Of a stretch of DNA of 64,000 nt, positions 1 to 64,000 are shown piece by piece. The translations under genes were made by a program, and so were the position numbers. Under the pieces are notes generated by a model that ran no database searches, was not told where the DNA came from, and saw only the letters and a program-made list of their open reading frames with translations. Numbering within the stretch: position 1 is the first letter of the stretch; the number at the start of each line of letters is the position of its first letter. Location: contig NC_019751.1 of the NCBI RefSeq assembly GCF_000317435.1, positions 3,162,001-3,226,000 on the forward strand. Direction: 5' to 3'. Source of the stretch: Calothrix sp. PCC 6303 (lineage in GTDB: Bacteria > Cyanobacteriota > Cyanobacteriia > Cyanobacteriales > Nostocaceae).

Positions 1-333
1 GACTTTCTTTTGGTAAAATACCATTCCGAAGTTGAGCAATTAGTCGAAGTTGCTTCCCAACTACCTAGAAATACCAATACAAGGGGATTTCTAAATATTG
101 CGAAGAATCTCAAAGAAATATTAGTTGCAGGTGCAATAGCTTGTGACTGCAAGCGCTGCGACAAAATTGGAGATGTAGTTATCGCTTTAAATGCACCTCG
201 TAATTTCCGATTGGAACACACTGATAATTCCTTTGATTACTTGTGTCCAGCAATTAAGCAACCTCACTACAAACATCCCTCGGAGAACCAAGTAGTTATG
301 AATCCATTAATAATCAACTTGGAACAGGATTAA
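1..333 (+). CDS. C-terminal part of a hypothetical protein, possibly PIN-like
   Basis: The reading frame is open to the left edge, so only the last 110 codons are visible. The first possible start inside the window is a TTG at position 10, but nothing shows that it is used. The C-terminal part contains I-G-D-V-V-I-A-L followed by L-E-H-T-D and F-D-Y-L-C. This order (acidic residue before a helix, then a T-D pair and an aromatic residue) recalls the end of PIN-type ribonuclease domains. That resemblance is recalled, not tested. A cysteine-rich C-D-C-K-R-C stretch lies just upstream. No other function is evident. Confidence 0.45.
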   Translation, partial: DFLLVKYHSEVEQLVEVASQLPRNTNTRGFLNIAKNLKEILVAGAIACDCKRCDKIGDVVIALNAPRNFRLEHTDNSFDYLCPAIKQPHYKHPSENQVVMNPLIINLEQD

Positions 334-385
334 AACAATTCGCAATACTCGCCAAGGAAGGGCGGGAAGCAAGCTACGCAATTCC

Positions 386-420
386 GTTTTGTGACGGGGA
401 TTTAGACCCCGACACAAAAC
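386..420. repeat. Hairpin with 14-bp arms
   Basis: The arms GTTTTGTGACGGGG and CCCCGACACAAAAC pair with one mismatch around a 7-base loop. The hairpin lies after the first gene and before the oppositely oriented GNAT gene. It could act as a bidirectional terminator, although no T-run follows, or it could be a dispersed repeat. Confidence 0.55.
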
Positions 421-593
421 GTGCTACCTCTATAGGTAGGGGAATTAAACCCTCAAAGTTCGTTAATGCGATCGCGCGGAGAATCTACGGTGGGTAAGCA
501 GTTCTATATGAATATCGGCGCGGTTTGAACGTCTGGTAAAATCGATACATTCGGAGGAGAAATGAAAGCGACTGTTAACTTAAACTATGGGTT

Positions 594-1454
594 TTAGCCT
601 AACTCCAAAGTTGTTACTCCAAAAATGCGATCGCTATCAATCACGGGTGTTTGATAACAATACATACGAATGCAGATAAATGTTGGTTGCAATTGATAGC
701 GCTGTCTCAACCCAGAAATAGCAGAACTAACATCAGGTATGTCGATAAATACAGGCTGTTTCCCTGCATGAGATGTTAATGCTTGGAAAAGACAATCGGC
801 AATTTCCATAGACTCAGCAAATAACGGACCAATTCTAAAACCCTGATGGCAAGGACGCATAACTCCATAGCCTATTAAATTACCAGATTCCATTACTCCG
901 TAAGCATACCCACCTTTGACATTAATCCAAGATTGGAGGAACTGAGGACGACTAGCAGGAAATAATTCTGCATCATAGCGAAGAATTTCTGCAAATGGTA
1001 CATTTGCTAGCGGGACTACGGAACTTGATATGACACCACAATCTTTTAGCTCATAAACATGACGAATATGACGATACGCTGGAATAAAACCAAGACGACG
1101 ATAAGTTTCTTCTCTTTCAACAACTCCATCCAAGCCTACACTGCATCGATTTAAATCGAGTTTTTGAGTCATTTGTTGCCAAGCATTTTGCCAAATCTGC
1201 GTTCCGTATCCTTGTCCCCGATGTTCTGGTTTGACAATATACAGTCCAATAAAGGCAAAAGTTGCATCGTAACAAACTATAGAGATACAGCCTATAGGTT
1301 CTCCATCCAATTCGCCAACAAAAAATCCACTACTATCAGTAGCATAAAAGCTTTCGGCATCATTTATACCAGGATTCCATCCTTCTAAAGCAGCCCAATT
1401 CAGTGCGAGTTGTAGATCGGGAAGCTGCATTTGACGTATTTTTATCGCATTCAT
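594..1454 (-). CDS. GNAT family N-acetyltransferase
   Basis: This 286-residue protein is a GCN5-related N-acetyltransferase that would transfer an acetyl group from acetyl-CoA to an unknown amine. The acetyl-CoA loop (motif A) is visible as R-G-Q-G-Y-G at about residues 79-84, after strand I-G-L-Y-I-V. The first ~140 residues form a complete GNAT domain. The remaining ~140 residues look like the second domain found in the roughly 280-residue subgroup with an Acetyltransf_18-like C-terminus. It is a single gene on the minus strand, with AT-rich sequence upstream containing a long (AT)n run near 1578-1594. The substrate cannot be predicted from sequence. Confidence 0.85.
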   Translation of the reverse strand: MNAIKIRQMQLPDLQLALNWAALEGWNPGINDAESFYATDSSGFFVGELDGEPIGCISIVCYDATFAFIGLYIVKPEHRGQGYGTQIWQNAWQQMTQKLDLNRCSVGLDGVVEREETYRRLGFIPAYRHIRHVYELKDCGVISSSVVPLANVPFAEILRYDAELFPASRPQFLQSWINVKGGYAYGVMESGNLIGYGVMRPCHQGFRIGPLFAESMEIADCLFQALTSHAGKQPVFIDIPDVSSAISGLRQRYQLQPTFICIRMYCYQTPVIDSDRIFGVTTLELG

Positions 1455-1719
1455 ATGTGTAATTTAAATCAATAATTGCAACACATCCAATGCTAAAGAC
1501 ATAGCAGTGCCATGTCTCTACAAGCATATATACTGTCGCATTATTTGTTCAAATTGGTGACTAAGAATACAAAATTAAATATATATATATATATCATTCC
1601 CTGTGGTATTTGAAATAATCAAACTGTAGTTAAATTCAGAGGTAATGGACAAATAACAATAACATTGCTGAAAAGTTGAAAATTGGTGATCGATGATTTG
1701 GGTTATCGGTATTTAGAAG

Positions 1720-2724
1720 CTAAATTCCCAATTCCTCCATTACCTGCAACCATTTATCTGGTGTTGGCAGGGTTTGTTGGAGAAATTTACTCGTCAGATT
1801 GTTGGCATTAGCTTGATATAGTAGGGTGGCATAGCTAAAACAACGAGCTGGTTTTTTAAAGCCATCGTTACCATAAACAGAAATTAATTCTGCCAGTTTT
1901 TCCTCCACTTTCAGGATTATTTTGGGGGCAAGAGCAAGTAAATCGTGCATCCACTGTTCCTTCTGGACAATAAAAGCCGATAATTCTGGATTCGCAGAAT
2001 TTCTAAACTCATCACAAATTGCCTGAATTTTTTCCCACTTATAACTACCCCAGGGTTTAGCCATCATCACTGGCAACTGCCATTTAACTATCTCTTCTTG
2101 CCAATAGTCTTTAGCTGCTTGTACTTGAACAATCTCAAAACTAGGTAAAATTAGGGCAGTCAATGTACCACCATGACAGGCTCCAGTATCAATACCGTAG
2201 GCTTTTTGGGGAATTATTAGGGGATTATCCCCAACAACGCGATGACCAAAAATTACTGGCTTAACACCAGTATATAACTGACTCCAAGAGGTATCTCCAT
2301 AGTGTTTTGTTAGGTGCTTTTCACCCGCAGTGCAACCACATAAAACTTCTTCCCTTTGTTCCTCGATGGGTATACCATCTTCCACCGCAGCATGAACTAA
2401 AATTGCCGATTCGGTTTCGTGATAATAGGGTAGATGGCTAATCCATTCTAAAAATTCGTCATAGCTGTCGCCAAATTGTAATTTGACAATTTCCTGGGAG
2501 TAGGAAAGAGTTTTCCTAAGATGTTTGCGTTCGTGATTACCCATCAATACGATGGTATTAGGGCGATTTTTGAGAAAATCATACACCTTGACTGAATCAG
2601 CCCCGCGATCCACAATATCTCCCAAGGAGACTAAACAATCTTTCTCTGTAATTTCTACTTTGGCTAATAGTTGAAGCAGTTCTGCATAGCAACCATGAAT
2701 ATCGCCAACTACAATTGTTCGCAT
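1720..2724 (-). CDS. PPP-family metallophosphoesterase
   Basis: The protein has 334 residues and carries the three metal-binding motifs of the PPP phosphatase and diadenosine-tetraphosphatase superfamily: G-D-I-H-G at residues 7-11, G-D-I-V-D-R-G at 35-41 and G-N-H-E at 62-65. A later G-H-R supplies a further metal ligand. The catalytic domain occupies the first ~220 residues; the C-terminal ~110 residues are unassigned. It could be a Ser/Thr protein phosphatase or a symmetrical ApaH-type dinucleoside polyphosphatase; the motifs do not decide between these. It is divergent from the SLOG-like gene at 2804, with about 80 bases between them. Confidence 0.85.
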   Translation of the reverse strand: MRTIVVGDIHGCYAELLQLLAKVEITEKDCLVSLGDIVDRGADSVKVYDFLKNRPNTIVLMGNHERKHLRKTLSYSQEIVKLQFGDSYDEFLEWISHLPYYHETESAILVHAAVEDGIPIEEQREEVLCGCTAGEKHLTKHYGDTSWSQLYTGVKPVIFGHRVVGDNPLIIPQKAYGIDTGACHGGTLTALILPSFEIVQVQAAKDYWQEEIVKWQLPVMMAKPWGSYKWEKIQAICDEFRNSANPELSAFIVQKEQWMHDLLALAPKIILKVEEKLAELISVYGNDGFKKPARCFSYATLLYQANANNLTSKFLQQTLPTPDKWLQVMEELGI

Positions 2725-2803
2725 AGCTCAAGTTCAATCGAATAATTTTAATGTAGCATATTTGTATTACTTTTTGTAGTAATAATGGAAAAGTTGCAAA
2801 TGT

Positions 2804-3220
2804 ATGGAAATTTTGCAGATGAGAAGTAAAAAGGTTGTTAATTTTATTAGTGGACACCTTGATATAACTCAAGCAGAATTTGATATGCATTACCGTCCTT
2901 CGATTGATCGCGCGATGGCGGCAGCCACTCCTTCCAGGAGTATCGCTCAAAACGAATATTTTGTTGTTGGAGATGCGAGGGGTGCAGACACCCTAGCACA
3001 ACAATATCTTTGGGGACGAACAGAGGCAGTAGTTGTCTATCATATGTTTACCAGTCCTCGCAATAATCCCGGATTTTCAACCCGTGGTGGATTTCAAAGT
3101 GATGTAGAGCGAGATACACAAATGACGTTGGATTCTGACCGAGATATAGCTTGGGTAAGACCTGGAAGAGAGAAATCGGGTACACAAGCAAATTGCAATC
3201 GCAGAAGTTTGCTTGGATAG
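2804..3220 (+). CDS. SLOG-like Rossmann-fold protein
   Basis: This 138-residue protein contains F-V-V-G-D-A-R-G-A-D-T-L-A, the glycine-rich nucleotide-binding loop typical of SLOG/YspA-like proteins. The C-terminal S-G-T-x-x-N is also typical of these small families. Members bind nucleotides or their derivatives, sometimes as sensors in stress or conflict systems. An internal ATG at 2819 is an equally plausible start. The upstream neighbour is a divergent phosphoesterase gene, so a shared promoter region is likely. No effector gene is adjacent, so I do not assign a defence role. Confidence 0.65.
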   Translation: MEILQMRSKKVVNFISGHLDITQAEFDMHYRPSIDRAMAAATPSRSIAQNEYFVVGDARGADTLAQQYLWGRTEAVVVYHMFTSPRNNPGFSTRGGFQSDVERDTQMTLDSDRDIAWVRPGREKSGTQANCNRRSLLG

Positions 3221-3336
3221 TTCGGAAGGATAACATAATTACAACAATTCGCAATTCGCCACAATTAATCATTCAATATCAGTATTCTCGGTTTTGGAGA
3301 TTACTCGCTAGGGAAAACAATTGAATGTGACCCTAC

Positions 3337-3765
3337 TTATTTTACTTCTCCGTTCATGGTTAAAGTTGTGATAGTTGAAAATCGACTGTAATGTCCTCTT
3401 TCCCAACCTCCATTTTTGAAAATAAAAGATAGATAATCCCATTCCTGATAAGCATCTCGGATGACAAGGTTATCGCCCTCTTGGGGTGTATAGTCAACAT
3501 CAAAGCAATTTCTGTCATTGAGATTGAGTAAAACCCATTCGTCCGTTAGTCCCTTTCCTATATCCGTCACAGGAAGCTGGTACTCACCTTCCATCAGTGG
3601 TTCGTCGTCACTTCTATATTCTTTAAATGTAGATAAATACCATCGATACACCTTGGGAGTTGCTGCTTGTTCCTGTTTGTATCGCCTCGAATTTTTGTTA
3701 TGCACAATGGGTTTTTCTTTATCCTTGCAAGTGCATAAAATAAAGCCTTTGTCAAAGTCGCACAT
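3337..3765 (-). CDS. Conserved hypothetical protein, immunity-like
   Basis: I do not recognise a named domain. I chose the ATG at 3765 (M-C-D-F-D-K-G-F) because the upstream extension of the frame is low-complexity and lysine-rich. The resulting 142-residue protein is soluble, acidic and rich in tryptophan and tyrosine, with cysteines near the N-terminus (F-I-L-C-T-C) and the phrase G-L-T-D-E-W-V-L-L-N-L. Such small, acidic, aromatic-rich proteins are common among immunity proteins, and the surrounding genes fit that reading, but this is inference from context. Confidence 0.6.
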   Translation of the reverse strand: MCDFDKGFILCTCKDKEKPIVHNKNSRRYKQEQAATPKVYRWYLSTFKEYRSDDEPLMEGEYQLPVTDIGKGLTDEWVLLNLNDRNCFDVDYTPQEGDNLVIRDAYQEWDYLSFIFKNGGWERGHYSRFSTITTLTMNGEVK

Positions 3766-3879
3766 AATCGTAGATACTAAGATTTGAAGTTTTTTGTTAT
3801 GCTCACTTTTATTCTTTAAAGTTATGGTGAATGCAATAGGAAAGAACAACTACCTTAACATAACGAGCAAACGGTCGCA

Positions 3880-4104
3880 ATGAAACAATTTATACTTGTA
3901 TTAGGAATAGGAATTTTACTTATACCTGTAAAAGTAACTTGCGGTTCTCCTGATGCAGCCTGCGCTCAACCACCATTACCTGGAACCAATAGTCGAGCTA
4001 GATATTACTACGAATATGAACCACTGGGTGTAATGCTAGTAGAGTTAGTGATTCGGACAAACTTGCCGTTTTATTATTTCAGTGGAACTGAGGATGCTTA
4101 TTAA
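3880..4104 (+). CDS. Small putative secreted protein
   Basis: This 74-residue protein begins with M-K-Q-F and a hydrophobic stretch of about 15 residues ending near V-T-C-G, which looks like a signal peptide, possibly lipoprotein-like. The mature part is short, cysteine-containing and rich in tyrosine. It could be a truncated remnant of a longer exported protein. The function is unknown. Confidence 0.4.
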   Translation: MKQFILVLGIGILLIPVKVTCGSPDAACAQPPLPGTNSRARYYYEYEPLGVMLVELVIRTNLPFYYFSGTEDAY

Positions 4105-4123
4105 GTTAAAAATATTACTTATT

Positions 4124-4237
4124 AGCATATAGGAATCGTACTTGAATCTTACTAAGTATACTGAGAAACAAACCTTTGTATGGTAGGCTTCTAGCCAATT
4201 TGGTTTTTCAGAAATCAAATATGAGTCCTATAGATTG
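4124..4237. repeat. Degenerate relative of the TATAGGAATCC element
   Basis: The left end reads ATATAGGAATCGTACTTGAA and the right end carries GAGTCCTATAG, an imperfect inverted repeat. The same end motif bounds the better preserved element at 22358-22517. It fills the space between the small secreted protein gene and the membrane protein gene at 4310. Confidence 0.4.
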
Positions 4238-4309
4238 TTTAAGTGTGGTTATTTTGTATTGGTGGGTAAGATTAATGATGTGATTGTCGCCTGTGTAATA
4301 AATAGTTAG

Positions 4310-4732
4310 GTGAAAATGCAGTACATAGTTTCGGCAGTTTATTTTTTGATTCTGGCAATGATAGTAATAACGCCATTTGTAATACCTTTTCTGTTAAGGC
4401 GGAAGGGTTATGTGACTAGTTTGCTATTAGGTAGTTTTCTATCTTTGATGACGTGCGTATTTCTAGTTTCTTTGTTGGCATATTTGCCAGATTTATATGC
4501 CGAAATGCGGCTTGATTATCTGGGTTTTGATTTTGATGGCTGGTCAGACGAAGACCGACTCAGAAAGATTGCCCCAGAATTCAAAGACGAAGCCATAAAA
4601 CTTTATCGATCGATTATGGGCATTGGGTGGACTTTTAAAGCTATGATTGGGGCTGTTTTGCTCATCCCCTATCAAATTTTTGCCTCTGGCTTAGTTTTCA
4701 TGGTGAGTAAGTCGAAAAAACATAGCAGTTAG
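4310..4732 (+). CDS. Hypothetical membrane protein
   Basis: This 140-residue protein has three predicted membrane segments at about residues 5-28, 36-58 and 108-132. An acidic loop (D-W-S-D-E-D) lies between the second and third. The listed start is GTG at 4310; an ATG two codons downstream (4316) is an alternative. I do not recognise the family. It is followed by further small membrane-protein genes in the same direction. Confidence 0.6.
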   Translation: MKMQYIVSAVYFLILAMIVITPFVIPFLLRRKGYVTSLLLGSFLSLMTCVFLVSLLAYLPDLYAEMRLDYLGFDFDGWSDEDRLRKIAPEFKDEAIKLYRSIMGIGWTFKAMIGAVLLIPYQIFASGLVFMVSKSKKHSS

Positions 4733-4893
4733 CACTTAGTATATCAAGGTAAAAGGCAAAAGAAAGCCAATATTCTGGACTTTCTAGCCTGATCAAATTG
4801 TTACTTCATTTCCGCCGAATTGTAATAGCCAGACTTGAAAGTGGACATGATGGTGGTGGCTGTTATGTTAATAATTTTAGTCAATGCAATACA

Positions 4894-5463
4894 ATGTATT
4901 ATCGAAATTTTAATTTTCTACTGTTTGTAATTGCCCCATTTGTTGCTGTCGTAATTCTATTTTTCCCGATTATTCCAACTTTGGATGGTGTTCAATTTAT
5001 ATTCTCTATAATTATCTGGCTACTAAGTTTCATTTTCGGGTTTTTATTATTTAAAAAGCCTCGAAATTTACCATTTAGAAAAAAGCGAACTTTTATTTTT
5101 CTATATTTATTATTATCGAGTGTGCTATTCTTGTTTATCTTACTTAACGTTGTGTTATCGTCTGCATTTGATACTCCAAGCATTGAAACTGTAGCATCTA
5201 AAGATTATCCGACAACGGTATATTTATATAATTATACATGTTCTCCACCAGATAACTCTACGGAATGCGGCACATACTACGGAGAATTAAAATTTAGAAT
5301 TGGTTTTACTCCTTTTGTAATTACAAAGTTTAATTGTGATTGTCTTTTTGGTACACCTAATCGCGTTGGTGAGTGGGTAACGATTCCCTTGGAAGCCAAC
5401 CGAAATCCAACAGTATCTGCGATGAAAATTAACCTAAAAACTGGCGAGTTTCTGACAAAATGA
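4894..5463 (+). CDS. Hypothetical membrane protein
   Basis: I start this at ATG 4894 (M-Y-Y-R-N-F) rather than at the earlier TTG, because the extra N-terminus is not hydrophobic and the TTG has no clear ribosome binding site. The 189-residue product has three hydrophobic segments in its first ~90 residues. A C-terminal soluble part of ~90 residues with four cysteines (C-S-P-P, E-C-G, F-N-C-D-C) probably faces the periplasm. The stop overlaps the next start (ATGA at 5460), so the gene is translationally coupled to the beta-propeller-like gene. No known family is recognised. Confidence 0.6.
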   Translation: MYYRNFNFLLFVIAPFVAVVILFFPIIPTLDGVQFIFSIIIWLLSFIFGFLLFKKPRNLPFRKKRTFIFLYLLLSSVLFLFILLNVVLSSAFDTPSIETVASKDYPTTVYLYNYTCSPPDNSTECGTYYGELKFRIGFTPFVITKFNCDCLFGTPNRVGEWVTIPLEANRNPTVSAMKINLKTGEFLTK

Positions 5464-6495
5464 ACTGCAAAACTTTAATTTACGATGCGAATCAGCAAGA
5501 AGCAATTACTTTAACTGTCGATAAAAAGCGTTATAAATTGGTACGTTGGGATGTTTCCGATACACCCCAGATGTTGTTAGAGTCTTCTTTGGAACGATAT
5601 ACAAAATTAAGCTTACTTGCCAAAATACCCCAAGCAAATGAAATCGCTGTTATTCAGTGTAATAATATTTACCAACTTCCCTACCAGCCAGTCAATGCCA
5701 TCTTAGAAATTCGTCGCTGGGAAGATTTTCGCTGTATCCAGGAAATAGAGTTACCTGAATGCACCGATATACCTGGTTGTGTCACGGTTACTCCCTGTCA
5801 ACAGTACATCGTCGTTGTCGAATCCTATGCTTCGCTGTATTTAATAGAATTGCAATCGGGTATAGTTCAGTGTTTTGCTTTTGAGACAGAATATAATTAC
5901 AACTTGGTATTTGACCCCAAGATGCAGTTTTTTATCAACTCATCAATTGACCAATTCAGCTATTTTGAACTTCATTGGATTGATGATTTAGCAATGGGGC
6001 AGTTTTCCCTTCGAGGAGCTTTTTTTGGGGATATGCGCTGCCATAACGATACCATTATTTTTAGTCCCAACGAAGACGCTTTTATCCATATTTGCTATCA
6101 TTTTGAACGGAAATTATTGGTGACATATCGTCGATTTAATCGTTCCCAGCTATTTAGCGATCGCGTAGCGGCTCCTACGGAGCATCGCAGTTATTGGGGG
6201 AATCAATAACAACCCTACACCAAGTTCTGTCCTCTATACCGTTTGGGAAGTATCTCTACCCTACATCGAACATCAGCATGATGAGGAAAATCTTTGGCAA
6301 AGTGATATTGCTTTTCTCAATGACCAAACCCTAGTATTAGGAGCAGGAAAAACCCTGGCTTTGCTAAATATTCAAGATGGAACTGTGAAAGCAGAGTACC
6401 CAACAGACGCAATTATCCAGGCGATCGCAATAGATACTGCACATCAGCGAGTAATTGCTGCTACCCGTAATGGGGTGTTATGCTTTCATCTGTAG
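5460..6495 (+). pseudogene. Beta-propeller-like gene, frameshifted at a dispersed repeat
   Basis: The first 249 codons (to the stop at 6209) and a second frame running to the stop at 6493-6495 together match the full length of the intact gene at 14235-15299. Shared blocks include C-K-x-L-I-Y at the start, E-I-R-R-W near the middle, M-Q-F-x-I-x-S, and L-W-Q-S-D-I against P-W-Q-S-N-I near the end. The frame is lost at 6158-6188, exactly where a palindromic repeat (GCGATCGCGTAGCGGCTCCT and onward) sits. The intact relative is a WD40/quinoprotein-like propeller. The shift could be a real lesion or a sequencing error, but its coincidence with the repeat favours a lesion. Confidence 0.75.
6158..6188. 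repeat. Short GC-rich dispersed palindromic repeat in a gene
   Basis: A GCGAT...GGCTCC-TA-CGGAGC...ATCGC palindrome. Related copies occur at about 10888, 15226, 15553, 16419, 21475, 51377, 51434, 55577 and 63394. This copy coincides with the frameshift in the beta-propeller gene. Confidence 0.8.
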
Positions 6496-6560
6496 CACTT
6501 GGCGATCGCAATTTTCTTATCAGCAACACAAAGTTAGAACAGCGTTATCTCTTGTAGTTA

Positions 6561-7064
6561 ATGAACAAACTTACTCCAATCTCAATGATTAGAATTCTAA
6601 CACTTGTTATAACACTAGGTTTAATTTATTTTTTATTACGTTTTGCCTTCCCAGTAAACTTTTTAAAAACTCATATAGTTGACTGTAATCAAGCTTATAA
6701 AATCGCCAAAATATCCGATACCTTTCTCAGTGCAATTGGCGACCCATCTCCAAAAGAAGCAGAAATTATCGCCCAAAGATATATCACGAAAGCATTTTGT
6801 TTAAATGATTTCAAGGGTGACAATAGCTTCAGCCCTAAATCATATTTCTTTAATGCCTCAAACTTAAGCTCTAAGTATCAAATTATTGGTTATCATGGTG
6901 CTGGTTTACGTAGTCCAGGTAGTTTACAAGTAAAATTTGATAACGGGACTCTCCTAAACTTTTGCTTTAGTAAGATGGTAATTAACTGCAACCAAGCTCA
7001 AAAATGCGATTGTCCTCATGATTTTAACTGGGAACCCAAACCAAAACGATATGGACAATCTTAA
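6561..7064 (+). CDS. Hypothetical membrane-anchored protein
   Basis: The 167-residue product has one strongly hydrophobic N-terminal segment (about residues 10-30) and a soluble remainder with six cysteines, including a C-D-C-P-H end motif. It is probably anchored with the soluble part outside the cytoplasm. The 3' end overlaps the start of the next gene (ATG 7051) by 14 bases, which suggests coupled translation. I do not recognise a family. Confidence 0.6.
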   Translation: MNKLTPISMIRILTLVITLGLIYFLLRFAFPVNFLKTHIVDCNQAYKIAKISDTFLSAIGDPSPKEAEIIAQRYITKAFCLNDFKGDNSFSPKSYFFNASNLSSKYQIIGYHGAGLRSPGSLQVKFDNGTLLNFCFSKMVINCNQAQKCDCPHDFNWEPKPKRYGQS

Positions 7065-7677
7065 TGTGAAAAGACTTGGCAAAATAGCAATATGTATAAC
7101 CTTATTTATTTGTGTCGCAATTCTAATTATTAGCATTTATCCTGGTGCATTAAATAGTTTCTTTTTTCCAGTTATACTGGTGTCAATTGTTTGTGTACCA
7201 ATATTTGCAGTATCGGTAATTATTTACTGGGGATTGAGAACATTAGGAAGGCAGAATTTGCAAAGTATTAGGCTTCCCTGGCAAACTTTTATACCCTGGA
7301 GAGAAGTTACTATCATTGCAGGGATAGTTTTAGTTTGTTATGTCATGCTCAAGTTCTACATTCCCCGTCGTTTAGCATTTATGGTATCGCAATCGGCGTT
7401 TGAACAAGTTCGGGTACAACTTCCTATTTCTGCAAAAGAAAAAATCACATTAAACCGCAAACTTGGTTTATATGAAGTCGATGAATACGCTATAGATTCT
7501 CGTGGTGGTGCATATTTTCGTGTATTTTCGGGTGGTGATGGTCTAAGTCCCGATACCATATCCTATGGTTTTGTCCATCAACCGAACAGTAAGGGAAGTC
7601 CATTTGGTGCTGCTGAGTACCAAGTATTTTACCTATACGGTGATTGGTATTGGTTTCGTGTATCCGATGATTTTTAG
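7051..7677 (+). CDS. Hypothetical membrane protein, paralogue of 25566-26105
   Basis: I place the start at ATG 7051 (M-D-N-L-N-V-K-R), because the earlier ATG at 7018 lies deep inside the previous gene. The 208-residue protein has three N-terminal membrane segments (about residues 10-30, 40-62 and 85-105) and a soluble C-terminal half. It shares with the gene at 25566 the phrases Y-P-G-A, F-M-V-S-Q-S-A, R-G-G-A-Y-F-R, Y-G-F-V and G-D-W-Y-W-F. This reveals a family present twice in this island. The function is unknown; an inner-membrane immunity protein is one possibility. Confidence 0.65.
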   Translation: MDNLNVKRLGKIAICITLFICVAILIISIYPGALNSFFFPVILVSIVCVPIFAVSVIIYWGLRTLGRQNLQSIRLPWQTFIPWREVTIIAGIVLVCYVMLKFYIPRRLAFMVSQSAFEQVRVQLPISAKEKITLNRKLGLYEVDEYAIDSRGGAYFRVFSGGDGLSPDTISYGFVHQPNSKGSPFGAAEYQVFYLYGDWYWFRVSDDF

Positions 7678-7741
7678 GGATGACAATTAAGCTAGTTTTG
7701 AGCTATGGATAAGTGACATGACTACTTATTAACGTATAAAA

Positions 7742-8884
7742 ATGCAATTTTATATTCGCCATCCCTTGATTTTGCTAGTTGCGATCGCTGGGACAACATT
7801 TTTTTCAATTCCATCTATATCTAGTGATATTCATCAATCAATATCTCCCATCACAGTTAAGTCTACAAAAGAGAATTCATTCCCCCAGTTATGGAAGGTG
7901 AAAATTAACGGTAAATCTGGATATATCGATCGCACTGGAAAATTAGTGGTTAAACCCCAGTTTGTTTATGCTTCTTCGTTTTATGAGGGATTAGCTCAAG
8001 TTCAAGTAGGTGAGAAATGGGGATATATCAACCACACAGGTAAATTGGTCATCAAGCCACAGTTTGATAATTGCGATCGCTTCTTGAATGGTTTTGCTAG
8101 AGTCAAAGTTGGTAAAAAGTGGGGAATTATCGACAGTAGTAGTAAGTTTGTGGCTCAACCACAGTTTGATATGCTTGAATATTTTGTCAATGGTTTTGCT
8201 TTAGTTGCTATTGATAAAAAATGGGGATTTGTTGATAATAAGGGTAAGTTAGTTATCAAACCTAAATTTGACGACGCTTGGTCATTTTTTGAGGGTTTAG
8301 CAGCAGTTAAAATTGGAAAAAAATGGGGATTTATTAATAATCAGGGTAAATTAGTAATTCAACCTCAGTTTGATACTGCTTGGTCATTTTCTAAGGGTTT
8401 AGCAGTAGTCCAAGTTGGGAAAAAATGGGGATTTATTAATCCAAAAGGCAAATTAATCATTAAACCTCAATTTGACAGCGCTTGGTCATTTTTTGAAGAT
8501 TTAGCAGCAGTCATGATTGGGAAAAAATGGGGATTTATTGACCGCACTGGTAAATTAGTAATTAAACCCCAGTTTGATATGACTTGGAGTTTTGAAAATG
8601 GGTTAGCGCAAGTAATAGTTGGCGGAAAATCGGGATATATTGACCGTACAGGGAAAAGCGCGATCGCACCACAGTTTGATAAGATTGGTTATTTCTCCGA
8701 GGGATTAGCAGATGTACAAATTGGAGGTAAATGGGGATATATTGACCGTTCTGGAAAAAGCGCGATCGCACCACAGTTTGATAGGGCTTATTCCTTCTCT
8801 AATGGGTTAGCAGAAGTGCAAGTTGGAGAAGCATTTGGGTATATCGACCGCACTGGTAAATATATTTGGCAACCAACCCAGTAA
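7742..8884 (+). CDS. Exported WG-repeat protein
   Basis: The 380-residue protein starts with a signal peptide (hydrophobic from about residue 8 to 24). It continues with ten tandem WG (KWG) repeats of about 33 residues, each with a core like K-K-W-G-F-I-D and G-K-L-V-I-K-P-Q-F-D. WG repeats build beta-rich scaffolds and are common in cyanobacterial and Leptospira exported proteins, and in immunity or toxin-associated loci. The seventh to ninth units are nearly identical at the DNA level, suggesting recent expansion. The binding partner is unknown. Confidence 0.85.
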   Translation: MQFYIRHPLILLVAIAGTTFFSIPSISSDIHQSISPITVKSTKENSFPQLWKVKINGKSGYIDRTGKLVVKPQFVYASSFYEGLAQVQVGEKWGYINHTGKLVIKPQFDNCDRFLNGFARVKVGKKWGIIDSSSKFVAQPQFDMLEYFVNGFALVAIDKKWGFVDNKGKLVIKPKFDDAWSFFEGLAAVKIGKKWGFINNQGKLVIQPQFDTAWSFSKGLAVVQVGKKWGFINPKGKLIIKPQFDSAWSFFEDLAAVMIGKKWGFIDRTGKLVIKPQFDMTWSFENGLAQVIVGGKSGYIDRTGKSAIAPQFDKIGYFSEGLADVQIGGKWGYIDRSGKSAIAPQFDRAYSFSNGLAEVQVGEAFGYIDRTGKYIWQPTQ

Positions 8885-8933
8885 TTATCTAATTCTCGAC
8901 AAATTGAAGTTTGAAATATTACGAGATAATGAG

Positions 8934-9251
8934 ATGACAATAGAGATGGGAATTCTCCACATTCATACCGGGAATTATGAAGTGATTCCTGTTGCAACTA
9001 GCGAAATATTTTATCAATTTTGGTTACCTGCTTGTAAGTCTCTTGGATTACAATTTATCAGTCATTTTCATGATGGATCTTTAAATGTCGTCTCAGCAGA
9101 AGATGTTCCGAAAATTTTAGAAGAACTAATTTGTTTACATTCTTATACTTTAGCACAAGAAAATTTAGCTTTTATGAGCGAGAGAATAGAGCGTATAATC
9201 CAGGTATTTCAAACAACAGATTCTACATTCTATGAGTATGATTTTGGATAA
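8934..9251 (+). CDS. Small hypothetical protein
   Basis: I start at ATG 8934 (M-T-I-E-M-G), because a start further upstream would overlap the WG-repeat gene in another frame. The 105-residue product is acidic with a long C-terminal helix (about residues 60-95). ATG 8946 is an alternative start. It lies just after the WG-repeat gene on the same strand and may share its transcript. No family is recognised. Confidence 0.55.
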   Translation: MTIEMGILHIHTGNYEVIPVATSEIFYQFWLPACKSLGLQFISHFHDGSLNVVSAEDVPKILEELICLHSYTLAQENLAFMSERIERIIQVFQTTDSTFYEYDFG

Positions 9252-9336
9252 TTAGATGATTAGATGATTAGGTAAAGCAAATATTACAATTGTTGGCTTG
9301 ATCGGCGTGAATCTAACGGTAATTTGTCGCGACACT

Positions 9337-9379
9337 GTAGGGGTTTAGCACTGCTAAACCCCTACTGCTAAACCCCTAC
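9337..9379. terminator. Strong hairpin with an extra arm copy
   Basis: GTAGGGGTTTAGCA pairs perfectly with TGCTAAACCCCTAC one base later, and a second copy of the right arm follows at once. It lies between convergent genes (8934 and 9492), so it could terminate both. No T-run is adjacent, so it may simply be a repeat. Confidence 0.55.
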
Positions 9380-9491
9380 GAAAGGCGTGTTATTAAATAA
9401 TTCATATTTAATATTTTCTGTCAATCTGTAAGTTCTAGTTATTAGTTTTAATTATTATTTACTAACTGTTTCTCTCAAGATAGAAGCAAAG

Positions 9492-10706
9492 CTAAATAAT
9501 ATTTTTTAGGTACTCTAACCTTTCTAAAATTCTTTGTGTTCGTATCTCAGCTTGCTCCGAATGAAACCCAAAGTTGTACCGCATCTTACCCATATTCTCA
9601 ATTCGCCATTGGTTGATTTTATAATCAATTTCATCGCTCATCTTCACTTGCTCATTCGTGAGTTCCGGATTGATATCGAGTCCGATGGTTTCTGCAAGGA
9701 GTCTGGCAACATTCACCGAATGAAAGTATGGATAATATCGAATTAATTCCCCAGAGCGGAGAAAATCCAGTAATCCTTCAATTGTTGATAACCCTTCTTG
9801 AATATCATCCAGGAAATCCTTGAGCCATTGTTCTGGGGAAAACTCACAAAAACGAATCCAATCCCCCTGAATTTCAATCTCGTATCCTTCCTGGGTGAGA
9901 AACAAATCGCGCACAGGATTATCCCCATCAACAATTCGTAATAACCCTGGATATTGCCGATGTCCTGGATTTTTGAGCCAATCCTTCGATTTTGCTGCTT
10001 TCAACTTTGCGAGAAACTCAGGTAAAGGTTGATTCCATAGTTGTGCAGAATTATTTACCATAACTTCCTCAGCTGACCAGTAATTTCCTAGCCGTTCCCA
10101 ATTGCCACCATTGCAGACTTCTAATAAAAACGTTCTGTAAACTTCAGGTAGTCTAATTCCATGTTGTGCTTCTAACGCGCTCAACTTTGCTTCAGAACCA
10201 ATTGGCGGATTAGTTGTGATTTCTGCATAGCGATCGCATGGATCGAATTTTCGCAATCGAGCAAGGGTGACGTGAATTCGCTCAGGAACAGTCAACCATT
10301 TTTGCAGGGGTAATTGGCAACCGAAATGACGCTGCACTTTATAAATGTCTCCATCGTACACCCTCACCCTTCCTTGCGGGTCGTGAGAGAACTGAATTTG
10401 TAACTGAGTTAGCACCTGACAGAATTGATCTGCTTCTGCATCTGTCGAAAATTGCCCCACACAATGGGGATGCTTGATTCTCTTAATCTCCCGATACATA
10501 AACTCACAAGCTTCAGCCTCATCCGTAAATTCAAACAGTATTTGTTGAACTGCACCACGTTCTGCATATACAACTTGCCAATGTTCCTGCGTTTGAATCA
10601 AGCAAATCTCATCATCACCCATTTGGCAAATTTGATACAGCCTACAACCTTCTCCCCAAAGTTTGAGATCGAGTAACTCTGCATTCAAATATTCAACATC
10701 CCACAT
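9492..10706 (-). CDS. SMI1/KNR4 (SUKH) family protein
   Basis: The 404-residue protein has an N-terminal ~140-residue region I do not recognise. A SUKH domain follows from about residue 165, with the hallmark L-P-E-V-Y-R-T-F-L-L-E-V-C-N-G-G, the later P-G-L-L-R-I and F-L-T-Q-E-G. SUKH proteins are the classic immunity proteins of polymorphic toxin and contact-dependent systems, although many cyanobacterial copies are orphans. No toxin gene is adjacent. The gene lies 11 bases after the gene at 10718-12163 and is probably in the same operon. A second SUKH protein is at 13348. Confidence 0.75.
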   Translation of the reverse strand: MWDVEYLNAELLDLKLWGEGCRLYQICQMGDDEICLIQTQEHWQVVYAERGAVQQILFEFTDEAEACEFMYREIKRIKHPHCVGQFSTDAEADQFCQVLTQLQIQFSHDPQGRVRVYDGDIYKVQRHFGCQLPLQKWLTVPERIHVTLARLRKFDPCDRYAEITTNPPIGSEAKLSALEAQHGIRLPEVYRTFLLEVCNGGNWERLGNYWSAEEVMVNNSAQLWNQPLPEFLAKLKAAKSKDWLKNPGHRQYPGLLRIVDGDNPVRDLFLTQEGYEIEIQGDWIRFCEFSPEQWLKDFLDDIQEGLSTIEGLLDFLRSGELIRYYPYFHSVNVARLLAETIGLDINPELTNEQVKMSDEIDYKINQWRIENMGKMRYNFGFHSEQAEIRTQRILERLEYLKNII

Positions 10707-10717
10707 CCACTCACCTC

Positions 10718-12163
10718 TTACTTCGCTTGTTCTGCTCGAAAAAGCCGGAGAAAACCCCCATCAAACCATTCCCCATAGTTAAACCGCAATTCCCCCGATA
10801 GTAGCATTTGACCCCGACAGTAAAGAAAGTAGGTTTCTTTAGGGAAATAACTGTGCAAAGGGAGCAATCCTTTTTTCAAAGCCGCTCGATACTCCCCAGG
10901 AGTCGCTTCGCGAACGCCATTTTGCCAGAGTCTTGCTAAGTGAGATGCTAAACAGTTTAAGAAAAATTCAGCTTGAGGCAAGGATGGATCTGTTCCTAAA
11001 GTTACCAACTCATCTTCTCTTCCTCTCCAATCAACAGACATTTCCCAATCTTCCACGGGAGGTAAGCAGGATGTCTGCGAAGCCCAAACAACTAACTCTA
11101 GGTACGTCGGCTGATTCACGTTGGTAAATAAGGTATTCGGATTTATTGGCATCGTAATTTCTAAAACCGTCAATAAGGCGATCGCATTAGGATACAGATT
11201 TCCCGTCACCAGTCGATACTGCTTCCCATCGGCTTCAAACAGAATCGTATACGGGTACTGCAATTTTGCTTTTTGAAAATGTTCTAAGCAAAGCCGATAA
11301 AAATCTGGTTCCGGTAGTGGTGGATCAAAAAACATCCAATCTAAACACAAACTATTTTTTTCTTGGCTCACAGAAGCACCATCTAAATAACGCCATAGCT
11401 TTTCCGCTTGAATGACGCAGCGTTGCAGATTTGGATAAGCAACTAGACGAGCAAGAATTTCTGGCGAGATTTCACGGTTGAGTAGGTTTGCTATCGCCAT
11501 CTGATGCAACAGTTCAGATCGAATTGCCGCAACCTGATTGGGTGTATATAACTGGGCTTTTTCTGCAAAAAATAGTAAATATATACTAGCAGCTTCCTCA
11601 ATCTCAGATAAAATCTGCGGAATTAGTAAGGGTTGATTAGGACTCGCAGCAGACGCAAAGCGTAAATTCCATTGGGTTTCATTAAGCAGTTCAATTCCCT
11701 CGATTTCTTGCAGATTCCTCCAATTCCGCGCAACCTGTATTACCTTGAATGCAGTGTCATAGGGAATACCATACATCGGATAGTAACTTCCCGGATGCCA
11801 CAAACAAATCGGTTCATTGTAAGACTCGCCATGAATTTGAAACAGCTGATCGATCAGTTCCCAAATCGCCCAATTTTGATAACCTTGCGGTAGTTTCCAA
11901 CTGCTCTCACCAATAAGCTGTTGACAATCCCTGACAAAGAAGCGATTATCCTCATTCTCATACATTTCACGCGCCTGAAAGCACTGCCAAAACGTATTAT
12001 TATCGGCATGACGTGCCAAAAACTGAATCAGGAGCGAATCGTCATATCGGCTTATGGCTTTGCGACTGTGGCAACCAGAGAATAACACACCGGAATCGCT
12101 TTGTGCGATCGCTAGTGTATACCCATCAATTAGAACAAAGGTTTTTCCCTGCTTATCTCTCAT
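10718..12163 (-). CDS. Hypothetical protein, full-length member of a three-copy local family
   Basis: I do not recognise a named domain in this 481-residue protein. It is the longest of three related proteins in the window; the others, at 19365-20114 and 20581-21648, are internally deleted or C-terminally shortened. Shared blocks are L-D-W-M-F-F-D-P, A-K-L-Q-Y-P...Q-Y-R-L-V-T, P-T-Y-L-E-L-V and T-D-P-S-L-P-Q-A-E. A dispersed repeat at 10888-10918 is read in frame as N-G-V-R-E-A-T-P-G. It lies upstream of the SUKH gene in what looks like one operon. Confidence 0.65.
   Translation of the reverse strand: MRDKQGKTFVLIDGYTLAIAQSDSGVLFSGCHSRKAISRYDDSLLIQFLARHADNNTFWQCFQAREMYENEDNRFFVRDCQQLIGESSWKLPQGYQNWAIWELIDQLFQIHGESYNEPICLWHPGSYYPMYGIPYDTAFKVIQVARNWRNLQEIEGIELLNETQWNLRFASAASPNQPLLIPQILSEIEEAASIYLLFFAEKAQLYTPNQVAAIRSELLHQMAIANLLNREISPEILARLVAYPNLQRCVIQAEKLWRYLDGASVSQEKNSLCLDWMFFDPPLPEPDFYRLCLEHFQKAKLQYPYTILFEADGKQYRLVTGNLYPNAIALLTVLEITMPINPNTLFTNVNQPTYLELVVWASQTSCLPPVEDWEMSVDWRGREDELVTLGTDPSLPQAEFFLNCLASHLARLWQNGVREATPGEYRAALKKGLLPLHSYFPKETYFLYCRGQMLLSGELRFNYGEWFDGGFLRLFRAEQAK
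10888..10918. repeat. Dispersed repeat inside a coding region, in frame
   Basis: GATACTCCCCAGGAGTCGCT followed by TCGCGAACGCC. It matches the repeat family at 21475-21509 and is translated as part of the 481-residue protein. Confidence 0.7.
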
Positions 12164-12447
12164 CCAGCAACTTTCGGTTTCTCTCTAAAGGAATTACAGG
12201 ACAATTTTCAATAACATATTCCCCAATGCACTCACCTGGAAAACATGCATCTCAATCACCGCCAGTTATGTCTTTACTATCTTGTATCTTTTTATCATGG
12301 GTTTTTGTTATCAGGACTTACGCGATTGTCACAATGGTAAGTTGGTGCGTGACACCAAAAGACTTATTTTTCGTTTTAATTTGATCTTAAGTGTCACACA
12401 CCCTACGAGAAAAAAATTAAATGCTTGAATTTCTCTAACCTTAACCA
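12164..12447. other. Spacer with a SUKH gene relic and a possible MITE-like repeat
   Basis: At about 12175-12213 the minus strand encodes I-E-N-C-P-V-I-P-L-E-R, matching the C-terminus of the SUKH protein at 13348 (I-E-N-C-P-A-I-P-L-E-R). This is a relic of a lost copy. From about 12310 the sequence begins TCAGGACTTACGC, which I recall as the end of small mobile repeats in filamentous cyanobacteria. It contains an inverted pair, GGTGCGTGACAC and GTGTCACACACC. Confidence 0.6.
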
Positions 12448-13197
12448 TTAAAGAGGTATGAATTCAGCATTTTCTAAAGCATTCCTCCAAGCGATACAAG
12501 CAGCTAGACGATAATCAGACTCCCTAGAATGATATTCGTGATAACTGCCATTAAAGACAGTAATTTTGAGGGATGAAAAAGCTTTTTTTTCTAGACGAGA
12601 ATATTTAAGCAACCCATCGATAATTCCTTCGATTGACTCTGGAATATATTCGTCAGGAATAACTGTCTCATTTGGAATTTGCCAAATAATTTTAATCTGA
12701 TTGTCTTCTAAATTCTGTTCTAATTTGAATACAATATGACCGTGATGGTCGATAGAAGAGCTACCTCTGATAAATTTACCCTCAGTAATTAATGGTTCTT
12801 TAATTGAATAACGTTGATACTCACAATCATGCCAGATATCTAATTCAATTACATTCTCAAATGTTTCCCAAATATTTACTACCCAATGCAAATTTTCCAC
12901 ATATTTACAAATATCGTCCCAAGCGGAGTTACGAATATGTTTATAAATTTTCAGCAATATATATAACTCACGAATATCCTGTTTATTCGGCTCCTCTTGG
13001 ATAACTAATTTCATTAAACGTTGAGCAACTGTGATAGTTTCCTGGGTAAATAGCTCTTCTGAGTCTTCATCGTATTCATATTTTCCTAGTTCTGGTTGCT
13101 CATGTAGTGACTCAATTATTTTATTTAGCCAACCAATCTTTTTTTGTCTAGCTTCATAAGTATAGTCTATTGCCCAGTATAATTGTTTGCGGTTCAT
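12448..13197 (-). CDS. Protein with a stand-alone EF-G domain IV-like region
   Basis: In this 249-residue protein the last ~100 residues follow the order of EF-G domain IV: H-H-G-H-I-V-F-K-L, then I-P-D-E-Y-I-P-E-S-I-E-G-I, then F-N-G-S-Y-H-E-Y-H-S-R-E-S-D-Y with A-A-C-I-A-W. In EF-G these correspond to the G-R-G-x-F-x-x-V strand, the I-P-x-x-Y-x-x-x-V-x-x-G helix and the D-G-x-Y-H-x-V-D-S-S-E loop. The N-terminal ~140 residues are helical and unrecognised, with no GTPase motifs. In EF-G and Tet(M), domain IV reaches the ribosomal decoding site. A role in ribosome protection or toxin neutralisation is only inference. The gene lies between two SUKH genes. Confidence 0.6.
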   Translation of the reverse strand: MNRKQLYWAIDYTYEARQKKIGWLNKIIESLHEQPELGKYEYDEDSEELFTQETITVAQRLMKLVIQEEPNKQDIRELYILLKIYKHIRNSAWDDICKYVENLHWVVNIWETFENVIELDIWHDCEYQRYSIKEPLITEGKFIRGSSSIDHHGHIVFKLEQNLEDNQIKIIWQIPNETVIPDEYIPESIEGIIDGLLKYSRLEKKAFSSLKITVFNGSYHEYHSRESDYRLAACIAWRNALENAEFIPL

Positions 13198-13347
13198 ATA
13201 ATCAAATTGTTTCTAATAATAATTGTTAGATATATCATACAGAAAGTACTATTTTATGTCTATGACCTAAATATAGGTAAATGCACTCATCAAGTAATCT
13301 ATAATATTAGTTAAAAATTAAGTTTTATTGCATAACAAACGTTTGCA

Positions 13348-14067
13348 CTATGTCCACCATATCTCATCTAGCAAATCTCGTTTTCTTTCTAAAGGAATTG
13401 CGGGACAATTTTCAATAAACTGCTTCAACCTAGCCTCTGACAAACCCATTAAATATCCTTGGAAAATAAGATACGGACTTTGTTGAGAATTCAAAATTGA
13501 GATCGATTTTTCAATTTCGTAAATCTCTTTATTTAAAAAATTGAGATGCATTTGTAACCATTGCTTCGGTGTATAGCGTTCCATCACAACATAGGTCAAC
13601 AACGGTTGAAAGCAGAGTTGAATTTTCACTTCATGTCCTTCTTGTGTCAGAAACAACCCGTAAGTCTCTTGTTCTGGAGGATACAACCCAATTCGTAATA
13701 GTCCAGGGAGGGCATTAAGATTTAAGAGATAGGGTAACTCGACTGCATCAGATTGCTTTCCTGTTGACAGAAATTGGCGAACGAAATCAGGCGGTGACTG
13801 ATGCCATAACTCAGCACAATTATGCTGCATGATTTCATCAATTGTCATCAAGCAGTCTCGCTCTGCACAATCCCAACACCCTCCATTTCCCACCTCTAGC
13901 AAAAAAGCAGCATAGGCGAATGGTAGCTGAATTTCCAATGCTTTGGGATGCGTGATTGAGCCAAGGGGTGGATTCAAATCTATATTCACACATATTCCAT
14001 CCGGATCGAGGTATTTTAATCGATATAATGCTAAACGAATCTCCCTCGCAACTTCAATTATTGTCAT
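13348..14067 (-). CDS. SMI1/KNR4 (SUKH) family protein
   Basis: The 239-residue protein shows the SUKH signature L-P-F-A-Y-A-A-F-L-L-E-V-G-N-G-G at about residues 48-63, followed by P-G-L-L-R-I and F-L-T-Q-E-G-H-E-V. It resembles the C-terminal part of the 404-residue protein at 9492, so the two are paralogues with different N-termini. SUKH domains bind and neutralise varied toxins; no toxin gene is adjacent here. The last codons are duplicated as a relic near 12175-12213. Confidence 0.75.
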   Translation of the reverse strand: MTIIEVAREIRLALYRLKYLDPDGICVNIDLNPPLGSITHPKALEIQLPFAYAAFLLEVGNGGCWDCAERDCLMTIDEIMQHNCAELWHQSPPDFVRQFLSTGKQSDAVELPYLLNLNALPGLLRIGLYPPEQETYGLFLTQEGHEVKIQLCFQPLLTYVVMERYTPKQWLQMHLNFLNKEIYEIEKSISILNSQQSPYLIFQGYLMGLSEARLKQFIENCPAIPLERKRDLLDEIWWT

Positions 14068-14103
14068 CCTAAAAACAATCCAAAACCGAACGTTTGCTTG
14101 CTA

Positions 14104-14229
14104 TTTGATGGGTGATTAAATACATAGCTCTAACCCAGAGACTGGCTCCAAAAATATCGTAGCAAAGGACTCACAACGAGGCATGATTTTTGGGAGTTCA
14201 GCCCGTAACAGGGAAATTGCAGCATTAAT
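14104..14229 (-). pseudogene. Duplicated C-terminal fragment of the gene at 15331
   Basis: This ~125-base stretch is nearly identical to 15320-15444, the 3' end of the gene at 15331-15870. It encodes the same E-P-V-S-G-L-E-L-C-I ending and has no start codon. It marks the other end of a duplicated segment that contains the beta-propeller gene between the two copies. Confidence 0.8.
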
Positions 14230-14234
14230 TTAGA

Positions 14235-15299
14235 TTAGGCGATCGCAACCACCTTTATCCCTTGCTTGGTGGCAACAATAGCTTGGGAAGATGTGTAGTC
14301 AAACACCAAAGTATTAACCACTGTATCCACGTCATAGGTTTTTACTATTTCCCCTGTCTGAGCATCCAGCACTGCCAGAATTTGCCCTACACCACACAAT
14401 AGCCTGTTGTTATCTAACCAAACGATATTACTTTGCCAAGGATTTAATTCATCATGGTCATGGTATAACCGAAAGAATTGACCCCACATTTTCGCCCGAT
14501 ATTGTTCGGATTTGTCCCAGTTTTGATCGAGTAGTTTCTGCGTTTGCGGGGATAAAGTGCTTAATATCGAGCGTTCAAGCCGAAAACTTAACAAATCAAC
14601 ACCTTGATATCGATATGCGGTGTAAGCCAGACGCTGACCATCTGGGCTAAAACTCAAGCCGCCACGATGACAACGCGCACCACCTGAATATTCACCCAAA
14701 TAGGTCAATTTACCCTCAAGGATACTGTCAATTCTGTAAAATTGATGGGACTCATCCATATCTACAGAATTAACAATGAGAAACTGCATTTGTGGATCGA
14801 TGGCAAAAGCAGCATTATAATCTCGCCAACGACGCAACCAACGAATCTGCTCACCGCTTTCTAAATTAACTAGATAAATATCCCCCCAAGCCTCAGCAAT
14901 CATTAAATATCGCTGGCAAGGTGTAACTCCTAACCAGGAAATATGGGTACATTTATCATGTCCATAACACTCATCCTCCTCGGAAGTCTCCTCATAGGGT
15001 GCATGGGGTAAGTCAACTCGTTGCAAAACGGACAAATCATCCCAGCGACGAATCTCAATCCCATGCTCTAAGGAAACATTACTGGGGGTGATCACAAACC
15101 TGTCTTTATCAGGTAACAAAACAATACTTGGTACTGATTCAAAATCATAGGGTAACTCGATTTGTCCAATTATCCGGGGTTGTTGGGAAATATCCCATTT
15201 CACCAAAGAATGAGGGTATATTGGTGCGTTCACGAAGTGTCTCCTATGGAGAATCGCCTGTTTCTTTACCCCATTGTAAATTAGTGCTTTGCAATCCAT
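14235..15299 (-). CDS. WD40/quinoprotein-like beta-propeller protein
   Basis: I choose ATG 15299 because the paralogue at 5460 starts with the same M-x-C-K-x-L-I-Y. The 354-residue protein has repeating blade-like strands, for example V-K-W-D-I, E-I-R-R-W-D-D, Y-L-V-N-L-E-S-G-E, L-S-F-S-P-D-G-Q-R-L and L-A-V-L-D-A-Q-T-G-E. These are typical of a seven-bladed propeller. It has no signal peptide. Near the N-terminus, A-I-L-H-R-R-H-F-V-N-A is the in-frame translation of a dispersed repeat (15226-15257) that the paralogue lacks. The binding partner is unknown. Confidence 0.7.
   Translation of the reverse strand: MDCKALIYNGVKKQAILHRRHFVNAPIYPHSLVKWDISQQPRIIGQIELPYDFESVPSIVLLPDKDRFVITPSNVSLEHGIEIRRWDDLSVLQRVDLPHAPYEETSEEDECYGHDKCTHISWLGVTPCQRYLMIAEAWGDIYLVNLESGEQIRWLRRWRDYNAAFAIDPQMQFLIVNSVDMDESHQFYRIDSILEGKLTYLGEYSGGARCHRGGLSFSPDGQRLAYTAYRYQGVDLLSFRLERSILSTLSPQTQKLLDQNWDKSEQYRAKMWGQFFRLYHDHDELNPWQSNIVWLDNNRLLCGVGQILAVLDAQTGEIVKTYDVDTVVNTLVFDYTSSQAIVATKQGIKVVAIA
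15226..15257. repeat. Dispersed repeat inside a coding region, in frame
   Basis: On the minus strand it reads GCGATTCTCCATAGGAGACA followed by CTTCGTGAACGC. It adds about eleven residues to the beta-propeller protein without breaking the frame. Confidence 0.7.
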
Positions 15300-15330
15300 A
15301 GGCATCAATTGATTGAAGTTTGATGGGCGA

Positions 15331-15870
15331 TTAAATACATAGCTCTAACCCAGAGACTGGCTCCAAAAACATCGTAGCAAAAGACTCACAACGAGGCATG
15401 ATTTTTGGGAGTTCAACCCGTAGTAGTGCGATCGCAGCATCAATATCATCACAATCACAGTATAAATGTTCTAGATGATACCCTAGTAAAACTTCGGGGG
15501 TTTCCGTACTTCCACAGCAGTTGTCAGCAACCCAAGCGATGAAAGATTTTGTTGCGCGATCGCCTTTGGCGCTGCGCTTCGCGCAATCGCAAAGCGACTC
15601 CTGTGGAGTATCCCATTCGAGATTCAACAAATAAGCTCGAATAAAAAATTCCTCTGAATAACTAAGCACAATTGGAACCGTTTCAATCAACCCTTGTTTG
15701 AGGCATATTTTCGCACCTTTAGCCGAGACTTCCAGTAAATCATCAGCAGGTTTCTCAATCGCCAGAATCTGAGCATCAACCCAAGCAATTAGGCTCTGCT
15801 CGGAAACAATACCAATATTCCACAGGGTGAGTGCGATCGCTAAAGGATTCGGATTTTCTACTGACTCCAT
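15331..15870 (-). CDS. Hypothetical protein carrying a repeat-encoded insertion
   Basis: I start at ATG 15870 (M-E-S-V-E-N-P); the upstream TTG adds only four residues. The 179-residue protein has an N-terminal helical part with W-V-D-A-Q-I-L-A-I. A central segment D-T-P-Q-E-S-L-C-D-C-A-K-R-S-A-K-G-D-R comes from a dispersed repeat. A C-terminal part ends in M-F-L-E-P-V-S-G-L-E. I do not recognise the family. The stop lies 31 bases before the beta-propeller gene's ATG on the same strand, suggesting an operon. Its 3' end is duplicated at 14104-14229. Confidence 0.6.
   Translation of the reverse strand: MESVENPNPLAIALTLWNIGIVSEQSLIAWVDAQILAIEKPADDLLEVSAKGAKICLKQGLIETVPIVLSYSEEFFIRAYLLNLEWDTPQESLCDCAKRSAKGDRATKSFIAWVADNCCGSTETPEVLLGYHLEHLYCDCDDIDAAIALLRVELPKIMPRCESFATMFLEPVSGLELCI
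15553..15612. repeat. Dispersed repeat, compound copy
   Basis: GCGCGATCGCCTTTGGCGCT, then a GCGCTTCGCGCAATCGC hairpin, then GACTCCTGTGGAGTATC. It is longer than the other copies and is translated in frame within the 179-residue protein. Confidence 0.75.
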
Positions 15871-15940
15871 ACGCCCACCCAAGAGAATAGTATATTACTA
15901 TACCTGAATATGCGTTCGATAAATTTCCTTCTCTTATTAA

Positions 15941-16360
15941 ATGTTCTCAAAACAAAGATGGCTGCTTTTCATATTTCCCTTGGTGGTGGTTGGAATTTAT
16001 TTTTTGCAACCGACTCCCCCTGTATCTTGCGAAAGCCTAAAAAAATTTGGCGCGATGGCACAAGGAGAACGCTGTATCATCAATCGTAACGTGACCCTCG
16101 AAGGTAATCTCAAACGACTGCCCAATCAACTAAGTATCAAAGGGAACTTAACTATTAGCGGCACGTACATTGAAGAACTGCCCAGTGCAATGGTGGTTGA
16201 AGGAAATCTTTTTTTGTACAAAACAAGTATTGCCAAGCTCCCCCCAGATTTGCAGGTTCAAGGAAACTTCGACCAATATAGTGGATTTGGTTCTCCAGGG
16301 GTTAAGTGTAATGCCATCCCGAAAACTGCTTTGATCAAAGGGAATCGCAACTGTCACTAA
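15941..16360 (+). CDS. Exported LRR-like protein
   Basis: The 139-residue protein has an N-terminal signal or anchor segment (about residues 6-22). It then has at least three repeats of the form V-x-G-N-L-x-x-x-x-T-x-I-x-x-L-P, such as I-K-G-N-L-T-I-S-G-T-Y-I-E-E-L-P and V-E-G-N-L-F-L-Y-K-T-S-I. This is a leucine-rich-repeat-like solenoid seen in bacterial surface proteins. Two cysteines flank the solenoid. The neighbouring gene at 16390 on the opposite strand also has LRR-like repeats. Confidence 0.6.
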   Translation: MFSKQRWLLFIFPLVVVGIYFLQPTPPVSCESLKKFGAMAQGERCIINRNVTLEGNLKRLPNQLSIKGNLTISGTYIEELPSAMVVEGNLFLYKTSIAKLPPDLQVQGNFDQYSGFGSPGVKCNAIPKTALIKGNRNCH

Positions 16361-16389
16361 TTGCGATCGCATATAGATTGCAAACACAA

Positions 16390-17304
16390 TCAAGCATTAT
16401 TACTGACTATTAGTTTCACGCGATCGCCTTTGGCGCTGCGCTCCGCGCAATCGCGTAGTTGATGATACATCTGTTTTGCCTTTAACTGTGACTGCGAGCA
16501 TTCGGTTGCATCAGTAGCTAAAGCTTCAGAAAGCAGTCGTTCAAACGGGGTGTCTTGCAGATTGATTGTCAAACTTCGCTCAGTTCTAAGTAAGCTGTGA
16601 GGTAAGCTCTCAATTTGAGTCTTGCTCACATCAATTTCTATTCCTGAAAGCTCTCCCCAATTGCAAATTGTCTCAGGTAGTTCAGCGATCGGATTGCCTT
16701 CAATACTAAGTTCCTTTAGCTTCGGAAAGAAGCCAGGATTATCAGGTAGGGAACGTAAAGCCATGTAGTCTAAGCGAATATCTTCAGCTTTGGTAAAGGG
16801 AATTTGTTCCCACTCCATCTGCATTTGTGGATGATTCCAACAGCTAATTCGCCTAAGCAGATGTAGTCCTTGGGGCATTTTTTGCCAATTGCTACCATCA
16901 CACCAAAACTCGACCAAAGCAGGGCATTGGCTCAAATCAACGTCAAAATCTTCTAATAATTGAGGTTGAGAGATATGCAAAGTTTGGAGATGCTTTAATT
17001 TGTGAAACGAAAAATGAACTTGTTTGACATTTGGACAGGTTAGTGTTATGTACTCTAAATTTGGTACAGCACCCACAAAATCAGGGATTTCATCGGCTTG
17101 AGTCAAAGTCAACTCTAAACCAAGGATGCGATCGAAATATTGCAATCGCTCGATCTCTTTGGGAAAGTTGTCAGTTTTTACATTTATAAAAATTGCAGGA
17201 GTAATTCTATGCTCATCTGTGTAAGCTTGAATGGCATCTTTCGCTAGCTGTATGTTGCCACTCAGCACACTTTGCCAAACCAATTCACTAATTGGATTCA
17301 TCAT
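16390..17304 (-). CDS. LRR-like protein with a repeat-derived C-terminus
   Basis: I use ATG 17304; the first codon of the longer frame is a TTG. The 304-residue protein is soluble and carries leucine-rich-repeat-like units, for example L-K-H-L-Q-T-L-H-I-S, L-K-E-L-S-I-E-G-N-P-I-A-E-L-P and I-E-S-L-P-H-S-L-L. The last ~20 residues (D-C-A-E-R-S-A-K-G-D-R and the end) are encoded by a dispersed repeat at 16419-16457, so the original C-terminus was probably replaced. Bacterial LRR proteins mediate protein binding; the partner is unknown. Confidence 0.65.
   Translation of the reverse strand: MMNPISELVWQSVLSGNIQLAKDAIQAYTDEHRITPAIFINVKTDNFPKEIERLQYFDRILGLELTLTQADEIPDFVGAVPNLEYITLTCPNVKQVHFSFHKLKHLQTLHISQPQLLEDFDVDLSQCPALVEFWCDGSNWQKMPQGLHLLRRISCWNHPQMQMEWEQIPFTKAEDIRLDYMALRSLPDNPGFFPKLKELSIEGNPIAELPETICNWGELSGIEIDVSKTQIESLPHSLLRTERSLTINLQDTPFERLLSEALATDATECSQSQLKAKQMYHQLRDCAERSAKGDRVKLIVSNNA
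16419..16457. repeat. Dispersed repeat at the 3' end of a gene
   Basis: CGCGATCGCCTTTGGCGCTG followed by CGCTCCGCGCAATCGCG. It is a close match to the copy at 15553 and supplies the C-terminal codons of the LRR-like gene. Confidence 0.75.
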
Positions 17305-17319
17305 CAATTTTAAAGAACA

Positions 17320-17754
17320 ATGTTACGATCCTGGCGAATCAAACCCAGGAAATCAATCGTGCCTAAACAATTCCGTAATCTCAAGTGGTTGAGATTTAAT
17401 CCTACCTCTTTCACCCTGTTTGCGATTCTATTTGCAATAGTTGTGATGATTGCCCTCTTCTTCCTAGATAATTGGATTAGACCGTTACTGGGCGACGTTT
17501 TAATTGTCATGGTGATTGCTTACTTTATTCATGCTTTTATTGCAGTTCCACTACGGAAGGTTGCTATTGGGACACTCATCTTTGCCTACTTGATTGAGTT
17601 TCTTCAGTTTCTTAATCTCATTGATATTTTAGGCTGGCGAAATTCCCAACTAGCTCATTTAACAATTGGATCTACTTTCGACTGGCGAGATTTGGTTGCT
17701 TATACGCTGGGGATTGCGATCGTTCTCCTTACTGCCAATCGTTTGAAGCCGTAA
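17320..17754 (+). CDS. DUF2809-like membrane protein
   Basis: The 144-residue protein has four predicted membrane segments. It shows the DUF2809 pattern: G-D-V-L-I-V-M-V-I-A-Y-F near the first loop, I-E-F-L-Q in the third segment, and F-D-W-R-D-L-V-A-Y-T-L-G at the end. The family is of unknown function and resembles VanZ-type proteins. It is divergent from the LRR-like gene, 15 bases between starts, so both promoters would overlap the other gene. Confidence 0.75.
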   Translation: MLRSWRIKPRKSIVPKQFRNLKWLRFNPTSFTLFAILFAIVVMIALFFLDNWIRPLLGDVLIVMVIAYFIHAFIAVPLRKVAIGTLIFAYLIEFLQFLNLIDILGWRNSQLAHLTIGSTFDWRDLVAYTLGIAIVLLTANRLKP

Positions 17755-17773
17755 ACCAGGACAATTTTCCTCT

Positions 17774-18976
17774 TTATCGAGTATCCATCATTGCTTTGAT
17801 ATGGTGTAAACGTCCCAGATTTAAAAGATTTGGGCATTGCTTACTTCTGGTTTGACGACCAAAAAACAGTGACTCAAACTTGCAGTACTGAGTTTGATAA
17901 CGCTCCCAAAGAGCTTGAGTGGGATCTTGCCCAGATGTAACTGGGGCTTGCTGAGGCTCGTCTTCTGAATCATATAAAGCTATCCCTTTTAAATCGGCAA
18001 TGCGATCGTTATTTAGCCGAGCTAAACAGCGATGATAGAGCATCGGTGACATGGAACCTTCCTTAAAAGGCTCAACCAACTCAGTACAATGTGCTTCACG
18101 ATAGTCTTGCCAGTATTTCTGTGCGATCGCAAATGTTGGCTGATACTGCTTCGATAGTCTTTCTGCCCAATCGCCATAAATGCTTGATTGCAAAAACTGA
18201 GTTGTTTTCGACCAATAGACCGCGCATTGATTTAACCCGATCTGCGTCTTATCCACACAATTTAGCTCTGGAATTCCAGGTAGCACAGAACTATTGAAGA
18301 TAGCCAAACCACTAGCAGGTGCTGCCAAAAGTTCTTCCAGTTGGTGAAGTCGAGCCTGTCTCAGACCCTGATGACATTCCGCCAATCTCAGGGTGTTCAG
18401 GGAAAATAGAGCTTTTTCGATCTGGCAATACTGAGTTTGATATTGCTCCCAGTGGCGTTGCACCGATGAATTTCTCAATTTGAGTTGATCGAGTAAGGAT
18501 TCAAATCGAGGATCGTGAGATTGGAAAGTTATGATTTTAACACCTCTCTGTAATTCTAGAATGCGATCGTTATTTAATCGCGCTAAACAAACAGATGTTG
18601 CAATTGGAAAATCTGGCGTATTGCGTAAGCGTTGAGTTAACTGTTGGCAGTGTTGTGTTTGAAACTGATGCCAGGATTGATCTGCGATCGCTAGTTGACG
18701 CTGAAGGGGTACAATTAGCTGCGATTCAACATCTTGATAAAGCAATGATTTGAGCAAATGGGTTACTTCTGCCCAACGCTTTGCACAGCGATATTCACCC
18801 GCTTCAACCTGTCGAATACAGTCTGGTTGCAAAACTCCACCAAATCCTAATATCACGGTTGGATAAGGTAGAGGAGTCCCTGCCTTATGTGACGCAGGGA
18901 GAGCTTTGCTCGGTTCCACACCAAGCTGAGTTCCAAATAAAATGATACTCGCAAATATCGCAATCTTAAATTTCAT
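17774..18976 (-). CDS. Exported tandem LprI-like (DUF1311) protein
   Basis: I start at ATG 18976. The 400-residue protein has a signal peptide (hydrophobic to about residue 18, then P-S-K-A-L-P-A). Four related segments of about 80-90 residues follow, each with a W-x-x-Y/F-x-x-x-x-C core and C-L-A-R-L-N-N-D-R-I. This is the cysteine-paired pattern of the LprI/DUF1311 domain, named after a lysozyme inhibitor. Periplasmic location is likely. The tandem arrangement is longer than the usual single-domain protein. Confidence 0.65.
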   Translation of the reverse strand: MKFKIAIFASIILFGTQLGVEPSKALPASHKAGTPLPYPTVILGFGGVLQPDCIRQVEAGEYRCAKRWAEVTHLLKSLLYQDVESQLIVPLQRQLAIADQSWHQFQTQHCQQLTQRLRNTPDFPIATSVCLARLNNDRILELQRGVKIITFQSHDPRFESLLDQLKLRNSSVQRHWEQYQTQYCQIEKALFSLNTLRLAECHQGLRQARLHQLEELLAAPASGLAIFNSSVLPGIPELNCVDKTQIGLNQCAVYWSKTTQFLQSSIYGDWAERLSKQYQPTFAIAQKYWQDYREAHCTELVEPFKEGSMSPMLYHRCLARLNNDRIADLKGIALYDSEDEPQQAPVTSGQDPTQALWERYQTQYCKFESLFFGRQTRSKQCPNLLNLGRLHHIKAMMDTR

Positions 18977-19364
18977 CAAAGTAAATCGCCCAAATTAATC
19001 CAATCAATGCCGCGAACTGATAAAAGCCATTCTGGCATCCAAGAAACAGCGCTTGCGCTATCGCACCTCCTACTATAAAAAATATACTGACTTCGTTAAT
19101 TATTAATTCAAATCAGTATATTCTCGGAAATATTAGAGATTTTTCTGTAATTCCTAGAAGTGAACTTGTAGCTAAGTGGCTGGGTGTTGAAAATTGTCGT
19201 TATGACAAGGCAGTAGGCAGTAGGCAGTAGGGGCAAGACTTTGAAGCCAATTTACATTACGTTACATAGCTGTGTTTATTCCTACCTACCTACTTACTTA
19301 ACTTGAAGTGTTAAATATGAGGCGTATTATTTGAGCCAGTTCATAGGGGAGTAGTAACAGAATA
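18977..19364. other. Spacer with a heptamer tandem repeat
   Basis: I see no gene here. GGCAGTA is repeated three times at 19209-19229, and a CTAC-rich run lies near 19281-19300; both are STRR-like. A HIP1-derived stretch is near 19045-19070. Promoters for the gene at 19365 probably lie here but cannot be placed. Confidence 0.6.
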
Positions 19365-20114
19365 ATGGAAGAAATAGAATACCCTGACTGGACTATTGAT
19401 CGGCGATGCGTGTTACAGAAACTGGAAAATATAGCTAAGGATTACATTCATTACTTTACATATCAAGCAAGATACTATCAACCAATGGTGGTGATTTGGT
19501 CGCGTGATGAGTTGCTAAAAGGATTAGATGCCCTTGATTTACTCAATTGTGAGATCGATCGACTGATTTTTGAACAAATTTCTCAAAATTATCCTCATCT
19601 GAGTCAATGTGTTCATGCTGCTGAATTCTTGTGGTATGCTCATCCGGACATTTCAATCCAGGAAAGCGATGTGAGCTTGGATTGGATGATGTTTAGTTTG
19701 TTTGGGCTAATTGATGATGAAATTCGCGAACGCTGTCTGGAAATAGTCAGAGCCGCAAAACTAAACCAGCCTCGGACATTACTTGCTGAGTTACAAGGAC
19801 AACAATACCGTTTAATTACCGATTGGGATAACGAGCAAATTAAGCTGATGACAGCAGTTCCACTAAATGTTGATCGCAATCCGTTTATGCGTGAAACAAC
19901 GCCTCAAAATCAATATGCACCAACCTACTTGGAGTTAGTGACCAGGGCATCTTGCAACAGTTTGCCGATGAATTGGGATATTTTGGTAGATTGGGGTGCG
20001 CTGGGGTTGCTAGAGGAACTGGAAGATCTCAGCACCGATCCTTCATTGCCCGGTGCTGAATATCTCAAATATTGCCTAGAACAATATTATTTTTTACTAA
20101 AATTGAGACGGTGA
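19365..20114 (+). CDS. Hypothetical protein, internally deleted paralogue
   Basis: The 249-residue protein belongs with those at 10718 and 20581. Its first ~13 residues (I-E-Y-P-D-W-T-I-D) match the N-terminus of the 20581 protein. The next residues (V-L-Q-K-L-E-N-I-A-K-D-Y) match that protein from about residue 195. About 180 residues are therefore missing from the middle. It retains the C-terminal block (P-T-Y-L-E-L-V, T-D-P-S-L-P-G-A-E) that the 20581 gene has lost. It may still fold as a C-terminal domain. The function is unknown. Confidence 0.65.
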   Translation: MEEIEYPDWTIDRRCVLQKLENIAKDYIHYFTYQARYYQPMVVIWSRDELLKGLDALDLLNCEIDRLIFEQISQNYPHLSQCVHAAEFLWYAHPDISIQESDVSLDWMMFSLFGLIDDEIRERCLEIVRAAKLNQPRTLLAELQGQQYRLITDWDNEQIKLMTAVPLNVDRNPFMRETTPQNQYAPTYLELVTRASCNSLPMNWDILVDWGALGLLEELEDLSTDPSLPGAEYLKYCLEQYYFLLKLRR

Positions 20115-20119
20115 AATAG

Positions 20120-20584
20120 ATGATGAGAAAAATTGCGGTAGAATTTTTGGATGATTCTGAAATTGAAGTAGCCTGCTATGGTGCAGATTCTGATTGGGTC
20201 TGTCGATTAACCGATCCGCTCACTCAGCCAAAGGGATCTGTATCCGATGCATTTGCGCCATTTCCTGACTTGGGATTTCTTTGGTTTCGAGAAGTTGATC
20301 GCGTGTGGGTCGTTTCTGGTATGGTAAATCGCTTTGTCTTTCAGGATGAAGCCTGGTTCGATGATTTGCTATACCGCATTAGCGACGAAATATACCTGCG
20401 GGATTACTCGCCAGCAAGGCGAATTGAGTTTGTGAGTGTTGATGTAACAGTTATGTTTGATGGTGAGCGCGGAAGAGAGAGATTTCCAGGGGGAGAAGTG
20501 GAAAGAAAGTGGCAGAAAAAATGGCAGCTTCAACAAGCAATTACCCCTTTAGAAAACAAGGAAGCAACCGCAGGTGAATCGTGA
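20120..20584 (+). CDS. Hypothetical protein
   Basis: This 154-residue soluble protein lies 5 bases after the previous gene and overlaps the next one by 4 bases (GTGA), so the three form an operon. It is acidic, with aromatic-rich strands (F-L-W-F-R-E-V-D-R-V-W-V-V) and a charged tail. A second ATG follows the first directly. No family is recognised. Confidence 0.6.
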   Translation: MMRKIAVEFLDDSEIEVACYGADSDWVCRLTDPLTQPKGSVSDAFAPFPDLGFLWFREVDRVWVVSGMVNRFVFQDEAWFDDLLYRISDEIYLRDYSPARRIEFVSVDVTVMFDGERGRERFPGGEVERKWQKKWQLQQAITPLENKEATAGES

Positions 20585-21648
20585 TAGAAATGGAATACCC
20601 TGGCTGGACAATCTATCTGGGATTGTTAATTGATGATTACCCACTTTTGGTTTTGGCAAAAGACAATGATCTGCGCTTTATATCTGAAGGACATTACCAA
20701 AATATCATCCAATTTTTATTGCCCTTGGCAGAACCAGGTGAGGATTTTGTCTATGAGTCCGGCTCAACACGAGTTGAGAGCATCCATAATCAACTACATC
20801 AAGCGTTTGTCAGTGGGCAGGAATTTGGTAATGGAGCTATTTATTTCCGGCTTAGGTCAATTTTGGAATATGATGTAGCAATCGATGGTTCAGAATTCCA
20901 GCAAGAAATCGAGCGATATCAGCAACGAACAGGATATCCACCAACTGAACCTTTCTGGTATGTAAGTCCAAACTTTGCAGGTTGGGATGGTTGCGGTCAC
21001 TATATCCCGCAAAGTAGCATTAACAAAATTATTCAAGTTACTCAACAGATTAAAGCAGGGGAGTTAAACTTTCCTTTAGGTGTACAGCTTTTATCAGAAG
21101 ATGAGTGGGATTTACGGTTTGGCTGGGCTAAGGAAACTGGGTTTGTCCCTAGCGTTCTGCGAAAATTAGAAACAATTGCTGCGGATTACATACAGTTTTT
21201 TGCTAATCAAGGGCACTTGTATCAACCCAGTTTAGTAGAACCCTATCGCACAAAATTGCTTGAGGAACTTAATGCTGTCGGATTGCTGAATTGCGAAATA
21301 CCTGATAGCGTCTATTACCAACTGGGGTGTACTTATCCTCATCTGAGACGATGCATTGATGAGGCTGAATTTCTTTGGATAGTAGGGGATATGCCAATTC
21401 AGGAATTTGATTTAAGCTTGGACTGGATGATTTTTGATCCGCTTTACCCAGACGGTATGGATTATGCTGAGTTTCGCGATACTCCAAAGGAGTCGCTACG
21501 CGATCGCGCTTTAGCCGTCTTCAGAACTGCTCAACTTGAACAACCTGAAATCTTACTTCTGGAAATATATGATAAGCAGTATCAACTGGTTACTGGATGG
21601 GAAGGAGGGCGAATTAAACTGCTCAACTCCATCGAGCTTATGTCCTAA
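20581..21648 (+). CDS. Hypothetical protein, C-terminally shortened paralogue
   Basis: The start is GTG 20581, overlapping the previous stop; ATG 20590 is a near alternative. The 355-residue protein aligns with the 481-residue protein at 10718 but ends after R-I-K-L-L-N-S-I-E-L, lacking the C-terminal ~130 residues. A dispersed repeat at 21475-21509 is translated as D-T-P-K-E-S-L-R-D-R. The paralogue at 19365 has a direct D-E-I-R-E-R-C at this place, which shows that the repeat is an insertion. The function is unknown. Confidence 0.65.
   Translation: MIEMEYPGWTIYLGLLIDDYPLLVLAKDNDLRFISEGHYQNIIQFLLPLAEPGEDFVYESGSTRVESIHNQLHQAFVSGQEFGNGAIYFRLRSILEYDVAIDGSEFQQEIERYQQRTGYPPTEPFWYVSPNFAGWDGCGHYIPQSSINKIIQVTQQIKAGELNFPLGVQLLSEDEWDLRFGWAKETGFVPSVLRKLETIAADYIQFFANQGHLYQPSLVEPYRTKLLEELNAVGLLNCEIPDSVYYQLGCTYPHLRRCIDEAEFLWIVGDMPIQEFDLSLDWMIFDPLYPDGMDYAEFRDTPKESLRDRALAVFRTAQLEQPEILLLEIYDKQYQLVTGWEGGRIKLLNSIELMS
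21475..21509. repeat. Dispersed repeat inside a coding region, in frame
   Basis: GCGATACTCCAAAGGAGTCG followed by CTACGCGATCGCGC. Comparison with the paralogue at 19365 shows an insertion of about eight codons. Confidence 0.8.
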
Positions 21649-21684
21649 ATTATAGAAAATTACTTCGCATTTTTGGCTTAGTAT

Positions 21685-22182
21685 ATGAACGTAAACGCTT
21701 TACCCATCGATCCGAGCGATCGCTATATTTTTCTCACGGATTTGTGGGATGAACCTTGGACAGCAGAGAATGCAGAAGTTATTCGATATTCACTTTTTCA
21801 CGATTCAGAACCTTCGATTTGTTCTTTGTGTCCTCAAATTCTCAGTTCTTGGGGTGATCGTAGCTGTGACACTCGCAATGCTTTTTTGCGCTATATTGAA
21901 GCACCATTCGATTTTCGGGTGCTGAATGAGGTACTAACGGCGAGTGGTGCGTTGGGCTTTGGGGACAATGAAATGGTAAATGCGATCGCAACTCATATTT
22001 GCAGTACCGAATACTGTGTCCCGTTAAATGTCATTGATGCCCTAAATCAATTAAATAACCCGACTCCAACCGTTCTAGATGCCTTGGAAAGGGCGACGAC
22101 GATTCCCAACAGTTACTATGCGGATGAAATGATTCGCCGTACTGCTGCGGAAACCTTAGGCAAGTTGAGGGCTAAATTATGA
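21685..22182 (+). CDS. Hypothetical protein, possibly HEAT-like
   Basis: The 165-residue product is helical and acidic. Its C-terminal A-D-E-M-I-R-R-T-A-A-E-T-L-G-K-L resembles HEAT/PBS-lyase-like repeat helices. Four cysteines are present (I-C-S-L-C-P, C-D-T, I-C-S). It follows the paralogue family genes on the same strand by 36 bases. A protein-binding role is plausible but not shown. Confidence 0.5.
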   Translation: MNVNALPIDPSDRYIFLTDLWDEPWTAENAEVIRYSLFHDSEPSICSLCPQILSSWGDRSCDTRNAFLRYIEAPFDFRVLNEVLTASGALGFGDNEMVNAIATHICSTEYCVPLNVIDALNQLNNPTPTVLDALERATTIPNSYYADEMIRRTAAETLGKLRAKL

Positions 22183-22357
22183 AGAGAGATGTTAATCCAG
22201 GAGGAAAAGAAAAATAAGCTTTTCAAACTATAAAAAAGCAGAGATTTAGATCGTAGTGAAAAAATCAGAAATAGTTGGTGTCAGCCCAACAGTAATTTAG
22301 AAAAAATGTAAGTATTCACAGCTAAACTCATAGCACAAATTGTAGAAGTATAATTAT

Positions 22358-22517
22358 ATATAGGAATCCTATTTGAATATTGAACAAAACTCAGTACAGT
22401 TTCTACTCACTACTCCCTACTCACTACTCCCTACTCACTACTCCCTACTCACTACTCCCTACTCACTACTCCCTCACCCCAACAGATAGATTCAAAAACC
22501 AAACCGGATTCCTATAG
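22358..22517. repeat. Inverted-repeat element with an internal 14-bp tandem array
   Basis: The outer ends ATATAGGAATCC (22358-22369) and GGATTCCTATAG (22506-22517) form an 11-bp inverted repeat. Inside, CTACTCACTACTCC is repeated five times without a mismatch at 22403-22472. This looks like a small non-autonomous element that carries an STRR array. A degenerate relative lies at 4124-4237. Confidence 0.65.
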
Positions 22518-22536
22518 TATACAAAACTGATGGTTA

Positions 22537-22544
22537 AAATTTTG
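22537..22544. repeat. 8-bp target site duplication, left copy
   Basis: AAATTTTG directly abuts the left inverted repeat of the insertion sequence. The identical octamer stands at 23956-23963. Confidence 0.9.
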
Positions 22545-23955
22545 GGTTCTACCGATCCCCTTATGGAAATTTAACACTAAAGTGCCAAGATAATAAGCAG
22601 CGTAATCTAAAATTTGCGAAATTACGGAAACCATATCCTAATCTTTTGACTAGCTTCAACTTATTATTAATTCCTTCTACAGTGCCACTAGTTGTTCTTT
22701 GTTCAAAATAACCAACTATATCTCCAAACCATCTAAAAATTGTTCTAATAGTTTTCGGAAAGTATAAACTCGAATCATACATCCAATCTAATAATTTTAG
22801 TACCCCATCGCCCCATGATTCAGCAGTGTTAAATATATTTCTGAATTTCTCTTTTAACTCGTGCATTTTTGATAGAGTTGGAGATACATTTTGAACTGCT
22901 TTTAGCTTTTCTTTTTGAGTCTCATTTAAAGAATCTTCGTTTTTCAACAAGCTATATTTACTTTTTAATAATCCCGCCAATATTCGATCTCTATCTAATT
23001 TATTCTTGAGAGAATTTGCTTCTTTTTTTTGCTGTTTACGCGCTGCATCTAATTCATCATTTACCTGTTTCATTACATGAAATCTATCAATAGTTACTTC
23101 TGCATTTGGCATCAACTCTTTGACTAAACTTTTATATGGTTTCCACAAGTCTATACTAACTTCTTCAATTTGCTCTAAAACCTCATTACCCATACTCTGC
23201 AAAGCTTGAGTCATTTCTGATTGACGACGTGACTCAACAATATCAATTGGTTTTCTTCTGTCTAAATCTACCAATACTCCTAAATAATTACCTTGACCTT
23301 TAATTAAAGAAATTTCATCTATACCTAGACGCTTTATTTCACTTGTCTCAAAACTGATATCTGATTCTAAAGAATCTAGCATCGATTGAATTTCTGATTC
23401 ACTTAAATCATTTCTCTCTGCAACACTACGAATGTTACTGTCTAACACTTGTTTCACTATTTCTATTGCAAATCTTTTAGTATATCCTCGTTGTTTATCG
23501 ACAAAATCTAAATCCTCACTAAATAATTTTTGACAATTTTTGCACCTAAATTGACGACGATCAATTCTTAATATTACTTGCTGATTACTCCATGGCAAGT
23601 CTTTAATATTACGCCAATGATGCTGATGTATACTATGACTAGCTTTACCACATCTTGGACATTTAGAAGATTTGGAGTCAACTTGTATTTCTATGATTAA
23701 TCCTAAGCCTTCAATATCTTGACAATTTAATACTTTTATCCCTGGTAAATTCAGAATTTGCTCTACGGAAAACTTCATAGCGAGCACCGAAAATTTAATT
23801 TATGGCTATTTTACTTGTATTCTCTCACAGATTTGGTATATTTAAAAATCCATAAACCTTTATCTAGCTTGAGTTGTAGCTATACATTCTTGTTAAGTTA
23901 TAGCCATTTTTTCCCATCTAAATATATTTTTTTTCATAAGGGGATCGGTAGAACC
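22545..23955. mobile_element. Complete ISL3-family insertion sequence, 1411 bp
   Basis: The ends are perfect 21-bp inverted repeats (22545-22565, beginning GGTTCTACCGATCCCCTTAT, and 23935-23955). The element contains one intact transposase gene on the minus strand and is flanked by an 8-bp duplication, the size usual for ISL3. Perfect ends, target duplication and an intact gene all point to recent transposition. The insertion lies between genes and breaks none. Confidence 0.95.
22561..23778 (-). CDS. ISL3-family transposase
   Basis: The 405-residue protein has the ISL3 layout. There is an N-terminal zinc-binding region with C-P-R-C-G and C-K-N-C pairs, then a helix-turn-helix region. A DDE catalytic domain follows with R-L-G-I-D-E-I-S, the T-I-D-R-F-H-V-M-K-Q block and a final acidic residue in T-V-E-G-I-N-N-K-L-K. 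I chose ATG 23778 (M-K-F-S-V). The length is normal for the family, and the stop lies within the left inverted repeat region. Confidence 0.95.
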   Translation of the reverse strand: MKFSVEQILNLPGIKVLNCQDIEGLGLIIEIQVDSKSSKCPRCGKASHSIHQHHWRNIKDLPWSNQQVILRIDRRQFRCKNCQKLFSEDLDFVDKQRGYTKRFAIEIVKQVLDSNIRSVAERNDLSESEIQSMLDSLESDISFETSEIKRLGIDEISLIKGQGNYLGVLVDLDRRKPIDIVESRRQSEMTQALQSMGNEVLEQIEEVSIDLWKPYKSLVKELMPNAEVTIDRFHVMKQVNDELDAARKQQKKEANSLKNKLDRDRILAGLLKSKYSLLKNEDSLNETQKEKLKAVQNVSPTLSKMHELKEKFRNIFNTAESWGDGVLKLLDWMYDSSLYFPKTIRTIFRWFGDIVGYFEQRTTSGTVEGINNKLKLVKRLGYGFRNFANFRLRCLLSWHFSVKFP

Positions 23956-23963
23956 AAATTTTG
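23956..23963. repeat. 8-bp target site duplication, right copy
   Basis: AAATTTTG abuts the right inverted repeat and is identical to the left copy at 22537-22544. Confidence 0.9.
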
Positions 23964-24070
23964 CTTGAATTAGTAGGTTAATACTTTAAAGTCAATAATC
24001 ATTATTCCAAACAGCTTTTTTAAGTTTATTATTGACTCCCAATTTTAAAGACTTTTATGGAGTTAGCAAT

Positions 24071-24763
24071 ATGTACCTTGCATGGTCATATCAGGGTTCT
24101 GATGAAGGAGATGATTGGCAACAACGGCGGGCGCAAAAGCAACTGCGTCCAGGTTTTTGGGAAGACCTGCAAAAGATTCTGGGTGCGTTGCTGCTCAGGC
24201 AGATGTTGATACCCGATCGTGTGGTCTGTCGGATGGACGAAGGTGAGCGTGCTATCCTAATTCCTGATCGCTTTAGTGTTGAGTCAAAGCGTATCCTGGA
24301 GTATCTCCGTATGAGCGTGGCAGATGAATACATGGAGTCGATCCTGGAGATAGAAGGGAAGACTATGCTAGTTTCCGACAACACAGGGGAATCTGTACCC
24401 AAGGTAAACTGTCTGAAAGTCACGGAGTTTGATGGTTTGTCTCAGCGTTTTTCTTTTGTGCTTAATCCTTGGCCCTTTGTCCCGCTCAGACCAATCGGGA
24501 AGATGGATTATGCCCTGCAAGGGGGTAGGTGGACGCACAACGCGGTGCGTCTTAGAGCGACCTTAATTACGCTACAATTAGCGCTTTCAGATTGGGAACC
24601 TTACCCACACGCCGAGGAAGTGGTGGTAGACAATATCTTTTTGCAGACGGACACGAGTATTTTGGTGCATCCGAATGTTTTGGATCTGGCGGAAATTTTG
24701 GACGATTCGGATGTGGCGCAGATGTACCAGCAAGGATTGGAAGTGCTGGCGAAGCGGCGATAA
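24071..24763 (+). CDS. Hypothetical protein
   Basis: I use ATG 24071 (M-Y-L-A-W-S-Y-Q-G), which has GGAG upstream, instead of the in-frame TTG at 24032. The 230-residue soluble protein has an unusually even, higher-GC codon use compared with its neighbours, suggesting separate origin. Its central part (F-V-L-N-P-W-P-F-V-P-L-R-P-I-G) and C-terminal helices match nothing I recognise. Position beside the YwqK-like gene suggests a shared operon and perhaps an immunity-type role. Confidence 0.6.
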   Translation: MYLAWSYQGSDEGDDWQQRRAQKQLRPGFWEDLQKILGALLLRQMLIPDRVVCRMDEGERAILIPDRFSVESKRILEYLRMSVADEYMESILEIEGKTMLVSDNTGESVPKVNCLKVTEFDGLSQRFSFVLNPWPFVPLRPIGKMDYALQGGRWTHNAVRLRATLITLQLALSDWEPYPHAEEVVVDNIFLQTDTSILVHPNVLDLAEILDDSDVAQMYQQGLEVLAKRR

Positions 24764-24850
24764 GGCAATAGGCAATGCTGCAATGCTTTTTGCAGAACTC
24801 AATTTCTAAGATGTGTTTTTGGGAGAATTCCATTGGGATTATTTGGCTGA

Positions 24851-25483
24851 ATGCGGTACGACGAAGATGGATTGGAAATGCTCGACCTGGATAGTGATCG
24901 CGCCAGTTATGATGAGGCGGGTGACTGCCTGCTCCAGGACGGTTCGCCATTTACTGGGTGGGCTTTTGAAAACTATGAGGACGGTCAACTTTATACTCGA
25001 ATACATTATGAACGGGGTTACCATACTGGCTTGTTTGAAATATTCTATGAAAATGGCCAGATCATGAGCCGTCACGCGGATTACAACCCTGTTGCACGTC
25101 AACCGATTATTCGGCAATGGGCGGAGAATGGGCAGATGACCTCTGAGGAGACATACCCCAGTAGGACATGTTTACCAGGTTATCGAAAGTTATGGAATGA
25201 GGAAGGAAGGCTCATCTATTATTATGAATCTCCAGCGACTTACCAAACCTTGAAGCACGGTGTTGAAACTTGGTGGTATAAGGATGGTCAGATCCAGGAG
25301 CGCAAAGTGTGGTCGTTCGGACTTTGTACGGAGCATCTGCAATGGGCACTGGATGGGAGAATTCTGATGGAAGAACAACTGACCGAAGACAGCCAAGAGT
25401 ATCGAATTATACATACGCGAAAAGAAAAAGAAGAGGAAATGATAGAGAAATATGGCGAATTACCCATTTGCAATAGTTGCTGA
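24851..25483 (+). CDS. MORN/YwqK-like repeat protein
   Basis: The 210-residue protein contains five or six MORN-like units with cores such as Y-E-D-G-Q-L-Y, Y-E-N-G-Q-I-M, A-E-N-G-Q-M-T, N-E-E-G-R-L-I and Y-K-D-G-Q-I-Q-E. YwqK-type proteins of this make-up are immunity or antitoxin partners in secreted-toxin loci. No adjacent toxin is recognised. The end is lysine/glutamate-rich. The base composition resembles that of the upstream gene at 24071. Confidence 0.7.
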   Translation: MRYDEDGLEMLDLDSDRASYDEAGDCLLQDGSPFTGWAFENYEDGQLYTRIHYERGYHTGLFEIFYENGQIMSRHADYNPVARQPIIRQWAENGQMTSEETYPSRTCLPGYRKLWNEEGRLIYYYESPATYQTLKHGVETWWYKDGQIQERKVWSFGLCTEHLQWALDGRILMEEQLTEDSQEYRIIHTRKEKEEEMIEKYGELPICNSC

Positions 25484-25565
25484 GGACTTTTGTTTGAGTG
25501 TAAATTCCAACTATCAGGAGTAAAATGCGATCGCTAATATCCATAAAATTACTTATATCACGACC

Positions 25566-26105
25566 ATGCGCCTATTATTTTGTGTATTAATAAATGCTAT
25601 TTGTCTATGGTTACTGTGGCTGCGTTGTTATCCTGGCGCAATCGATGATTTGCTATTTATTCCGATTGGTTTAGCGATTGTTGGATTCCTAGTAATGTAT
25701 GCTTGGCAAAAAGTTTGTGCCAGAAAAAATCGTTCTCAGCCACCGATTAAGCCCTATTTGCTGCGATTGACTAAAGCTACTAAATGGACTGTCTTGGTGA
25801 CGCTTTTGTTACTACCTACTAATTTAGTGCAATATACCGCTTTTATCCTATCGCAACCAGCATTAAAACACTTAGACCCCAATTGTGTAAAAAATTGTCA
25901 GGTTGGTTTTTATCAGTTTGAGAAAGTTTATGATGATGGCAAAGGTGGAATCTATCTTCAGACGAGTAGTTTCTTCTTTCGTTCGAGTGGATTTGCTTAT
26001 AAACCCGATCCAAAATGGAATATGGGTTTACCAAAACAATCTTATCAATACTATCCTTTCTGGGGTGATTGGCAGCGATTCGAGGAAACCCATGATTGGA
26101 ATTAG
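25566..26105 (+). CDS. Hypothetical membrane protein, paralogue of 7051-7677
   Basis: The 179-residue protein has three N-terminal membrane segments (about residues 2-22, 28-46 and 72-95) and a soluble C-terminal part. It shares Y-P-G-A, F-I-L-S-Q-P-A-L, K-G-G-I-Y, G-F-A-Y-K-P and W-G-D-W with the protein at 7051. The two copies are 18 kb apart, so the family has expanded in this island. The function is unknown. Confidence 0.65.
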   Translation: MRLLFCVLINAICLWLLWLRCYPGAIDDLLFIPIGLAIVGFLVMYAWQKVCARKNRSQPPIKPYLLRLTKATKWTVLVTLLLLPTNLVQYTAFILSQPALKHLDPNCVKNCQVGFYQFEKVYDDGKGGIYLQTSSFFFRSSGFAYKPDPKWNMGLPKQSYQYYPFWGDWQRFEETHDWN

Positions 26106-26114
26106 TGTTAATTA

Positions 26115-26279
26115 ATGATGAAAAAAGTCACTCAATTTTTAGCTATTTTGGCTCCGATTGCTGGTGTGATTCTAGTGTTTGCTACTAATACTTCGGGTGG
26201 GAGTTCAGTTTGCAATGAAGTCATAGGCAAGGATAGCAGTTTTCCATTGGCAAAGTTTAGTTTTACCGGATGCCTCTGA
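26115..26279 (+). CDS. Small putative exported peptide
   Basis: The 54-codon frame begins M-M-K-K-V-T-Q-F-L and contains one hydrophobic stretch (residues 7-23), then a short tail with two cysteines. It begins 9 bases after the previous gene's stop. It may be a complete small membrane peptide or the front end of a truncated gene; the sequence after the stop shows no continuing frame that I can recognise. Confidence 0.4.
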   Translation: MMKKVTQFLAILAPIAGVILVFATNTSGGSSVCNEVIGKDSSFPLAKFSFTGCL

Positions 26280-26412
26280 TTACGAAATTCCAGCTATTAA
26301 AGCGATAAACTTGTGTGGTTAACCTTAATCAGCTAATTACCCACTGAATCGATGCAGTAAAGCAATCTCACAGTGCATTTGGGATGTCAATGCCCGGTCT
26401 GTGACCATCGCC

Positions 26413-28188
26413 CTATACTTTATTTAGCCCTTTGAATAATTCCATTAATTTACGTTTGCGTCCGTGAATGTTTTCTAATTCTGCGCGATAGCCAGACCAT
26501 TCGGATTGTTTACCCAATTGTACGTAAGCAGCTTTAACTTTTTTCAACCACCGAACCGCACTATCATAGCGATCGGCTTTTCCCCGATTCATGATTTCTT
26601 CTGCCAGTTGCCGTGCTTTTGCAATTACCCAATCGGGACGGTGGGGTATGGCTACATCCATAACTCGCTCCAATGATTCCGAGGCATAATAACCATCGCT
26701 GCTAACAGTTGCTATAGCCTCATCAATTAGTTCTTCGTGGAGAAAAATATCAACTTTAGCACTTTTTACATACCAGTTTTCCGACTCCCGCAGAATCTCC
26801 AATAAGTCTGGTTTAATTTGTAACCATGCTTCTGCCGCTAAGTGTTCGACTTTTTGATAATCTCGAAACGATGGTTTGGCTTCAAAGGCAACCATACTAG
26901 CATTTAGCGCAGTGGCAGTATCTCCCATCCCTCCAGCAAAATCGCTCGTCCAAGAGGCGAATTCGTAGATACAATTTCCTGGTAAATGCAATCCCGATCG
27001 CGAAATTCCCAGCGCTTCCGACAAATATCCATCGTCCCGCAATACCATAGCCAGAGCAAAGGCTGTTTCGGCGGTATCCATCTGGGTTTTTGCCGCAGAC
27101 ATGGTTTCTTCAATTCTTCCTAAAGCTGCTAGTCTGGTTAAATATTGCTGCGTCATTCCTTCGGCAAACGCTAAGTTCAAATACTCTGGGTAGCGATTTT
27201 GACGTTCCAGGAAATCTAAACGAATCGCTATTAAATCATCAGCAAAATCTGGACGTATATCTTCTTCCCAAAGTTGTACGGAATTATTACCTGCCATGAT
27301 TTGTTGTAATGGTTCGTAATTCCAACCCTGCTTTAATGCTTCTAGACTCATACCGAAATCTGCGGCAATCTCATCTTGCCAGGATTCCAACATAATTTGC
27401 AAATCGCTCGCCTGGGCTTCGGGTATATCTTCGCACAAAATTGCTTCTGTCCAAGCAATATTGAGAGGTTCGGCAATTGAATAACAATCACCACCATATT
27501 CTGCTAATTCGTCCCATTCTTCTGCGTATGTAGATGTGATGGCTTCGAGGATGGCAATGGCGCTAGTTCCATCACTTTGCAGGGCAAATTCCTGGGCTTG
27601 TTCGATAATTGCGGTTAATTCTTCGGTAAATGGGTCATCTTCGCTGCCATATTCTAATTCTCTCAACCCATCGCGCAAAATCCGCCGTACTTGGGAGCGA
27701 ATCGGTGTCACATCGATTTCACTGCGGCGTTTGCTACGAGGAGATTTTTTGTTGCTGGGTGGGGAGTTGAGCAAACTGACAAAGGTATCGATGTCATCGA
27801 TTAATTCTGGGTTTTTTCTCAATAATTCTTGAACTAAACTTTGAGTTTGTAAATGGTCGAGATTATCTAATAGCTGTTCGGGGGTGGGACGTTCTGTGAT
27901 TGCATTGGATGCACGGGTACAGGTTAATAATGTGGCGACAATATGCTTACACCAGCCATCATAATCGTAGGGACAACTGCAACATGCTAAAGTGATTCCC
28001 TCGGCATCAAAGTTTACACTGACTCGATAGGGCTTAATTTCGCTACCTTCTACTGATGCTTGGAGCAAGTTGCCACGTTTTTTCACATCATATACCGCTC
28101 CCCGGCGGTAATAATCTTCACCACGACTGTAGGATGAAGCGTTCGAGTTATGGCGAATGATGGCTTCCGAGATAGGTAGAGTTGACAT
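26413..28188 (-). CDS. SWIM zinc-finger protein
   Basis: I use ATG 28188 (M-S-T-L-P-I-S-E). The 591-residue protein has the SWIM motif (C-x-C then C-x-H) near residues 65-80, as C-S-C-P-Y-D-Y-D-G-W-C-K-H. The rest is helical, with TPR-like helices such as A-E-T-A-F-A-L-A-M-V-L. SWIM domains bind nucleic acid or protein. In bacteria this long family often accompanies SNF2 helicases or MoxR/VWA genes; none is adjacent here. The gene seems intact and marks the right end of the accessory island. Confidence 0.8.
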   Translation of the reverse strand: MSTLPISEAIIRHNSNASSYSRGEDYYRRGAVYDVKKRGNLLQASVEGSEIKPYRVSVNFDAEGITLACCSCPYDYDGWCKHIVATLLTCTRASNAITERPTPEQLLDNLDHLQTQSLVQELLRKNPELIDDIDTFVSLLNSPPSNKKSPRSKRRSEIDVTPIRSQVRRILRDGLRELEYGSEDDPFTEELTAIIEQAQEFALQSDGTSAIAILEAITSTYAEEWDELAEYGGDCYSIAEPLNIAWTEAILCEDIPEAQASDLQIMLESWQDEIAADFGMSLEALKQGWNYEPLQQIMAGNNSVQLWEEDIRPDFADDLIAIRLDFLERQNRYPEYLNLAFAEGMTQQYLTRLAALGRIEETMSAAKTQMDTAETAFALAMVLRDDGYLSEALGISRSGLHLPGNCIYEFASWTSDFAGGMGDTATALNASMVAFEAKPSFRDYQKVEHLAAEAWLQIKPDLLEILRESENWYVKSAKVDIFLHEELIDEAIATVSSDGYYASESLERVMDVAIPHRPDWVIAKARQLAEEIMNRGKADRYDSAVRWLKKVKAAYVQLGKQSEWSGYRAELENIHGRKRKLMELFKGLNKV

Positions 28189-28229
28189 TGCACCCAAGAG
28201 TTTTATTGTTAGCCTACGGCAAATAAGGG

Positions 28230-28451
28230 CTAATTTGGAGTTGCCCTCGATAAATCTTCATACATTGACAAGCAAACAGGGTAAGATTCAGCTTTAATTT
28301 GCCGATAATCCTGCTTTTTGCAAAGTTTAAAATCAGGCTTTCCCCGATTGGCGATCGCAAAGCGCTGTTTCTTGGATGCCAGAATGGCTTTTATCAGTTC
28401 GCTCATTGTCTCAAACTTGTCCCAGGCTTTCCCTTTACAAATAGCATTCAT
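28230..28451 (-). CDS. Small hypothetical protein coupled to the HTH-like gene
   Basis: I place the start at ATG 28451, because it overlaps the stop of the gene at 28448-28792 as ATGA, a sign of coupled translation. The 73-residue product is basic, with M-S-E-L-I-K-A-I-L-A-S-K-K-Q. It may act with the upstream DNA-binding protein. No family is recognised. Confidence 0.55.
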   Translation of the reverse strand: MNAICKGKAWDKFETMSELIKAILASKKQRFAIANRGKPDFKLCKKQDYRQIKAESYPVCLSMYEDLSRATPN

Positions 28452-28792
28452 GGTTCGGTTTGATTCGACAACCTTCTTATCCGGGGCTTTTTCCATCCAG
28501 AAGGAAGACATTCTAAGTAGCGTTCAATCGCATTGATGTGTCCCTGGGGATTACTATCTTTGTTTTGTAACCAATCAAGAACCAGGGCAATATTATAGCG
28601 AATAACCCTGGAATTTATAGCGACCCAGTGAATATCTTTTTGCAGTAACCCTCCTAATCGATATCTTTTTAAGGTTTCCGCAGATAAGCCAGTCATTTTT
28701 GCTGCAATTTGTTTATTCACCAATGGATATTGTGGATATGATGCGGTTTTATTGGGAGAATTTTGCACACTCAAAATCCCTCTAATTTTCAA
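28448..28792 (-). CDS. Excisionase/MerR-like HTH protein
   Basis: The 114-residue basic protein contains V-N-K-Q-I-A-A-K-M-T-G-L-S-A-E-T-L-K-R-Y-R, which looks like a winged helix-turn-helix of the MerR/AlpA/excisionase type (about residues 25-60). It lies divergent from the transfer operon across a 0.7-kb gap, a typical place for a regulator. It could repress the transfer genes or act in excision. These roles are inferred from position. Confidence 0.55.
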   Translation of the reverse strand: MKIRGILSVQNSPNKTASYPQYPLVNKQIAAKMTGLSAETLKRYRLGGLLQKDIHWVAINSRVIRYNIALVLDWLQNKDSNPQGHINAIERYLECLPSGWKKPRIRRLSNQTEP

Positions 28793-29521
28793 ATATTTAC
28801 TAAATATGGACTTGTGCTGTTATCGAATCCGCAGATCACACACACATTGAAATTTAGATTTTGAAGAAAGGAAGATACAAAATATTTATGTGATGAAAAC
28901 TCAGATGTCATGAAACATGAAACTTGACATCAAAATTTGGCGAGTGCAATCAGACTTGGAGCCATGAAGGATTATGAATAAATCATCTTTCTTGAGAATA
29001 CATCTTGGAAACTAATTTGACATTTCCCCTTCGGGTGAGAACTAATAATAAATATACACTTGTGTATTTATTGACTGAATATTCAAATTAAATATTTGAA
29101 GATAATACCGTTTATATATACTCTGAAGAGACTTATAGCGAAAAAATATATCAATTCAAATCTTGAGAATATACGTATTTAATGATGCCAGCGATATCCG
29201 AATACTGAAATTATTTTCAGCTAGAAAATACAAATAAGGTTCTGGGAGTTTTTACAGTGATTGTTGTGTGTATACGCTACAAATAGCTCGATGAGTGGTT
29301 TGATATAAATTCTCCATGTATTGTCTCAGTATCTACGGAAATGTAAATTGTAATATTCAAAACTGAATCAATTCAAATTAATATAGAACATTAATATTTT
29401 GGTGCGATAGAGTACAGTGATTCAGCATTTTTAAGTATTTATTCGTATTCTAAAAGTAATATATCAAACAATTATTTGATGCTATTTTACAAGCTAAAAG
29501 CCTCGAAAAATAATCACACAA
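28793..29521. promoter_or_regulatory. Divergent regulatory gap before the transfer operon
   Basis: No gene is visible in this AT-rich stretch of 729 bases. Two good operator-like palindromes stand close together: 29047-29072 (AATAAATA-T-ACAC around TT) and 29082-29100 (TTCAAAT...ATTTGAA). The gap separates the HTH-like gene from the pilin candidate and probably holds promoters for both. Confidence 0.6.
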
Positions 29522-30148
29522 ATGGTTGATGTAAGTTTAAGCAATAGAACGGTATTAGTAGATATAGAAAATTTTGTTGTGATTTCTATGCTTTTGAAAC
29601 CAACCCCAAATACAGGCTCGCATCAAGGAAATCATGCTCGTTTGTCAGGCTTAATGTTGGCTGCAATTTCTATAACAGTTATAGATGTAGTCATCAATCC
29701 AAGTTTGGTTGGAATTACGACGTTGACTGTTTCCACATTCGGAATGAGTTCAATCTTCTTTCGACGCGAGTTAGAAGGTTTCTTCAAAATCATCACAAAA
29801 TTTTCCCACAGCTACAAAATAACCTCATCTATTTTGATTATTTGGGGTACATTTCTACTATTAGATGTCTTAGCCAGTCCCGTACAAGCACAGTTTTTTC
29901 AAAATGCCGAAACTTGGATGACATCACAATTCACAGGTGCAGATACAGCAATTACTTTGTCGTTTAATGTACTGCGAGGATTATTTATCCTGTACTTGGG
30001 AATTTCTTTAGTACGGGTTGTCCAAGCGGCAAGGCAGGATGAAGATTGGCAAAATTTAGCTAGAACACCAATGATTATTTTGATTGCGGTGACTATGGGT
30101 GATATTCTAGCAAATTTGATTATTGGAGGAGGAGGGGGAGCAGGGTGA
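29522..30148 (+). CDS. Candidate VirB2/TrbC-like pilin precursor
   Basis: The 208-residue protein has several N-terminal hydrophobic segments, then I-I-W-G-T-F-L-L-L-D-V-L-A-S-P-V-Q-A-Q, which looks like a signal-peptidase site (A-Q-A type). After that there are about 85 residues with two membrane segments (F-N-V-L-R-G-L-F-I-L-Y-L-G and P-M-I-I-L-I-A-V-T-M-G). Two-helix mature pilins after a long leader are typical of VirB2/TrbC. Its place just before VirB3- and VirB4-like genes agrees. The long N-terminus is unusual; internal starts, for example at 29590, are possible. Confidence 0.5.
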   Translation: MVDVSLSNRTVLVDIENFVVISMLLKPTPNTGSHQGNHARLSGLMLAAISITVIDVVINPSLVGITTLTVSTFGMSSIFFRRELEGFFKIITKFSHSYKITSSILIIWGTFLLLDVLASPVQAQFFQNAETWMTSQFTGADTAITLSFNVLRGLFILYLGISLVRVVQAARQDEDWQNLARTPMIILIAVTMGDILANLIIGGGGGAG

Positions 30149-30249
30149 GTAGTGAATAGTGAGTAGCGAATAGAGGGAAAGATTTGAGGTTAATTCTACT
30201 CACCACAAGCCGCTATGCCTCTGCACTACTCACTACTCGCCACTCACTA
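30145..30249. repeat. Inverted STRR-like repeats
   Basis: GTGAGTAGTGAATAGTGAGT runs from 30145, and ACTACTCACTACTCGCCACT from 30224 is close to its reverse complement. A large hairpin could form between the pilin-like and VirB3-like genes. The motif resembles the array at 22403-22472. Confidence 0.65.
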
Positions 30250-30257
30250 ATAAAAAT

Positions 30258-30593
30258 ATGGAGGAAAAATTAAAGTACCGTAAAGTTAATGTGACTCTTG
30301 GGAAGCAGGCAAATATCGGACCATTCCCCGCAGATCAATTAATTCCTTGGGCGATAATTTGTGGACTTTCTTACTACTTGATACATGGTTTATTTCGGCT
30401 TAATTGGGTTTGGACTTGTAGTACAGCCGCTTGGGGAATAGCTACATGGTGGATTTTGACAGCCAATGGTAGTTGGCGTATTTTATCCAAATTTGTTGCT
30501 ACCCCTAATTGGACAAGAATTCGTTGTAAATATCAGCCAATTCTAGATACAAGCACCACTAACTCTAAACTAGTGAACAAAATCAGAAAATAG
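30258..30593 (+). CDS. VirB3/PrgI-like T4SS inner-membrane protein
   Basis: The 111-residue protein has two predicted membrane segments (about residues 28-45 and 50-68) and a basic C-terminal tail, and begins Y-R-K-V-N-V-T-L-G-K-Q. This layout fits VirB3/TraL/PrgI proteins that anchor the VirB4 ATPase. It lies directly before the VirB4-like gene, where such proteins usually are. The sequence itself is not diagnostic. Confidence 0.5.
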   Translation: MEEKLKYRKVNVTLGKQANIGPFPADQLIPWAIICGLSYYLIHGLFRLNWVWTCSTAAWGIATWWILTANGSWRILSKFVATPNWTRIRCKYQPILDTSTTNSKLVNKIRK

Positions 30594-30608
30594 TAGGTTG
30601 TAATGTGA

Positions 30609-33326
30609 GTGTCATATCAAAAAGTTGGTAAACGTGTTGTAGAAAGTGGAGAAATCAAAACTTCTCTCACTCCTCTAGAAGATTCATTTGCGCCCTTTTC
30701 CATGCTGCAAATAAATCTCCAAGGACGTTCAGTTGGTGCTTATCTCCTACGCAAAGGAGTTGATAATTTCCTGATTCAATTTGGATTTGAATGTCCAGGT
30801 ATTCATTCCACATTACGCAACGAACAAATTGACCCCGTGTTTGATGCAATTGAATCAGGTTTAAAAGATTTACCCGATGGCGAACATTTAACCATCCATC
30901 TCAGTTCGTTTACCAACGACACATCACGACAGCAACAACTTCACAATTTAAGCGATATTGCCCCTAACAAAGAACTGCAATATCTCTTGATGGGAGAACG
31001 ATGCCGTACTCAACAACTAACAAACCAAGGAGTTCGCAAACCGAAAAACCTACGTCTTTATTGCACCTACACCGTTGAAACCAATAGCACTGGCACAAGT
31101 GATGTTATTGAAAAAGTTCTCTCGAAATTAGAGCGTTCTTGGAAATCATTCACAGGCGAAATCAACGAACTCCAATTCATCGCTATCGAAAGACTATTAC
31201 ACGCATCCTTTACCGACGGATTCCAACTATGGGAACAACTACTATCAAACAAAATGGGGCTAGATATCCACCCCCTAACTGCCGAACAGCTTTGGGAAAA
31301 ACTTTGGCAGCGATTCAATGACACACCACCCCGTTCAATCCCCCAACTTCTCACCCTCGATGAAGATGGACTACGTGAGGAAATTTACTCGGATGTTTCT
31401 CCCGCATCCCTACTCATGGAGTCCGAATCTTCCATCCCTATTGCGGATCGTCGTTGGGTGCATCTCCAGGAAAAATATATTGCTGCTTTGACTTTTGCTG
31501 ACAAACCGGGTGGTTGGGTTGATAAAGAACGACAGATGCGTTATTTGTGGGAGGTTTTGTCGAGAGAGCGGATTTACGACACCGAGATTTACTGTCAGTT
31601 GATGCGGGCTAATGAGACGTTGGTAAAAACCAATATGCAACGCTTGACCAAACAAGCAAACACATCAGCAGCGATCGCACAAGAGAAGAACTCAGTTGAC
31701 GTAAAATCTCTACTTAATATCAAAAAATCTGTTGCTGCTCAAGAAGAACTCTATGAAGGTGCTGTTCCAATTCATGTTGCGACTGTGTTTTTGGTATATC
31801 GCAAAACCCGCGAACAATTAGAGGAAGCCTGCCGTTACCTGCAATCCTGCTTTCTCCGTCCAGCTTGGGTTGTTAGAGAAACCGAATATCCCTGGCGCAT
31901 TTGGTTACAAACTTTACCAGTAGTTTGGGAACGCTTGATGACTGCACCTTTTAATCGAAGGTTGCTGTATTTGAGTGGTGAAGTACCGGGATTAATGCCA
32001 CTGGTGCGAACCAAAGCCGGGGATAGTAGAGGTTTCGAGTTAATTGCAGAAGAAGGAGGAACACCAGTATTTCTTGATTTATATAGCCAACATAAGAATT
32101 TAGGGTTGTTTGCCACAACTCGCGCAGGTAAGAGTGTTCTGGCTTCTGGAATCCTCACTCAAGCCTTAGCACATGGGATGCCAGTGGTAGCAATGGATTA
32201 CCCGAAACCAGATGGAACCAGCACTTTTACCGACTATACCCAATTCATGGGAGTAGATGGTGCGTATTTTGACATCGGTAAGGAATCAAGTAACTTGTTT
32301 GAGTTACCAAACTTGCGGGATTTACCAACAAAGTTGCAGCTTGAAAGGTTTGAAGATTACAAAGATTTTCTTGCAAATGCAATCTTGGCAATGGTTTCGG
32401 GGAATCGTCGAGGTAGTCAGGAATCGAATGTGCTTACAGATAACGTGCGTTCGCTTATTGCTTTGGCTTTGAAAGCATTTTTTGGAGATGAATTAATACG
32501 CGATCGCTATGCGGCTGCATATACTAACGGCTTTGGTTCGGACGAATGGTCTGTAATGCCTACATTGCATGACTTTTTGGGTTTCTGCTCCCACGAACGC
32601 TTGCGGTTAGATTCCCTCACAGGGGATACAAAAGCTGCTTTGGAAACCATACGCTTAAGGTTAAGGTTTTGGCTTTCATCACGGGTAGGACAAGCTTTGG
32701 CACAACCTTCCACATTCCGCAGTGATGCTCGTTTACTCATCTTTGCACTACGCAATTTATCGAACGATGAAGATGCAGCAATTTTGAGTTTAAGTGCTTA
32801 CAGTGCAGCATTACGACGAGCTTTAGCATCTCCGGCAAGCATATTTTTCATCGATGAAAGCCCAATTTTGTTTGAATTTGATGCGATCGCGTCTTTAGTT
32901 GGTAGACTTTGTGCTAATGGTGCAAAAGCAGGGATTAGGGTTATTTTATCTGCCCAAGACCCCGATACGATTGCCAAATCTCCATCGGGAGCAAAGATTT
33001 TTCAAAACTTAACTACTCGGTTAATTGGGCGAATTCAACCCACTGCTATTGATAGCTTTGAGAATATTTTGAAATATCCTCAAGAGATTATTTCTCGCAA
33101 TGCTACAGAAAGTTTTTTTCCTAAAAAGGAGGGTTTTTACTCGCAATGGTTGCTGGATGATAATGGAGTATTTACTTTCTGTCGTTATTATCCGCCGTTT
33201 AATTTACTCGCAGTAGTGGCAAATAATCCCTCAGAACAAGAAAGGAGAACACAAGCATTACTCAAATATTCAGATAAATTTATGGCAATTGCAGAATTTT
33301 CTAAGCAATTAATAGAAAGCGAATGA
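30609..33326 (+). CDS. VirB4/TraC-like conjugation ATPase
   Basis: The 905-residue protein has an N-terminal ~450-residue region and a C-terminal RecA/HerA-type ATPase domain. Walker A is A-T-T-R-A-G-K-S at residues 502-509 and Walker B is I-F-F-I-D-E-S at 745-751. Later motifs such as V-I-L-S-A-Q-D-P fit the family. VirB4 powers pilus assembly and substrate transfer at the inner membrane. The start is GTG 30609, 16 bases after the VirB3-like gene. The length is typical of VirB4/TraC proteins. Confidence 0.85.
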   Translation: MSYQKVGKRVVESGEIKTSLTPLEDSFAPFSMLQINLQGRSVGAYLLRKGVDNFLIQFGFECPGIHSTLRNEQIDPVFDAIESGLKDLPDGEHLTIHLSSFTNDTSRQQQLHNLSDIAPNKELQYLLMGERCRTQQLTNQGVRKPKNLRLYCTYTVETNSTGTSDVIEKVLSKLERSWKSFTGEINELQFIAIERLLHASFTDGFQLWEQLLSNKMGLDIHPLTAEQLWEKLWQRFNDTPPRSIPQLLTLDEDGLREEIYSDVSPASLLMESESSIPIADRRWVHLQEKYIAALTFADKPGGWVDKERQMRYLWEVLSRERIYDTEIYCQLMRANETLVKTNMQRLTKQANTSAAIAQEKNSVDVKSLLNIKKSVAAQEELYEGAVPIHVATVFLVYRKTREQLEEACRYLQSCFLRPAWVVRETEYPWRIWLQTLPVVWERLMTAPFNRRLLYLSGEVPGLMPLVRTKAGDSRGFELIAEEGGTPVFLDLYSQHKNLGLFATTRAGKSVLASGILTQALAHGMPVVAMDYPKPDGTSTFTDYTQFMGVDGAYFDIGKESSNLFELPNLRDLPTKLQLERFEDYKDFLANAILAMVSGNRRGSQESNVLTDNVRSLIALALKAFFGDELIRDRYAAAYTNGFGSDEWSVMPTLHDFLGFCSHERLRLDSLTGDTKAALETIRLRLRFWLSSRVGQALAQPSTFRSDARLLIFALRNLSNDEDAAILSLSAYSAALRRALASPASIFFIDESPILFEFDAIASLVGRLCANGAKAGIRVILSAQDPDTIAKSPSGAKIFQNLTTRLIGRIQPTAIDSFENILKYPQEIISRNATESFFPKKEGFYSQWLLDDNGVFTFCRYYPPFNLLAVVANNPSEQERRTQALLKYSDKFMAIAEFSKQLIESE

Positions 33327-33333
33327 TTGAGAT

Positions 33334-34047
33334 ATGAAAAAGCCAAATAAATTAGGAATTGCTATAGTTGGGATGGGTGTAATTTCGACAGTAAGTATTT
33401 CCAGTGCATCGGCGTTAGAGATATCAAATCCACTTACAAAAGTATTTGACCAGTGGCAAGAACAGTTAAGTTCGATAAATAAATATGTTTCCTCGACTAT
33501 TTCTCAAAAATTAGGAGACTTGTCTGATTCATTACAGGGAGATTTACAATCAGCAGTGAATGAATCAGTTGGTGCATTGGGTTTACCTGATGCAACAGAA
33601 GTAAGGGGGAAAATTGAAGATATTGTAGCTTCAAATGATAGCGCAGTTAATAGTGTTGATAAAGCAACAAATGAAGTTGACCGTCAAATTACTCGTGCTG
33701 ATTCCGATAGCACTTTGAGCAAAGAAGGTCAAAAACGCACTCAAGAACAAGTTGAAAAAACTCAAACTTCTCTCGAACAAGTTGAAAACTCTGGAGAAGC
33801 TGCCCAGGATGAAGTTGTGACGCAAAATGTGATGAAACGTATTGCTCAACAAAACACCCAAATAGCAGGAATGTTGGGAGCGATGCGAACTGATGGTTTA
33901 AAATCGAAACAATCTCAAGATTTAGCTAATCTCAACTTGACTAACATTTCCCGTTCTTTAGATGGACAAAATCAAGCACAACAAAAACAGGTAGTTGGAC
34001 AGGGATTTAATAATTTACGCACAGCGTCACAAGCTAGATTATTTTAA
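33334..34047 (+). CDS. Exported coiled-coil protein, possibly VirB5/TrbJ-like
   Basis: The 237-residue protein has a signal peptide ending near S-S-A-S-A-L-E. A mostly helical, glutamine- and serine-rich mature part follows, with coiled-coil stretches (Q-E-Q-V-E-K-T-Q-T-S-L-E-Q-V-E-N). Such exported helical proteins between VirB4 and VirB6 are usually VirB5/TrbJ, the minor pilus tip component. The gene starts 7 bases after the VirB4-like gene. The assignment rests on position and architecture. Confidence 0.45.
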   Translation: MKKPNKLGIAIVGMGVISTVSISSASALEISNPLTKVFDQWQEQLSSINKYVSSTISQKLGDLSDSLQGDLQSAVNESVGALGLPDATEVRGKIEDIVASNDSAVNSVDKATNEVDRQITRADSDSTLSKEGQKRTQEQVEKTQTSLEQVENSGEAAQDEVVTQNVMKRIAQQNTQIAGMLGAMRTDGLKSKQSQDLANLNLTNISRSLDGQNQAQQKQVVGQGFNNLRTASQARLF

Positions 34048-34063
34048 TTGAAGATGCACCCGT

Positions 34064-35086
34064 ATGTTCTACTATTTTTTGAGATACGGACTAATTTTTT
34101 CTCAAACAAATGCACCAAATCCCGGAGAAGCAGCTTCTACTATTACAGAAGATGGTATTACTGCTAGCGAAGCTGTCGCTAAGTCAATCGATAAGTTGTG
34201 GGATGACGTGTTACAAGGAGGATTATACAGTGCGATCGCAAATCTGGGTATCTTCTTTGCAGTTGGTACTCTCCTGATTTTCATCGTCCAATGGACAAAA
34301 GAAATGATTGACGGGGACAGTTCCAAGGGATTTACAGAACTAATCTGGACAATCGTCGTAATTGCTTTATTAGCAAATAATGGTCAACCATTAGCGACTG
34401 CGACAAAAGGATTGAGAACAGTCATTAATCAAACAAATCAGACCCTTTTGGCTTCCACATCTGCCTCCATTCAACTCCAAGAAGCTTATCAGCAAATAAT
34501 GCTCAAAACTGGAAAAGGAGATGCAATTCAATCACTTGTTAATCAATGTAATGCGATCGCAGACCCCACACAACAAGCTGAATGCTTACAAAACGCTGCT
34601 GCACAAGCAAAGGAGATTGAAGCTGATTTAGACCAAGATAATCGTCCTGAATGGGTGAAAAGCATCAGTGATTTTTTCAACACTAACATTTTTCAGTTAG
34701 CGGTGAGAGGTTGGTTGTTTGCCCTAGCGATCGCATTCCAATGGATAATCGAAGTTTGTATGTTGTTAACCGCGCTATTGGGACCATTAGCTGTCGGAGG
34801 TTCCCTACTTCCAGTTGGTCAAAAAGCGATTTTTGCATGGTTAACAGGTTTCTTTTCGGTGGGAATGATAAAGCTTTGTTTCAATATTATTTCTGGTTTG
34901 GTTGCCACAATGGTGTTGAATGCCGATAATAATGACCCGATGATTTTTGCATTTGCAATCGGTGTTCTAGCTCCAATTTTATCTGTACTTCTAGCCGCAG
35001 GTGGAGGAATGGCAGTTTTTAGAAGCTTTTCCAGTATTGCGAGTTTTGGTCTTTCTAATTTTGTCACGAGAATGGTTAGCAAATGA
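34064..35086 (+). CDS. VirB6/TrbL-like polytopic membrane protein
   Basis: The 340-residue protein has five or six membrane segments, at about residues 50-75, 90-105, 210-235, 238-260, 265-290 and 295-320. A hydrophilic loop of about 100 residues separates the second and third. This arrangement, with a periplasmic N-terminus and a long central loop, is typical of VirB6/TrbL, which forms part of the inner-membrane channel. The position after the VirB5 candidate agrees. Confidence 0.7.
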   Translation: MFYYFLRYGLIFSQTNAPNPGEAASTITEDGITASEAVAKSIDKLWDDVLQGGLYSAIANLGIFFAVGTLLIFIVQWTKEMIDGDSSKGFTELIWTIVVIALLANNGQPLATATKGLRTVINQTNQTLLASTSASIQLQEAYQQIMLKTGKGDAIQSLVNQCNAIADPTQQAECLQNAAAQAKEIEADLDQDNRPEWVKSISDFFNTNIFQLAVRGWLFALAIAFQWIIEVCMLLTALLGPLAVGGSLLPVGQKAIFAWLTGFFSVGMIKLCFNIISGLVATMVLNADNNDPMIFAFAIGVLAPILSVLLAAGGGMAVFRSFSSIASFGLSNFVTRMVSK

Positions 35087-35088
35087 AG

Positions 35089-35198
35089 CTATTAGCGGTT
35101 AGCTAATAAATCAATTTATTTGATAATTAATCAACAGATTCTCAGGATAAAACAACATTATTTTCCCAAGCTAATGGCTAATGGCTAACGGCTAATAG
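35089..35198. repeat. Inverted GCTAATAG-type repeats in the transfer operon
   Basis: CTATTAGCGGTTAGC (35089-35103) and GCTAACGGCTAATAG (35184-35198) form an inverted repeat with one mismatch. The right side contains tandem GCTAATG units of the STRR type. The structure lies in the gap between the VirB6-like and VirB8-like genes. Confidence 0.6.
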
Positions 35199-35210
35199 GC
35201 CATAATAGTT

Positions 35211-35999
35211 ATGAACAATCTAAATTCAGAATCTACTCAACATAAAAGACTTAGATTTTTAAATCGTGCATCTAAAAGATTCTCAACTGGCGATACTCTA
35301 GCATTATTTACAGTTGGAACTTTCGGATTACATCTGATTACCTTCTTTCTCCTGATATTAATCTACGGTTCCTACTCACAATTGAGTAAAAAGCCACCAC
35401 CCTCTTTGGTGCAGTTGGAAACGGGAAAATCAATAAAAGTAGCACCATTGGGAAATAGCGATCGCACTCCACAAGTAGTATCACATTTTGTCTCCGACAC
35501 CATGACTTTAATGATGAATTGGTCGGGAAATTTACCACCTACCAACGTTGAAGAAAGTACAAAGCCGAAACCTGATAAGGGAATCAGTATTGGAGAGCGG
35601 GGACTCAGGGGAAATAAAGTGACATCGGCAGCATGGCAAGCATCCTACGCATTGTCAGAAGATTTTCGTAAAGAGTTTTTAAAAATGCTAGCTGACATGA
35701 CACCACCAGGAGTTTTTAAAAGTAAAACCCAAGTTGTTTTAGTCCCACTTTCAATCCAGTCACCAATAAAAATTGAAGAGGGTAAATGGAAAGTAAAAAT
35801 GATTGCCAATCTAACTATATTTGATCAGGGTAATAATTTAGGAGAAGTAATACCCTTTAATAAAGAGATATTTGTTAGAGCAGTCGAAGCTCCCGAATCT
35901 CCAGCAAATATTAATGGTTTAGCCGCCGTAATTTATCAAGTTCGTGCTAGTGGATTGGAAATTTATGCAATTCGAGATTTACCACAGGAGAATTTATAA
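35211..35999 (+). CDS. VirB8-like bitopic T4SS protein (candidate)
   Basis: The 262-residue protein has a short cytoplasmic N-terminus, one membrane segment (about residues 30-55: L-H-L-I-T-F-F-L-L-I-L-I-Y) and a periplasmic domain of ~200 residues. VirB8 and TraE proteins share this layout, and genes for VirB8, VirB9 and VirB10 often follow VirB6. The stop overlaps the next start by one base (TAATG). The family assignment is inferred. Confidence 0.5.
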   Translation: MNNLNSESTQHKRLRFLNRASKRFSTGDTLALFTVGTFGLHLITFFLLILIYGSYSQLSKKPPPSLVQLETGKSIKVAPLGNSDRTPQVVSHFVSDTMTLMMNWSGNLPPTNVEESTKPKPDKGISIGERGLRGNKVTSAAWQASYALSEDFRKEFLKMLADMTPPGVFKSKTQVVLVPLSIQSPIKIEEGKWKVKMIANLTIFDQGNNLGEVIPFNKEIFVRAVEAPESPANINGLAAVIYQVRASGLEIYAIRDLPQENL

Positions 36000-37645
36000 T
36001 GCCAGAACAGGAAACGGAAAATCATGAATTGAATGGTAATTGGGATGAAGCAAGTTTTGCAAAATTACTTGGTTTAAATGATGAGAATCAATTATCAAAC
36101 CAAACAAAACCTGTTGCTTCAGAAGAATCACCGGAAGTAGAAATAAATAGTCAAAATTTAGCTTCTAACCCAGTTGCTACTCATGAATTATTTGATGATC
36201 CCCAAGTAGGTAAAACCCAGCCGACTTTTTACGGTAATCCTTTCGCCAAATTTGGTGCAGTGGGTTTAGTAATGCTCGTTGTTTTCGGTGCTGCTGCAAC
36301 GGTTTTAAATAGTATTATGTCGGGTAAACCCAAGATTGCACCTACGATTGCTAACCAGGAAGTAGATAAGCCAAAGATAGAAATTGCTGATAATTCTCAA
36401 GCAACAGAAACAGGAAAACTTAAAGCTGAATTAGCACTCTCTACCCAAGCTGACAAAATCAAATCAGTGGAGCGTTCCAAAAGTCCTAAAACCCAGATTG
36501 TCAGACGCAATACTCAAACAATAAATCAGCGCAGCAAAACTGTATCTTCTCAGATTATTCCAAGAGAAGTACCAAGAAATCAAGTTGCTTATATACCGCG
36601 TTCAATCCCTCAAAGAGTTAGCTACAAACCTCGTAATATTCCTTATACATCGAGAAATCAACCAGTTAAAAATCAAGTAAATCCAGCATCTGTGTCTAAA
36701 TCTTTAACCAAACAGGAAAAAGATATTAACCCAATGGAGCAATGGAGGGAAATTAGCAGTTTGGGAAGTTATGGAAATGTTGAAATTGCATCTAATTCTG
36801 AATCTCTGCCAAATAATACGACTAATACCACACTTAATGAACAACAAGCACCAAGTATTCCCAGTGCTACTTTAATTTCAGTAACATCAAATTCAAATCA
36901 AATAGTTCCCACAACTAATGATTTGGAAATTGAACCACTTCATGAAGAAGAAGCTTTAATTATTGGTAATCCAGAAACACAACAATTAACAGTAGGTTCA
37001 TCTAGTTCTGGAAAATTAGTGACACCTTTAATTTGGACTAAAAATCAGCCTAATAGTGCTGCTGTTAACTCTGCCAAGCAACCACAACAAGATAAATTTA
37101 TCATTCAACTTTCTAAACCTTTAACTACCAAAGAAGGTTTGGTTATTTTGCCAAAAGCAACACAAATAATAGTTCAAGTCAAAGATATTCAGAAATCAGG
37201 ATTTGTTGAACTGGAAGCGACAGGAGCGGTAATTGATGGGAATGAATATATATTACCCGAAGGAGCGATCGCAATTCGGGGTAAATCTGGTCAACCTTTA
37301 ATAGCTTCTTCCTGGGGTAATAAAGGTGGAGAAATCGCTTCACGGGATGCGGAAACCTTTGCGGTTGGTTCGTTAGCAAAAGTTGGTAAGGTTCTCAATC
37401 AACCCAAGGAAGAACAAACCTCAACGAATAGCGGTTTCGGTGGTACAACTTCTTTCTCTTCAATTAGAAGAAATCGTTCCAATATTTTGGGAGCAGTTTT
37501 GGAAGGAGGATTTGAACCCTTAACCCAACAGATATTGCAGCGCAATCAACAAGCATTACAGGAAATTCAACGGAGAGAGGATGTTTGGTTCGTCAAAGCG
37601 GGTACTGAGGTTCAAGTGTTTGTCAATCAGACATTTCAGTTTTAA
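35999..37645 (+). CDS. VirB10/TrbI-like T4SS channel protein
   Basis: The 548-residue protein has an acidic cytoplasmic N-terminus (to about residue 85) and a single membrane segment (about residues 85-108). A long asparagine-, serine- and proline-rich periplasmic linker follows, then a C-terminal domain with F-I-I-Q-L-S-K-P-L-T, V-I-L-P-K-A-T-Q-I-I-V-Q and A-I-R-G-K-S-G-Q-P. This is the pattern of VirB10/TrbI, which spans the envelope. It is translationally coupled to the previous gene. No alternative family fits as well. Confidence 0.7.
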   Translation: MPEQETENHELNGNWDEASFAKLLGLNDENQLSNQTKPVASEESPEVEINSQNLASNPVATHELFDDPQVGKTQPTFYGNPFAKFGAVGLVMLVVFGAAATVLNSIMSGKPKIAPTIANQEVDKPKIEIADNSQATETGKLKAELALSTQADKIKSVERSKSPKTQIVRRNTQTINQRSKTVSSQIIPREVPRNQVAYIPRSIPQRVSYKPRNIPYTSRNQPVKNQVNPASVSKSLTKQEKDINPMEQWREISSLGSYGNVEIASNSESLPNNTTNTTLNEQQAPSIPSATLISVTSNSNQIVPTTNDLEIEPLHEEEALIIGNPETQQLTVGSSSSGKLVTPLIWTKNQPNSAAVNSAKQPQQDKFIIQLSKPLTTKEGLVILPKATQIIVQVKDIQKSGFVELEATGAVIDGNEYILPEGAIAIRGKSGQPLIASSWGNKGGEIASRDAETFAVGSLAKVGKVLNQPKEEQTSTNSGFGGTTSFSSIRRNRSNILGAVLEGGFEPLTQQILQRNQQALQEIQRREDVWFVKAGTEVQVFVNQTFQF

Positions 37646-37661
37646 ATGGAGGCAATAGGCA

Positions 37662-38462
37662 GTGGTTCGACAAGACTTAGGTGTGAGCGCTCAGTTGAAC
37701 GCTCACCAACAGGGCATTAGGCAGTGGGGAAATATAGTATTTGCTTGCTTTGTATCGTTACCTTTATTTAATTTATCACCAACAATTGCTGCTGAAATTA
37801 AACAAGGTGTAAAGCAAGTTTCAGCAGATATAGCTACTAATAATAGCCCTCAACGGATACCAAAAATTGAATTATCACCAGGATATGGGGTGAATATTTC
37901 ATTTATTAAAAGTGGTGAAATAGTGGAAAAAGTGTGGTTAGATAATCCTTCATTTGTATCCCTGGATGTTGATGGTTGTCTAACTGGATTATCACAGCAA
38001 TGCCAAGAACAAGGAGCGACAGTCATACACTTGCGGCAAATAAATCGGTTAAAGCTGCCGCAGTTACCGAGCACAAGTACAAGTTTACTAACTGCGATCG
38101 CTAAAGGTAAATCGGGACGAAAAGTATATTTATTTCGAGTAGCAGTAGGGAATAAAGTACCGAATTATCACACGATTGAAGTTATCTCAACTATAAATAC
38201 AATTCCAGAATCTACAAATTTTTCAAGCATCAATAATATTAGGAATTTACAGAAAATTAGCCGTGGTTTGATTATTGCCCAAAAACAACGCTTGATTATT
38301 CCTGAATCAGCTTTGTGGAACAGGATTGATAACTTTTTAACGAATCTGAGAGCGGGAGAATCAATAAATATTGCTGCTCACAATAATGGAATTTCAATAC
38401 AGTTAGTGAATCGATTAATTGAATTAGGAAATACTGAGACTTTTATAAATCATGCAAGATAA
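37662..38462 (+). CDS. VirB9/TraK-like exported protein (candidate)
   Basis: The 266-residue frame starts with a GTG at 37662, but its first ~22 codons are a dispersed repeat (37683-37706), so the native start is uncertain. A hydrophobic signal-like stretch (I-V-F-A-C-F-V-S-L-P-L-F-N-L) follows. A beta-rich domain comes next, with I-E-L-S-P-G-Y-G-V-N-I-S-F, then V-W-L-D-N-P-S-F-V-S-L and Y-L-F-R-V-A-V-G. VirB9/TraK proteins have such beta-rich N-terminal domains and bind VirB10 at the outer membrane. The position supports this. Confidence 0.5.
   Translation: MVRQDLGVSAQLNAHQQGIRQWGNIVFACFVSLPLFNLSPTIAAEIKQGVKQVSADIATNNSPQRIPKIELSPGYGVNISFIKSGEIVEKVWLDNPSFVSLDVDGCLTGLSQQCQEQGATVIHLRQINRLKLPQLPSTSTSLLTAIAKGKSGRKVYLFRVAVGNKVPNYHTIEVISTINTIPESTNFSSINNIRNLQKISRGLIIAQKQRLIIPESALWNRIDNFLTNLRAGESINIAAHNNGISIQLVNRLIELGNTETFINHAR
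37683..37706. repeat. GTGAGCG...CGCTCAC palindromic repeat
   Basis: GTGAGCG and CGCTCAC flank CTCAGTTGAA. A close copy is at 52519-52548. Here it overlaps the predicted start of the VirB9-like gene. Confidence 0.75.
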
Positions 38463-38489
38463 TCCATTAAAGAAGGTAGGTTTGAGAAA

Positions 38490-40334
38490 ATGAAATTAAA
38501 AAATAAGTATTTATCATCTATTACAGGATTATCTTTATCACTAGTAGTTTCTGGGATAACTCTAATTTTATGGCAACAACAAAGTATATCTAACACTCTA
38601 CCAAAACAAACAGAAATCCCCACTATTAATTGGCAAAAAACTCGTCTACCTGATTGGAATAAAATTACTTTTTCAAATATGCCAGCAATTAGCGAACCTG
38701 GCTCATTTCAAGCACCTGCAAATGTCAAAGATAAATTAGGATATGATCCCTCTCGTAGTTGGAAGGCTGGACAAAAACCAGATTCACTTACAATGTTGGG
38801 CGATTTTCAAGATTCATTCAAGTTGCAAAAATTATCACTGACTGATATTTCTCAAATTGCGAATCTGGATTTAGAGAAAATTAGCTTGGATGATTTTGGT
38901 GTAATTAAATTGCAAACTTTAGATACTTTGGTCAAAGCTATTCCAGAGTTAAAAGATTTTCCCATCTCCCAAGTCAAACCAGTTTTAGATTTACTTTCGC
39001 AAAATTTATCAACATCTTTCGATACTAACCAAACCATTGGCAATTTACTCAAACAATCACCTCATTTAGCTAAGTTAAGTTTTAAATCCTTGAATTTAAA
39101 ACCCCATAATCTTGATTCAATTCCTAATTTATCAATAACTGCGATCGCAAGTTTTGATAAATGGCAAGGTGTGTATATTTCGGAGATTCCCGGACTAAAT
39201 AAAGTTCCTTTCTCCCAGTTTCCTAACCCCATCAACCCAGTTGGTGCAGAAGTTGGAATAGTTGATGTTGCCTTTGCAACCGATGAACAAAAACGAGAAC
39301 GAACTATCTCCGGAAGTAACAAAGAAGGTTTCGCTGTACCCTGTGACAAAGATTGCGCTCATACTGAATTATCGGGTTCCCCTGCGGTAAATGGAAAAGC
39401 TTGGATTAGCGGTAAATATCAACTAGTTAAGGGTGGTAAGGGTATTCTCGGTTCTATTAACGGTGGAAAGGAACCAACAGGTAGGAACCCTTTTGGAGAT
39501 GCTTTTAAAGTAGCAGTTTGGGATGTTTCGGAAGTTGATGGTATGATTTCTCAGTCATTATTTTTCCGAGTCTGTATGCGGAATAATTTCGTCGATTTGG
39601 GATGTACCCCCTATTTTATCGGTCCCGTTCCGTTTATGACTTATAAAGAAAAAGAACCGATATTTTTGGGTAGAATCGACAGCGAACGCAACTCGATTTC
39701 TAATCCCACAGGACTAAAAAGTAGTGGTTTTAGATTTAATCATTCTCCCATTACTAGCAATATAAATAAGGATGCTATCGCTAATTTAATCCCAGCATCA
39801 AAAGAGAATTGCAAAAATATGCATGTATCTGGTGCAAATATTGATGCTCTGAGTTTGGCTTTATCAAGCACGCAAAATAATTATAATTTTGTTGGTAATT
39901 ATGGGTGTAATTCCTCTGGAAATTGTGGACGCGCTATTGGTGCAATGCAGTTGATGTCGTCAAATCCAGATGTACGGAAAATTATTGCGAATAAAGCTGG
40001 TGGTCAAGGATTTTTATCAAAGTTAGATTCTGGAGAACAAATTACTGGTGAGGAAATGACACAGTATTTTTCACCGTCCGAACAACAAACTTTAATTGAG
40101 TCCAAGACGAATGATTTACTATCCATAACATCGCAACAAATTGACCCGACTACAGGTAAAAACTTTACTGGAGATAGATTAATTGAACGTGCGGCTCAAA
40201 TGCAGTTTGCAGGTACAAATATTGTAATCGATTACCAAGCTATTAACCCTAGTGATGTAAAGACAGTTAAAGAGTACGGAGAAAAAGCAAAAATAAAATA
40301 CACGCAGAATTTACAATCCATGAATTGTTTGTAA
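38490..40334 (+). CDS. Exported protein with a lytic-transglycosylase-like C-terminus
   Basis: The 614-residue protein has an N-terminal signal or anchor (about residues 10-28). A long leucine-rich helical region follows (for example L-T-D-I-S-Q-I-A-N-L-D-L), then a cysteine-containing beta-rich part. The C-terminal region has N-C-G-R-A-I-G-A-M-Q-L-M-S-S, which resembles the G-x-M-Q motif of SLT-type lytic transglycosylases (VirB1). I cannot point with confidence to the catalytic glutamate. A role in opening peptidoglycan for the T4SS would fit its place in the operon. Confidence 0.45.
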   Translation: MKLKNKYLSSITGLSLSLVVSGITLILWQQQSISNTLPKQTEIPTINWQKTRLPDWNKITFSNMPAISEPGSFQAPANVKDKLGYDPSRSWKAGQKPDSLTMLGDFQDSFKLQKLSLTDISQIANLDLEKISLDDFGVIKLQTLDTLVKAIPELKDFPISQVKPVLDLLSQNLSTSFDTNQTIGNLLKQSPHLAKLSFKSLNLKPHNLDSIPNLSITAIASFDKWQGVYISEIPGLNKVPFSQFPNPINPVGAEVGIVDVAFATDEQKRERTISGSNKEGFAVPCDKDCAHTELSGSPAVNGKAWISGKYQLVKGGKGILGSINGGKEPTGRNPFGDAFKVAVWDVSEVDGMISQSLFFRVCMRNNFVDLGCTPYFIGPVPFMTYKEKEPIFLGRIDSERNSISNPTGLKSSGFRFNHSPITSNINKDAIANLIPASKENCKNMHVSGANIDALSLALSSTQNNYNFVGNYGCNSSGNCGRAIGAMQLMSSNPDVRKIIANKAGGQGFLSKLDSGEQITGEEMTQYFSPSEQQTLIESKTNDLLSITSQQIDPTTGKNFTGDRLIERAAQMQFAGTNIVIDYQAINPSDVKTVKEYGEKAKIKYTQNLQSMNCL

Positions 40335-40353
40335 TTTTATCTATGTATTTACC

Positions 40354-40923
40354 ATGCTGAGAAATATTGGTAAAACTTCAAATATTCAACTTGGCAATTA
40401 TCGAGTTAATATTTTAATCTTATTTGTTGCAGTAGCCGCATTTGCTGCTTCATTTTTGATTACCTATCTATCTCCACATAAAAAGCCAAAAGGTTGGCAG
40501 AATGCGGAGAATTTAGCACCAAAGCCTTTATTAAAAACAGTATTATCTCAAAAATCAATTCGCAATTTTGATATTTCATCAGTTAAAGTTTTAACAATCC
40601 CATCTCGCTCTGATGGAAATTTATATATTTTCGATTATCGCTCTTCCCAGCTTTGTGGTGCTGCTGGATGCTTATACTCGGTTTATAACGAATCGGGAAA
40701 TATACTTTTAGAATTTATTGCTAATCCCTACCTACCACAGAAGGAAAATTTAATTCAAACAACTGATATCGATAATTCTGGATTTCCCTGTTTGATAATT
40801 ACACAAGCAACATCAACAACAAATATTGTTTCTAGAACTAGATATTGTCATCACACAGATAAATATATACGTTTGAATCAAGCTTTAACAGAAGTCGGTA
40901 AGGATTTGAAGACAGAGGATTAA
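40354..40923 (+). CDS. Hypothetical membrane-anchored protein
   Basis: The 189-residue protein has one membrane segment (about residues 20-42) and a soluble periplasmic part with four cysteines, including C-G-A-A-G-C. It lies 19 bases after the previous gene and 4 before the VirD4-like gene, so it belongs to the transfer operon. It might be an accessory or coupling-associated factor. No family is recognised. Confidence 0.55.
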   Translation: MLRNIGKTSNIQLGNYRVNILILFVAVAAFAASFLITYLSPHKKPKGWQNAENLAPKPLLKTVLSQKSIRNFDISSVKVLTIPSRSDGNLYIFDYRSSQLCGAAGCLYSVYNESGNILLEFIANPYLPQKENLIQTTDIDNSGFPCLIITQATSTTNIVSRTRYCHHTDKYIRLNQALTEVGKDLKTED

Positions 40924-40927
40924 CTAT

Positions 40928-42742
40928 ATGTCGAATTACTCGCAAACTCAGCCAGCTAATTCTAGCTTACAAATCGAGAGACTACCCAATTTAGTTAAAT
41001 CGCAATCTGGTTTGATGCTGTTAGCTTGTTTTGTTGCGATCGCCCTTTCCAAGCTAGTCTCAGAAACCAATAATAAAAGCAAAGTTGCAACAAGTTATTG
41101 GGGTGGTGGTAAAGAAAAATCAAGAGCTACATATAAGGCTAAAAAGCAAATAGCTAAACCAACTCGTAACTCGGTTGCTTTGTATATTGGAACTCCTCGT
41201 AATATGCAAATTAATCTCCAAAAACAATGGTATCGATCGGGTTTTATCAAGACCCAACCAAATAATTTCCCTCCCTTCTCTTCTGCAAACCCTACTCTAT
41301 ATGTTCCCGACGCACAAAGAGGAATAGCGGTAATTGGTGCAGCTGGTTCTGGTAAAACTTTCTCCGTAATCGACCCTTTAATCCGTAGCACATTTGACCA
41401 GGGATTCCCCATGCTACTGTACGATTTCAAATTTCCAGCACAAACCAAACGCGCTGTTGCTTATGCGATGAAGCGGGGTTACACCGTGAAGATATTTGCA
41501 CCGGGTTTTCCAGAAAGCGAAACTTGTAACCCTTTGGATTTACTACGAGATGAAGAGGATGCGATTTCCTCTGGGCAAATTACTCAAGTTATCTCCCGCA
41601 ACTTCGATAGAGGTGGAAATGCTAGTAGTGACAAGTTTTTTGAGGAAGCAGGGGATTCTTTAGTTGAGGGGATTTTACTTGTCACCAAAGCAATTAAAAC
41701 CTTAACTGGTGAGGCTAAATACTGTGACTTAATGATGGCACAGGCAATTCTATCTTTACCTAATTTAGCAGCAAGGCTGGAATTAGCATCAAAAGAAAAG
41801 CTCAAAGTTTGGACTTCTCGACCATTATCGCAGTTAATCAGTGTTAAGGATTCGGAGAAGACTGCTGCGTCAATTATTGGAACTGCACAAAGAATGTTTC
41901 AAAGATTTCTCAAACGTGATTTTGTTGGTGCATTCTGTGGGAAAACAACGCTACCACTGGATTTAGATGGGAAACAGTTAATTATTTTTGGGTTGGATAG
42001 AAACAACAGAGATATTGTCAGTCCCCTACTTGCAGCAATCCTCCACATGATTGTGACACGGAATATCACCCGGACTGTACCGCGTAGAGATCCTCTAATA
42101 GTTGCTTTGGATGAGTTACCAACATTCTATTTACCAGCACTCGTTAATTGGCTGAATGAGGGACGTGAAGATGGTTTTGTAGGGATTTTGGGGTATCAAA
42201 ATATTGCTCAGTTGGAGAAAGTATACGGTAAGGAATTAGCAAGGGCAATTCTGGGTGGTACTGCAACCAAGTTTATCTTTAATCCCCAAGATCCCGAATC
42301 AGCAAAGCTTTTCAGTGATTATTTAGGAGAGATGGAAATTAAGTTTAATTCTAAATCTCGCAGTACGGGGAAAGGGGGAGGTTCCCGCAGTAGTAATGAA
42401 CACCACCAAAAACGACATTTATTGGAACCCGCACAATTCGCCAAGATGGGAACGGGGAGAGCGGTGGTAATTAACCCAGCTTACACCCGTGGGAATGAGG
42501 CTTATGTTCCTCTGCTGCAAGCGATGAAAGTACCAAAATCTGATATTGAAGAGATGAATTGGTCAGAAAATAAGTGGGATTTTGTTAGAGAAAAATTGAT
42601 TGAATGCAATGGAATTAAAATTAGCGATGAAGAACGTTCCCAACAGTTTTTAGAACGGAGAGAATTAGCTGAAAAATTATTTCCAATGCCAGAAGATAAT
42701 AAAAATGTTCCTTCTGTCGAAGAATTAAAAAATATTTTCTAG
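40928..42742 (+). CDS. VirD4/TraG-like type IV coupling protein
   Basis: The 604-residue protein has an N-terminal membrane segment (about residues 28-45). A RecA-like ATPase domain follows, with Walker A G-A-A-G-S-G-K-T at residues 137-144 and Walker B I-V-A-L-D-E-L-P around 391-398. The later G-Y-Q-N-I-A-Q-L is the conserved Q motif of coupling proteins. It links the relaxase-bound DNA to the channel. The length is typical. Together with VirB4 it is the strongest evidence for conjugation. Confidence 0.85.
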   Translation: MSNYSQTQPANSSLQIERLPNLVKSQSGLMLLACFVAIALSKLVSETNNKSKVATSYWGGGKEKSRATYKAKKQIAKPTRNSVALYIGTPRNMQINLQKQWYRSGFIKTQPNNFPPFSSANPTLYVPDAQRGIAVIGAAGSGKTFSVIDPLIRSTFDQGFPMLLYDFKFPAQTKRAVAYAMKRGYTVKIFAPGFPESETCNPLDLLRDEEDAISSGQITQVISRNFDRGGNASSDKFFEEAGDSLVEGILLVTKAIKTLTGEAKYCDLMMAQAILSLPNLAARLELASKEKLKVWTSRPLSQLISVKDSEKTAASIIGTAQRMFQRFLKRDFVGAFCGKTTLPLDLDGKQLIIFGLDRNNRDIVSPLLAAILHMIVTRNITRTVPRRDPLIVALDELPTFYLPALVNWLNEGREDGFVGILGYQNIAQLEKVYGKELARAILGGTATKFIFNPQDPESAKLFSDYLGEMEIKFNSKSRSTGKGGGSRSSNEHHQKRHLLEPAQFAKMGTGRAVVINPAYTRGNEAYVPLLQAMKVPKSDIEEMNWSENKWDFVREKLIECNGIKISDEERSQQFLERRELAEKLFPMPEDNKNVPSVEELKNIF

Positions 42743-42752
42743 GTTTCATATT

Positions 42753-43082
42753 ATGGAAGCGTTAAAAGTAAGGCTTAACAACAAAACTTTATCTGTATTA
42801 TCGCTTTATCCCGAATGGTTGACGATGGTTAACCAAGCTATAGATAAACCACAGTTTGGAATACATTATATTCCCAGAGTTATAGAAGTGTTTGATCAAT
42901 ATGGATTACTAACAGGAAGGATTAATAGCTCTTTATCCTATGAATCTACACGCAACCTCGAACAAGAAAGTGAGTTTATAGCTTGGTTATTAGATGGAGA
43001 ATTAGCTGTACTTTATGTTGGTTCTGAGTTAGTAGTCAACCGACTACAAATATTAGCTATAGCATTTGGAGAATTATTGTGA
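42753..43082 (+). CDS. Hypothetical protein in the transfer operon
   Basis: This 109-residue soluble protein is 10 bases after the VirD4-like gene and overlaps the next start. It has L-S-L-Y-P-E-W-L and a C-terminal helix, with no membrane segment. No family is recognised. Confidence 0.6.
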   Translation: MEALKVRLNNKTLSVLSLYPEWLTMVNQAIDKPQFGIHYIPRVIEVFDQYGLLTGRINSSLSYESTRNLEQESEFIAWLLDGELAVLYVGSELVVNRLQILAIAFGELL

Positions 43083-44458
43083 TGCCAGATATATTTGTTG
43101 TGGATGCTGGTGATGCTAATTCGATGCAGCAGTATTATGAGCAAGTAATTGAAGTGTTGCTCAGAGCATTATTAGATACAAAACAAGATAATAATGATAA
43201 ACAAGGATTGAAAATATTTGATAATGATAAATTAGTTTATGGACATGATGATAGTCAGTTTCGTGATGATCTTTTAAGTTTATCGGGACAACTTTTAAAT
43301 CCTCAACTCATTACCCAATTACAACAATTACGTTCTACGCCAGTTGGAGAAGTAGTAGAGGGTGCAATTAATAAGAGGGTTGAGTTAGATGGGGAAATAG
43401 TCTTACAGTCAGATAAAGATGGAAAAGTAATTATTAATCAATTATTGCAGTCGGAAATTGTTAGAGATATCAACCAGGAAAAAATAGAAGAGATTAATAG
43501 TTTAGAAAATAAGAATGGTAGTAATCAAATTATTTATCCAGAATCTACATCAATAAAAAATAATGAAATTGATAACAGCATACCCCAGATTTCAGGCTCA
43601 ACACGAGTTACCGAATCATTAAAAGCTTTAGAAGATAGCCCATTAAAAACTTTATTAAGTGCAGAAATGGAGCAATTACAATCAGAAATTAAAGCATTAC
43701 AACAGGAAAGAAGTTTGTATCAAGAGTTAATCCAACAACGATTACAGCAACCACAAAATACATCATGGTGGCAACAAATCAAGAATAATGCTTCTATCGT
43801 TATTACTAGCTTCACATCTGCTGTGAAAGTCGGAATACGTGAGTTTCAAGATAACTCAACTCAGCATCAATTTGCAGCATCAATCAAAAGCTTATTTCAC
43901 CTCCAAACGCAAACAGGAGATAGCCAGTATCAAGCTGGTGATTATCAAATTTATCGTAGTGGTTCGCTGTATGAAATTAAAGAATTGGCAACAAACAGAC
44001 AAATAATGCAGTTTAGTTCGACTCCTTTAGGGTTGAGAGTTGAGAGCAGTAATCTTGAAAATAATCATATTAAGGATTTGACAACATTACAAACTTCACT
44101 ACAACGAAATGAATTTGTTCCAGCATCCTTTGCTCCAGCAGGAAAACAGGAAGCAGAATATTTTGCTCGTGTTGAGAGGATTACAAATGCACTTGTACAA
44201 TATGCTGTTATACAACAAAAGGAAGTCGTAATTGATGGTGCATTTTCTTATAAATGGCAAGCTAATCCTGATGGAAATGCAATTATTGAAGCGAATGATG
44301 GAAGGGGCAATTTATTTGAAAAAGCTGGAGGTAAGGTAAAGAGTAATATGAATGAGCGAGATTTAGTTTATTTTGAGCAAATCTTACCTAAATTACAAGC
44401 AAGCTCTCAAAAAGAAGCCGTAAATTCTCTCAAATCAACTAATCATCAAGAGAGGTAA
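43082..44458 (+). CDS. Hypothetical protein in the transfer operon
   Basis: I use ATG 43082 (M-P-D-I-F-V-V-D); a GTG directly before it is an alternative, and both overlap the previous stop. The 458-residue protein is acidic, with a long central coiled coil (M-E-Q-L-Q-S-E-I-K-A-L-Q-Q-E at about residues 195-225). Its C-terminal region is soluble, with F-S-Y-K-W-Q-A-N. It has no membrane segment. A role in substrate recruitment is possible but unsupported. Confidence 0.6.
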   Translation: MPDIFVVDAGDANSMQQYYEQVIEVLLRALLDTKQDNNDKQGLKIFDNDKLVYGHDDSQFRDDLLSLSGQLLNPQLITQLQQLRSTPVGEVVEGAINKRVELDGEIVLQSDKDGKVIINQLLQSEIVRDINQEKIEEINSLENKNGSNQIIYPESTSIKNNEIDNSIPQISGSTRVTESLKALEDSPLKTLLSAEMEQLQSEIKALQQERSLYQELIQQRLQQPQNTSWWQQIKNNASIVITSFTSAVKVGIREFQDNSTQHQFAASIKSLFHLQTQTGDSQYQAGDYQIYRSGSLYEIKELATNRQIMQFSSTPLGLRVESSNLENNHIKDLTTLQTSLQRNEFVPASFAPAGKQEAEYFARVERITNALVQYAVIQQKEVVIDGAFSYKWQANPDGNAIIEANDGRGNLFEKAGGKVKSNMNERDLVYFEQILPKLQASSQKEAVNSLKSTNHQER

Positions 44459-44466
44459 TTTAATCT

Positions 44467-46038
44467 ATGAATAGTTTATCTGATTTGAACTTGCTAATGG
44501 ATTCTGGTGTTCCAATGATCTGTATAAACACTCAAATCCAAGAAAGAATGAATTTGTTGAGAAAAATCTATGTTGAATGCACTGCTCGTAAAAATATCCC
44601 TCTATATTTATGGACTGCGGGATGGGGATGCTTGAAGCTAATTCGATTTAGGTCGAATCATAAAATAGATTATGTTAATCTACATACTCAATATCAAACC
44701 CTATTTACTAGCTTTGATTATCTCTTGGATTCTAGAGAAGCTGGAGTTTTTTTATTTGAGAATTTACTATCTGCAAATAGCCCAGATGTTCGCAAGATAA
44801 GTTCTCATCTTGTCAATATCTATTTTGAATTAGAAAATAATCATACTGGTAAGTATCTCATTATTATTTCAAATGATGCTACTCAGCTACCTGATAGTTT
44901 AAATCGCTTAGTTCCATCTATATCTATGCCACTACCCAGTCAGGGTGAGATTTCTGATATTGTTGATGATGTTTTAATTTTATATCCAGATTTTGATAAT
45001 TCCGATAATTCGATATTAGTTAATGCAAGTAGTGGTTTGACCCAAGAAGAAATCCGTTTAGGATTAAAACTAGCGTTGCACTCCTGCGATCGACCTACAA
45101 TTGATGTTCTAGCTAAACATTTACTCGAATATAAAATCAATCGTTTTCGTTCTTTCAATCTTAATTTTGTTGGCTTACCTAATTCTCCGGATTTTGGTGG
45201 TTTAGATTTGCTGAAACAGTATATCGAAAATGTCAAATACGACTTTTTACCCCAAGCGCGAGATGCTAATATTTCTCTCCCCAAAGGTTGTTTGCTTGTG
45301 GGACCACCGGGAACGGGAAAGACTCTCGCTGCGAGTGCGATCGCACAAATCCTCACTCTCCCACTAGTGACTGTTGATACCGCAGCAGTTATCGCAGGTG
45401 GTGCTATTTATCTCAAGCAGCTATTGGAACGGGTGAAAGCCTGCGCTCCTGTGGTACTGTATTTTGATGAGTTCGATAAGTTATTTACTGCATCTAATGA
45501 ATCGGGGGAAGACATTAGTTCTCGGCAAATTCTGGGGACGCTGTTGACTTGGTTACAGGATAAAACCAGTGCGGTGTTTGTTGTTGCAACTCTGAATCGA
45601 CTTGATGCGCTACCACCAGAATTAACCAGGGTGGGAAGGTTTGATGAGATATTTTACGTGGGATTTCCCCAAGCGATCGAGCGTAAGCAAATTTTGATGC
45701 TGCATCTTACCAGATTTGATGAGCGGTATAAACATGATGATGTGCTAACAGAGAAGGAATGGCGGATTATTCTGAATAAAACTGTTAATTGCACTGGTGC
45801 AGAGTTAGCGAGGATGGTGGAGAAAGCAGCGCGTGTTTTGTTTCACCAGGGTAGGGAGATGGAAATTGGGTTGCAGGAATTACTTGAGCAACGAGAAATG
45901 ATGGTTCCTTTGTATGTGCGGGATACGGATCGGATATTGGCGATCGAGAATCGTGCAAAATATATTTGCCAACCAGCATCCAGTACCGATACATCGGAAT
46001 TTGCACCCGTCATTACTTCCTTTTGGGGTGATAGATAA
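44467..46038 (+). CDS. Ycf46-like AAA+ ATPase
   Basis: The 523-residue protein has an N-terminal ~210-residue region of the Ycf46 type. A C-terminal AAA+ domain follows: Walker A G-P-P-G-T-G-K-T at residues 279-286, Walker B V-L-Y-F-D-E-F-D around 330-337, and R-V-G-R-F-D-E for the arginine finger. Ycf46-like ATPases occur in cyanobacteria and plastids, with poorly known roles. It is the last rightward gene of the operon. Its final ~33 codons are found again in diverged form at 47309-47345 and 50238-50333, so this gene end is a rearrangement hotspot. Confidence 0.8.
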   Translation: MNSLSDLNLLMDSGVPMICINTQIQERMNLLRKIYVECTARKNIPLYLWTAGWGCLKLIRFRSNHKIDYVNLHTQYQTLFTSFDYLLDSREAGVFLFENLLSANSPDVRKISSHLVNIYFELENNHTGKYLIIISNDATQLPDSLNRLVPSISMPLPSQGEISDIVDDVLILYPDFDNSDNSILVNASSGLTQEEIRLGLKLALHSCDRPTIDVLAKHLLEYKINRFRSFNLNFVGLPNSPDFGGLDLLKQYIENVKYDFLPQARDANISLPKGCLLVGPPGTGKTLAASAIAQILTLPLVTVDTAAVIAGGAIYLKQLLERVKACAPVVLYFDEFDKLFTASNESGEDISSRQILGTLLTWLQDKTSAVFVVATLNRLDALPPELTRVGRFDEIFYVGFPQAIERKQILMLHLTRFDERYKHDDVLTEKEWRIILNKTVNCTGAELARMVEKAARVLFHQGREMEIGLQELLEQREMMVPLYVRDTDRILAIENRAKYICQPASSTDTSEFAPVITSFWGDR

Positions 46039-46081
46039 ACTGCGTTGGTGACATTCCCGGAGGGAGTATCGCTTTTATTAA

Positions 46082-46534
46082 TTAGGTAGTTGGGATGTCT
46101 TCTTCTGGTGGATGTAAACCAGCTTGAACCCAAAAACCTCGCGCACTTTGAATTGAATCTCCCTGTGGATAACGTTCGTCGTTCATGTCGAGACGTTTGC
46201 AAGTAGCTCGACCTGTCGGAGTTATGCCGATTATTTGCCTTCCATCTACCGACCACACAAAATGTTCCGACCAAATTTGTTGGCGAGGATTGAACAAAGG
46301 TACTATTGTTTTTGTTGTTTCATCAAATCCTGCAACAAAATTGTAGCGGCGTTCGTTACAGCGACGACAAGCTAGCGCTAAATTGTCAATATCATCATTA
46401 CCACCGATTGATTTGGGTATCAAATGGTCTACTGTAAACCTTGTTGTGGAAATACGTTCGGGGGAGTGGCAATATTCACACAAATAATTTGCCCGTCTTC
46501 GCACGCTTTCTTTGGTAGCGTCGTCAATCGTCAT
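46082..46534 (-). CDS. HNH endonuclease
   Basis: The 150-residue protein has a complete HNH site: C-E-Y-C at residues 19-22, F-T-V-D-H-L-I-P-K-S with the catalytic histidine at 37, and C-R-R-C-N at 56-60. This resembles the 5mC-restriction-type or phage-type HNH nucleases common in cyanobacteria. It overlaps the upstream gene at 46531 (ATGA), so the pair is translationally coupled. The substrate is unknown. Confidence 0.85.
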   Translation of the reverse strand: MTIDDATKESVRRRANYLCEYCHSPERISTTRFTVDHLIPKSIGGNDDIDNLALACRRCNERRYNFVAGFDETTKTIVPLFNPRQQIWSEHFVWSVDGRQIIGITPTGRATCKRLDMNDERYPQGDSIQSARGFWVQAGLHPPEEDIPTT

Positions 46535-46764
46535 TTTTGAGCTACTATCATCGCGTTTATATGGGTGAATATTCTGTCTAGCTCTCCAATTTCCTCTAGC
46601 TCGATGATTTCTTCAGGTGTTAATAAATCAGCTTTTTTCCGTTCTAGTAATTCTTCCATTCGTACTTGCAGTTTGTCATTAAATTTAAACAAGTTGAAAT
46701 TTTCCAGCTTTTCGACTCGAATGCTGGAAAGCAAGGATGAAGGTCTAGCAATTACAGTCGTCAT
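46531..46764 (-). CDS. Small helical protein coupled to the HNH gene
   Basis: I start at ATG 46764 (M-T-T-V-I-A-R-P-S-S-L-L); the longer frame upstream overlaps the next gene. The 77-residue product has a charged helix (R-M-E-E-L-L-E-R-K-K-A-D-L-L-T-P-E-E) and ends with I-N-A-M-I-V-A-Q-K. I recall such small proteins directly before HNH genes in cyanobacteria, so an antitoxin-like or partner role is possible. This is inference. Confidence 0.65.
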   Translation of the reverse strand: MTTVIARPSSLLSSIRVEKLENFNLFKFNDKLQVRMEELLERKKADLLTPEEIIELEEIGELDRIFTHINAMIVAQK

Positions 46765-46834
46765 AGCAAAGTGCGATGCAATTATATTATGTAATTCTAT
46801 TGTACTGGCTCGAACCGAAGTAGACTTGCTATTT

Positions 46835-47107
46835 TTACCCTGCTGTCCTAAATAATGTACCATCAACCGCATAGACAGCATTAAATCCAATTCTTTCCGA
46901 CCAAAGTGCTGCATCGGCTTGTTTTGTTCGCATCTTGAGGCTTGTTACAAGTAAATCATCACCTATTTCATATTCGCCCGTTTCTACATTAATCGAGATA
47001 ATTTTGTCAATATTTTCTGGTGTTTCTACTCTTAGACGAATACTGTTTTCGTAGAGTTCTTTACCACGTTGGGTTATTTCTTCGTCGCTAAGTTTGGGTT
47101 TGGACAT
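46835..47107 (-). CDS. Small hypothetical protein of the HNH module
   Basis: The 90-residue protein is acidic at the start (L-S-D-E-E-I-T-Q-R-G-K-E-L-Y) and ends with W-S-E-R-I-G-F-N-A-V-Y. It is the first gene of the leftward module with the HNH gene, about 70 bases upstream of 46764. A toxin-antitoxin-like arrangement is possible. No family is assigned. Confidence 0.55.
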   Translation of the reverse strand: MSKPKLSDEEITQRGKELYENSIRLRVETPENIDKIISINVETGEYEIGDDLLVTSLKMRTKQADAALWSERIGFNAVYAVDGTLFRTAG

Positions 47108-47308
47108 AAAGCCAATATTCTCACTTTAAATTCCGCAAGTTTCTATCTCGATTGTAAAACAGAAGCAATTTAATCGGGTGAGTGCTACTTAAGGGTTATA
47201 TGGCGTTTTCCAGGCAACTGAAGTACGCACGAACATTTTATATCAAAACAAGTAGCTTTAAAATATACCTCACTAGATTGAGAACCGCTATATACGTGCA
47301 ATATAAAG

Positions 47309-47345
47309 CGATCGATAATCGTGCAAAATATATTTGTCTGAAGTG
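47309..47345 (+). pseudogene. Fragment of the AAA+ gene 3' end, copy 2
   Basis: It encodes A-I-D-N-R-A-K-Y-I-C before a stop, against A-I-E-N-R-A-K-Y-I-C in the intact gene. Its upstream flank (GCAATATAAAGCGATCG) resembles that of copy 3 at 50238. It lies between the HNH and caspase modules. Confidence 0.8.
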
Positions 47346-47355
47346 AACTCAATGT

Positions 47356-49470
47356 TTATGCGAAACATTCTTGCAATTTTGATATAATAAATTCTGTATC
47401 TAAGTTTCGCCCAATAAATACTAATAAATTTTGTCTTTCTTTTTCATTTTGCCAATCCAAATCATCAAGCATAAACCGTCCCCCACTGACTAACAAAACA
47501 TGTTTTTTGGAACTTTCCTCAAACCACATGATACCAATGCATCGATATATATTAATTGGGTATATATTATCTAAAAAATTTTGAAATTTCTTTACAGAGA
47601 ATGGACGATAACTTTGGAAATTAACTAAAGAAAGAGAAGCATCTTTTATTTCACGAATATAAAAATGAATGTTATCCAGATGTAAGTTGGAGATAAATGG
47701 CAGTAATACTTCTGAATTTTTACAGCGAATTATTCTTGACCCTTCTTTTATATTATTGATTTCTGATTTTAGTAAGTCCAACTTTACTGTACCAACTAAA
47801 TCAGTTTTATTTAGCAGAACAATATCAGCATAAGTAATCTGACTATATGCGGCTTCCGAATTAAATAAGTCTAAGCTATAATTATCCGCATCAACTACTG
47901 TTATGATAGATTCTAGACTAGTTAAATCTCGCAATTCGGTGCCAAGAAATTTTAAAGCTATTGGTAATGGATCGGCAAGTCCCGAAGTTTCAATAATTAA
48001 ATAATCATAGGATTCTTCGCTTTCTAAAATTTGAGTAACTGAATTAGTATTGTCAATACTACCACCATAATGAAAACCACAAACTTTACATTTATTATCT
48101 TCATCATAAGGAAAACCTTCCATCATAATTGCATTATTAGGCTCCTCATCAATATTTATCTCTCCAAATTCAAAGACTGATATTGCAAACTTTAAATTTG
48201 AGACTTGCTTAATAATATTGTTAATTAACGTGGATTTTCCACTACCTAAAAATCCACAAACAATAATTACCTTTAACCTTTTAGGAAAATTATTTAGGAT
48301 TGTTTTAATATTAAGATCATAGCTTTGAATCGACTCATCAGAATTAATGTAGTTAGCGATCGCTCTAGCTTCAACTAACTGTATATAATCATCTTTCAAA
48401 CTCAAGTCATACTGAATAGTTCGCAAATGTTTGCGGATAGGATCGTCAAGAGGATATCCTTTCTTCAAGGCTTTTGTAAAAGCTTGAATATATCTCTGAC
48501 TTTTTGCTGCCCTGATTTTATAGGGTAATAGCATCTCCAATTCAATTTCTTGTGCTTTTTGTAGTGTAATATTAAGTGTTTCAATTTTGATATCTAAGCA
48601 TTCTCTTTCAAAAGAATATGCTTCTATTTCTCCCTCAAATTCCTTCTCCTTATCCAGTTCTTGTAAAAATTGGTCTACTGCTTGAGAATATTCTACATAA
48701 GGGTCAGCTTTTGGTGCTTTGGTAATTGGGAGTTTATAACCCTGCTCATCAAAAATTATTATCTTGGGTTGAGTTGCCGTTTGGGATTCAATTTCGATTT
48801 TGCGGCTAGTATAATCATGCAAATCTTGCACCAGAATCCACTCATTCTTTTCTCTTTGGGCTGCACCCTCCATACCCTCTATCAAATAATGAGTGTAGAT
48901 AGAAAGGTGAGGACGTTGTTGCTCATCAGTACCAGGTAGCTGATAAGAAACTTGTGTGGAACTCGAAGATGCAAGAACTACTCTACCTTGAGCTTTTAAA
49001 ATTTCAAAATCAACAGTTTCTTCTCCTTTATTTAAAAGAAAAGCAAATTTACCACTAAAACAACAATCGAGTATGACGATTATTCGCTTTGATTTGCTTA
49101 TGCTCATCTGGCGATGTAAAAATGAGGCAGCAACTGCACTACTTTCAACTAAACGTTCTTTTTCTTTCCGTGTTCCCTTTGTAGAAAGATGTAGTTCTCT
49201 GCTAACATCGTTACCTAACGCGCCATGACCTGAGAAATAAAATAGCAACAAATCATCTTTACTGCGTCCGCGAAAAAAAACCTCTATTGTCTCCTCCATT
49301 TGTAAACGTTGAGGATTAAATAAGGTATCTACCTGAAAATTACCCTTGCTTGAATCTTCTAAGACACGCTGCATCTCCTCAACATCTCTTAAACTTCCAG
49401 GAAGATTTTCAAAACCTTCCCCGTATTCACTTACGCCAATCAAAAGGGCATACCTACTATTTGTTGTCAT
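47356..49470 (-). CDS. Caspase-like peptidase fused to a CobW-type GTPase
   Basis: The 704-residue protein begins with a C14 caspase/metacaspase domain: Y-A-L-L-I-G-V-S-E-Y, F-S-G-H-G with histidine 82, and L-D-C-C-F-S-G with the likely nucleophile at 137. Residues ~250-395 form a helical linker. From about residue 398 a COG0523/CobW-like GTPase follows: G-F-L-G-S-G-K-S at 406-413, C-K-V-C at 461-464 in place of the usual G-C-x-C-C metal site, E-T-S-G-L-A-D-P at 494-501, N-K-T-D at 554-557, and a CobW C-terminal part. I infer an NTP-switched protease of a conflict system. It lies 17 bases upstream of the coordinates of its small partner at 49457. Confidence 0.85.
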   Translation of the reverse strand: MTTNSRYALLIGVSEYGEGFENLPGSLRDVEEMQRVLEDSSKGNFQVDTLFNPQRLQMEETIEVFFRGRSKDDLLLFYFSGHGALGNDVSRELHLSTKGTRKEKERLVESSAVAASFLHRQMSISKSKRIIVILDCCFSGKFAFLLNKGEETVDFEILKAQGRVVLASSSSTQVSYQLPGTDEQQRPHLSIYTHYLIEGMEGAAQREKNEWILVQDLHDYTSRKIEIESQTATQPKIIIFDEQGYKLPITKAPKADPYVEYSQAVDQFLQELDKEKEFEGEIEAYSFERECLDIKIETLNITLQKAQEIELEMLLPYKIRAAKSQRYIQAFTKALKKGYPLDDPIRKHLRTIQYDLSLKDDYIQLVEARAIANYINSDESIQSYDLNIKTILNNFPKRLKVIIVCGFLGSGKSTLINNIIKQVSNLKFAISVFEFGEINIDEEPNNAIMMEGFPYDEDNKCKVCGFHYGGSIDNTNSVTQILESEESYDYLIIETSGLADPLPIALKFLGTELRDLTSLESIITVVDADNYSLDLFNSEAAYSQITYADIVLLNKTDLVGTVKLDLLKSEINNIKEGSRIIRCKNSEVLLPFISNLHLDNIHFYIREIKDASLSLVNFQSYRPFSVKKFQNFLDNIYPINIYRCIGIMWFEESSKKHVLLVSGGRFMLDDLDWQNEKERQNLLVFIGRNLDTEFIISKLQECFA

Positions 49471-49870
49471 CTAAAGATTGCAATGCTGCGATCGCAGCAA
49501 TAAATTTTTCCATATTTTGCATTGTTACTGCTAAATCTTTTTGGTTTTTACCTTTAAACTCAAATTCTAAGTCTTTATATTTAATTTTTGCTTCTGTTGA
49601 GGTTCCAACTAAGCGTTCCCATAACCATTTCGTCATACCTTTAATACTATCTAAATTAATTTTTATGTCTAAAACACCTGATTCTGTCTTGTCTCCCTTT
49701 GATTTTAGACTACTAGCTTCTGGTAGTTCTGCTATTGGAAGACGATTGACATCCTCTACTAATCCTTGAATCTCGCCCGTAATATTTTGTAATAAAAGTT
49801 CTAATTCTTCCTCGTCTGTCTCGCTATCCTGCAAAATTAGGAGAATTTCGATATTCGATTGTTCGCTCAT
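49457..49870 (-). CDS. EACC1-like partner of the caspase-GTPase
   Basis: The 137-residue protein overlaps the caspase gene start by 14 bases on the same strand. It has an N-terminal acidic helix (E-L-E-L-L-L-Q-N-I), a hydrophobic helix (M-T-K-W-L-W-E-R-L), then strands A-K-I-K-Y-K-D-L-E-F-E-F-K-G and a final helix. This order matches my recollection of effector-associated constant component 1 (EACC1), a small protein found beside caspase or trypsin effectors in NTPase-based conflict systems. I cannot run a profile to confirm it. Confidence 0.6.
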   Translation of the reverse strand: MSEQSNIEILLILQDSETDEEELELLLQNITGEIQGLVEDVNRLPIAELPEASSLKSKGDKTESGVLDIKINLDSIKGMTKWLWERLVGTSTEAKIKYKDLEFEFKGKNQKDLAVTMQNMEKFIAAIAALQSLDDNK

Positions 49871-50237
49871 AATAAATTATTGCTACAGAATACTAAATTA
49901 AATTATAATCTTAAGTCACTTAAATAAACATCTCTGAAAATGAGTGTAGGGATGTAGTATTGCTAGGACTTTACGAGGGTTTCAGGCAAAGAATAATTAA
50001 TTTTTGCAGATATCTATATTGATAAGGGATGCGATCACGCATTTGCTTAGATTTGGTTGGGAGTGCGATCTCGCGTTTTAGTTTCAGGGGTTTATTTGGG
50101 AATGCGAGCGCGCTTTATTTTGAGAGGGTTTGTTTGAAAGTGCTATCACACTTAGTTTTGAGTATTTTTTTGGGAGTGCGATCGCTTGGTTGAATAAAGC
50201 TGTATTTAATGATTGTGTTATGGCGATCGCAATATAC
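49871..50237. repeat. Spacer with a degenerate HIP1-based tandem array
   Basis: No gene is visible. From 50031 to 50190 a GCGATCNCGC-like core recurs five times (50031, 50065, 50104, 50142 and 50178) at intervals of 34-39 bases, separated by TTTG-rich spacers. The last copy is a perfect HIP1 site. Promoters for the EACC1-like gene probably lie near 49875-49930 but cannot be placed. Confidence 0.6.
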
Positions 50238-50333
50238 AGCGATCGGGAATCATGCTAAATATATTTACCAACCAGCATCCAGCACCGATCCCTCTGAATT
50301 TGTACCCATTATTACTTCCTTTAGAGGCTAAGA
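50238..50333 (+). pseudogene. Fragment of the AAA+ gene 3' end, copy 3
   Basis: It encodes N-H-A-K-Y-I-Y-Q-P-A-S-S-T-D-P-S-E-F, ending in T-S-F-R-G and a stop, against the intact gene's N-R-A-K-Y-I-C-Q-P-A-S-S-T-D-T-S-E-F and T-S-F-W-G. The frame is preserved though diverged. It marks the right edge of the cargo modules. Confidence 0.85.
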
Positions 50334-50697
50334 TACCTTCTTCAAGTATCATGTAGCTCAGCGTTCGCTCATTTTTGACCCGAAAATTTAATTAACCGTT
50401 ACAGGGGTTACAATCTAGTCTCTACAAGCAATTCCGGAATTTTGAGTTCAAACAAGGTTTTAGCCATTTTTATGGTTTATACCCCTCTACGTCTTAAATA
50501 GATGCTTCTAGGGGCTTAATAAAAAGGTAATATTTATTACCTTATATTCCCTGCTTACTTAAAAAATGCCCTTTTCCCTTTGAATTAAGGCTTTAATTCA
50601 ATTTGAAGTTTAAAAATAAGCGAACGCACAGTGTAGGATTACATCGAGCTTTTGTAATTTTGTGTTAACCGAACCCCATATTCTTGAATCATGAAGT
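50334..50697. promoter_or_regulatory. Spacer with two perfect palindromes
   Basis: No gene is visible. AAGGTAATA-TT-TATTACCTT occupies 50524-50543, and TTGAATTAA-GGCT-TTAATTCAA occupies 50580-50601. Both are perfect and AT-rich, as for operators; the second could also be a weak hairpin. They lie upstream of the truncated DUF4365 gene. Confidence 0.6.
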
Positions 50698-51171
50698 CGA
50701 GCCTATATCCGAGCAGTAGCAGGTAAAGCAGGCTTAAATCTTTCTATCCGTGAATACGATTATGGGGTAGATGGCAACTTTGATGAAATAGCTATCCGCA
50801 ACAATCGACGGGTAGAATCAGGCTTTTCCCTGAGTTTCCAATTAAAAGCTTCAACCCAATGGCAACGAGACGAAAATACTATCACCTACGATTTAGAAGC
50901 CAAAACTTACAACGATTTAGTTATTCGTCGCAATTTTCGGATGGCTGTACCTTGCATTCTCATTCTATTCACCTTACCTCCAGATTCATCCCAATGGTTA
51001 ATATACGATGAAGACGAAATGCGTCTGCGTGGAAGTTGTTACTGGGAATACATAAGCGGCAAACCAACCACCAATCGCCAAAGTGTTAGAATTAGGATTC
51101 CTCGACAGCAACAGCTAACTCCAGAATCGTTGTTAGGTTTAATAGATAAGGTAAAAACAGGAGAGTGGTGA
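50698..51171 (+). pseudogene. DUF4365 nuclease-like gene, 5' end lost
   Basis: The frame is open from 50698 and encodes A-Y-I-R-A-V-A-G-K-A-G, D-Y-G-V-D-G-N-F-D and F-Q-L-K-A-S, the typical DUF4365 core. I recall DUF4365 as PD-(D/E)xK nuclease-like, with acidic and Q-x-K catalytic residues; both are visible. There is no start codon before them: the frame meets a TGA at 50695 and the first in-frame ATG (50941) lies after the core. The 5' end was therefore probably lost in a deletion. It overlaps the next gene (ATG at 51171). Confidence 0.7.
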
Positions 51172-51524
51172 TGACGCAACAAATTTCAACAGAGGAATTA
51201 CAAACCCACCCTTTCAAAATAACCGATGTTGTATCTTACCTTCACCAACAAGGATGGCAAGCAGTAAACCACCCCAACCCGCGTTTATTGGTTTTTCAAG
51301 GTGAGAAAGATGATACAGGAAATCCCATCCAGCTTGTTTTACCCAGCCAAAACAGCTTTGAAGATAGCGATGTCTGACGACAAGCCGCTTCGCGTCTACG
51401 CATACTTAAAAAAGCCATAAATTTACTAGCAGCGATGCTCCAGGGGAGCCGCTACGCGAACGCACAAAAACCTCCACAAGAAATTATCGACATAATCAAT
51501 CAAATACCAGCTAAATCAAGTTGA
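51171..51524 (+). pseudogene. Partner of the DUF4365 gene, broken by dispersed repeats
   Basis: The first frame runs from ATG 51171 to a stop at 51377 (starting M-T-Q-Q-I-S-T-E-E-L). A second frame continues to 51524 with A-I-N-L-L-A-A-M and Q-E-I-I-D-I-I-N-Q-I-P-A-K. Two dispersed repeats (about 51377-51407 and 51434-51464) sit at the break and inside the second frame. Removing them would probably restore one small gene. Its start overlaps the stop of the DUF4365 gene, so the two were once an operon. Confidence 0.65.
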
Positions 51525-51608
51525 TTGAGTATTTTGTAGGCTACGTTAAAAATCAAGGGCGATCGCTTTGCTCCCCTCTGAAAAAGTATCGCCCATTTAG
51601 CCCATAAA

Positions 51609-52418
51609 TTAGGTTGCTCCCTCTTCTATAGCCTTAGTAATCAACGTTTCAATACCTTCCCTTGCACAAGCATTGAGAAGCGCGATCGCTTTTCGATTTC
51701 CCTTTTTGGCAAAATATCCCCATATCGACAACCAATCTTGTAGTGACAGTGCATACATACTTTGAAATTCTTCCTGGATTCTGATTCTACACTCAACGAT
51801 ATCCCTGGAAAGTCTTAAATTTGCCAAAGATTTTGCCTTCTTCGGTGATTCATGAATAAACCAATCTGCACTTCGGTTGATACACCTGAGTCCTTCCCGA
51901 TAATCGATGCGATATTCTCCAGAATGCAAAACTAAAACCTGCAAACTAATATTTGCATCAAATCTAACCTGAAGTGGTTCGCCAGATTCGACCAGATAAT
52001 TACCAGTAAAAAAATAGCAGTTGAGAATAGGATTTGGTTCGGATTCATTATCGGATAAAGCTTTAATTATGCAATACCAATCATCACGAGAAATGTTGAA
52101 GCGATGCTTCTGCAAATGACCTTCTCTCAAAAGAGTAGATAGGTAAATTGCTGCGACTGAGAGAGGATAAACTTTCACTAATCTCCCATTTCCAACTCGA
52201 ACAATATGGGTTTCCAAGCGACGCGATTCAATAAATTTTTGCACCGCTTTCTTCGACCGACCAACCAACAATGCCATTTGGCGATCGCTCATCAATTTTG
52301 GTCCCTCTGGTAATTGATAAGTCCTCCAAATCTTGCCGGAAAACTGCCAATGGGAATAGGTAACTTTGGGATATCTGATGGGTTTTGGGTCGGTTTTTAT
52401 GTTTTTTGATTGCTTCAT
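51609..52418 (-). CDS. HTH-like hypothetical protein of cyanobacterial plasmids
   Basis: I use ATG 52418 (M-K-Q-S-K-N), since the upstream start is a TTG. The 269-residue basic protein contains M-S-D-R-Q-M-A-L-L-V-G-R-S-K-K-A-V-Q-K-F, which reads like a helix-turn-helix (about residues 44-65). Its C-terminal helix bears A-L-L-N-A-C-A-R-E-G-I-E-T-L. It stands between the decayed cargo and the relaxase gene. A DNA-binding regulatory or replication-linked role is inferred. Confidence 0.5.
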   Translation of the reverse strand: MKQSKNIKTDPKPIRYPKVTYSHWQFSGKIWRTYQLPEGPKLMSDRQMALLVGRSKKAVQKFIESRRLETHIVRVGNGRLVKVYPLSVAAIYLSTLLREGHLQKHRFNISRDDWYCIIKALSDNESEPNPILNCYFFTGNYLVESGEPLQVRFDANISLQVLVLHSGEYRIDYREGLRCINRSADWFIHESPKKAKSLANLRLSRDIVECRIRIQEEFQSMYALSLQDWLSIWGYFAKKGNRKAIALLNACAREGIETLITKAIEEGAT

Positions 52419-53154
52419 AAAGCACCAACTTACAACTTGGGTCAAGAATAAGAAGAGGAAAAGGGGCAGGGAGCATAGGGGAAAGGCTTGCTCACCCCGC
52501 TCCCGTTCGGACTTCGGCGTGAGCGCTCAGTCGAACGCTGACGCTCACGGCGGAAGCCTGCTCATGAATTCTCCCTGCCTCTTCCGGTCAACAATAGGGA
52601 ACGGACACTAGAAAAATGAAGTGATAGATGACACCCAAAAATCGCTGCAATGATAACGAATCAGCAGACAAACTTTATACAAACATTAAAATTGCTTTAA
52701 GCTAGTTCATCCTAGCTTAAAAATCAATTTACGTAGCAACTGCTATGGAGTAGGATTAATTTATTCCTGGAGATTAAAATAAATCGAGGTAAATACGAGA
52801 AGCTTTATTTACATTAATTTTTCTATTACTTAAAAGTATATACTGATAAAAATTGCCTAGTATTTGGATGTTATTGATTCTATTACAGCAAATATGCTGT
52901 TAGTTGCTGCCTAAAAACGCCTATTTGAAGTGTGAAAAGCTAGGCAAAAACCAACTTAACTGTCTTTATTTCCCTATAGTCACTACTTTTCACCAATTTT
53001 AAGAGGCTTTTCATCCGAGAATAGAAATCGGTAGATGGTCAATTTATTGACTTTACATACTGAATTTTGTTAAATTTCCAAGTTTTTGATTACAAGGCAG
53101 CAATTATCAAGCAAGTAACTACATCTAAGCTTGAAAAAAGCCATATTCGTTTTG
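52419..53154. other. Spacer with a palindromic repeat
   Basis: No gene is visible. At 52519-52548 there is a GTGAGCGCTCAG...GACGCTCAC repeat, closely related to the copy at 37683. The rest is AT-rich. It may hold regulatory or replication sites, but I see none clearly. Confidence 0.5.
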
Positions 53155-54762
53155 TCATCTTCCAGAAAACTGCTTTGCATTGAGCGAAGATACTACAACT
53201 TGTTTGGTTGCGTGGGGTAGAAGTTGTTTGGCTTTAGTAAAACTTTGTTCGGATGGAATTGCGACGATGACTTTGGGTATGGTTTTGAGTAGTTGTAAGG
53301 GTAATGGTGCGCGATCGTCATCCCAGACGAGATAGATTGTTCGCTGCTGGTGGGGTGCGTTTTGGGAGATTGCGTGCAGTGCATCGATGGGAGAAGAAAC
53401 TAAAATAGCGATTTGTGGTGATTTTGTATTACCACCTCCGACGCTCAAATGGAACCAACCCTTTGAACGTCTGCTTTCTGGGTACATCTGAAGTTGCTTT
53501 TTGTCTTTTGAGACTAATAAATAAGCTCCTGTTCTTTCTCCATCTAGGTTGCGAGCGATAAATACTCCGTTCCCAGCATCATCTGCATATATCAAATCTC
53601 TTTTTCGTAAGGTCTGTGAGAGTTGAGATGGAATTAAATATTGTTGCCTCAAATAATTTTCTAATTCTTGCCAATGGGAAGGACAACTGGAAGGTGGAAT
53701 GAATGGTTTTGGTAACTTCTGCTCAATAATGTTTACAGCTTGGCTAATTGCATGATTATGAACAGCTTGCAAAACTGGGGTTTCGTCGAAGCGATCGCAT
53801 AACCAAACCACCGCATCATTAAAATTACAACCGTTTGTTTGCATGACCAAATCAAGCGCATCAGCATGAAATTGCTTGCTGGGATTGATTCCAAGTTCAT
53901 AAGCGATCGCTTCCAATGATAAATCTTGTTTTGCATCGACGGCTTTTAATATCTCTAGCTCCCGTTCTAGTCTCTGTCGTAACTCTTCACTTCTGGACGC
54001 TGTTTCTTTCCACTCCGCTCTTTGTTGGAGAATGCGATCGCGCTCCGAAAGTTGACAATTTATTATCTCCAATTGGGGATTCAATAGCTCAATAAGCCTT
54101 TGTCTATACTTTTCACTGCTTTCTTGTGGTTCTGGTTGGGGAATAATCTTTCCCCAGTCGAGAATCTGAGAACTTTGGTTAACGGCAGAATAATACTTTC
54201 TAACTTTCTCGTGGGTTGCCACACTTCCCTTGACACCACGGACAATTCCCAAATGTGCAACAGCAGCAACAAAGCTATCCTGCAACTCGTACATTTTTAC
54301 TCTAGTCCCAAACAGAGCTTTGCAATTGAGTTTTCCCCGTTCATCCAAAGGTACGAGATAAGCGTGGATATGGGGTGTAATTTCATCTAGATGTAACTCT
54401 GCTTGAACAATGCGATCGCCCCAAGATTTATGCAGCCATTTTACAGCCGCATCAACGAAATTATCTAAACGCTGTTGCTCATAAATCCCACCTTCGTGCG
54501 GAGCATGGGGACGGAAATATTCTGGACTCGCACTCAACAACATTTCCACCGCTAACACTGCGTCAGAGCGAATTTTTTGCGAGCCGATTTTTTCCCGCAC
54601 CAAAGTTTCTAAGCCAAGATTTGTATTATTTCCAATTAATTCTAAATTTTTTATTTCCGGGTTGGCATTAGGTGTATCAACCAGTCGAAGTGTATGCGCT
54701 TGGCTACGACTCAGAGTTCCCCAGGATTTTATTTTCTGGATGCGACAAATTGCAAAAGCCAT
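53155..54762 (-). CDS. MobV-type relaxase with a Toprim-like C-terminus
   Basis: The 535-residue protein starts with a MobV (Mob_Pre) domain. The metal-binding and catalytic motif H-L-D-E-I-T-P-H-I-H is at residues 124-133, followed by L-V-P-L-D-E-R-G-K. The middle has a coiled, charged region. The C-terminal ~200 residues show a DUF3991-like part (L-I-Y-A-D-D-A-G-N-G-V-F) and a Toprim-like part (I-A-I-L-V-S-S-P-I-D-A-L and I-Y-L-V-W-D-D-D). MobV relaxases nick oriT and lead DNA into the channel. A MobV with Toprim suggests a link to priming after transfer. Confidence 0.85.
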   Translation of the reverse strand: MAFAICRIQKIKSWGTLSRSQAHTLRLVDTPNANPEIKNLELIGNNTNLGLETLVREKIGSQKIRSDAVLAVEMLLSASPEYFRPHAPHEGGIYEQQRLDNFVDAAVKWLHKSWGDRIVQAELHLDEITPHIHAYLVPLDERGKLNCKALFGTRVKMYELQDSFVAAVAHLGIVRGVKGSVATHEKVRKYYSAVNQSSQILDWGKIIPQPEPQESSEKYRQRLIELLNPQLEIINCQLSERDRILQQRAEWKETASRSEELRQRLERELEILKAVDAKQDLSLEAIAYELGINPSKQFHADALDLVMQTNGCNFNDAVVWLCDRFDETPVLQAVHNHAISQAVNIIEQKLPKPFIPPSSCPSHWQELENYLRQQYLIPSQLSQTLRKRDLIYADDAGNGVFIARNLDGERTGAYLLVSKDKKQLQMYPESRRSKGWFHLSVGGGNTKSPQIAILVSSPIDALHAISQNAPHQQRTIYLVWDDDRAPLPLQLLKTIPKVIVAIPSEQSFTKAKQLLPHATKQVVVSSLNAKQFSGR

Positions 54763-55358
54763 GATTGATGATTTTTGAAGCTGTTGGTAGTAGTTAAAAA
54801 ATAGCTATATCTTCTCTTTCCAATTACCCATTCTATTATTTTGGTTTACATTCTGTTACTAATAAGAGCAAATGTTGGGCAAAACAGAATTTTTTTAGAG
54901 ATTTCCCATTGAAAAATACAATTCATTTTATCCGTTACTATCATGTATTTTTATCGGTGGGAAAAGTTGATTTCCAAAAATACCCAAAAATACCCAATAA
55001 ATCTATCTTTTCACTGAAGTTCAGATAAGTATTAGATGAATCATGTCTTTGTGTATAAAGGCTGAAAGTATCGAGTAATTGCAAGTTCAAAATCTTACTC
55101 AGTAAATTAGCTATACTAAATCAACTTTATTTGTCTAGCCTTTAAATGCTTGTCTTGGTGATAATATAGCTTATTATCTATTATTTTATACTTAGTTATT
55201 CTATAGAATTAATCTATTTTTTATACAGGTGTTTGCATCCATCGTTCAAGCTGGTTTTGACTCAAGTTTAAGCTATTGAAATTACTCCTACTTATTTGCT
55301 AATAAATGAGTAAATGTTTTAACTCATGAAGTAAATCGAATGAAAAGGAGTAGGAAAT

Positions 55359-55514
55359 ATGTTTCACACATCAAGTATGCTTATCGGAAAAATAACCATA
55401 CAACAACTATTGTTCGAGAATCAAGAACTATCTCTAAATTCAAATTATTCCTCGGCTATTTTTATATTTTCAGCCATGAATACAGGAAAAAGGTGTAGTG
55501 TGTTTCACCGATGA
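55359..55514 (+). CDS. Possible small protein with a good ribosome binding site
   Basis: ATG 55359 is preceded by AAGGAG at a good distance. The 51-residue product (M-F-H-T-S-S-M-L-I-G-K) has one hydrophobic stretch and no recognised family. The good ribosome binding site is the main support. Confidence 0.35.
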   Translation: MFHTSSMLIGKITIQQLLFENQELSLNSNYSSAIFIFSAMNTGKRCSVFHR

Positions 55515-55576
55515 ATTAACATACAGCCTAAAATTTTTATGCGAGATTTTTTGGGTGATGTTGAAGATTTGTAGGA

Positions 55577-55609
55577 AGCGATAACTTTGTTAAGCTTCGC
55601 TAACGCAAC
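55577..55609. repeat. Dispersed repeat, non-coding copy
   Basis: GAAGCGATAACTTTGTTAAG followed by CTTCGCTAACGC. It resembles the in-gene copy at 63394-63424. Confidence 0.65.
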
Positions 55610-55821
55610 TTTTTCTATTTAAAACTAACTCCAACTCTTACAACCAAATCACCATAGGCATTAGAAGCATTTACACTCTCTCGAACGACAAAAGGAATTA
55701 CCAGGAAAATTCAACATCAAATCACTGAAACTTCAATAAATTTTGCTGATAACCAACCTACTGTTTCCTGGATTTAACTTTAATTCTCTTCCATTTTCTC
55801 CACATTTATCAAATAAATATC

Positions 55822-56943
55822 ATGGGTAAAATGACTCAACGCAGAAAGAAATCTTCCCCAGAATTAATTTTAGCTTTGGACTTTGGGGGAAGTGTAACCA
55901 AAGGAGTTTATTCCACCCTCGATATGATGATTACCAAATCGTTGCTGATGGAACCGGAGGTGGTGAAAATTTCTCCAGATTCAACAATTGCTGAAACTCT
56001 AGGAGCAACAGACCCAGAAAATGCTGCATGGATAAGCTACATGGGTCAAACCTTAGCTGTAGGGTATTTGGCAAAAACTAAGTATTATGGCAACGAAGGA
56101 TTGAAGGAACTCAAATACGAGCGTGCAGTAGCCAAAACCTTGGCTGCGATTTGGGTGACATCACAAAAACTGAAATTGGGTGCAAAATTTCGAGTTGCAT
56201 TGGTTTGTTTGTTACCACCGGGGGAATTCGAGAACAAGGAGAGTTTTCACCAGCAACTAAAAGCCGCACTAAAAGACTTCACCACACCTACGGGGAGAAT
56301 GTGTGTGGAATTATCCGAATTTAATTGTTTACCTGAAGGTGCGGGAATTTATTTGGCTTACCAGAAACAGCAAGGAAAAACCATCACCACAAAAGCAATT
56401 GCATTTGTCATGTTGGGTTACAGGAATGCATCGGTGTTGATTGCAGAAAGGGGAATCATTGCCGCAGATGGGAAAACTTCTGATTTGGGAATGATTCGAC
56501 TGTTAGAAAAAGTTGTAGCGAGAACTTCGGGACAAACTGCTTCACGACTTGCTCCTGCGGTGGTTGCTGCTGGAAGTGATATCTCTGGTACTCCATTTTT
56601 ACGCTTACTCAGGAGTACGAGCAATATCAACAAACAGCAAGAATTAATCCAAATTCAACAAGCTGTCAAACTTGCTAGAAACGAATATGCTGCCGTACTC
56701 ACAAGTTGGTTAGACCAAGTAATTTCCCGCAATCAAATTACGGAAATTCTATTTTGTGGTGGAACGGCAGATTATATGAGAAGGGAATTAAATTCCCATT
56801 ATCCCGGAATACTTTGTTTGTGGGGAGTTGGTGCAGATATTCCCTTACAGCTCGATTGCTTTGGTCTAGGAAGTCGATTGGCTGATGTTTACAGTGTATT
56901 TTTGTACTTTTGGGAAAAAGTAAATTATGGGCGAACAAATTGA
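55822..56943 (+). CDS. ParM/actin-like ATPase
   Basis: The 373-residue protein has the actin/Hsp70-fold ATPase motifs. Phosphate 1 is L-D-F-G-G-S-V-T-K-G at residues 19-28, phosphate 2 is around F-V-M-L-G-Y-R-N-A-S, and the adenosine motif is E-I-L-F-C-G-G-T-A-D-Y. Such proteins (ParM, AlfA) form filaments that separate plasmid copies. The gene overlaps a small downstream gene that could encode the ParR adaptor. Plasmid segregation is the most likely role. Confidence 0.75.
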   Translation: MGKMTQRRKKSSPELILALDFGGSVTKGVYSTLDMMITKSLLMEPEVVKISPDSTIAETLGATDPENAAWISYMGQTLAVGYLAKTKYYGNEGLKELKYERAVAKTLAAIWVTSQKLKLGAKFRVALVCLLPPGEFENKESFHQQLKAALKDFTTPTGRMCVELSEFNCLPEGAGIYLAYQKQQGKTITTKAIAFVMLGYRNASVLIAERGIIAADGKTSDLGMIRLLEKVVARTSGQTASRLAPAVVAAGSDISGTPFLRLLRSTSNINKQQELIQIQQAVKLARNEYAAVLTSWLDQVISRNQITEILFCGGTADYMRRELNSHYPGILCLWGVGADIPLQLDCFGLGSRLADVYSVFLYFWEKVNYGRTN

Positions 56944-57322
56944 TTTTCGCTGGCGTTATCAGCCACGTAAGGAAGCAGATATAAAGTTGATGGAATATAT
57001 CCAATCTAATCCGATTCGAGCAAAAAGTGAAATTATACTTGTTGCAATTCGTTCTTTTTGGTTGCCCCATGCGATTACCACAAATTCAGGTGATAAAAAA
57101 CAGATTCAATCTATAGCTAGAAGTTGTATACAAGTATTAAAGAGACAGGCTCAAGAAATTGGAGAATTAGCAGGATTAGAAGATTCTTACGGGATATTTA
57201 CAACCCATCATGGTGGAAGTAAATCAATATTAGAAATATTGCCTAATACATCAGGGAAATCAGTAGGCGAACTCTCGGAGAATTGTGTTTACGATGATGG
57301 CGGATTGAGTAATTTTTTGTAA
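56927..57322 (+). CDS. Possible ParR-like DNA-binding partner
   Basis: The 131-residue protein overlaps the 3' end of the ParM-like gene by 17 bases. Its N-terminal part, D-F-R-W-R-Y then K-E-A-D-I-K-L-M-E-Y-I and R-A-K-S-E-I-I-L-V-A-I-R, reads like a ribbon-helix-helix followed by a helix, as in ParR adaptors. The C-terminal part is acidic. The assignment rests mainly on order and overlap. Confidence 0.5.
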   Translation: MGEQIDFRWRYQPRKEADIKLMEYIQSNPIRAKSEIILVAIRSFWLPHAITTNSGDKKQIQSIARSCIQVLKRQAQEIGELAGLEDSYGIFTTHHGGSKSILEILPNTSGKSVGELSENCVYDDGGLSNFL

Positions 57323-57364
57323 TTTCCAATTTGACATATCAAGGGATTGAGGGAGATAAATCAG

Positions 57365-58420
57365 ATGAGAAAGAGAAGAGATAAAAAGACCAACAACTCC
57401 TTATTAGATAGCAGACAGGTAAATCAGAATGTTGTTATTGATGATCGGAATAAACTTGATATAGGAAAAGACAAATTACCAATAAATACGGAAATAACAA
57501 ATTGGCAACAAGAAATAGATAGAAATACAATTAATTCTCAATTAGCAAATAGTACAGTATCTAGTAAAGCAATGACACAACCAACAATTGATGATTGGCA
57601 ACAAGAGATTGATGGAAATATTTTACCAAAAGATGCATTAGAAGGAGGTGAAATAAATGGAAATCAGCAACTTTCGCAACCAAGATTAGAAAATAACTTC
57701 CCTGTTTTCAAAACGAATAAATCTAAAAAGCCAACCACAATCCACATTATCGATGGGGAAAAAGGAGGATGCGGTAAATCTTTTATTTGTCGAGCTTTTA
57801 TCGAATACTGTAATTCAACGGCTCGTGACATGATGATTATCGATGCGGATATAAGTAACCGAGATATAGAGAAAATTTACCCGAATGTGGAGATGGCTTT
57901 CTTTAGTGATGATGAGAAACAAGCTTATGAGGCAGATAAAATTTTTGATTTTGCCTTTGATAAATCCGTGCTAGTTAACTTACCTGCTCAAGTATATGGC
58001 AATGTAACAAACTGGATACAACGCAATGATTTAGTAAATTTAGGTAAGGATAATTCCATCAATTTTATCAAATGGTTTGTTGCGACTGGTGGTGTCGATT
58101 CTGTTAATTTCTTTCTCAAATCTTTAGATGATTTTGGCAATGATATTACCCATGTATTTGTTAAGAATTATGGCTTGTGCGATAACTGGGAATACGTGGA
58201 GACAATGCCTGAATTTGTCGATGCGGCTCAGAAATATAACTTTTATGCGATCGATTTTCCCAAATTCCCTTTTTGGGAGCGCAATACCATCGACCGTTTA
58301 GAAATCACATTTACGGATGCAATTTTGCGTCCAGAACTCAAGATAGTATCGAAGCAGAGAGTCAAAAATTTCCTCCAGTTTGCCTACAAAGCTTTTGCAA
58401 AAACGGGTTTAATTGAATGA
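57365..58420 (+). CDS. ParA/MinD-like ATPase
   Basis: I start at ATG 57365, which has a GAGG-like site upstream. The 351-residue protein has a basic, low-complexity N-terminus with two copies of W-Q-Q-E-I-D. From about residue 120 it has a P-loop ATPase with a deviant Walker A (G-E-K-G-G-C-G-K-S at 131-139) and D-M-M-I-I-D-A-D. This is the ParA/MinD family pattern. The N-terminal extension is unusual. It may act with the ParM system or form a separate partition or transfer-positioning system. Confidence 0.7.
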   Translation: MRKRRDKKTNNSLLDSRQVNQNVVIDDRNKLDIGKDKLPINTEITNWQQEIDRNTINSQLANSTVSSKAMTQPTIDDWQQEIDGNILPKDALEGGEINGNQQLSQPRLENNFPVFKTNKSKKPTTIHIIDGEKGGCGKSFICRAFIEYCNSTARDMMIIDADISNRDIEKIYPNVEMAFFSDDEKQAYEADKIFDFAFDKSVLVNLPAQVYGNVTNWIQRNDLVNLGKDNSINFIKWFVATGGVDSVNFFLKSLDDFGNDITHVFVKNYGLCDNWEYVETMPEFVDAAQKYNFYAIDFPKFPFWERNTIDRLEITFTDAILRPELKIVSKQRVKNFLQFAYKAFAKTGLIE

Positions 58421-59094
58421 ATAAACCTCAAACCCCTGATGATTTATTGGCTGAAGCATTGAGGGGAAAGAGTGAAGATTTTAAACGTCGGGTTTTAGAT
58501 TTCGTTTCAAAAACTGGACTGTCTCAGGATGACCCATTATTTTTAGTTTTGGTTGCTACCGGACAATTGGAAGTGATGTTGTCAGATGCACCGCAGACTT
58601 TACAACTGCTGTTTCAAACATGGAACCAAGATTTAGCCCATAATTTAGAGCAAGTTGAACAAGTTGCGATCGCACGTCAAAAAGTCGCTATTAATCGCGC
58701 GGCACAAGAGCTAATTCACGAATCCTTGTTACGTGAAGGTCGAAATATTATTAACTCAGTCTTTCCGGCTACTGTTGTCTTCTTTTTCATCTTTGCGATC
58801 GGTTTCATCGCGGGTGTGTCGATTCCTCCTTGGTTGAATGGGGTCTTGTCTGGGGGATATACCAAAATTCAAGCCAATACCCTGACATGGGATGAATTAT
58901 CAGCAATGAAATGGGCTGCATCCAGTGAAGGGAAATTTGCCAGAGACTTGATGAATTGGAATCGCGGGTATTTGGAAAACAGGGAATGCATCAAAGATGT
59001 TCAACGATTAGGTGTGGTTTTATCCCAATACAATCGCAAAGCAAAGTCAGGATTTTGTCTTGTTTGGGTGACTCCACCGGATAAACGGAAATAA
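58417..59094 (+). CDS. Hypothetical membrane protein coupled to the ParA-like gene
   Basis: The 225-residue protein overlaps the ParA-like stop (ATGA). It has one strong membrane segment (about residues 114-136: V-F-P-A-T-V-V-F-F-F-I-F-A-I-G-F) between two soluble helical parts. Coupling suggests a membrane partner for the ParA-like ATPase. I do not recognise the family by name. Confidence 0.6.
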   Translation: MNKPQTPDDLLAEALRGKSEDFKRRVLDFVSKTGLSQDDPLFLVLVATGQLEVMLSDAPQTLQLLFQTWNQDLAHNLEQVEQVAIARQKVAINRAAQELIHESLLREGRNIINSVFPATVVFFFIFAIGFIAGVSIPPWLNGVLSGGYTKIQANTLTWDELSAMKWAASSEGKFARDLMNWNRGYLENRECIKDVQRLGVVLSQYNRKAKSGFCLVWVTPPDKRK

Positions 59095-59115
59095 AATACG
59101 AAAGGTAAATTGTAT

Positions 59116-60282
59116 ATGGTTGCCACTACAATCTATCCACCACCTCAAACTCATCTTGATAATTTGGTGGATGCGACAACTTCAATTTTAGAACAAGCAT
59201 TTGCGATCGCATCCCAAAAGCAAGAACTCTCTCACCAAGAATACAAGAGTTTGCTGAGTACAATTGGTTGGAGTTTACGTGAAAGTAAAATCTATTTGAA
59301 GGTTGCTACAGCGTTTTCCAATTTTACAGCCAATGATTTGAAAGAAGTTGAACCACATACAATTTTTGAATTGGCTAAACATGCAAAAAAATATAGCCAA
59401 GTTATCGAAAGCTTGAAAAATTACAGTCATATTACCCAAGAGAAAGTGCGCGAATTAATTTCAGCCCACCGCACCCCCACGAAACCAAAGCCAGATAAGC
59501 CAACGATTTGGAAAACAGGTAAGGATGGTGAACCTGTCTGTCGAATTCCCGACATCATGGAAGAAGATATGCAAACTGGTGGCATTATCCAACAAGAAAT
59601 GGATGCAAATGGCACTTTTCCCCAAACCGTAATTCGGCAAGCGATCGCATTATGGAATGATGTCAGACAAGGAAAGTTATCTATTGTCGAGAATGAGGTG
59701 AAGCAAGAGGGTGATAATGATGTAAATAAAAATTATGAGCGAGATAATACCGATGGGGATAATGCTCAAAATATGTGTGATTCAAATACTTTAATCGCAG
59801 CTAATTCCACTTCGGAAGGATTGGATATTTTGGGAAATCATCATCCTGCGATGACCACAATATATGCAGATTACAATCAGACACTCAATGGCTCACACCC
59901 TGAAAATTTAGCAAAAGTTGATGTTATCCCAGAAGAAGCTAATCATCCCCAAGAATTTATCTCAAATATCACCGTTATATCCGACTTACCAACAGCAAAT
60001 GATTTAATTAACCTGGAAAATCAGTATGTATTGCCAACATCGGAACAGGGAAAAATAGAGCAACATCTGCAAATAGACGGGGATGAAATTAAGGAAATTG
60101 CGCTCAACGTTGATGACATGGTTATTTGGGAGAAATGCCCACCTCAATATCAGTGCTGGCAACCATTCCAAATCCGAGAAATCGAAGGCAATATGGTCAA
60201 ATTAGATTTACTTAGCTACTTAATCCCGATTGATGAATTAACCAAATCACCAGACGAAGATGTAGAAATTGATAAAGGATAA
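59116..60282 (+). CDS. Hypothetical plasmid protein
   Basis: I use ATG 59116 (M-V-A-T-T-I-Y-P-P), which has GAAAGG upstream. The 388-residue soluble protein has an N-terminal helical domain of ~140 residues (L-L-S-T-I-G-W-S-L-R-E-S), an asparagine-rich acidic middle, and a C-terminal compact part (V-I-W-E-K-C-P-P-Q-Y-Q-C-W-Q). It could bind DNA through its helical N-terminus, but no motif proves this. Confidence 0.6.
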   Translation: MVATTIYPPPQTHLDNLVDATTSILEQAFAIASQKQELSHQEYKSLLSTIGWSLRESKIYLKVATAFSNFTANDLKEVEPHTIFELAKHAKKYSQVIESLKNYSHITQEKVRELISAHRTPTKPKPDKPTIWKTGKDGEPVCRIPDIMEEDMQTGGIIQQEMDANGTFPQTVIRQAIALWNDVRQGKLSIVENEVKQEGDNDVNKNYERDNTDGDNAQNMCDSNTLIAANSTSEGLDILGNHHPAMTTIYADYNQTLNGSHPENLAKVDVIPEEANHPQEFISNITVISDLPTANDLINLENQYVLPTSEQGKIEQHLQIDGDEIKEIALNVDDMVIWEKCPPQYQCWQPFQIREIEGNMVKLDLLSYLIPIDELTKSPDEDVEIDKG

Positions 60283-60328
60283 AAGTTTTCTATTCTGATT
60301 ATCGATCGTCTGCTGTCAACAACCTAAA

Positions 60329-60541
60329 TCAAAAAGGAATACCTTCCGAATAATCAACAGGATTATCCGGAATCATTTGTTCAATTTGGGCAAGTTCTAT
60401 TTTCCATTCTTCTTCTGAAGGGTCATAGAAATCATCGTAATTAGCATAACCTTCGCTGAGAAGTTCATCAACAGTCATTGATGAAACTATTTGGTATCGG
60501 CTTGTTGCTGGCTGAGGTTTTGTTATGGGTTCAGATGACAT
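60329..60541 (-). CDS. Small acidic hypothetical protein
   Basis: The 70-residue protein is highly acidic (D-D-F-Y-D-P-S-E-E-E-W) with a helix I-E-L-A-Q-I-E-Q-M-I. Small acidic proteins like this can be antitoxins or DNA mimics; nothing more can be said. It lies between two rightward genes on the opposite strand. Confidence 0.55.
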   Translation of the reverse strand: MSSEPITKPQPATSRYQIVSSMTVDELLSEGYANYDDFYDPSEEEWKIELAQIEQMIPDNPVDYSEGIPF

Positions 60542-60710
60542 AATTTCACCTTGGCGTTTGATAACAGCCTCTATTGTAGTTCTTTTTTACTAATTGAGAA
60601 AGTAGTCAGCATTCAGAATCCAGAAGTCAGAATAGCCCATATATTTTCAAGCAACTAAATCAAAATTCTTACTACTACCCACTGCCTACTGCCCACTGCC
60701 TTTTTCTATC

Positions 60711-63700
60711 ATGGTATTACGACTGAATCACTTCGATACCAAAACCAAACAAGAAACGGGAATAGAAGAAAAACTCGAAAATACCTTGGCTGAATATCTC
60801 TTTCCTGATGTTGAGTTTAGTATTGGTACTGCTTACCCAGAAGCAACTATCCCCGAAGATTTACATGAATATAACGGCAAAACCCTACAATTTAGTGCAG
60901 GGAAAAGAATGTTTTTTGCCAGCGATTCCACTATTCGAGAGCAACTATATCCAAATCCATCTGATGGTGCTGCCTATCCCTTACCTTTTACACCTTGTCG
61001 TAGTTTTCACGAACTAGAAAATGTCAGGATTTTGGTTGTCGATGATGTGACTGGGGAGAATGGAGGTATCATTGCCAATGCGGATGCGAGAAAATTAGTT
61101 GGAGATTGCAAGGGATTAATCGATCGCAGTTTCGCACTTTCTAATAATATAGATAGGCGTGCATTTCAGTTCCGACTTGGTATTAAACCCCAAGTTGAAA
61201 GTCGAGTTATGCGGATTGCGAAGGGTACACTTGCTCCCACGCAACTCGAAAGGCTTGGGGAATCAAGTTTTCGTATGGGTGGGAATGTTAGAGATGGCAC
61301 CTTACGCACGAAATTTGGTTACGATTTAATATTGGCAACATCTTCGTTCAAAGGCAGGAAGGGAGATGATGCAATAAAACCTGGGGAATATTTGCTCTCA
61401 ATTGGATTAGGTGTAAAAGCATTGGCTTTGTATCGAGAACATAGTTTGGGAACCCAGATTTTAGTAAATTACCCTTCATCCGTAAACAATGAAATCTTAC
61501 CCATAATTAAACAGCAAGCCGAACAATTAGCTGGCGACCAAAAAGATATTAGAAAATTAGCCCAGCGATATATAGAAACCTACGAACGACGCAAAGCTGT
61601 ACTAGCAAAAAACCAGGAAATTGAGCCGAATTTACAAGCAGATATTGATAAATTTACTATCTTTGATAATTTAGATTCTGGCGGAGAAATTGAGGACGTT
61701 CGAGAAAGCGATAATCTAACCCTATCTCAAAAAGATTTACTGCTATATTCCTTAATCAAAACCGATTTAGCTAATTATTGTCAATTGCTAGAACATCCAA
61801 AAATAGTTGCCGAACTCCAGGATTTTGCCAGAAAACAATGGGTTGAAATTGCTACGGGACGTTCAATTAAGTTTACCTCCGGACTAGCACAACCTAGTTT
61901 GGATTTGCAGCATGATGAAATATGCATACCTTTTTTGAGGGAAGGGGAAGAAATAATTGTCACTCGTTCCCCGTTGATTAATTCCAATGGGGTAATTACT
62001 TTGAAAAATAAGCATTTACCAGAAATGTTAGATGGCTGTGTTTATATTCACCCTCAAACTGCTATGGATAATATGCAGTGCGACTTTGATGGTGATTTAT
62101 TGGCTTTTGCACCCAGTCGAGATTTTCCCCACCTTGCTGCGGAAGTGAAAGAGCGGAATTTACCAGAAAATCGCTATCCCAACATTATCAAGAAGGATAA
62201 AGTGGCATATCAAGGTAGTTTCGAGCAAATAGCCATCTCGGCAATGGAGAATAAAATTGGCATTATCGCCAACGAAATCCAGAAGAATATAGCCCTGCAA
62301 TGCGAACTTTGTGCGATGCCTCAATCGGAAAAAATGGATGATTTGAAACAGATATCTCAACATTTTGCTCGGATATTACAGAAGCAGCAACAAGGAAAAT
62401 TACAAATTTCAGAGAGGATATTGGGAGAAATTAAACAAGTTATCTCTACAAATCCAAGTAATACAGCAGAAATAGAACATAAACTACACCAAGTAAAAGC
62501 CATATTCAAAGATTGCGTAGCCTCTCTTGGGAACGAACTACAAGTAGCGGCAGATGGAGCAAAAAGTGCCCTGCGTCCCAATGATGAAATTATTAAATAT
62601 TGCCAAGCAATTACCAGTTACAAAGAAGTTGAATGGCTAACTGATAAGAAAAAGCCCGAAGCTTTTACCAATCGAGGGATGAAAATAAATGGTTACAGCC
62701 CCATTGATTTAATGATTCGGCAAACGAACGAAATATTTGAGCAAAATCAAATTACGGCAAGACCAATCGAACAATTTAGAAAGCTTTATCCGGGAATTGA
62801 ATTTAGCTCGGAGCAAAGACAAATTGCCCAACAAATCAAACACCAGTATAACTTCAAGATTCGGAAACGCATTCAACTGGAGGAACAACAAAAAGTTGAA
62901 CCTGGACCATATTTAACTATTACCTCTCCCATTAGTGGAAATAAATTAAAAATCACTAATTTAATAAAATTTCCTGCGGCGATAAATACCGATTTTTGGT
63001 GTTCGCAATACTTGGATATCCGTGTGGAAGCGAGAAAACCAACATCACAAATGCCCCATAACCTACTTGTATTTGCAAAGTTTACGAATAACACAAAAGT
63101 GATAAATATTCCGATTGGTACAGTTAGCAGTGACTCGGTTAAGGAACATAATGTTAACCCAGGAATGACAATTAAACAAGGAAAAGTCGAGTTTCATTTC
63201 GGTATTAGTGATGGGATGATTGATGCTTTAAAACAACAAACTAGGGAATACATTGAGTCGATTAGCGAAGAAACACCCTTGGAAGATAAACTACAACTCG
63301 CAGCTGCTATACATGATGTTAGCCACACTGGAGAGAGTAAAAACTATTCTGGTTTGAAGAGAGCGGGGGTTGCATTTGCTGTTTTCCCAGAAGAAGCGAT
63401 ACCTTCGGTAAACTTCGTTAACGCTCAACTCCAAAACCTGCAATTTACGGAAATGCGGGTAGTTGGGACTCAGTTTAATGAGTGTGCTGGTAGGGATTTT
63501 GTCGGGGACAAGGTTGCAGTGAAATTTGAGGATGGGGTAAATCCCCGTGAACCGACTAAAACAGCACGTTGGGTGACGGTGGAGGGGAAAAAGTTGGGGA
63601 TTATTGATGCGCGATCGCCTCATTTGCTTCCTGGCTGTGAAGCTGTTGCAAGTATTACCTCTCCTTCCAGTACCAGCGTTATTGTTACCAGTTTGAGAAA

Positions 63701-64000
63701 TCCTGAAAATAAAATTCAAATTGACCAAATTAATCGATACGCTTTCGCTAATCGCAACTGGCAGGGTGAGCAAACGAATATTACTCTCGATATGCAGCGA
63801 ACTGATTCCAGAAAAGCACCTATCGTTTTTGCAAAACTTGGAAATCAGGTTTTGGGTATTTTGAATAAAGAATCCGTTGGTTTTTTACAAAAACAGCTTG
63901 CCAGTAAGGGGAGGTCAATACAAGGATTGACTATTGTGGGGACTGTGAATAAAGCTCCTCCCAGTTACGCGGATATTATCATTGACCCCAGTAGTGTTAA
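60711..64000 (+). CDS. Single-chain RNA polymerase-like protein (beta-prime DPBB signature), 3' end outside the window
   Basis: From ATG 60711 the frame is open to the right edge: 1096 complete codons with no stop. Residues 417-424 read V-T-R-S-P-L-I-N. Residues 444-462 read V-Y-I-H-P-Q-T-A-M-D-N-M-Q-C-D-F-D-G-D. In the beta-prime subunit of multisubunit RNA polymerases, R-x-P precedes the catalytic N-A-D-F-D-G-D by about 35 residues; here the distance is 39. The three aspartates that hold the catalytic magnesium are 458, 460 and 462. Further upstream, S-S-F-K-G-R-K-G-D-D (211-220) may be the lysine-bearing counterpart in a beta-like barrel. A single chain with both barrels would resemble YonO and QDE-1-type polymerases. 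The beginning is preceded by STRR-like CACTGCC repeats and no clear ribosome binding site. A dispersed repeat at 63394-63424 is read in frame. Confidence 0.75.
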   Translation, partial: MVLRLNHFDTKTKQETGIEEKLENTLAEYLFPDVEFSIGTAYPEATIPEDLHEYNGKTLQFSAGKRMFFASDSTIREQLYPNPSDGAAYPLPFTPCRSFHELENVRILVVDDVTGENGGIIANADARKLVGDCKGLIDRSFALSNNIDRRAFQFRLGIKPQVESRVMRIAKGTLAPTQLERLGESSFRMGGNVRDGTLRTKFGYDLILATSSFKGRKGDDAIKPGEYLLSIGLGVKALALYREHSLGTQILVNYPSSVNNEILPIIKQQAEQLAGDQKDIRKLAQRYIETYERRKAVLAKNQEIEPNLQADIDKFTIFDNLDSGGEIEDVRESDNLTLSQKDLLLYSLIKTDLANYCQLLEHPKIVAELQDFARKQWVEIATGRSIKFTSGLAQPSLDLQHDEICIPFLREGEEIIVTRSPLINSNGVITLKNKHLPEMLDGCVYIHPQTAMDNMQCDFDGDLLAFAPSRDFPHLAAEVKERNLPENRYPNIIKKDKVAYQGSFEQIAISAMENKIGIIANEIQKNIALQCELCAMPQSEKMDDLKQISQHFARILQKQQQGKLQISERILGEIKQVISTNPSNTAEIEHKLHQVKAIFKDCVASLGNELQVAADGAKSALRPNDEIIKYCQAITSYKEVEWLTDKKKPEAFTNRGMKINGYSPIDLMIRQTNEIFEQNQITARPIEQFRKLYPGIEFSSEQRQIAQQIKHQYNFKIRKRIQLEEQQKVEPGPYLTITSPISGNKLKITNLIKFPAAINTDFWCSQYLDIRVEARKPTSQMPHNLLVFAKFTNNTKVINIPIGTVSSDSVKEHNVNPGMTIKQGKVEFHFGISDGMIDALKQQTREYIESISEETPLEDKLQLAAAIHDVSHTGESKNYSGLKRAGVAFAVFPEEAIPSVNFVNAQLQNLQFTEMRVVGTQFNECAGRDFVGDKVAVKFEDGVNPREPTKTARWVTVEGKKLGIIDARSPHLLPGCEAVASITSPSSTSVIVTSLRNPENKIQIDQINRYAFANRNWQGEQTNITLDMQRTDSRKAPIVFAKLGNQVLGILNKESVGFLQKQLASKGRSIQGLTIVGTVNKAPPSYADIIIDPSSV
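63394..63424. repeat. Dispersed repeat inside the polymerase-like gene, in frame
   Basis: GAAGCGATACCTTCGGTAAA followed by CTTCGTTAACG. It is translated as E-A-I-P-S-V-N-F-V-N and resembles the copy at 55577. Confidence 0.7.

Follow-up and report, generated by a model that had tools for sequence, protein, structure and literature searches.

The last gene in a 64,000-nucleotide stretch of the Calothrix sp. PCC 6303 genome (contig NC_019751.1, positions 3,162,001 to 3,226,000, hereafter the window) probably encodes a single-chain two-barrel RNA polymerase of the clade containing YonO, the phage non-virion enzymes, QDE-1 and RDR2, serving the DNA and genes of the element that carries it. Computation supplies the predicted fold, the conserved residues and the conserved place of the gene in a conjugative plasmid backbone (Table 1).

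Two predicted barrels in one chain

The frame opens with ATG and, read along the same contig to its stop codon as an earlier note on this DNA had proposed, gives a protein of 1251 aa. In an AlphaFold2 model (mean pLDDT 79.9), two double-psi barrels are predicted to share the chain, with a lysine barrel ahead of an aspartate barrel; the second, at about residues 387–468, lies where that note had expected a barrel (residues 400–470). When the model was compared with the PDB by Foldseek, the top 21 rows were chains of RDR2, QDE-1, ‘P74 gp62’, ‘P32 gp64’ and crAss gp66 (E 3e-10 to 6e-6), followed by plant Pol IV (from E 3e-5) and then by bacterial beta-prime (from 4e-4). VIA gave Z 17.1 for maize RDR2 (rmsd 10.2 over 566), 15.8 for Arabidopsis RDR2 (4.0 over 471), 15.7 for both P74 gp62 (8f5m, 3.6 over 436, model residues 23–682) and 8f72, titled ‘P32 gp64’ (4.0 over 438), and 14.2 for QDE-1 (3.8 over 492, model residues 1–682 against QDE-1 489–1183).

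The two motifs from which the earlier note had read a polymerase, R-S-P (residues 419–421) and C-D-F-D-G-D (457–462), lie at those residues and are conserved across the family alignments. K214, the lysine it suspected within S-S-F-K-G-R-K-G-D-D (residues 211–220), is likewise conserved, and precedes D458 by 244 residues. A second conserved lysine, K171, had gone unnamed there. Q153, R155, K171, S211 and K214 all fall inside the first barrel, and the helix of residues 585–614 with the conserved D615-x-x-K618 behind it fits a bridge helix, judging from the model and a 107-row alignment. QDE-1 has invariant Q736, K743 and K767 and catalytic D1007, D1009 and D1011 (PMC1750930), which pair by order with Q153, K171, K214, D458, D460 and D462 of the window protein; K171 and K214 are thus putative counterparts of the QDE-1 lysines, judged by their order, their conservation and where they sit in the barrel.

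Nine residues (K171, K214, R419, P421, D458, D460, D462, D615 and K618) are invariant in a 12-row alignment of the window protein and 11 others, 24–74% identical to it (ten relatives and the genome's two copies), and are constant too in 42/42 rows of a second alignment, which drew on 41 of 81 fetched related loci. Two degenerate relatives are absent from both alignments, and the 12-row set was chosen after they had been seen. The 107-row alignment includes this pair, 13 of 120 frames having been left out as shorter than 650 aa. Here each key catalytic residue is present in 103–107 rows (Q153 in 106, K171 and K214 in 104, D458 and D460 in 105, D462 in 106), and catalytic residues are retained, gaps aside, in all except two frames, which lose nearly all of them jointly. 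A dN/dS of ~0.14–0.18 (three pairs) indicates purifying selection on the gene.

Table 1. Features of the polymerase-like gene and its neighbourhood (window positions)
Feature	Position	Strand	Basis or remark
Single-chain two-barrel RNA polymerase-like protein	60711..64000	+	First 1096 of 1251 aa; frame ends ~466 bases past the window
First double-psi barrel (DPBB-B, beta-like), ~residues 98–245	61002..61445	+	Predicted: model strand/helix order, QDE-1 alignment, conservation; boundaries approximate
Second double-psi barrel (DPBB-A, beta-prime-like), ~residues 387–468	61869..62114	+	Predicted: model strands, hhalign to YonO, conservation; boundaries approximate
RSP motif	61965–61973	+	Within second barrel
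DFDGD motif	62082–62096	+	Within second barrel
Long helix 585–614 and D615-x-x-K618, likely bridge-helix segment	62463..62564	+	Model helix, conservation; named by order and motif
Post-core extension, residues 734–1096 and on to 1251	62910..63998	+	AlphaFold models; weak fold searches
Conserved 70-aa gene, divergent from polymerase gene	60329..60541	-	Frames and neighbourhood comparison
390-aa protein, no Pfam family	59110..60282	+	phmmer: near few, closely related copies
DUF6753 protein	58417..59094	+	Pfam PF20538, E 3e-104
ParA-like Walker ATPase	57347..58420	+	GEKGGCGKS read in sequence; no Pfam match; same-position PCC 7601 gene annotated CobQ
131-aa protein between ParM-like and ParA-like genes	56927..57322	+	Frames and neighbourhood comparison
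ParM-like actin (ALP_N)	55822..56943	+	Pfam E 4e-6; same-position PCC 7601 gene annotated ParM/StbA
Putative MobV origin of transfer, AAGGTGTAGTGTG/TTTCACC	55490..55509	+	Expected nick between 55502 and 55503
MobV (Mob_Pre) relaxase	53155..54762	-	Pfam E 1e-28; then a weak DUF3991 match below the Pfam cut-off
Type IV coupling protein	40928..42742	+	TrwB_AAD_bind E 4e-28
TrbI/VirB10-like secretion protein	35999..37645	+	E 7.5e-11

Profile searches

Aligned by hhalign to a five-member YonO family, the protein scored a probability of 94.6 (E 7e-8), with RSP falling on RSP and DFDGD on DNDGD, over ~136 columns that span the second barrel only; an unrelated control reached a probability of 0.1, and host rpoC1, as a single sequence, a probability of 4 (E 0.01, RSP on RAP and DFDGD on DFDGD). 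A YonO profile run over 388 genomes of the class found one match (E 4e-7), across the RSP-DFDGD segment of a protein whose status as orthologue of the window protein is backed by gene place; at E 0.001 it matched neither the genome's own two copies nor other relatives in those 388 genomes. Together, the fold search, YonO profile, profile–profile alignment with its unrelated control and conserved residues bear out the proposal of a single-chain polymerase of the beta/beta-prime superfamily, kin to YonO. Of the profile searches that had been suggested, those with YonO succeeded (hhalign and the one match in 388 genomes) and that with the Pfam beta-prime model PF00623 returned 0 matches to the window protein at E up to 1. 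Genome-wide, PF00623 finds rpoC1 only, elsewhere on the contig, which, with the absent match, rules out a divergent rpoC copy and agrees with the earlier statement that this is no housekeeping rpoC.

The window protein matched no polymerase family in Pfam or NCBIfam, and PDB sequence searches with the single sequence and two profiles returned no polymerase, only two unrelated matches (E 0.19 and 0.43). PHROG 34895 does match (E 2e-14); this entry carries no function. Phage records yielded no match to the window protein or to an IMG/VR relative, and a second viral-contig scan yielded no relative.

Distribution, degenerate relatives and the extension

Relatives are present in 83/388 genomes of the class, about a fifth, and in 88 plasmid records, and reach about 2400 aa; of 140 loci in the genome-contig scan, the best 80 were used. 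Plasmids of Tolypothrix sp. PCC 7601 (HG267_RS37850) and Trichormus variabilis ATCC 29413 (AVA_RS28855) carry homologues. The degenerate pair, both from one genus, have lost R155, K171, K214, R419, D458, D460, D615 and K618 and sit in a gene setting different from that of the window protein. Since their frames remain open over 927 and 953 codons, the scaffold can persist without its active site.

Models of the window protein and of one relative, L037, show strand-rich domains in the extension that follows the core, then a Rossmann-like domain past the window. For the last 554 residues of L037 the best Foldseek E was 1.1e-3. Residues 289–399 of its extension model bear a weak likeness (VIA Z 6.0–6.3) to HIRAN chains of five HLTF entries, and the titles of four of these describe a DNA or ssDNA complex or a bound form; the ten Pfam families listed for the 25 members scanned do not include HIRAN. 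Residues 408–546 reach VIA Z 8.4 with Rossmann-like chains, in which Card1 (7.9) and Can2 (6.8) are mixed with glycosyltransferases, dehydrogenases and ubiquitin-activating enzymes.

The element

Plasmid maintenance and transfer genes had been read from the neighbouring frames, and Pfam scans of the window proteins confirm them. A relaxase, a coupling protein, a secretion gene and an origin-of-transfer motif are all found, and by these genes and this motif the element would count as conjugative. The setting recurs in relatives: a ParM-like gene lies upstream of the polymerase-like gene in 45 of 50 loci examined (those of 80 having at least 9 kb upstream), and the loci lie mostly near partition genes and often near relaxase genes. 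L050, one of the 39 ‘others’ in the upstream count, is a truncated close relative.

The nick site of MobM is 5′-TAGTGTG/TTA-3′ (PMC5090054). Allowing up to 3 mismatches, the putative origin pattern occurs in a single orientation in 9/13 close relatives with a MobV–ALP gap and in 0/21 distant relatives, and thus speaks for the close group only; L037 and L039 have altered cores. As oriented here, the putative origin would send the polymerase side into the recipient first.

To look for a dedicated promoter, exact words of 7–10 bases were counted in the upstream regions of genes from 11 elements. The most widespread 7-mer, which is A/T-rich, occurred in 7 elements, while 20 shuffles reached 6 at most, and longer words did no better than shuffles; with no word recurring clearly beyond shuffled expectation, these 11 elements give no sign of such a promoter. 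Across 13 aligned copies, the sequence immediately before the polymerase gene shows little conservation outside the part occupied by the divergent 70-aa gene.

What the protein may do

Most likely the protein transcribes element DNA, with priming as the main rival. D458, D460 and D462 of the second barrel would hold the catalytic magnesium, with R419 and P421 alongside, K171 and K214 of the first barrel, facing it, would bind the incoming nucleotide, and the helix with D615 and K618 would follow as the bridge. Synthesis of RNA on element DNA would serve expression of element genes apart from the host polymerase, whether for partition, transfer or establishment after entry. A bolder and rather doubtful extension of this would make the protein a leading-region RNA polymerase kept by cyanobacterial conjugative elements: with its gene lying among the partition genes on the side predicted to enter first, the enzyme, perhaps brought along in transfer or else synthesised immediately, would transcribe or prime incoming DNA and so make the element independent of the host polymerase while it becomes established. 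In that case bacterial plasmids would have a transcription enzyme devoted to their life cycle, much as phages have virion polymerases for theirs.

A primase, making RNA primers on the element's single-stranded DNA either for its replication or so that the second strand can be completed in the recipient after conjugation, is possible if on balance unlikely. The place of the gene in the maintenance and transfer backbone, by the relaxase and putative origin on the predicted first-entering side, would suit it, as would the extension's weak likeness to HIRAN entries, most of them titled as DNA-bound, and transferred primases are known on conjugative elements (PMC5512222); however, the single-chain relatives of known activity in the literature searched are transcriptases or silencing polymerases, and HIRAN is missing from the Pfam families listed for the 25 members scanned. 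It is improbable that the protein instead copies RNA like QDE-1 and RDR2, making double-stranded RNA from transcripts, either for regulation or to counter host defence. RDR2 and QDE-1 are its best fold matches, two relatives hit a phage family that bears the name RNA-dependent RNA polymerase (E 2e-5 and 1.5e-4, the name being annotation), and QDE-1 can copy RNA as well as DNA templates (PMC2950127), but YonO, which belongs to this clade too, has a strong preference for DNA templates (PMC5467207), and no silencing gene is named in two annotated neighbourhoods or among the Pfam-scanned window proteins.

The degenerate pair, with open frames and lost active-site residues, illustrates how the fold might serve as a structural or regulatory protein lacking polymerase activity. 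For the window protein this is very improbable, given that it and 104 other frames of the 107 keep both D458 and D460, and that the pair's gene setting differs. Barely credible, finally, is a chance occurrence of DFDGD and RSP in an unrelated fold, which has on its side that no family library calls the window protein a polymerase, and which the fold search, the 107-row conservation and the YonO profile contradict and rule out. Transcription of element DNA by a single-chain two-barrel enzyme is the reading preferred here.

The enzyme that transcribes every cellular gene has its simplest forms in the single-chain two-barrel polymerases, of which those characterised from the bacterial world in the literature searched come from phages. 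If the window protein is active, plasmids, like phages, keep private polymerases. That would cast new light on the expression and establishment of large cyanobacterial plasmids, and the history of RNA polymerases and of the eukaryotic silencing polymerases would gain a diverse branch that has catalytically degenerate relatives.

Comparison with known polymerases

Enzymes of this kind have been described before (YonO; ‘phage and plasmid’ polymerases). No account of this branch or of its setting was found in the literature searched, and an earlier mention is possible. Experiments show YonO of Bacillus phage SPbeta to be a strictly DNA-dependent RNA polymerase (PMC5467207). It is alike in its one chain, in the order K-G, S-x-x-K, R-S-P, D-x-D-G-D and D-x-x-K (its D625 and K628 corresponding to D615 and K618) and in the second-barrel profile match. 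It differs in being phage-borne and of 839 aa, whereas the window protein, of 1251 aa with a long extension, belongs to a conjugative plasmid backbone, close to genes for partition and for a relaxase.

QDE-1 and RDR2 resemble the window protein most closely in fold (Z 14–17), but had no sequence match in the PDB searches, and no silencing gene is named near the window gene. P23-45 gp64 and P74-26 gp62 (8f72 and 8f5m) are phage non-virion single-chain two-barrel enzymes (Z 15.7) whose PDB chains, of ~590 residues, have no long extension, and gp66 of the crAss-like phage phi14:2 (6vr4; Foldseek E 6e-6), also a single-chain two-barrel protein (PMC10770324), has 2166 residues and is virion-packaged by its PDB title. 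Cellular beta-prime (rpoC1) has the DFDGD barrel in common with the window protein, but the latter is missed by PF00623 and unites its beta-like and beta-prime-like barrels in one chain.

Results

The earlier note had read a single-chain RNA polymerase into the frame that leaves the window; completed to its stop codon from the same host contig, this frame encodes 1251 aa, with R-S-P at residues 419–421, C-D-F-D-G-D at 457–462 and, as the suspected lysine-bearing segment, S-S-F-K-G-R-K-G-D-D at 211–220. Among 107 aligned frames of at least 650 aa (out of 120 related open frames), the first-barrel residues Q153 (106 frames) and R155, K171 and K214 (104 each) were kept, as were R419 (105/107), P421 (107/107), D458 and D460 (105 each), D462 (106), and D615 and K618 (103/107 each). 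Joint loss of R155, K171, K214, R419, D458, D460, D615 and K618 was seen in L027 and L028, two loci from one genus, with D462 additionally lost in one of them; remaining departures were gaps in three frames (L100, L029, L116). Loss together of residues >400 apart in sequence is expected from one shared active site. The degenerate relatives listed below, from two genomes of one genus, share a gene setting unlike the plasmid backbone, with FHA-like and protein kinase-like neighbours by sequence reading, and are perhaps a host-adopted pseudo-polymerase.

Features and loci discussed in the text (window positions unless a locus or contig is named).
Feature	Coordinates	Strand	Remarks
Polymerase-like frame	60711 (ATG) to window end 64000	+	Open frame, leaves window
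Putative MobV-type nick-site motif	55490-55509		AAGGTGTAGTGTGTTTCACC; written with cut as GGTGTAGTGTG/TTTCACC; in 1059-base relaxase/ParM-like gap
MobV relaxase	53155-54762		C-terminal DUF3991 match, E 7.5e-4, under curated cut-off
Conjugative backbone, two diverged occurrences on one 6.77-Mb contig	G000 C3:427-440 kb (L004); window 50-64 kb
Degenerate polymerase relative	L127:9703-12474	+
Degenerate polymerase relative	L128:8724-11501	-
Extension of a modelled relative	L037:12071-13732		Residues 289-399 HIRAN-like, 408-546 Rossmann/CARF-like in predicted model; weak structural likeness

In the host genome, which spans 6.96 Mb in 4 contigs and has the window at C3:3162001-3226000, a second copy with 74% identity to the window protein lies at C3:427 kb, in the same flanking gene order. 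The window copy is closer to that of Calothrix sp. NIES-4101 (dS 0.65) than to its own-genome partner (dS 1.24). Computed dN/dS was about 0.14 to 0.18 in three intact-gene pairs (0.169/1.235, 0.118/0.651 and 0.100/0.590): the gene is under purifying selection.

An AlphaFold2 model of the 1096 window residues, built from 42 sequences, had a mean pLDDT of 79.9. Its first 21 Foldseek places in the PDB were plant RDR2, QDE-1, ‘P74 gp62’, ‘P32 gp64’ and crAss gp66 chains (E 3e-10 to 6e-6), with modest TM-scores of 0.12 to 0.49 by target length; plant Pol IV (from E 3e-5) and bacterial beta-prime (from 4e-4) ranked lower. A second structure search, VIA, aligned the model with RDR2 of maize (Z 17.1, rmsd 10.2 over 566) and Arabidopsis (Z 15.8, rmsd 4.0 over 471), P74 gp62 (Z 15.7, rmsd 3.6 over 436) and QDE-1 (Z 14.2, rmsd 3.8 over 492; chain 489–1183 against model 1–682). 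When the model was compared with predicted viral proteins, P23-45 A7XX94 was among the named top matches, as was an ‘RNA dependent RNA polymerase’ from a podovirus. From these matches to RDR2, QDE-1 and phage polymerases, the modelled protein has a single-chain two-barrel architecture; the double-psi barrel proposed around residues 400–470 is thus not refuted by model or fold searches. The likenesses of the L037 extension, the part of the chain after the two-barrel core, found no sequence support. Distant relatives (L053–L116) reach about 2400 aa, and one of 2249 aa gave no Pfam domain at E 0.01.

Relatives were found in 76/388 genomes by single-sequence search and in 83/388 with a 12-row profile. 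The 88 plasmid records with relatives were typed as 38 conjugative, 16 mobilizable and 34 non-mobilizable, and all organism names listed for them (10 of 24) were cyanobacteria. The window protein matched no phage record; viral contigs, scanned twice, yielded a single relative in one scan and none in the other, and one sequence from a more distant subgroup weakly matched 13 phage records, 11 with one contig name.

The neighbours had been taken for plasmid maintenance and transfer genes, and Pfam bears this out, with matches to MobV relaxase (E 1e-28), actin-like ALP_N and DUF6753 proteins among them and to a coupling protein and TrbI 18–25 kb leftward. Across the 50 loci with at least 9 kb upstream, a ParM-like gene preceded the polymerase in 45 (11/11 in closely related elements, 34/39 in others) and a relaxase in 30 (11 and 19). 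The relative on a mobilizable-typed plasmid of Tolypothrix PCC 7601 lies near annotated mobV, ParM/StbA, CobQ (the ParA-like gene by position) and DUF6753, and that on a conjugative-typed plasmid of Trichormus variabilis ATCC 29413 near ParM/StbA and a relaxase; both are annotated ‘hypothetical protein’. By computation, the place of the polymerase gene in the plasmid backbone is conserved.

The putative nick-site motif, prominent in alignment with eight other elements, was the sole match in 64 kb at ≤3 mismatches (0 in 100 shuffles); at that threshold it recurred, in a single orientation, in 9/13 close and 0/21 distant relatives. MobM, the MobV prototype, cleaves at 5′-TAGTGTG/TTA-3′ (PMC5090054). 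Were the cut the same here, the ParM-like, ParA-like and DUF6753 genes and then the polymerase would enter ahead on the 5′-first strand, with the relaxase last.

Discussion

We infer that the window protein is a putative enzyme making RNA on element DNA. Our first choice is that it would transcribe the element's own genes; a search upstream of genes in 11 elements found no shared promoter word. Priming on single-stranded DNA, by the same putative polymerase, ranks second, and RNA copying third.

YonO-like proteins are stated to be present in cyanobacteria (PMC5467207). One paper mentions cyanobacterial ‘likely mobile elements’ (PMC7598289), and another names a clade of single-subunit polymerases from phages and plasmids (PMC10770324). 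In the parts of the literature consulted, outside the key 2010/2012 surveys, we found no description of this branch, of its extension or its position in the backbone, of the degenerate relatives, or of the polarity at the transfer origin. The finding is therefore real, in a setting for which we found no description, and is short of a new category, the kind of polymerase being already known.

The proposed kinship with YonO held. The 42-row family aligned with a YonO family assembled from phage records alone (hhalign probability 94.6, E 7e-8, 136 columns), against 0.1 for a ParM-like control family and 4 for host rpoC1 as a single sequence. Over 388 genomes of the class, the YonO profile had a single match (E 4e-7), in a 69%-identical orthologue and spanning the stretch with RSP and DFDGD; neither copy from the window genome nor any of the remaining relatives matched below E 0.001. 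Since the hhalign alignment stops short of the first-barrel residues, their pairing with YonO and QDE-1 is by order and barrel position. The QDE-1 active site comprises Q736, K743 and K767 with D1007, D1009 and D1011 (PMC1750930). The aspartate triad of YonO, which is a strict DNA-dependent RNA polymerase, is essential (PMC5467207). YonO has invariant R266, K271, S313, K316, R492, P494, D535, D537, D539, D625 and K628, and the window protein has, in the same order, R155, K171, S211, K214, R419, P421, D458, D460, D462, D615 and K618.
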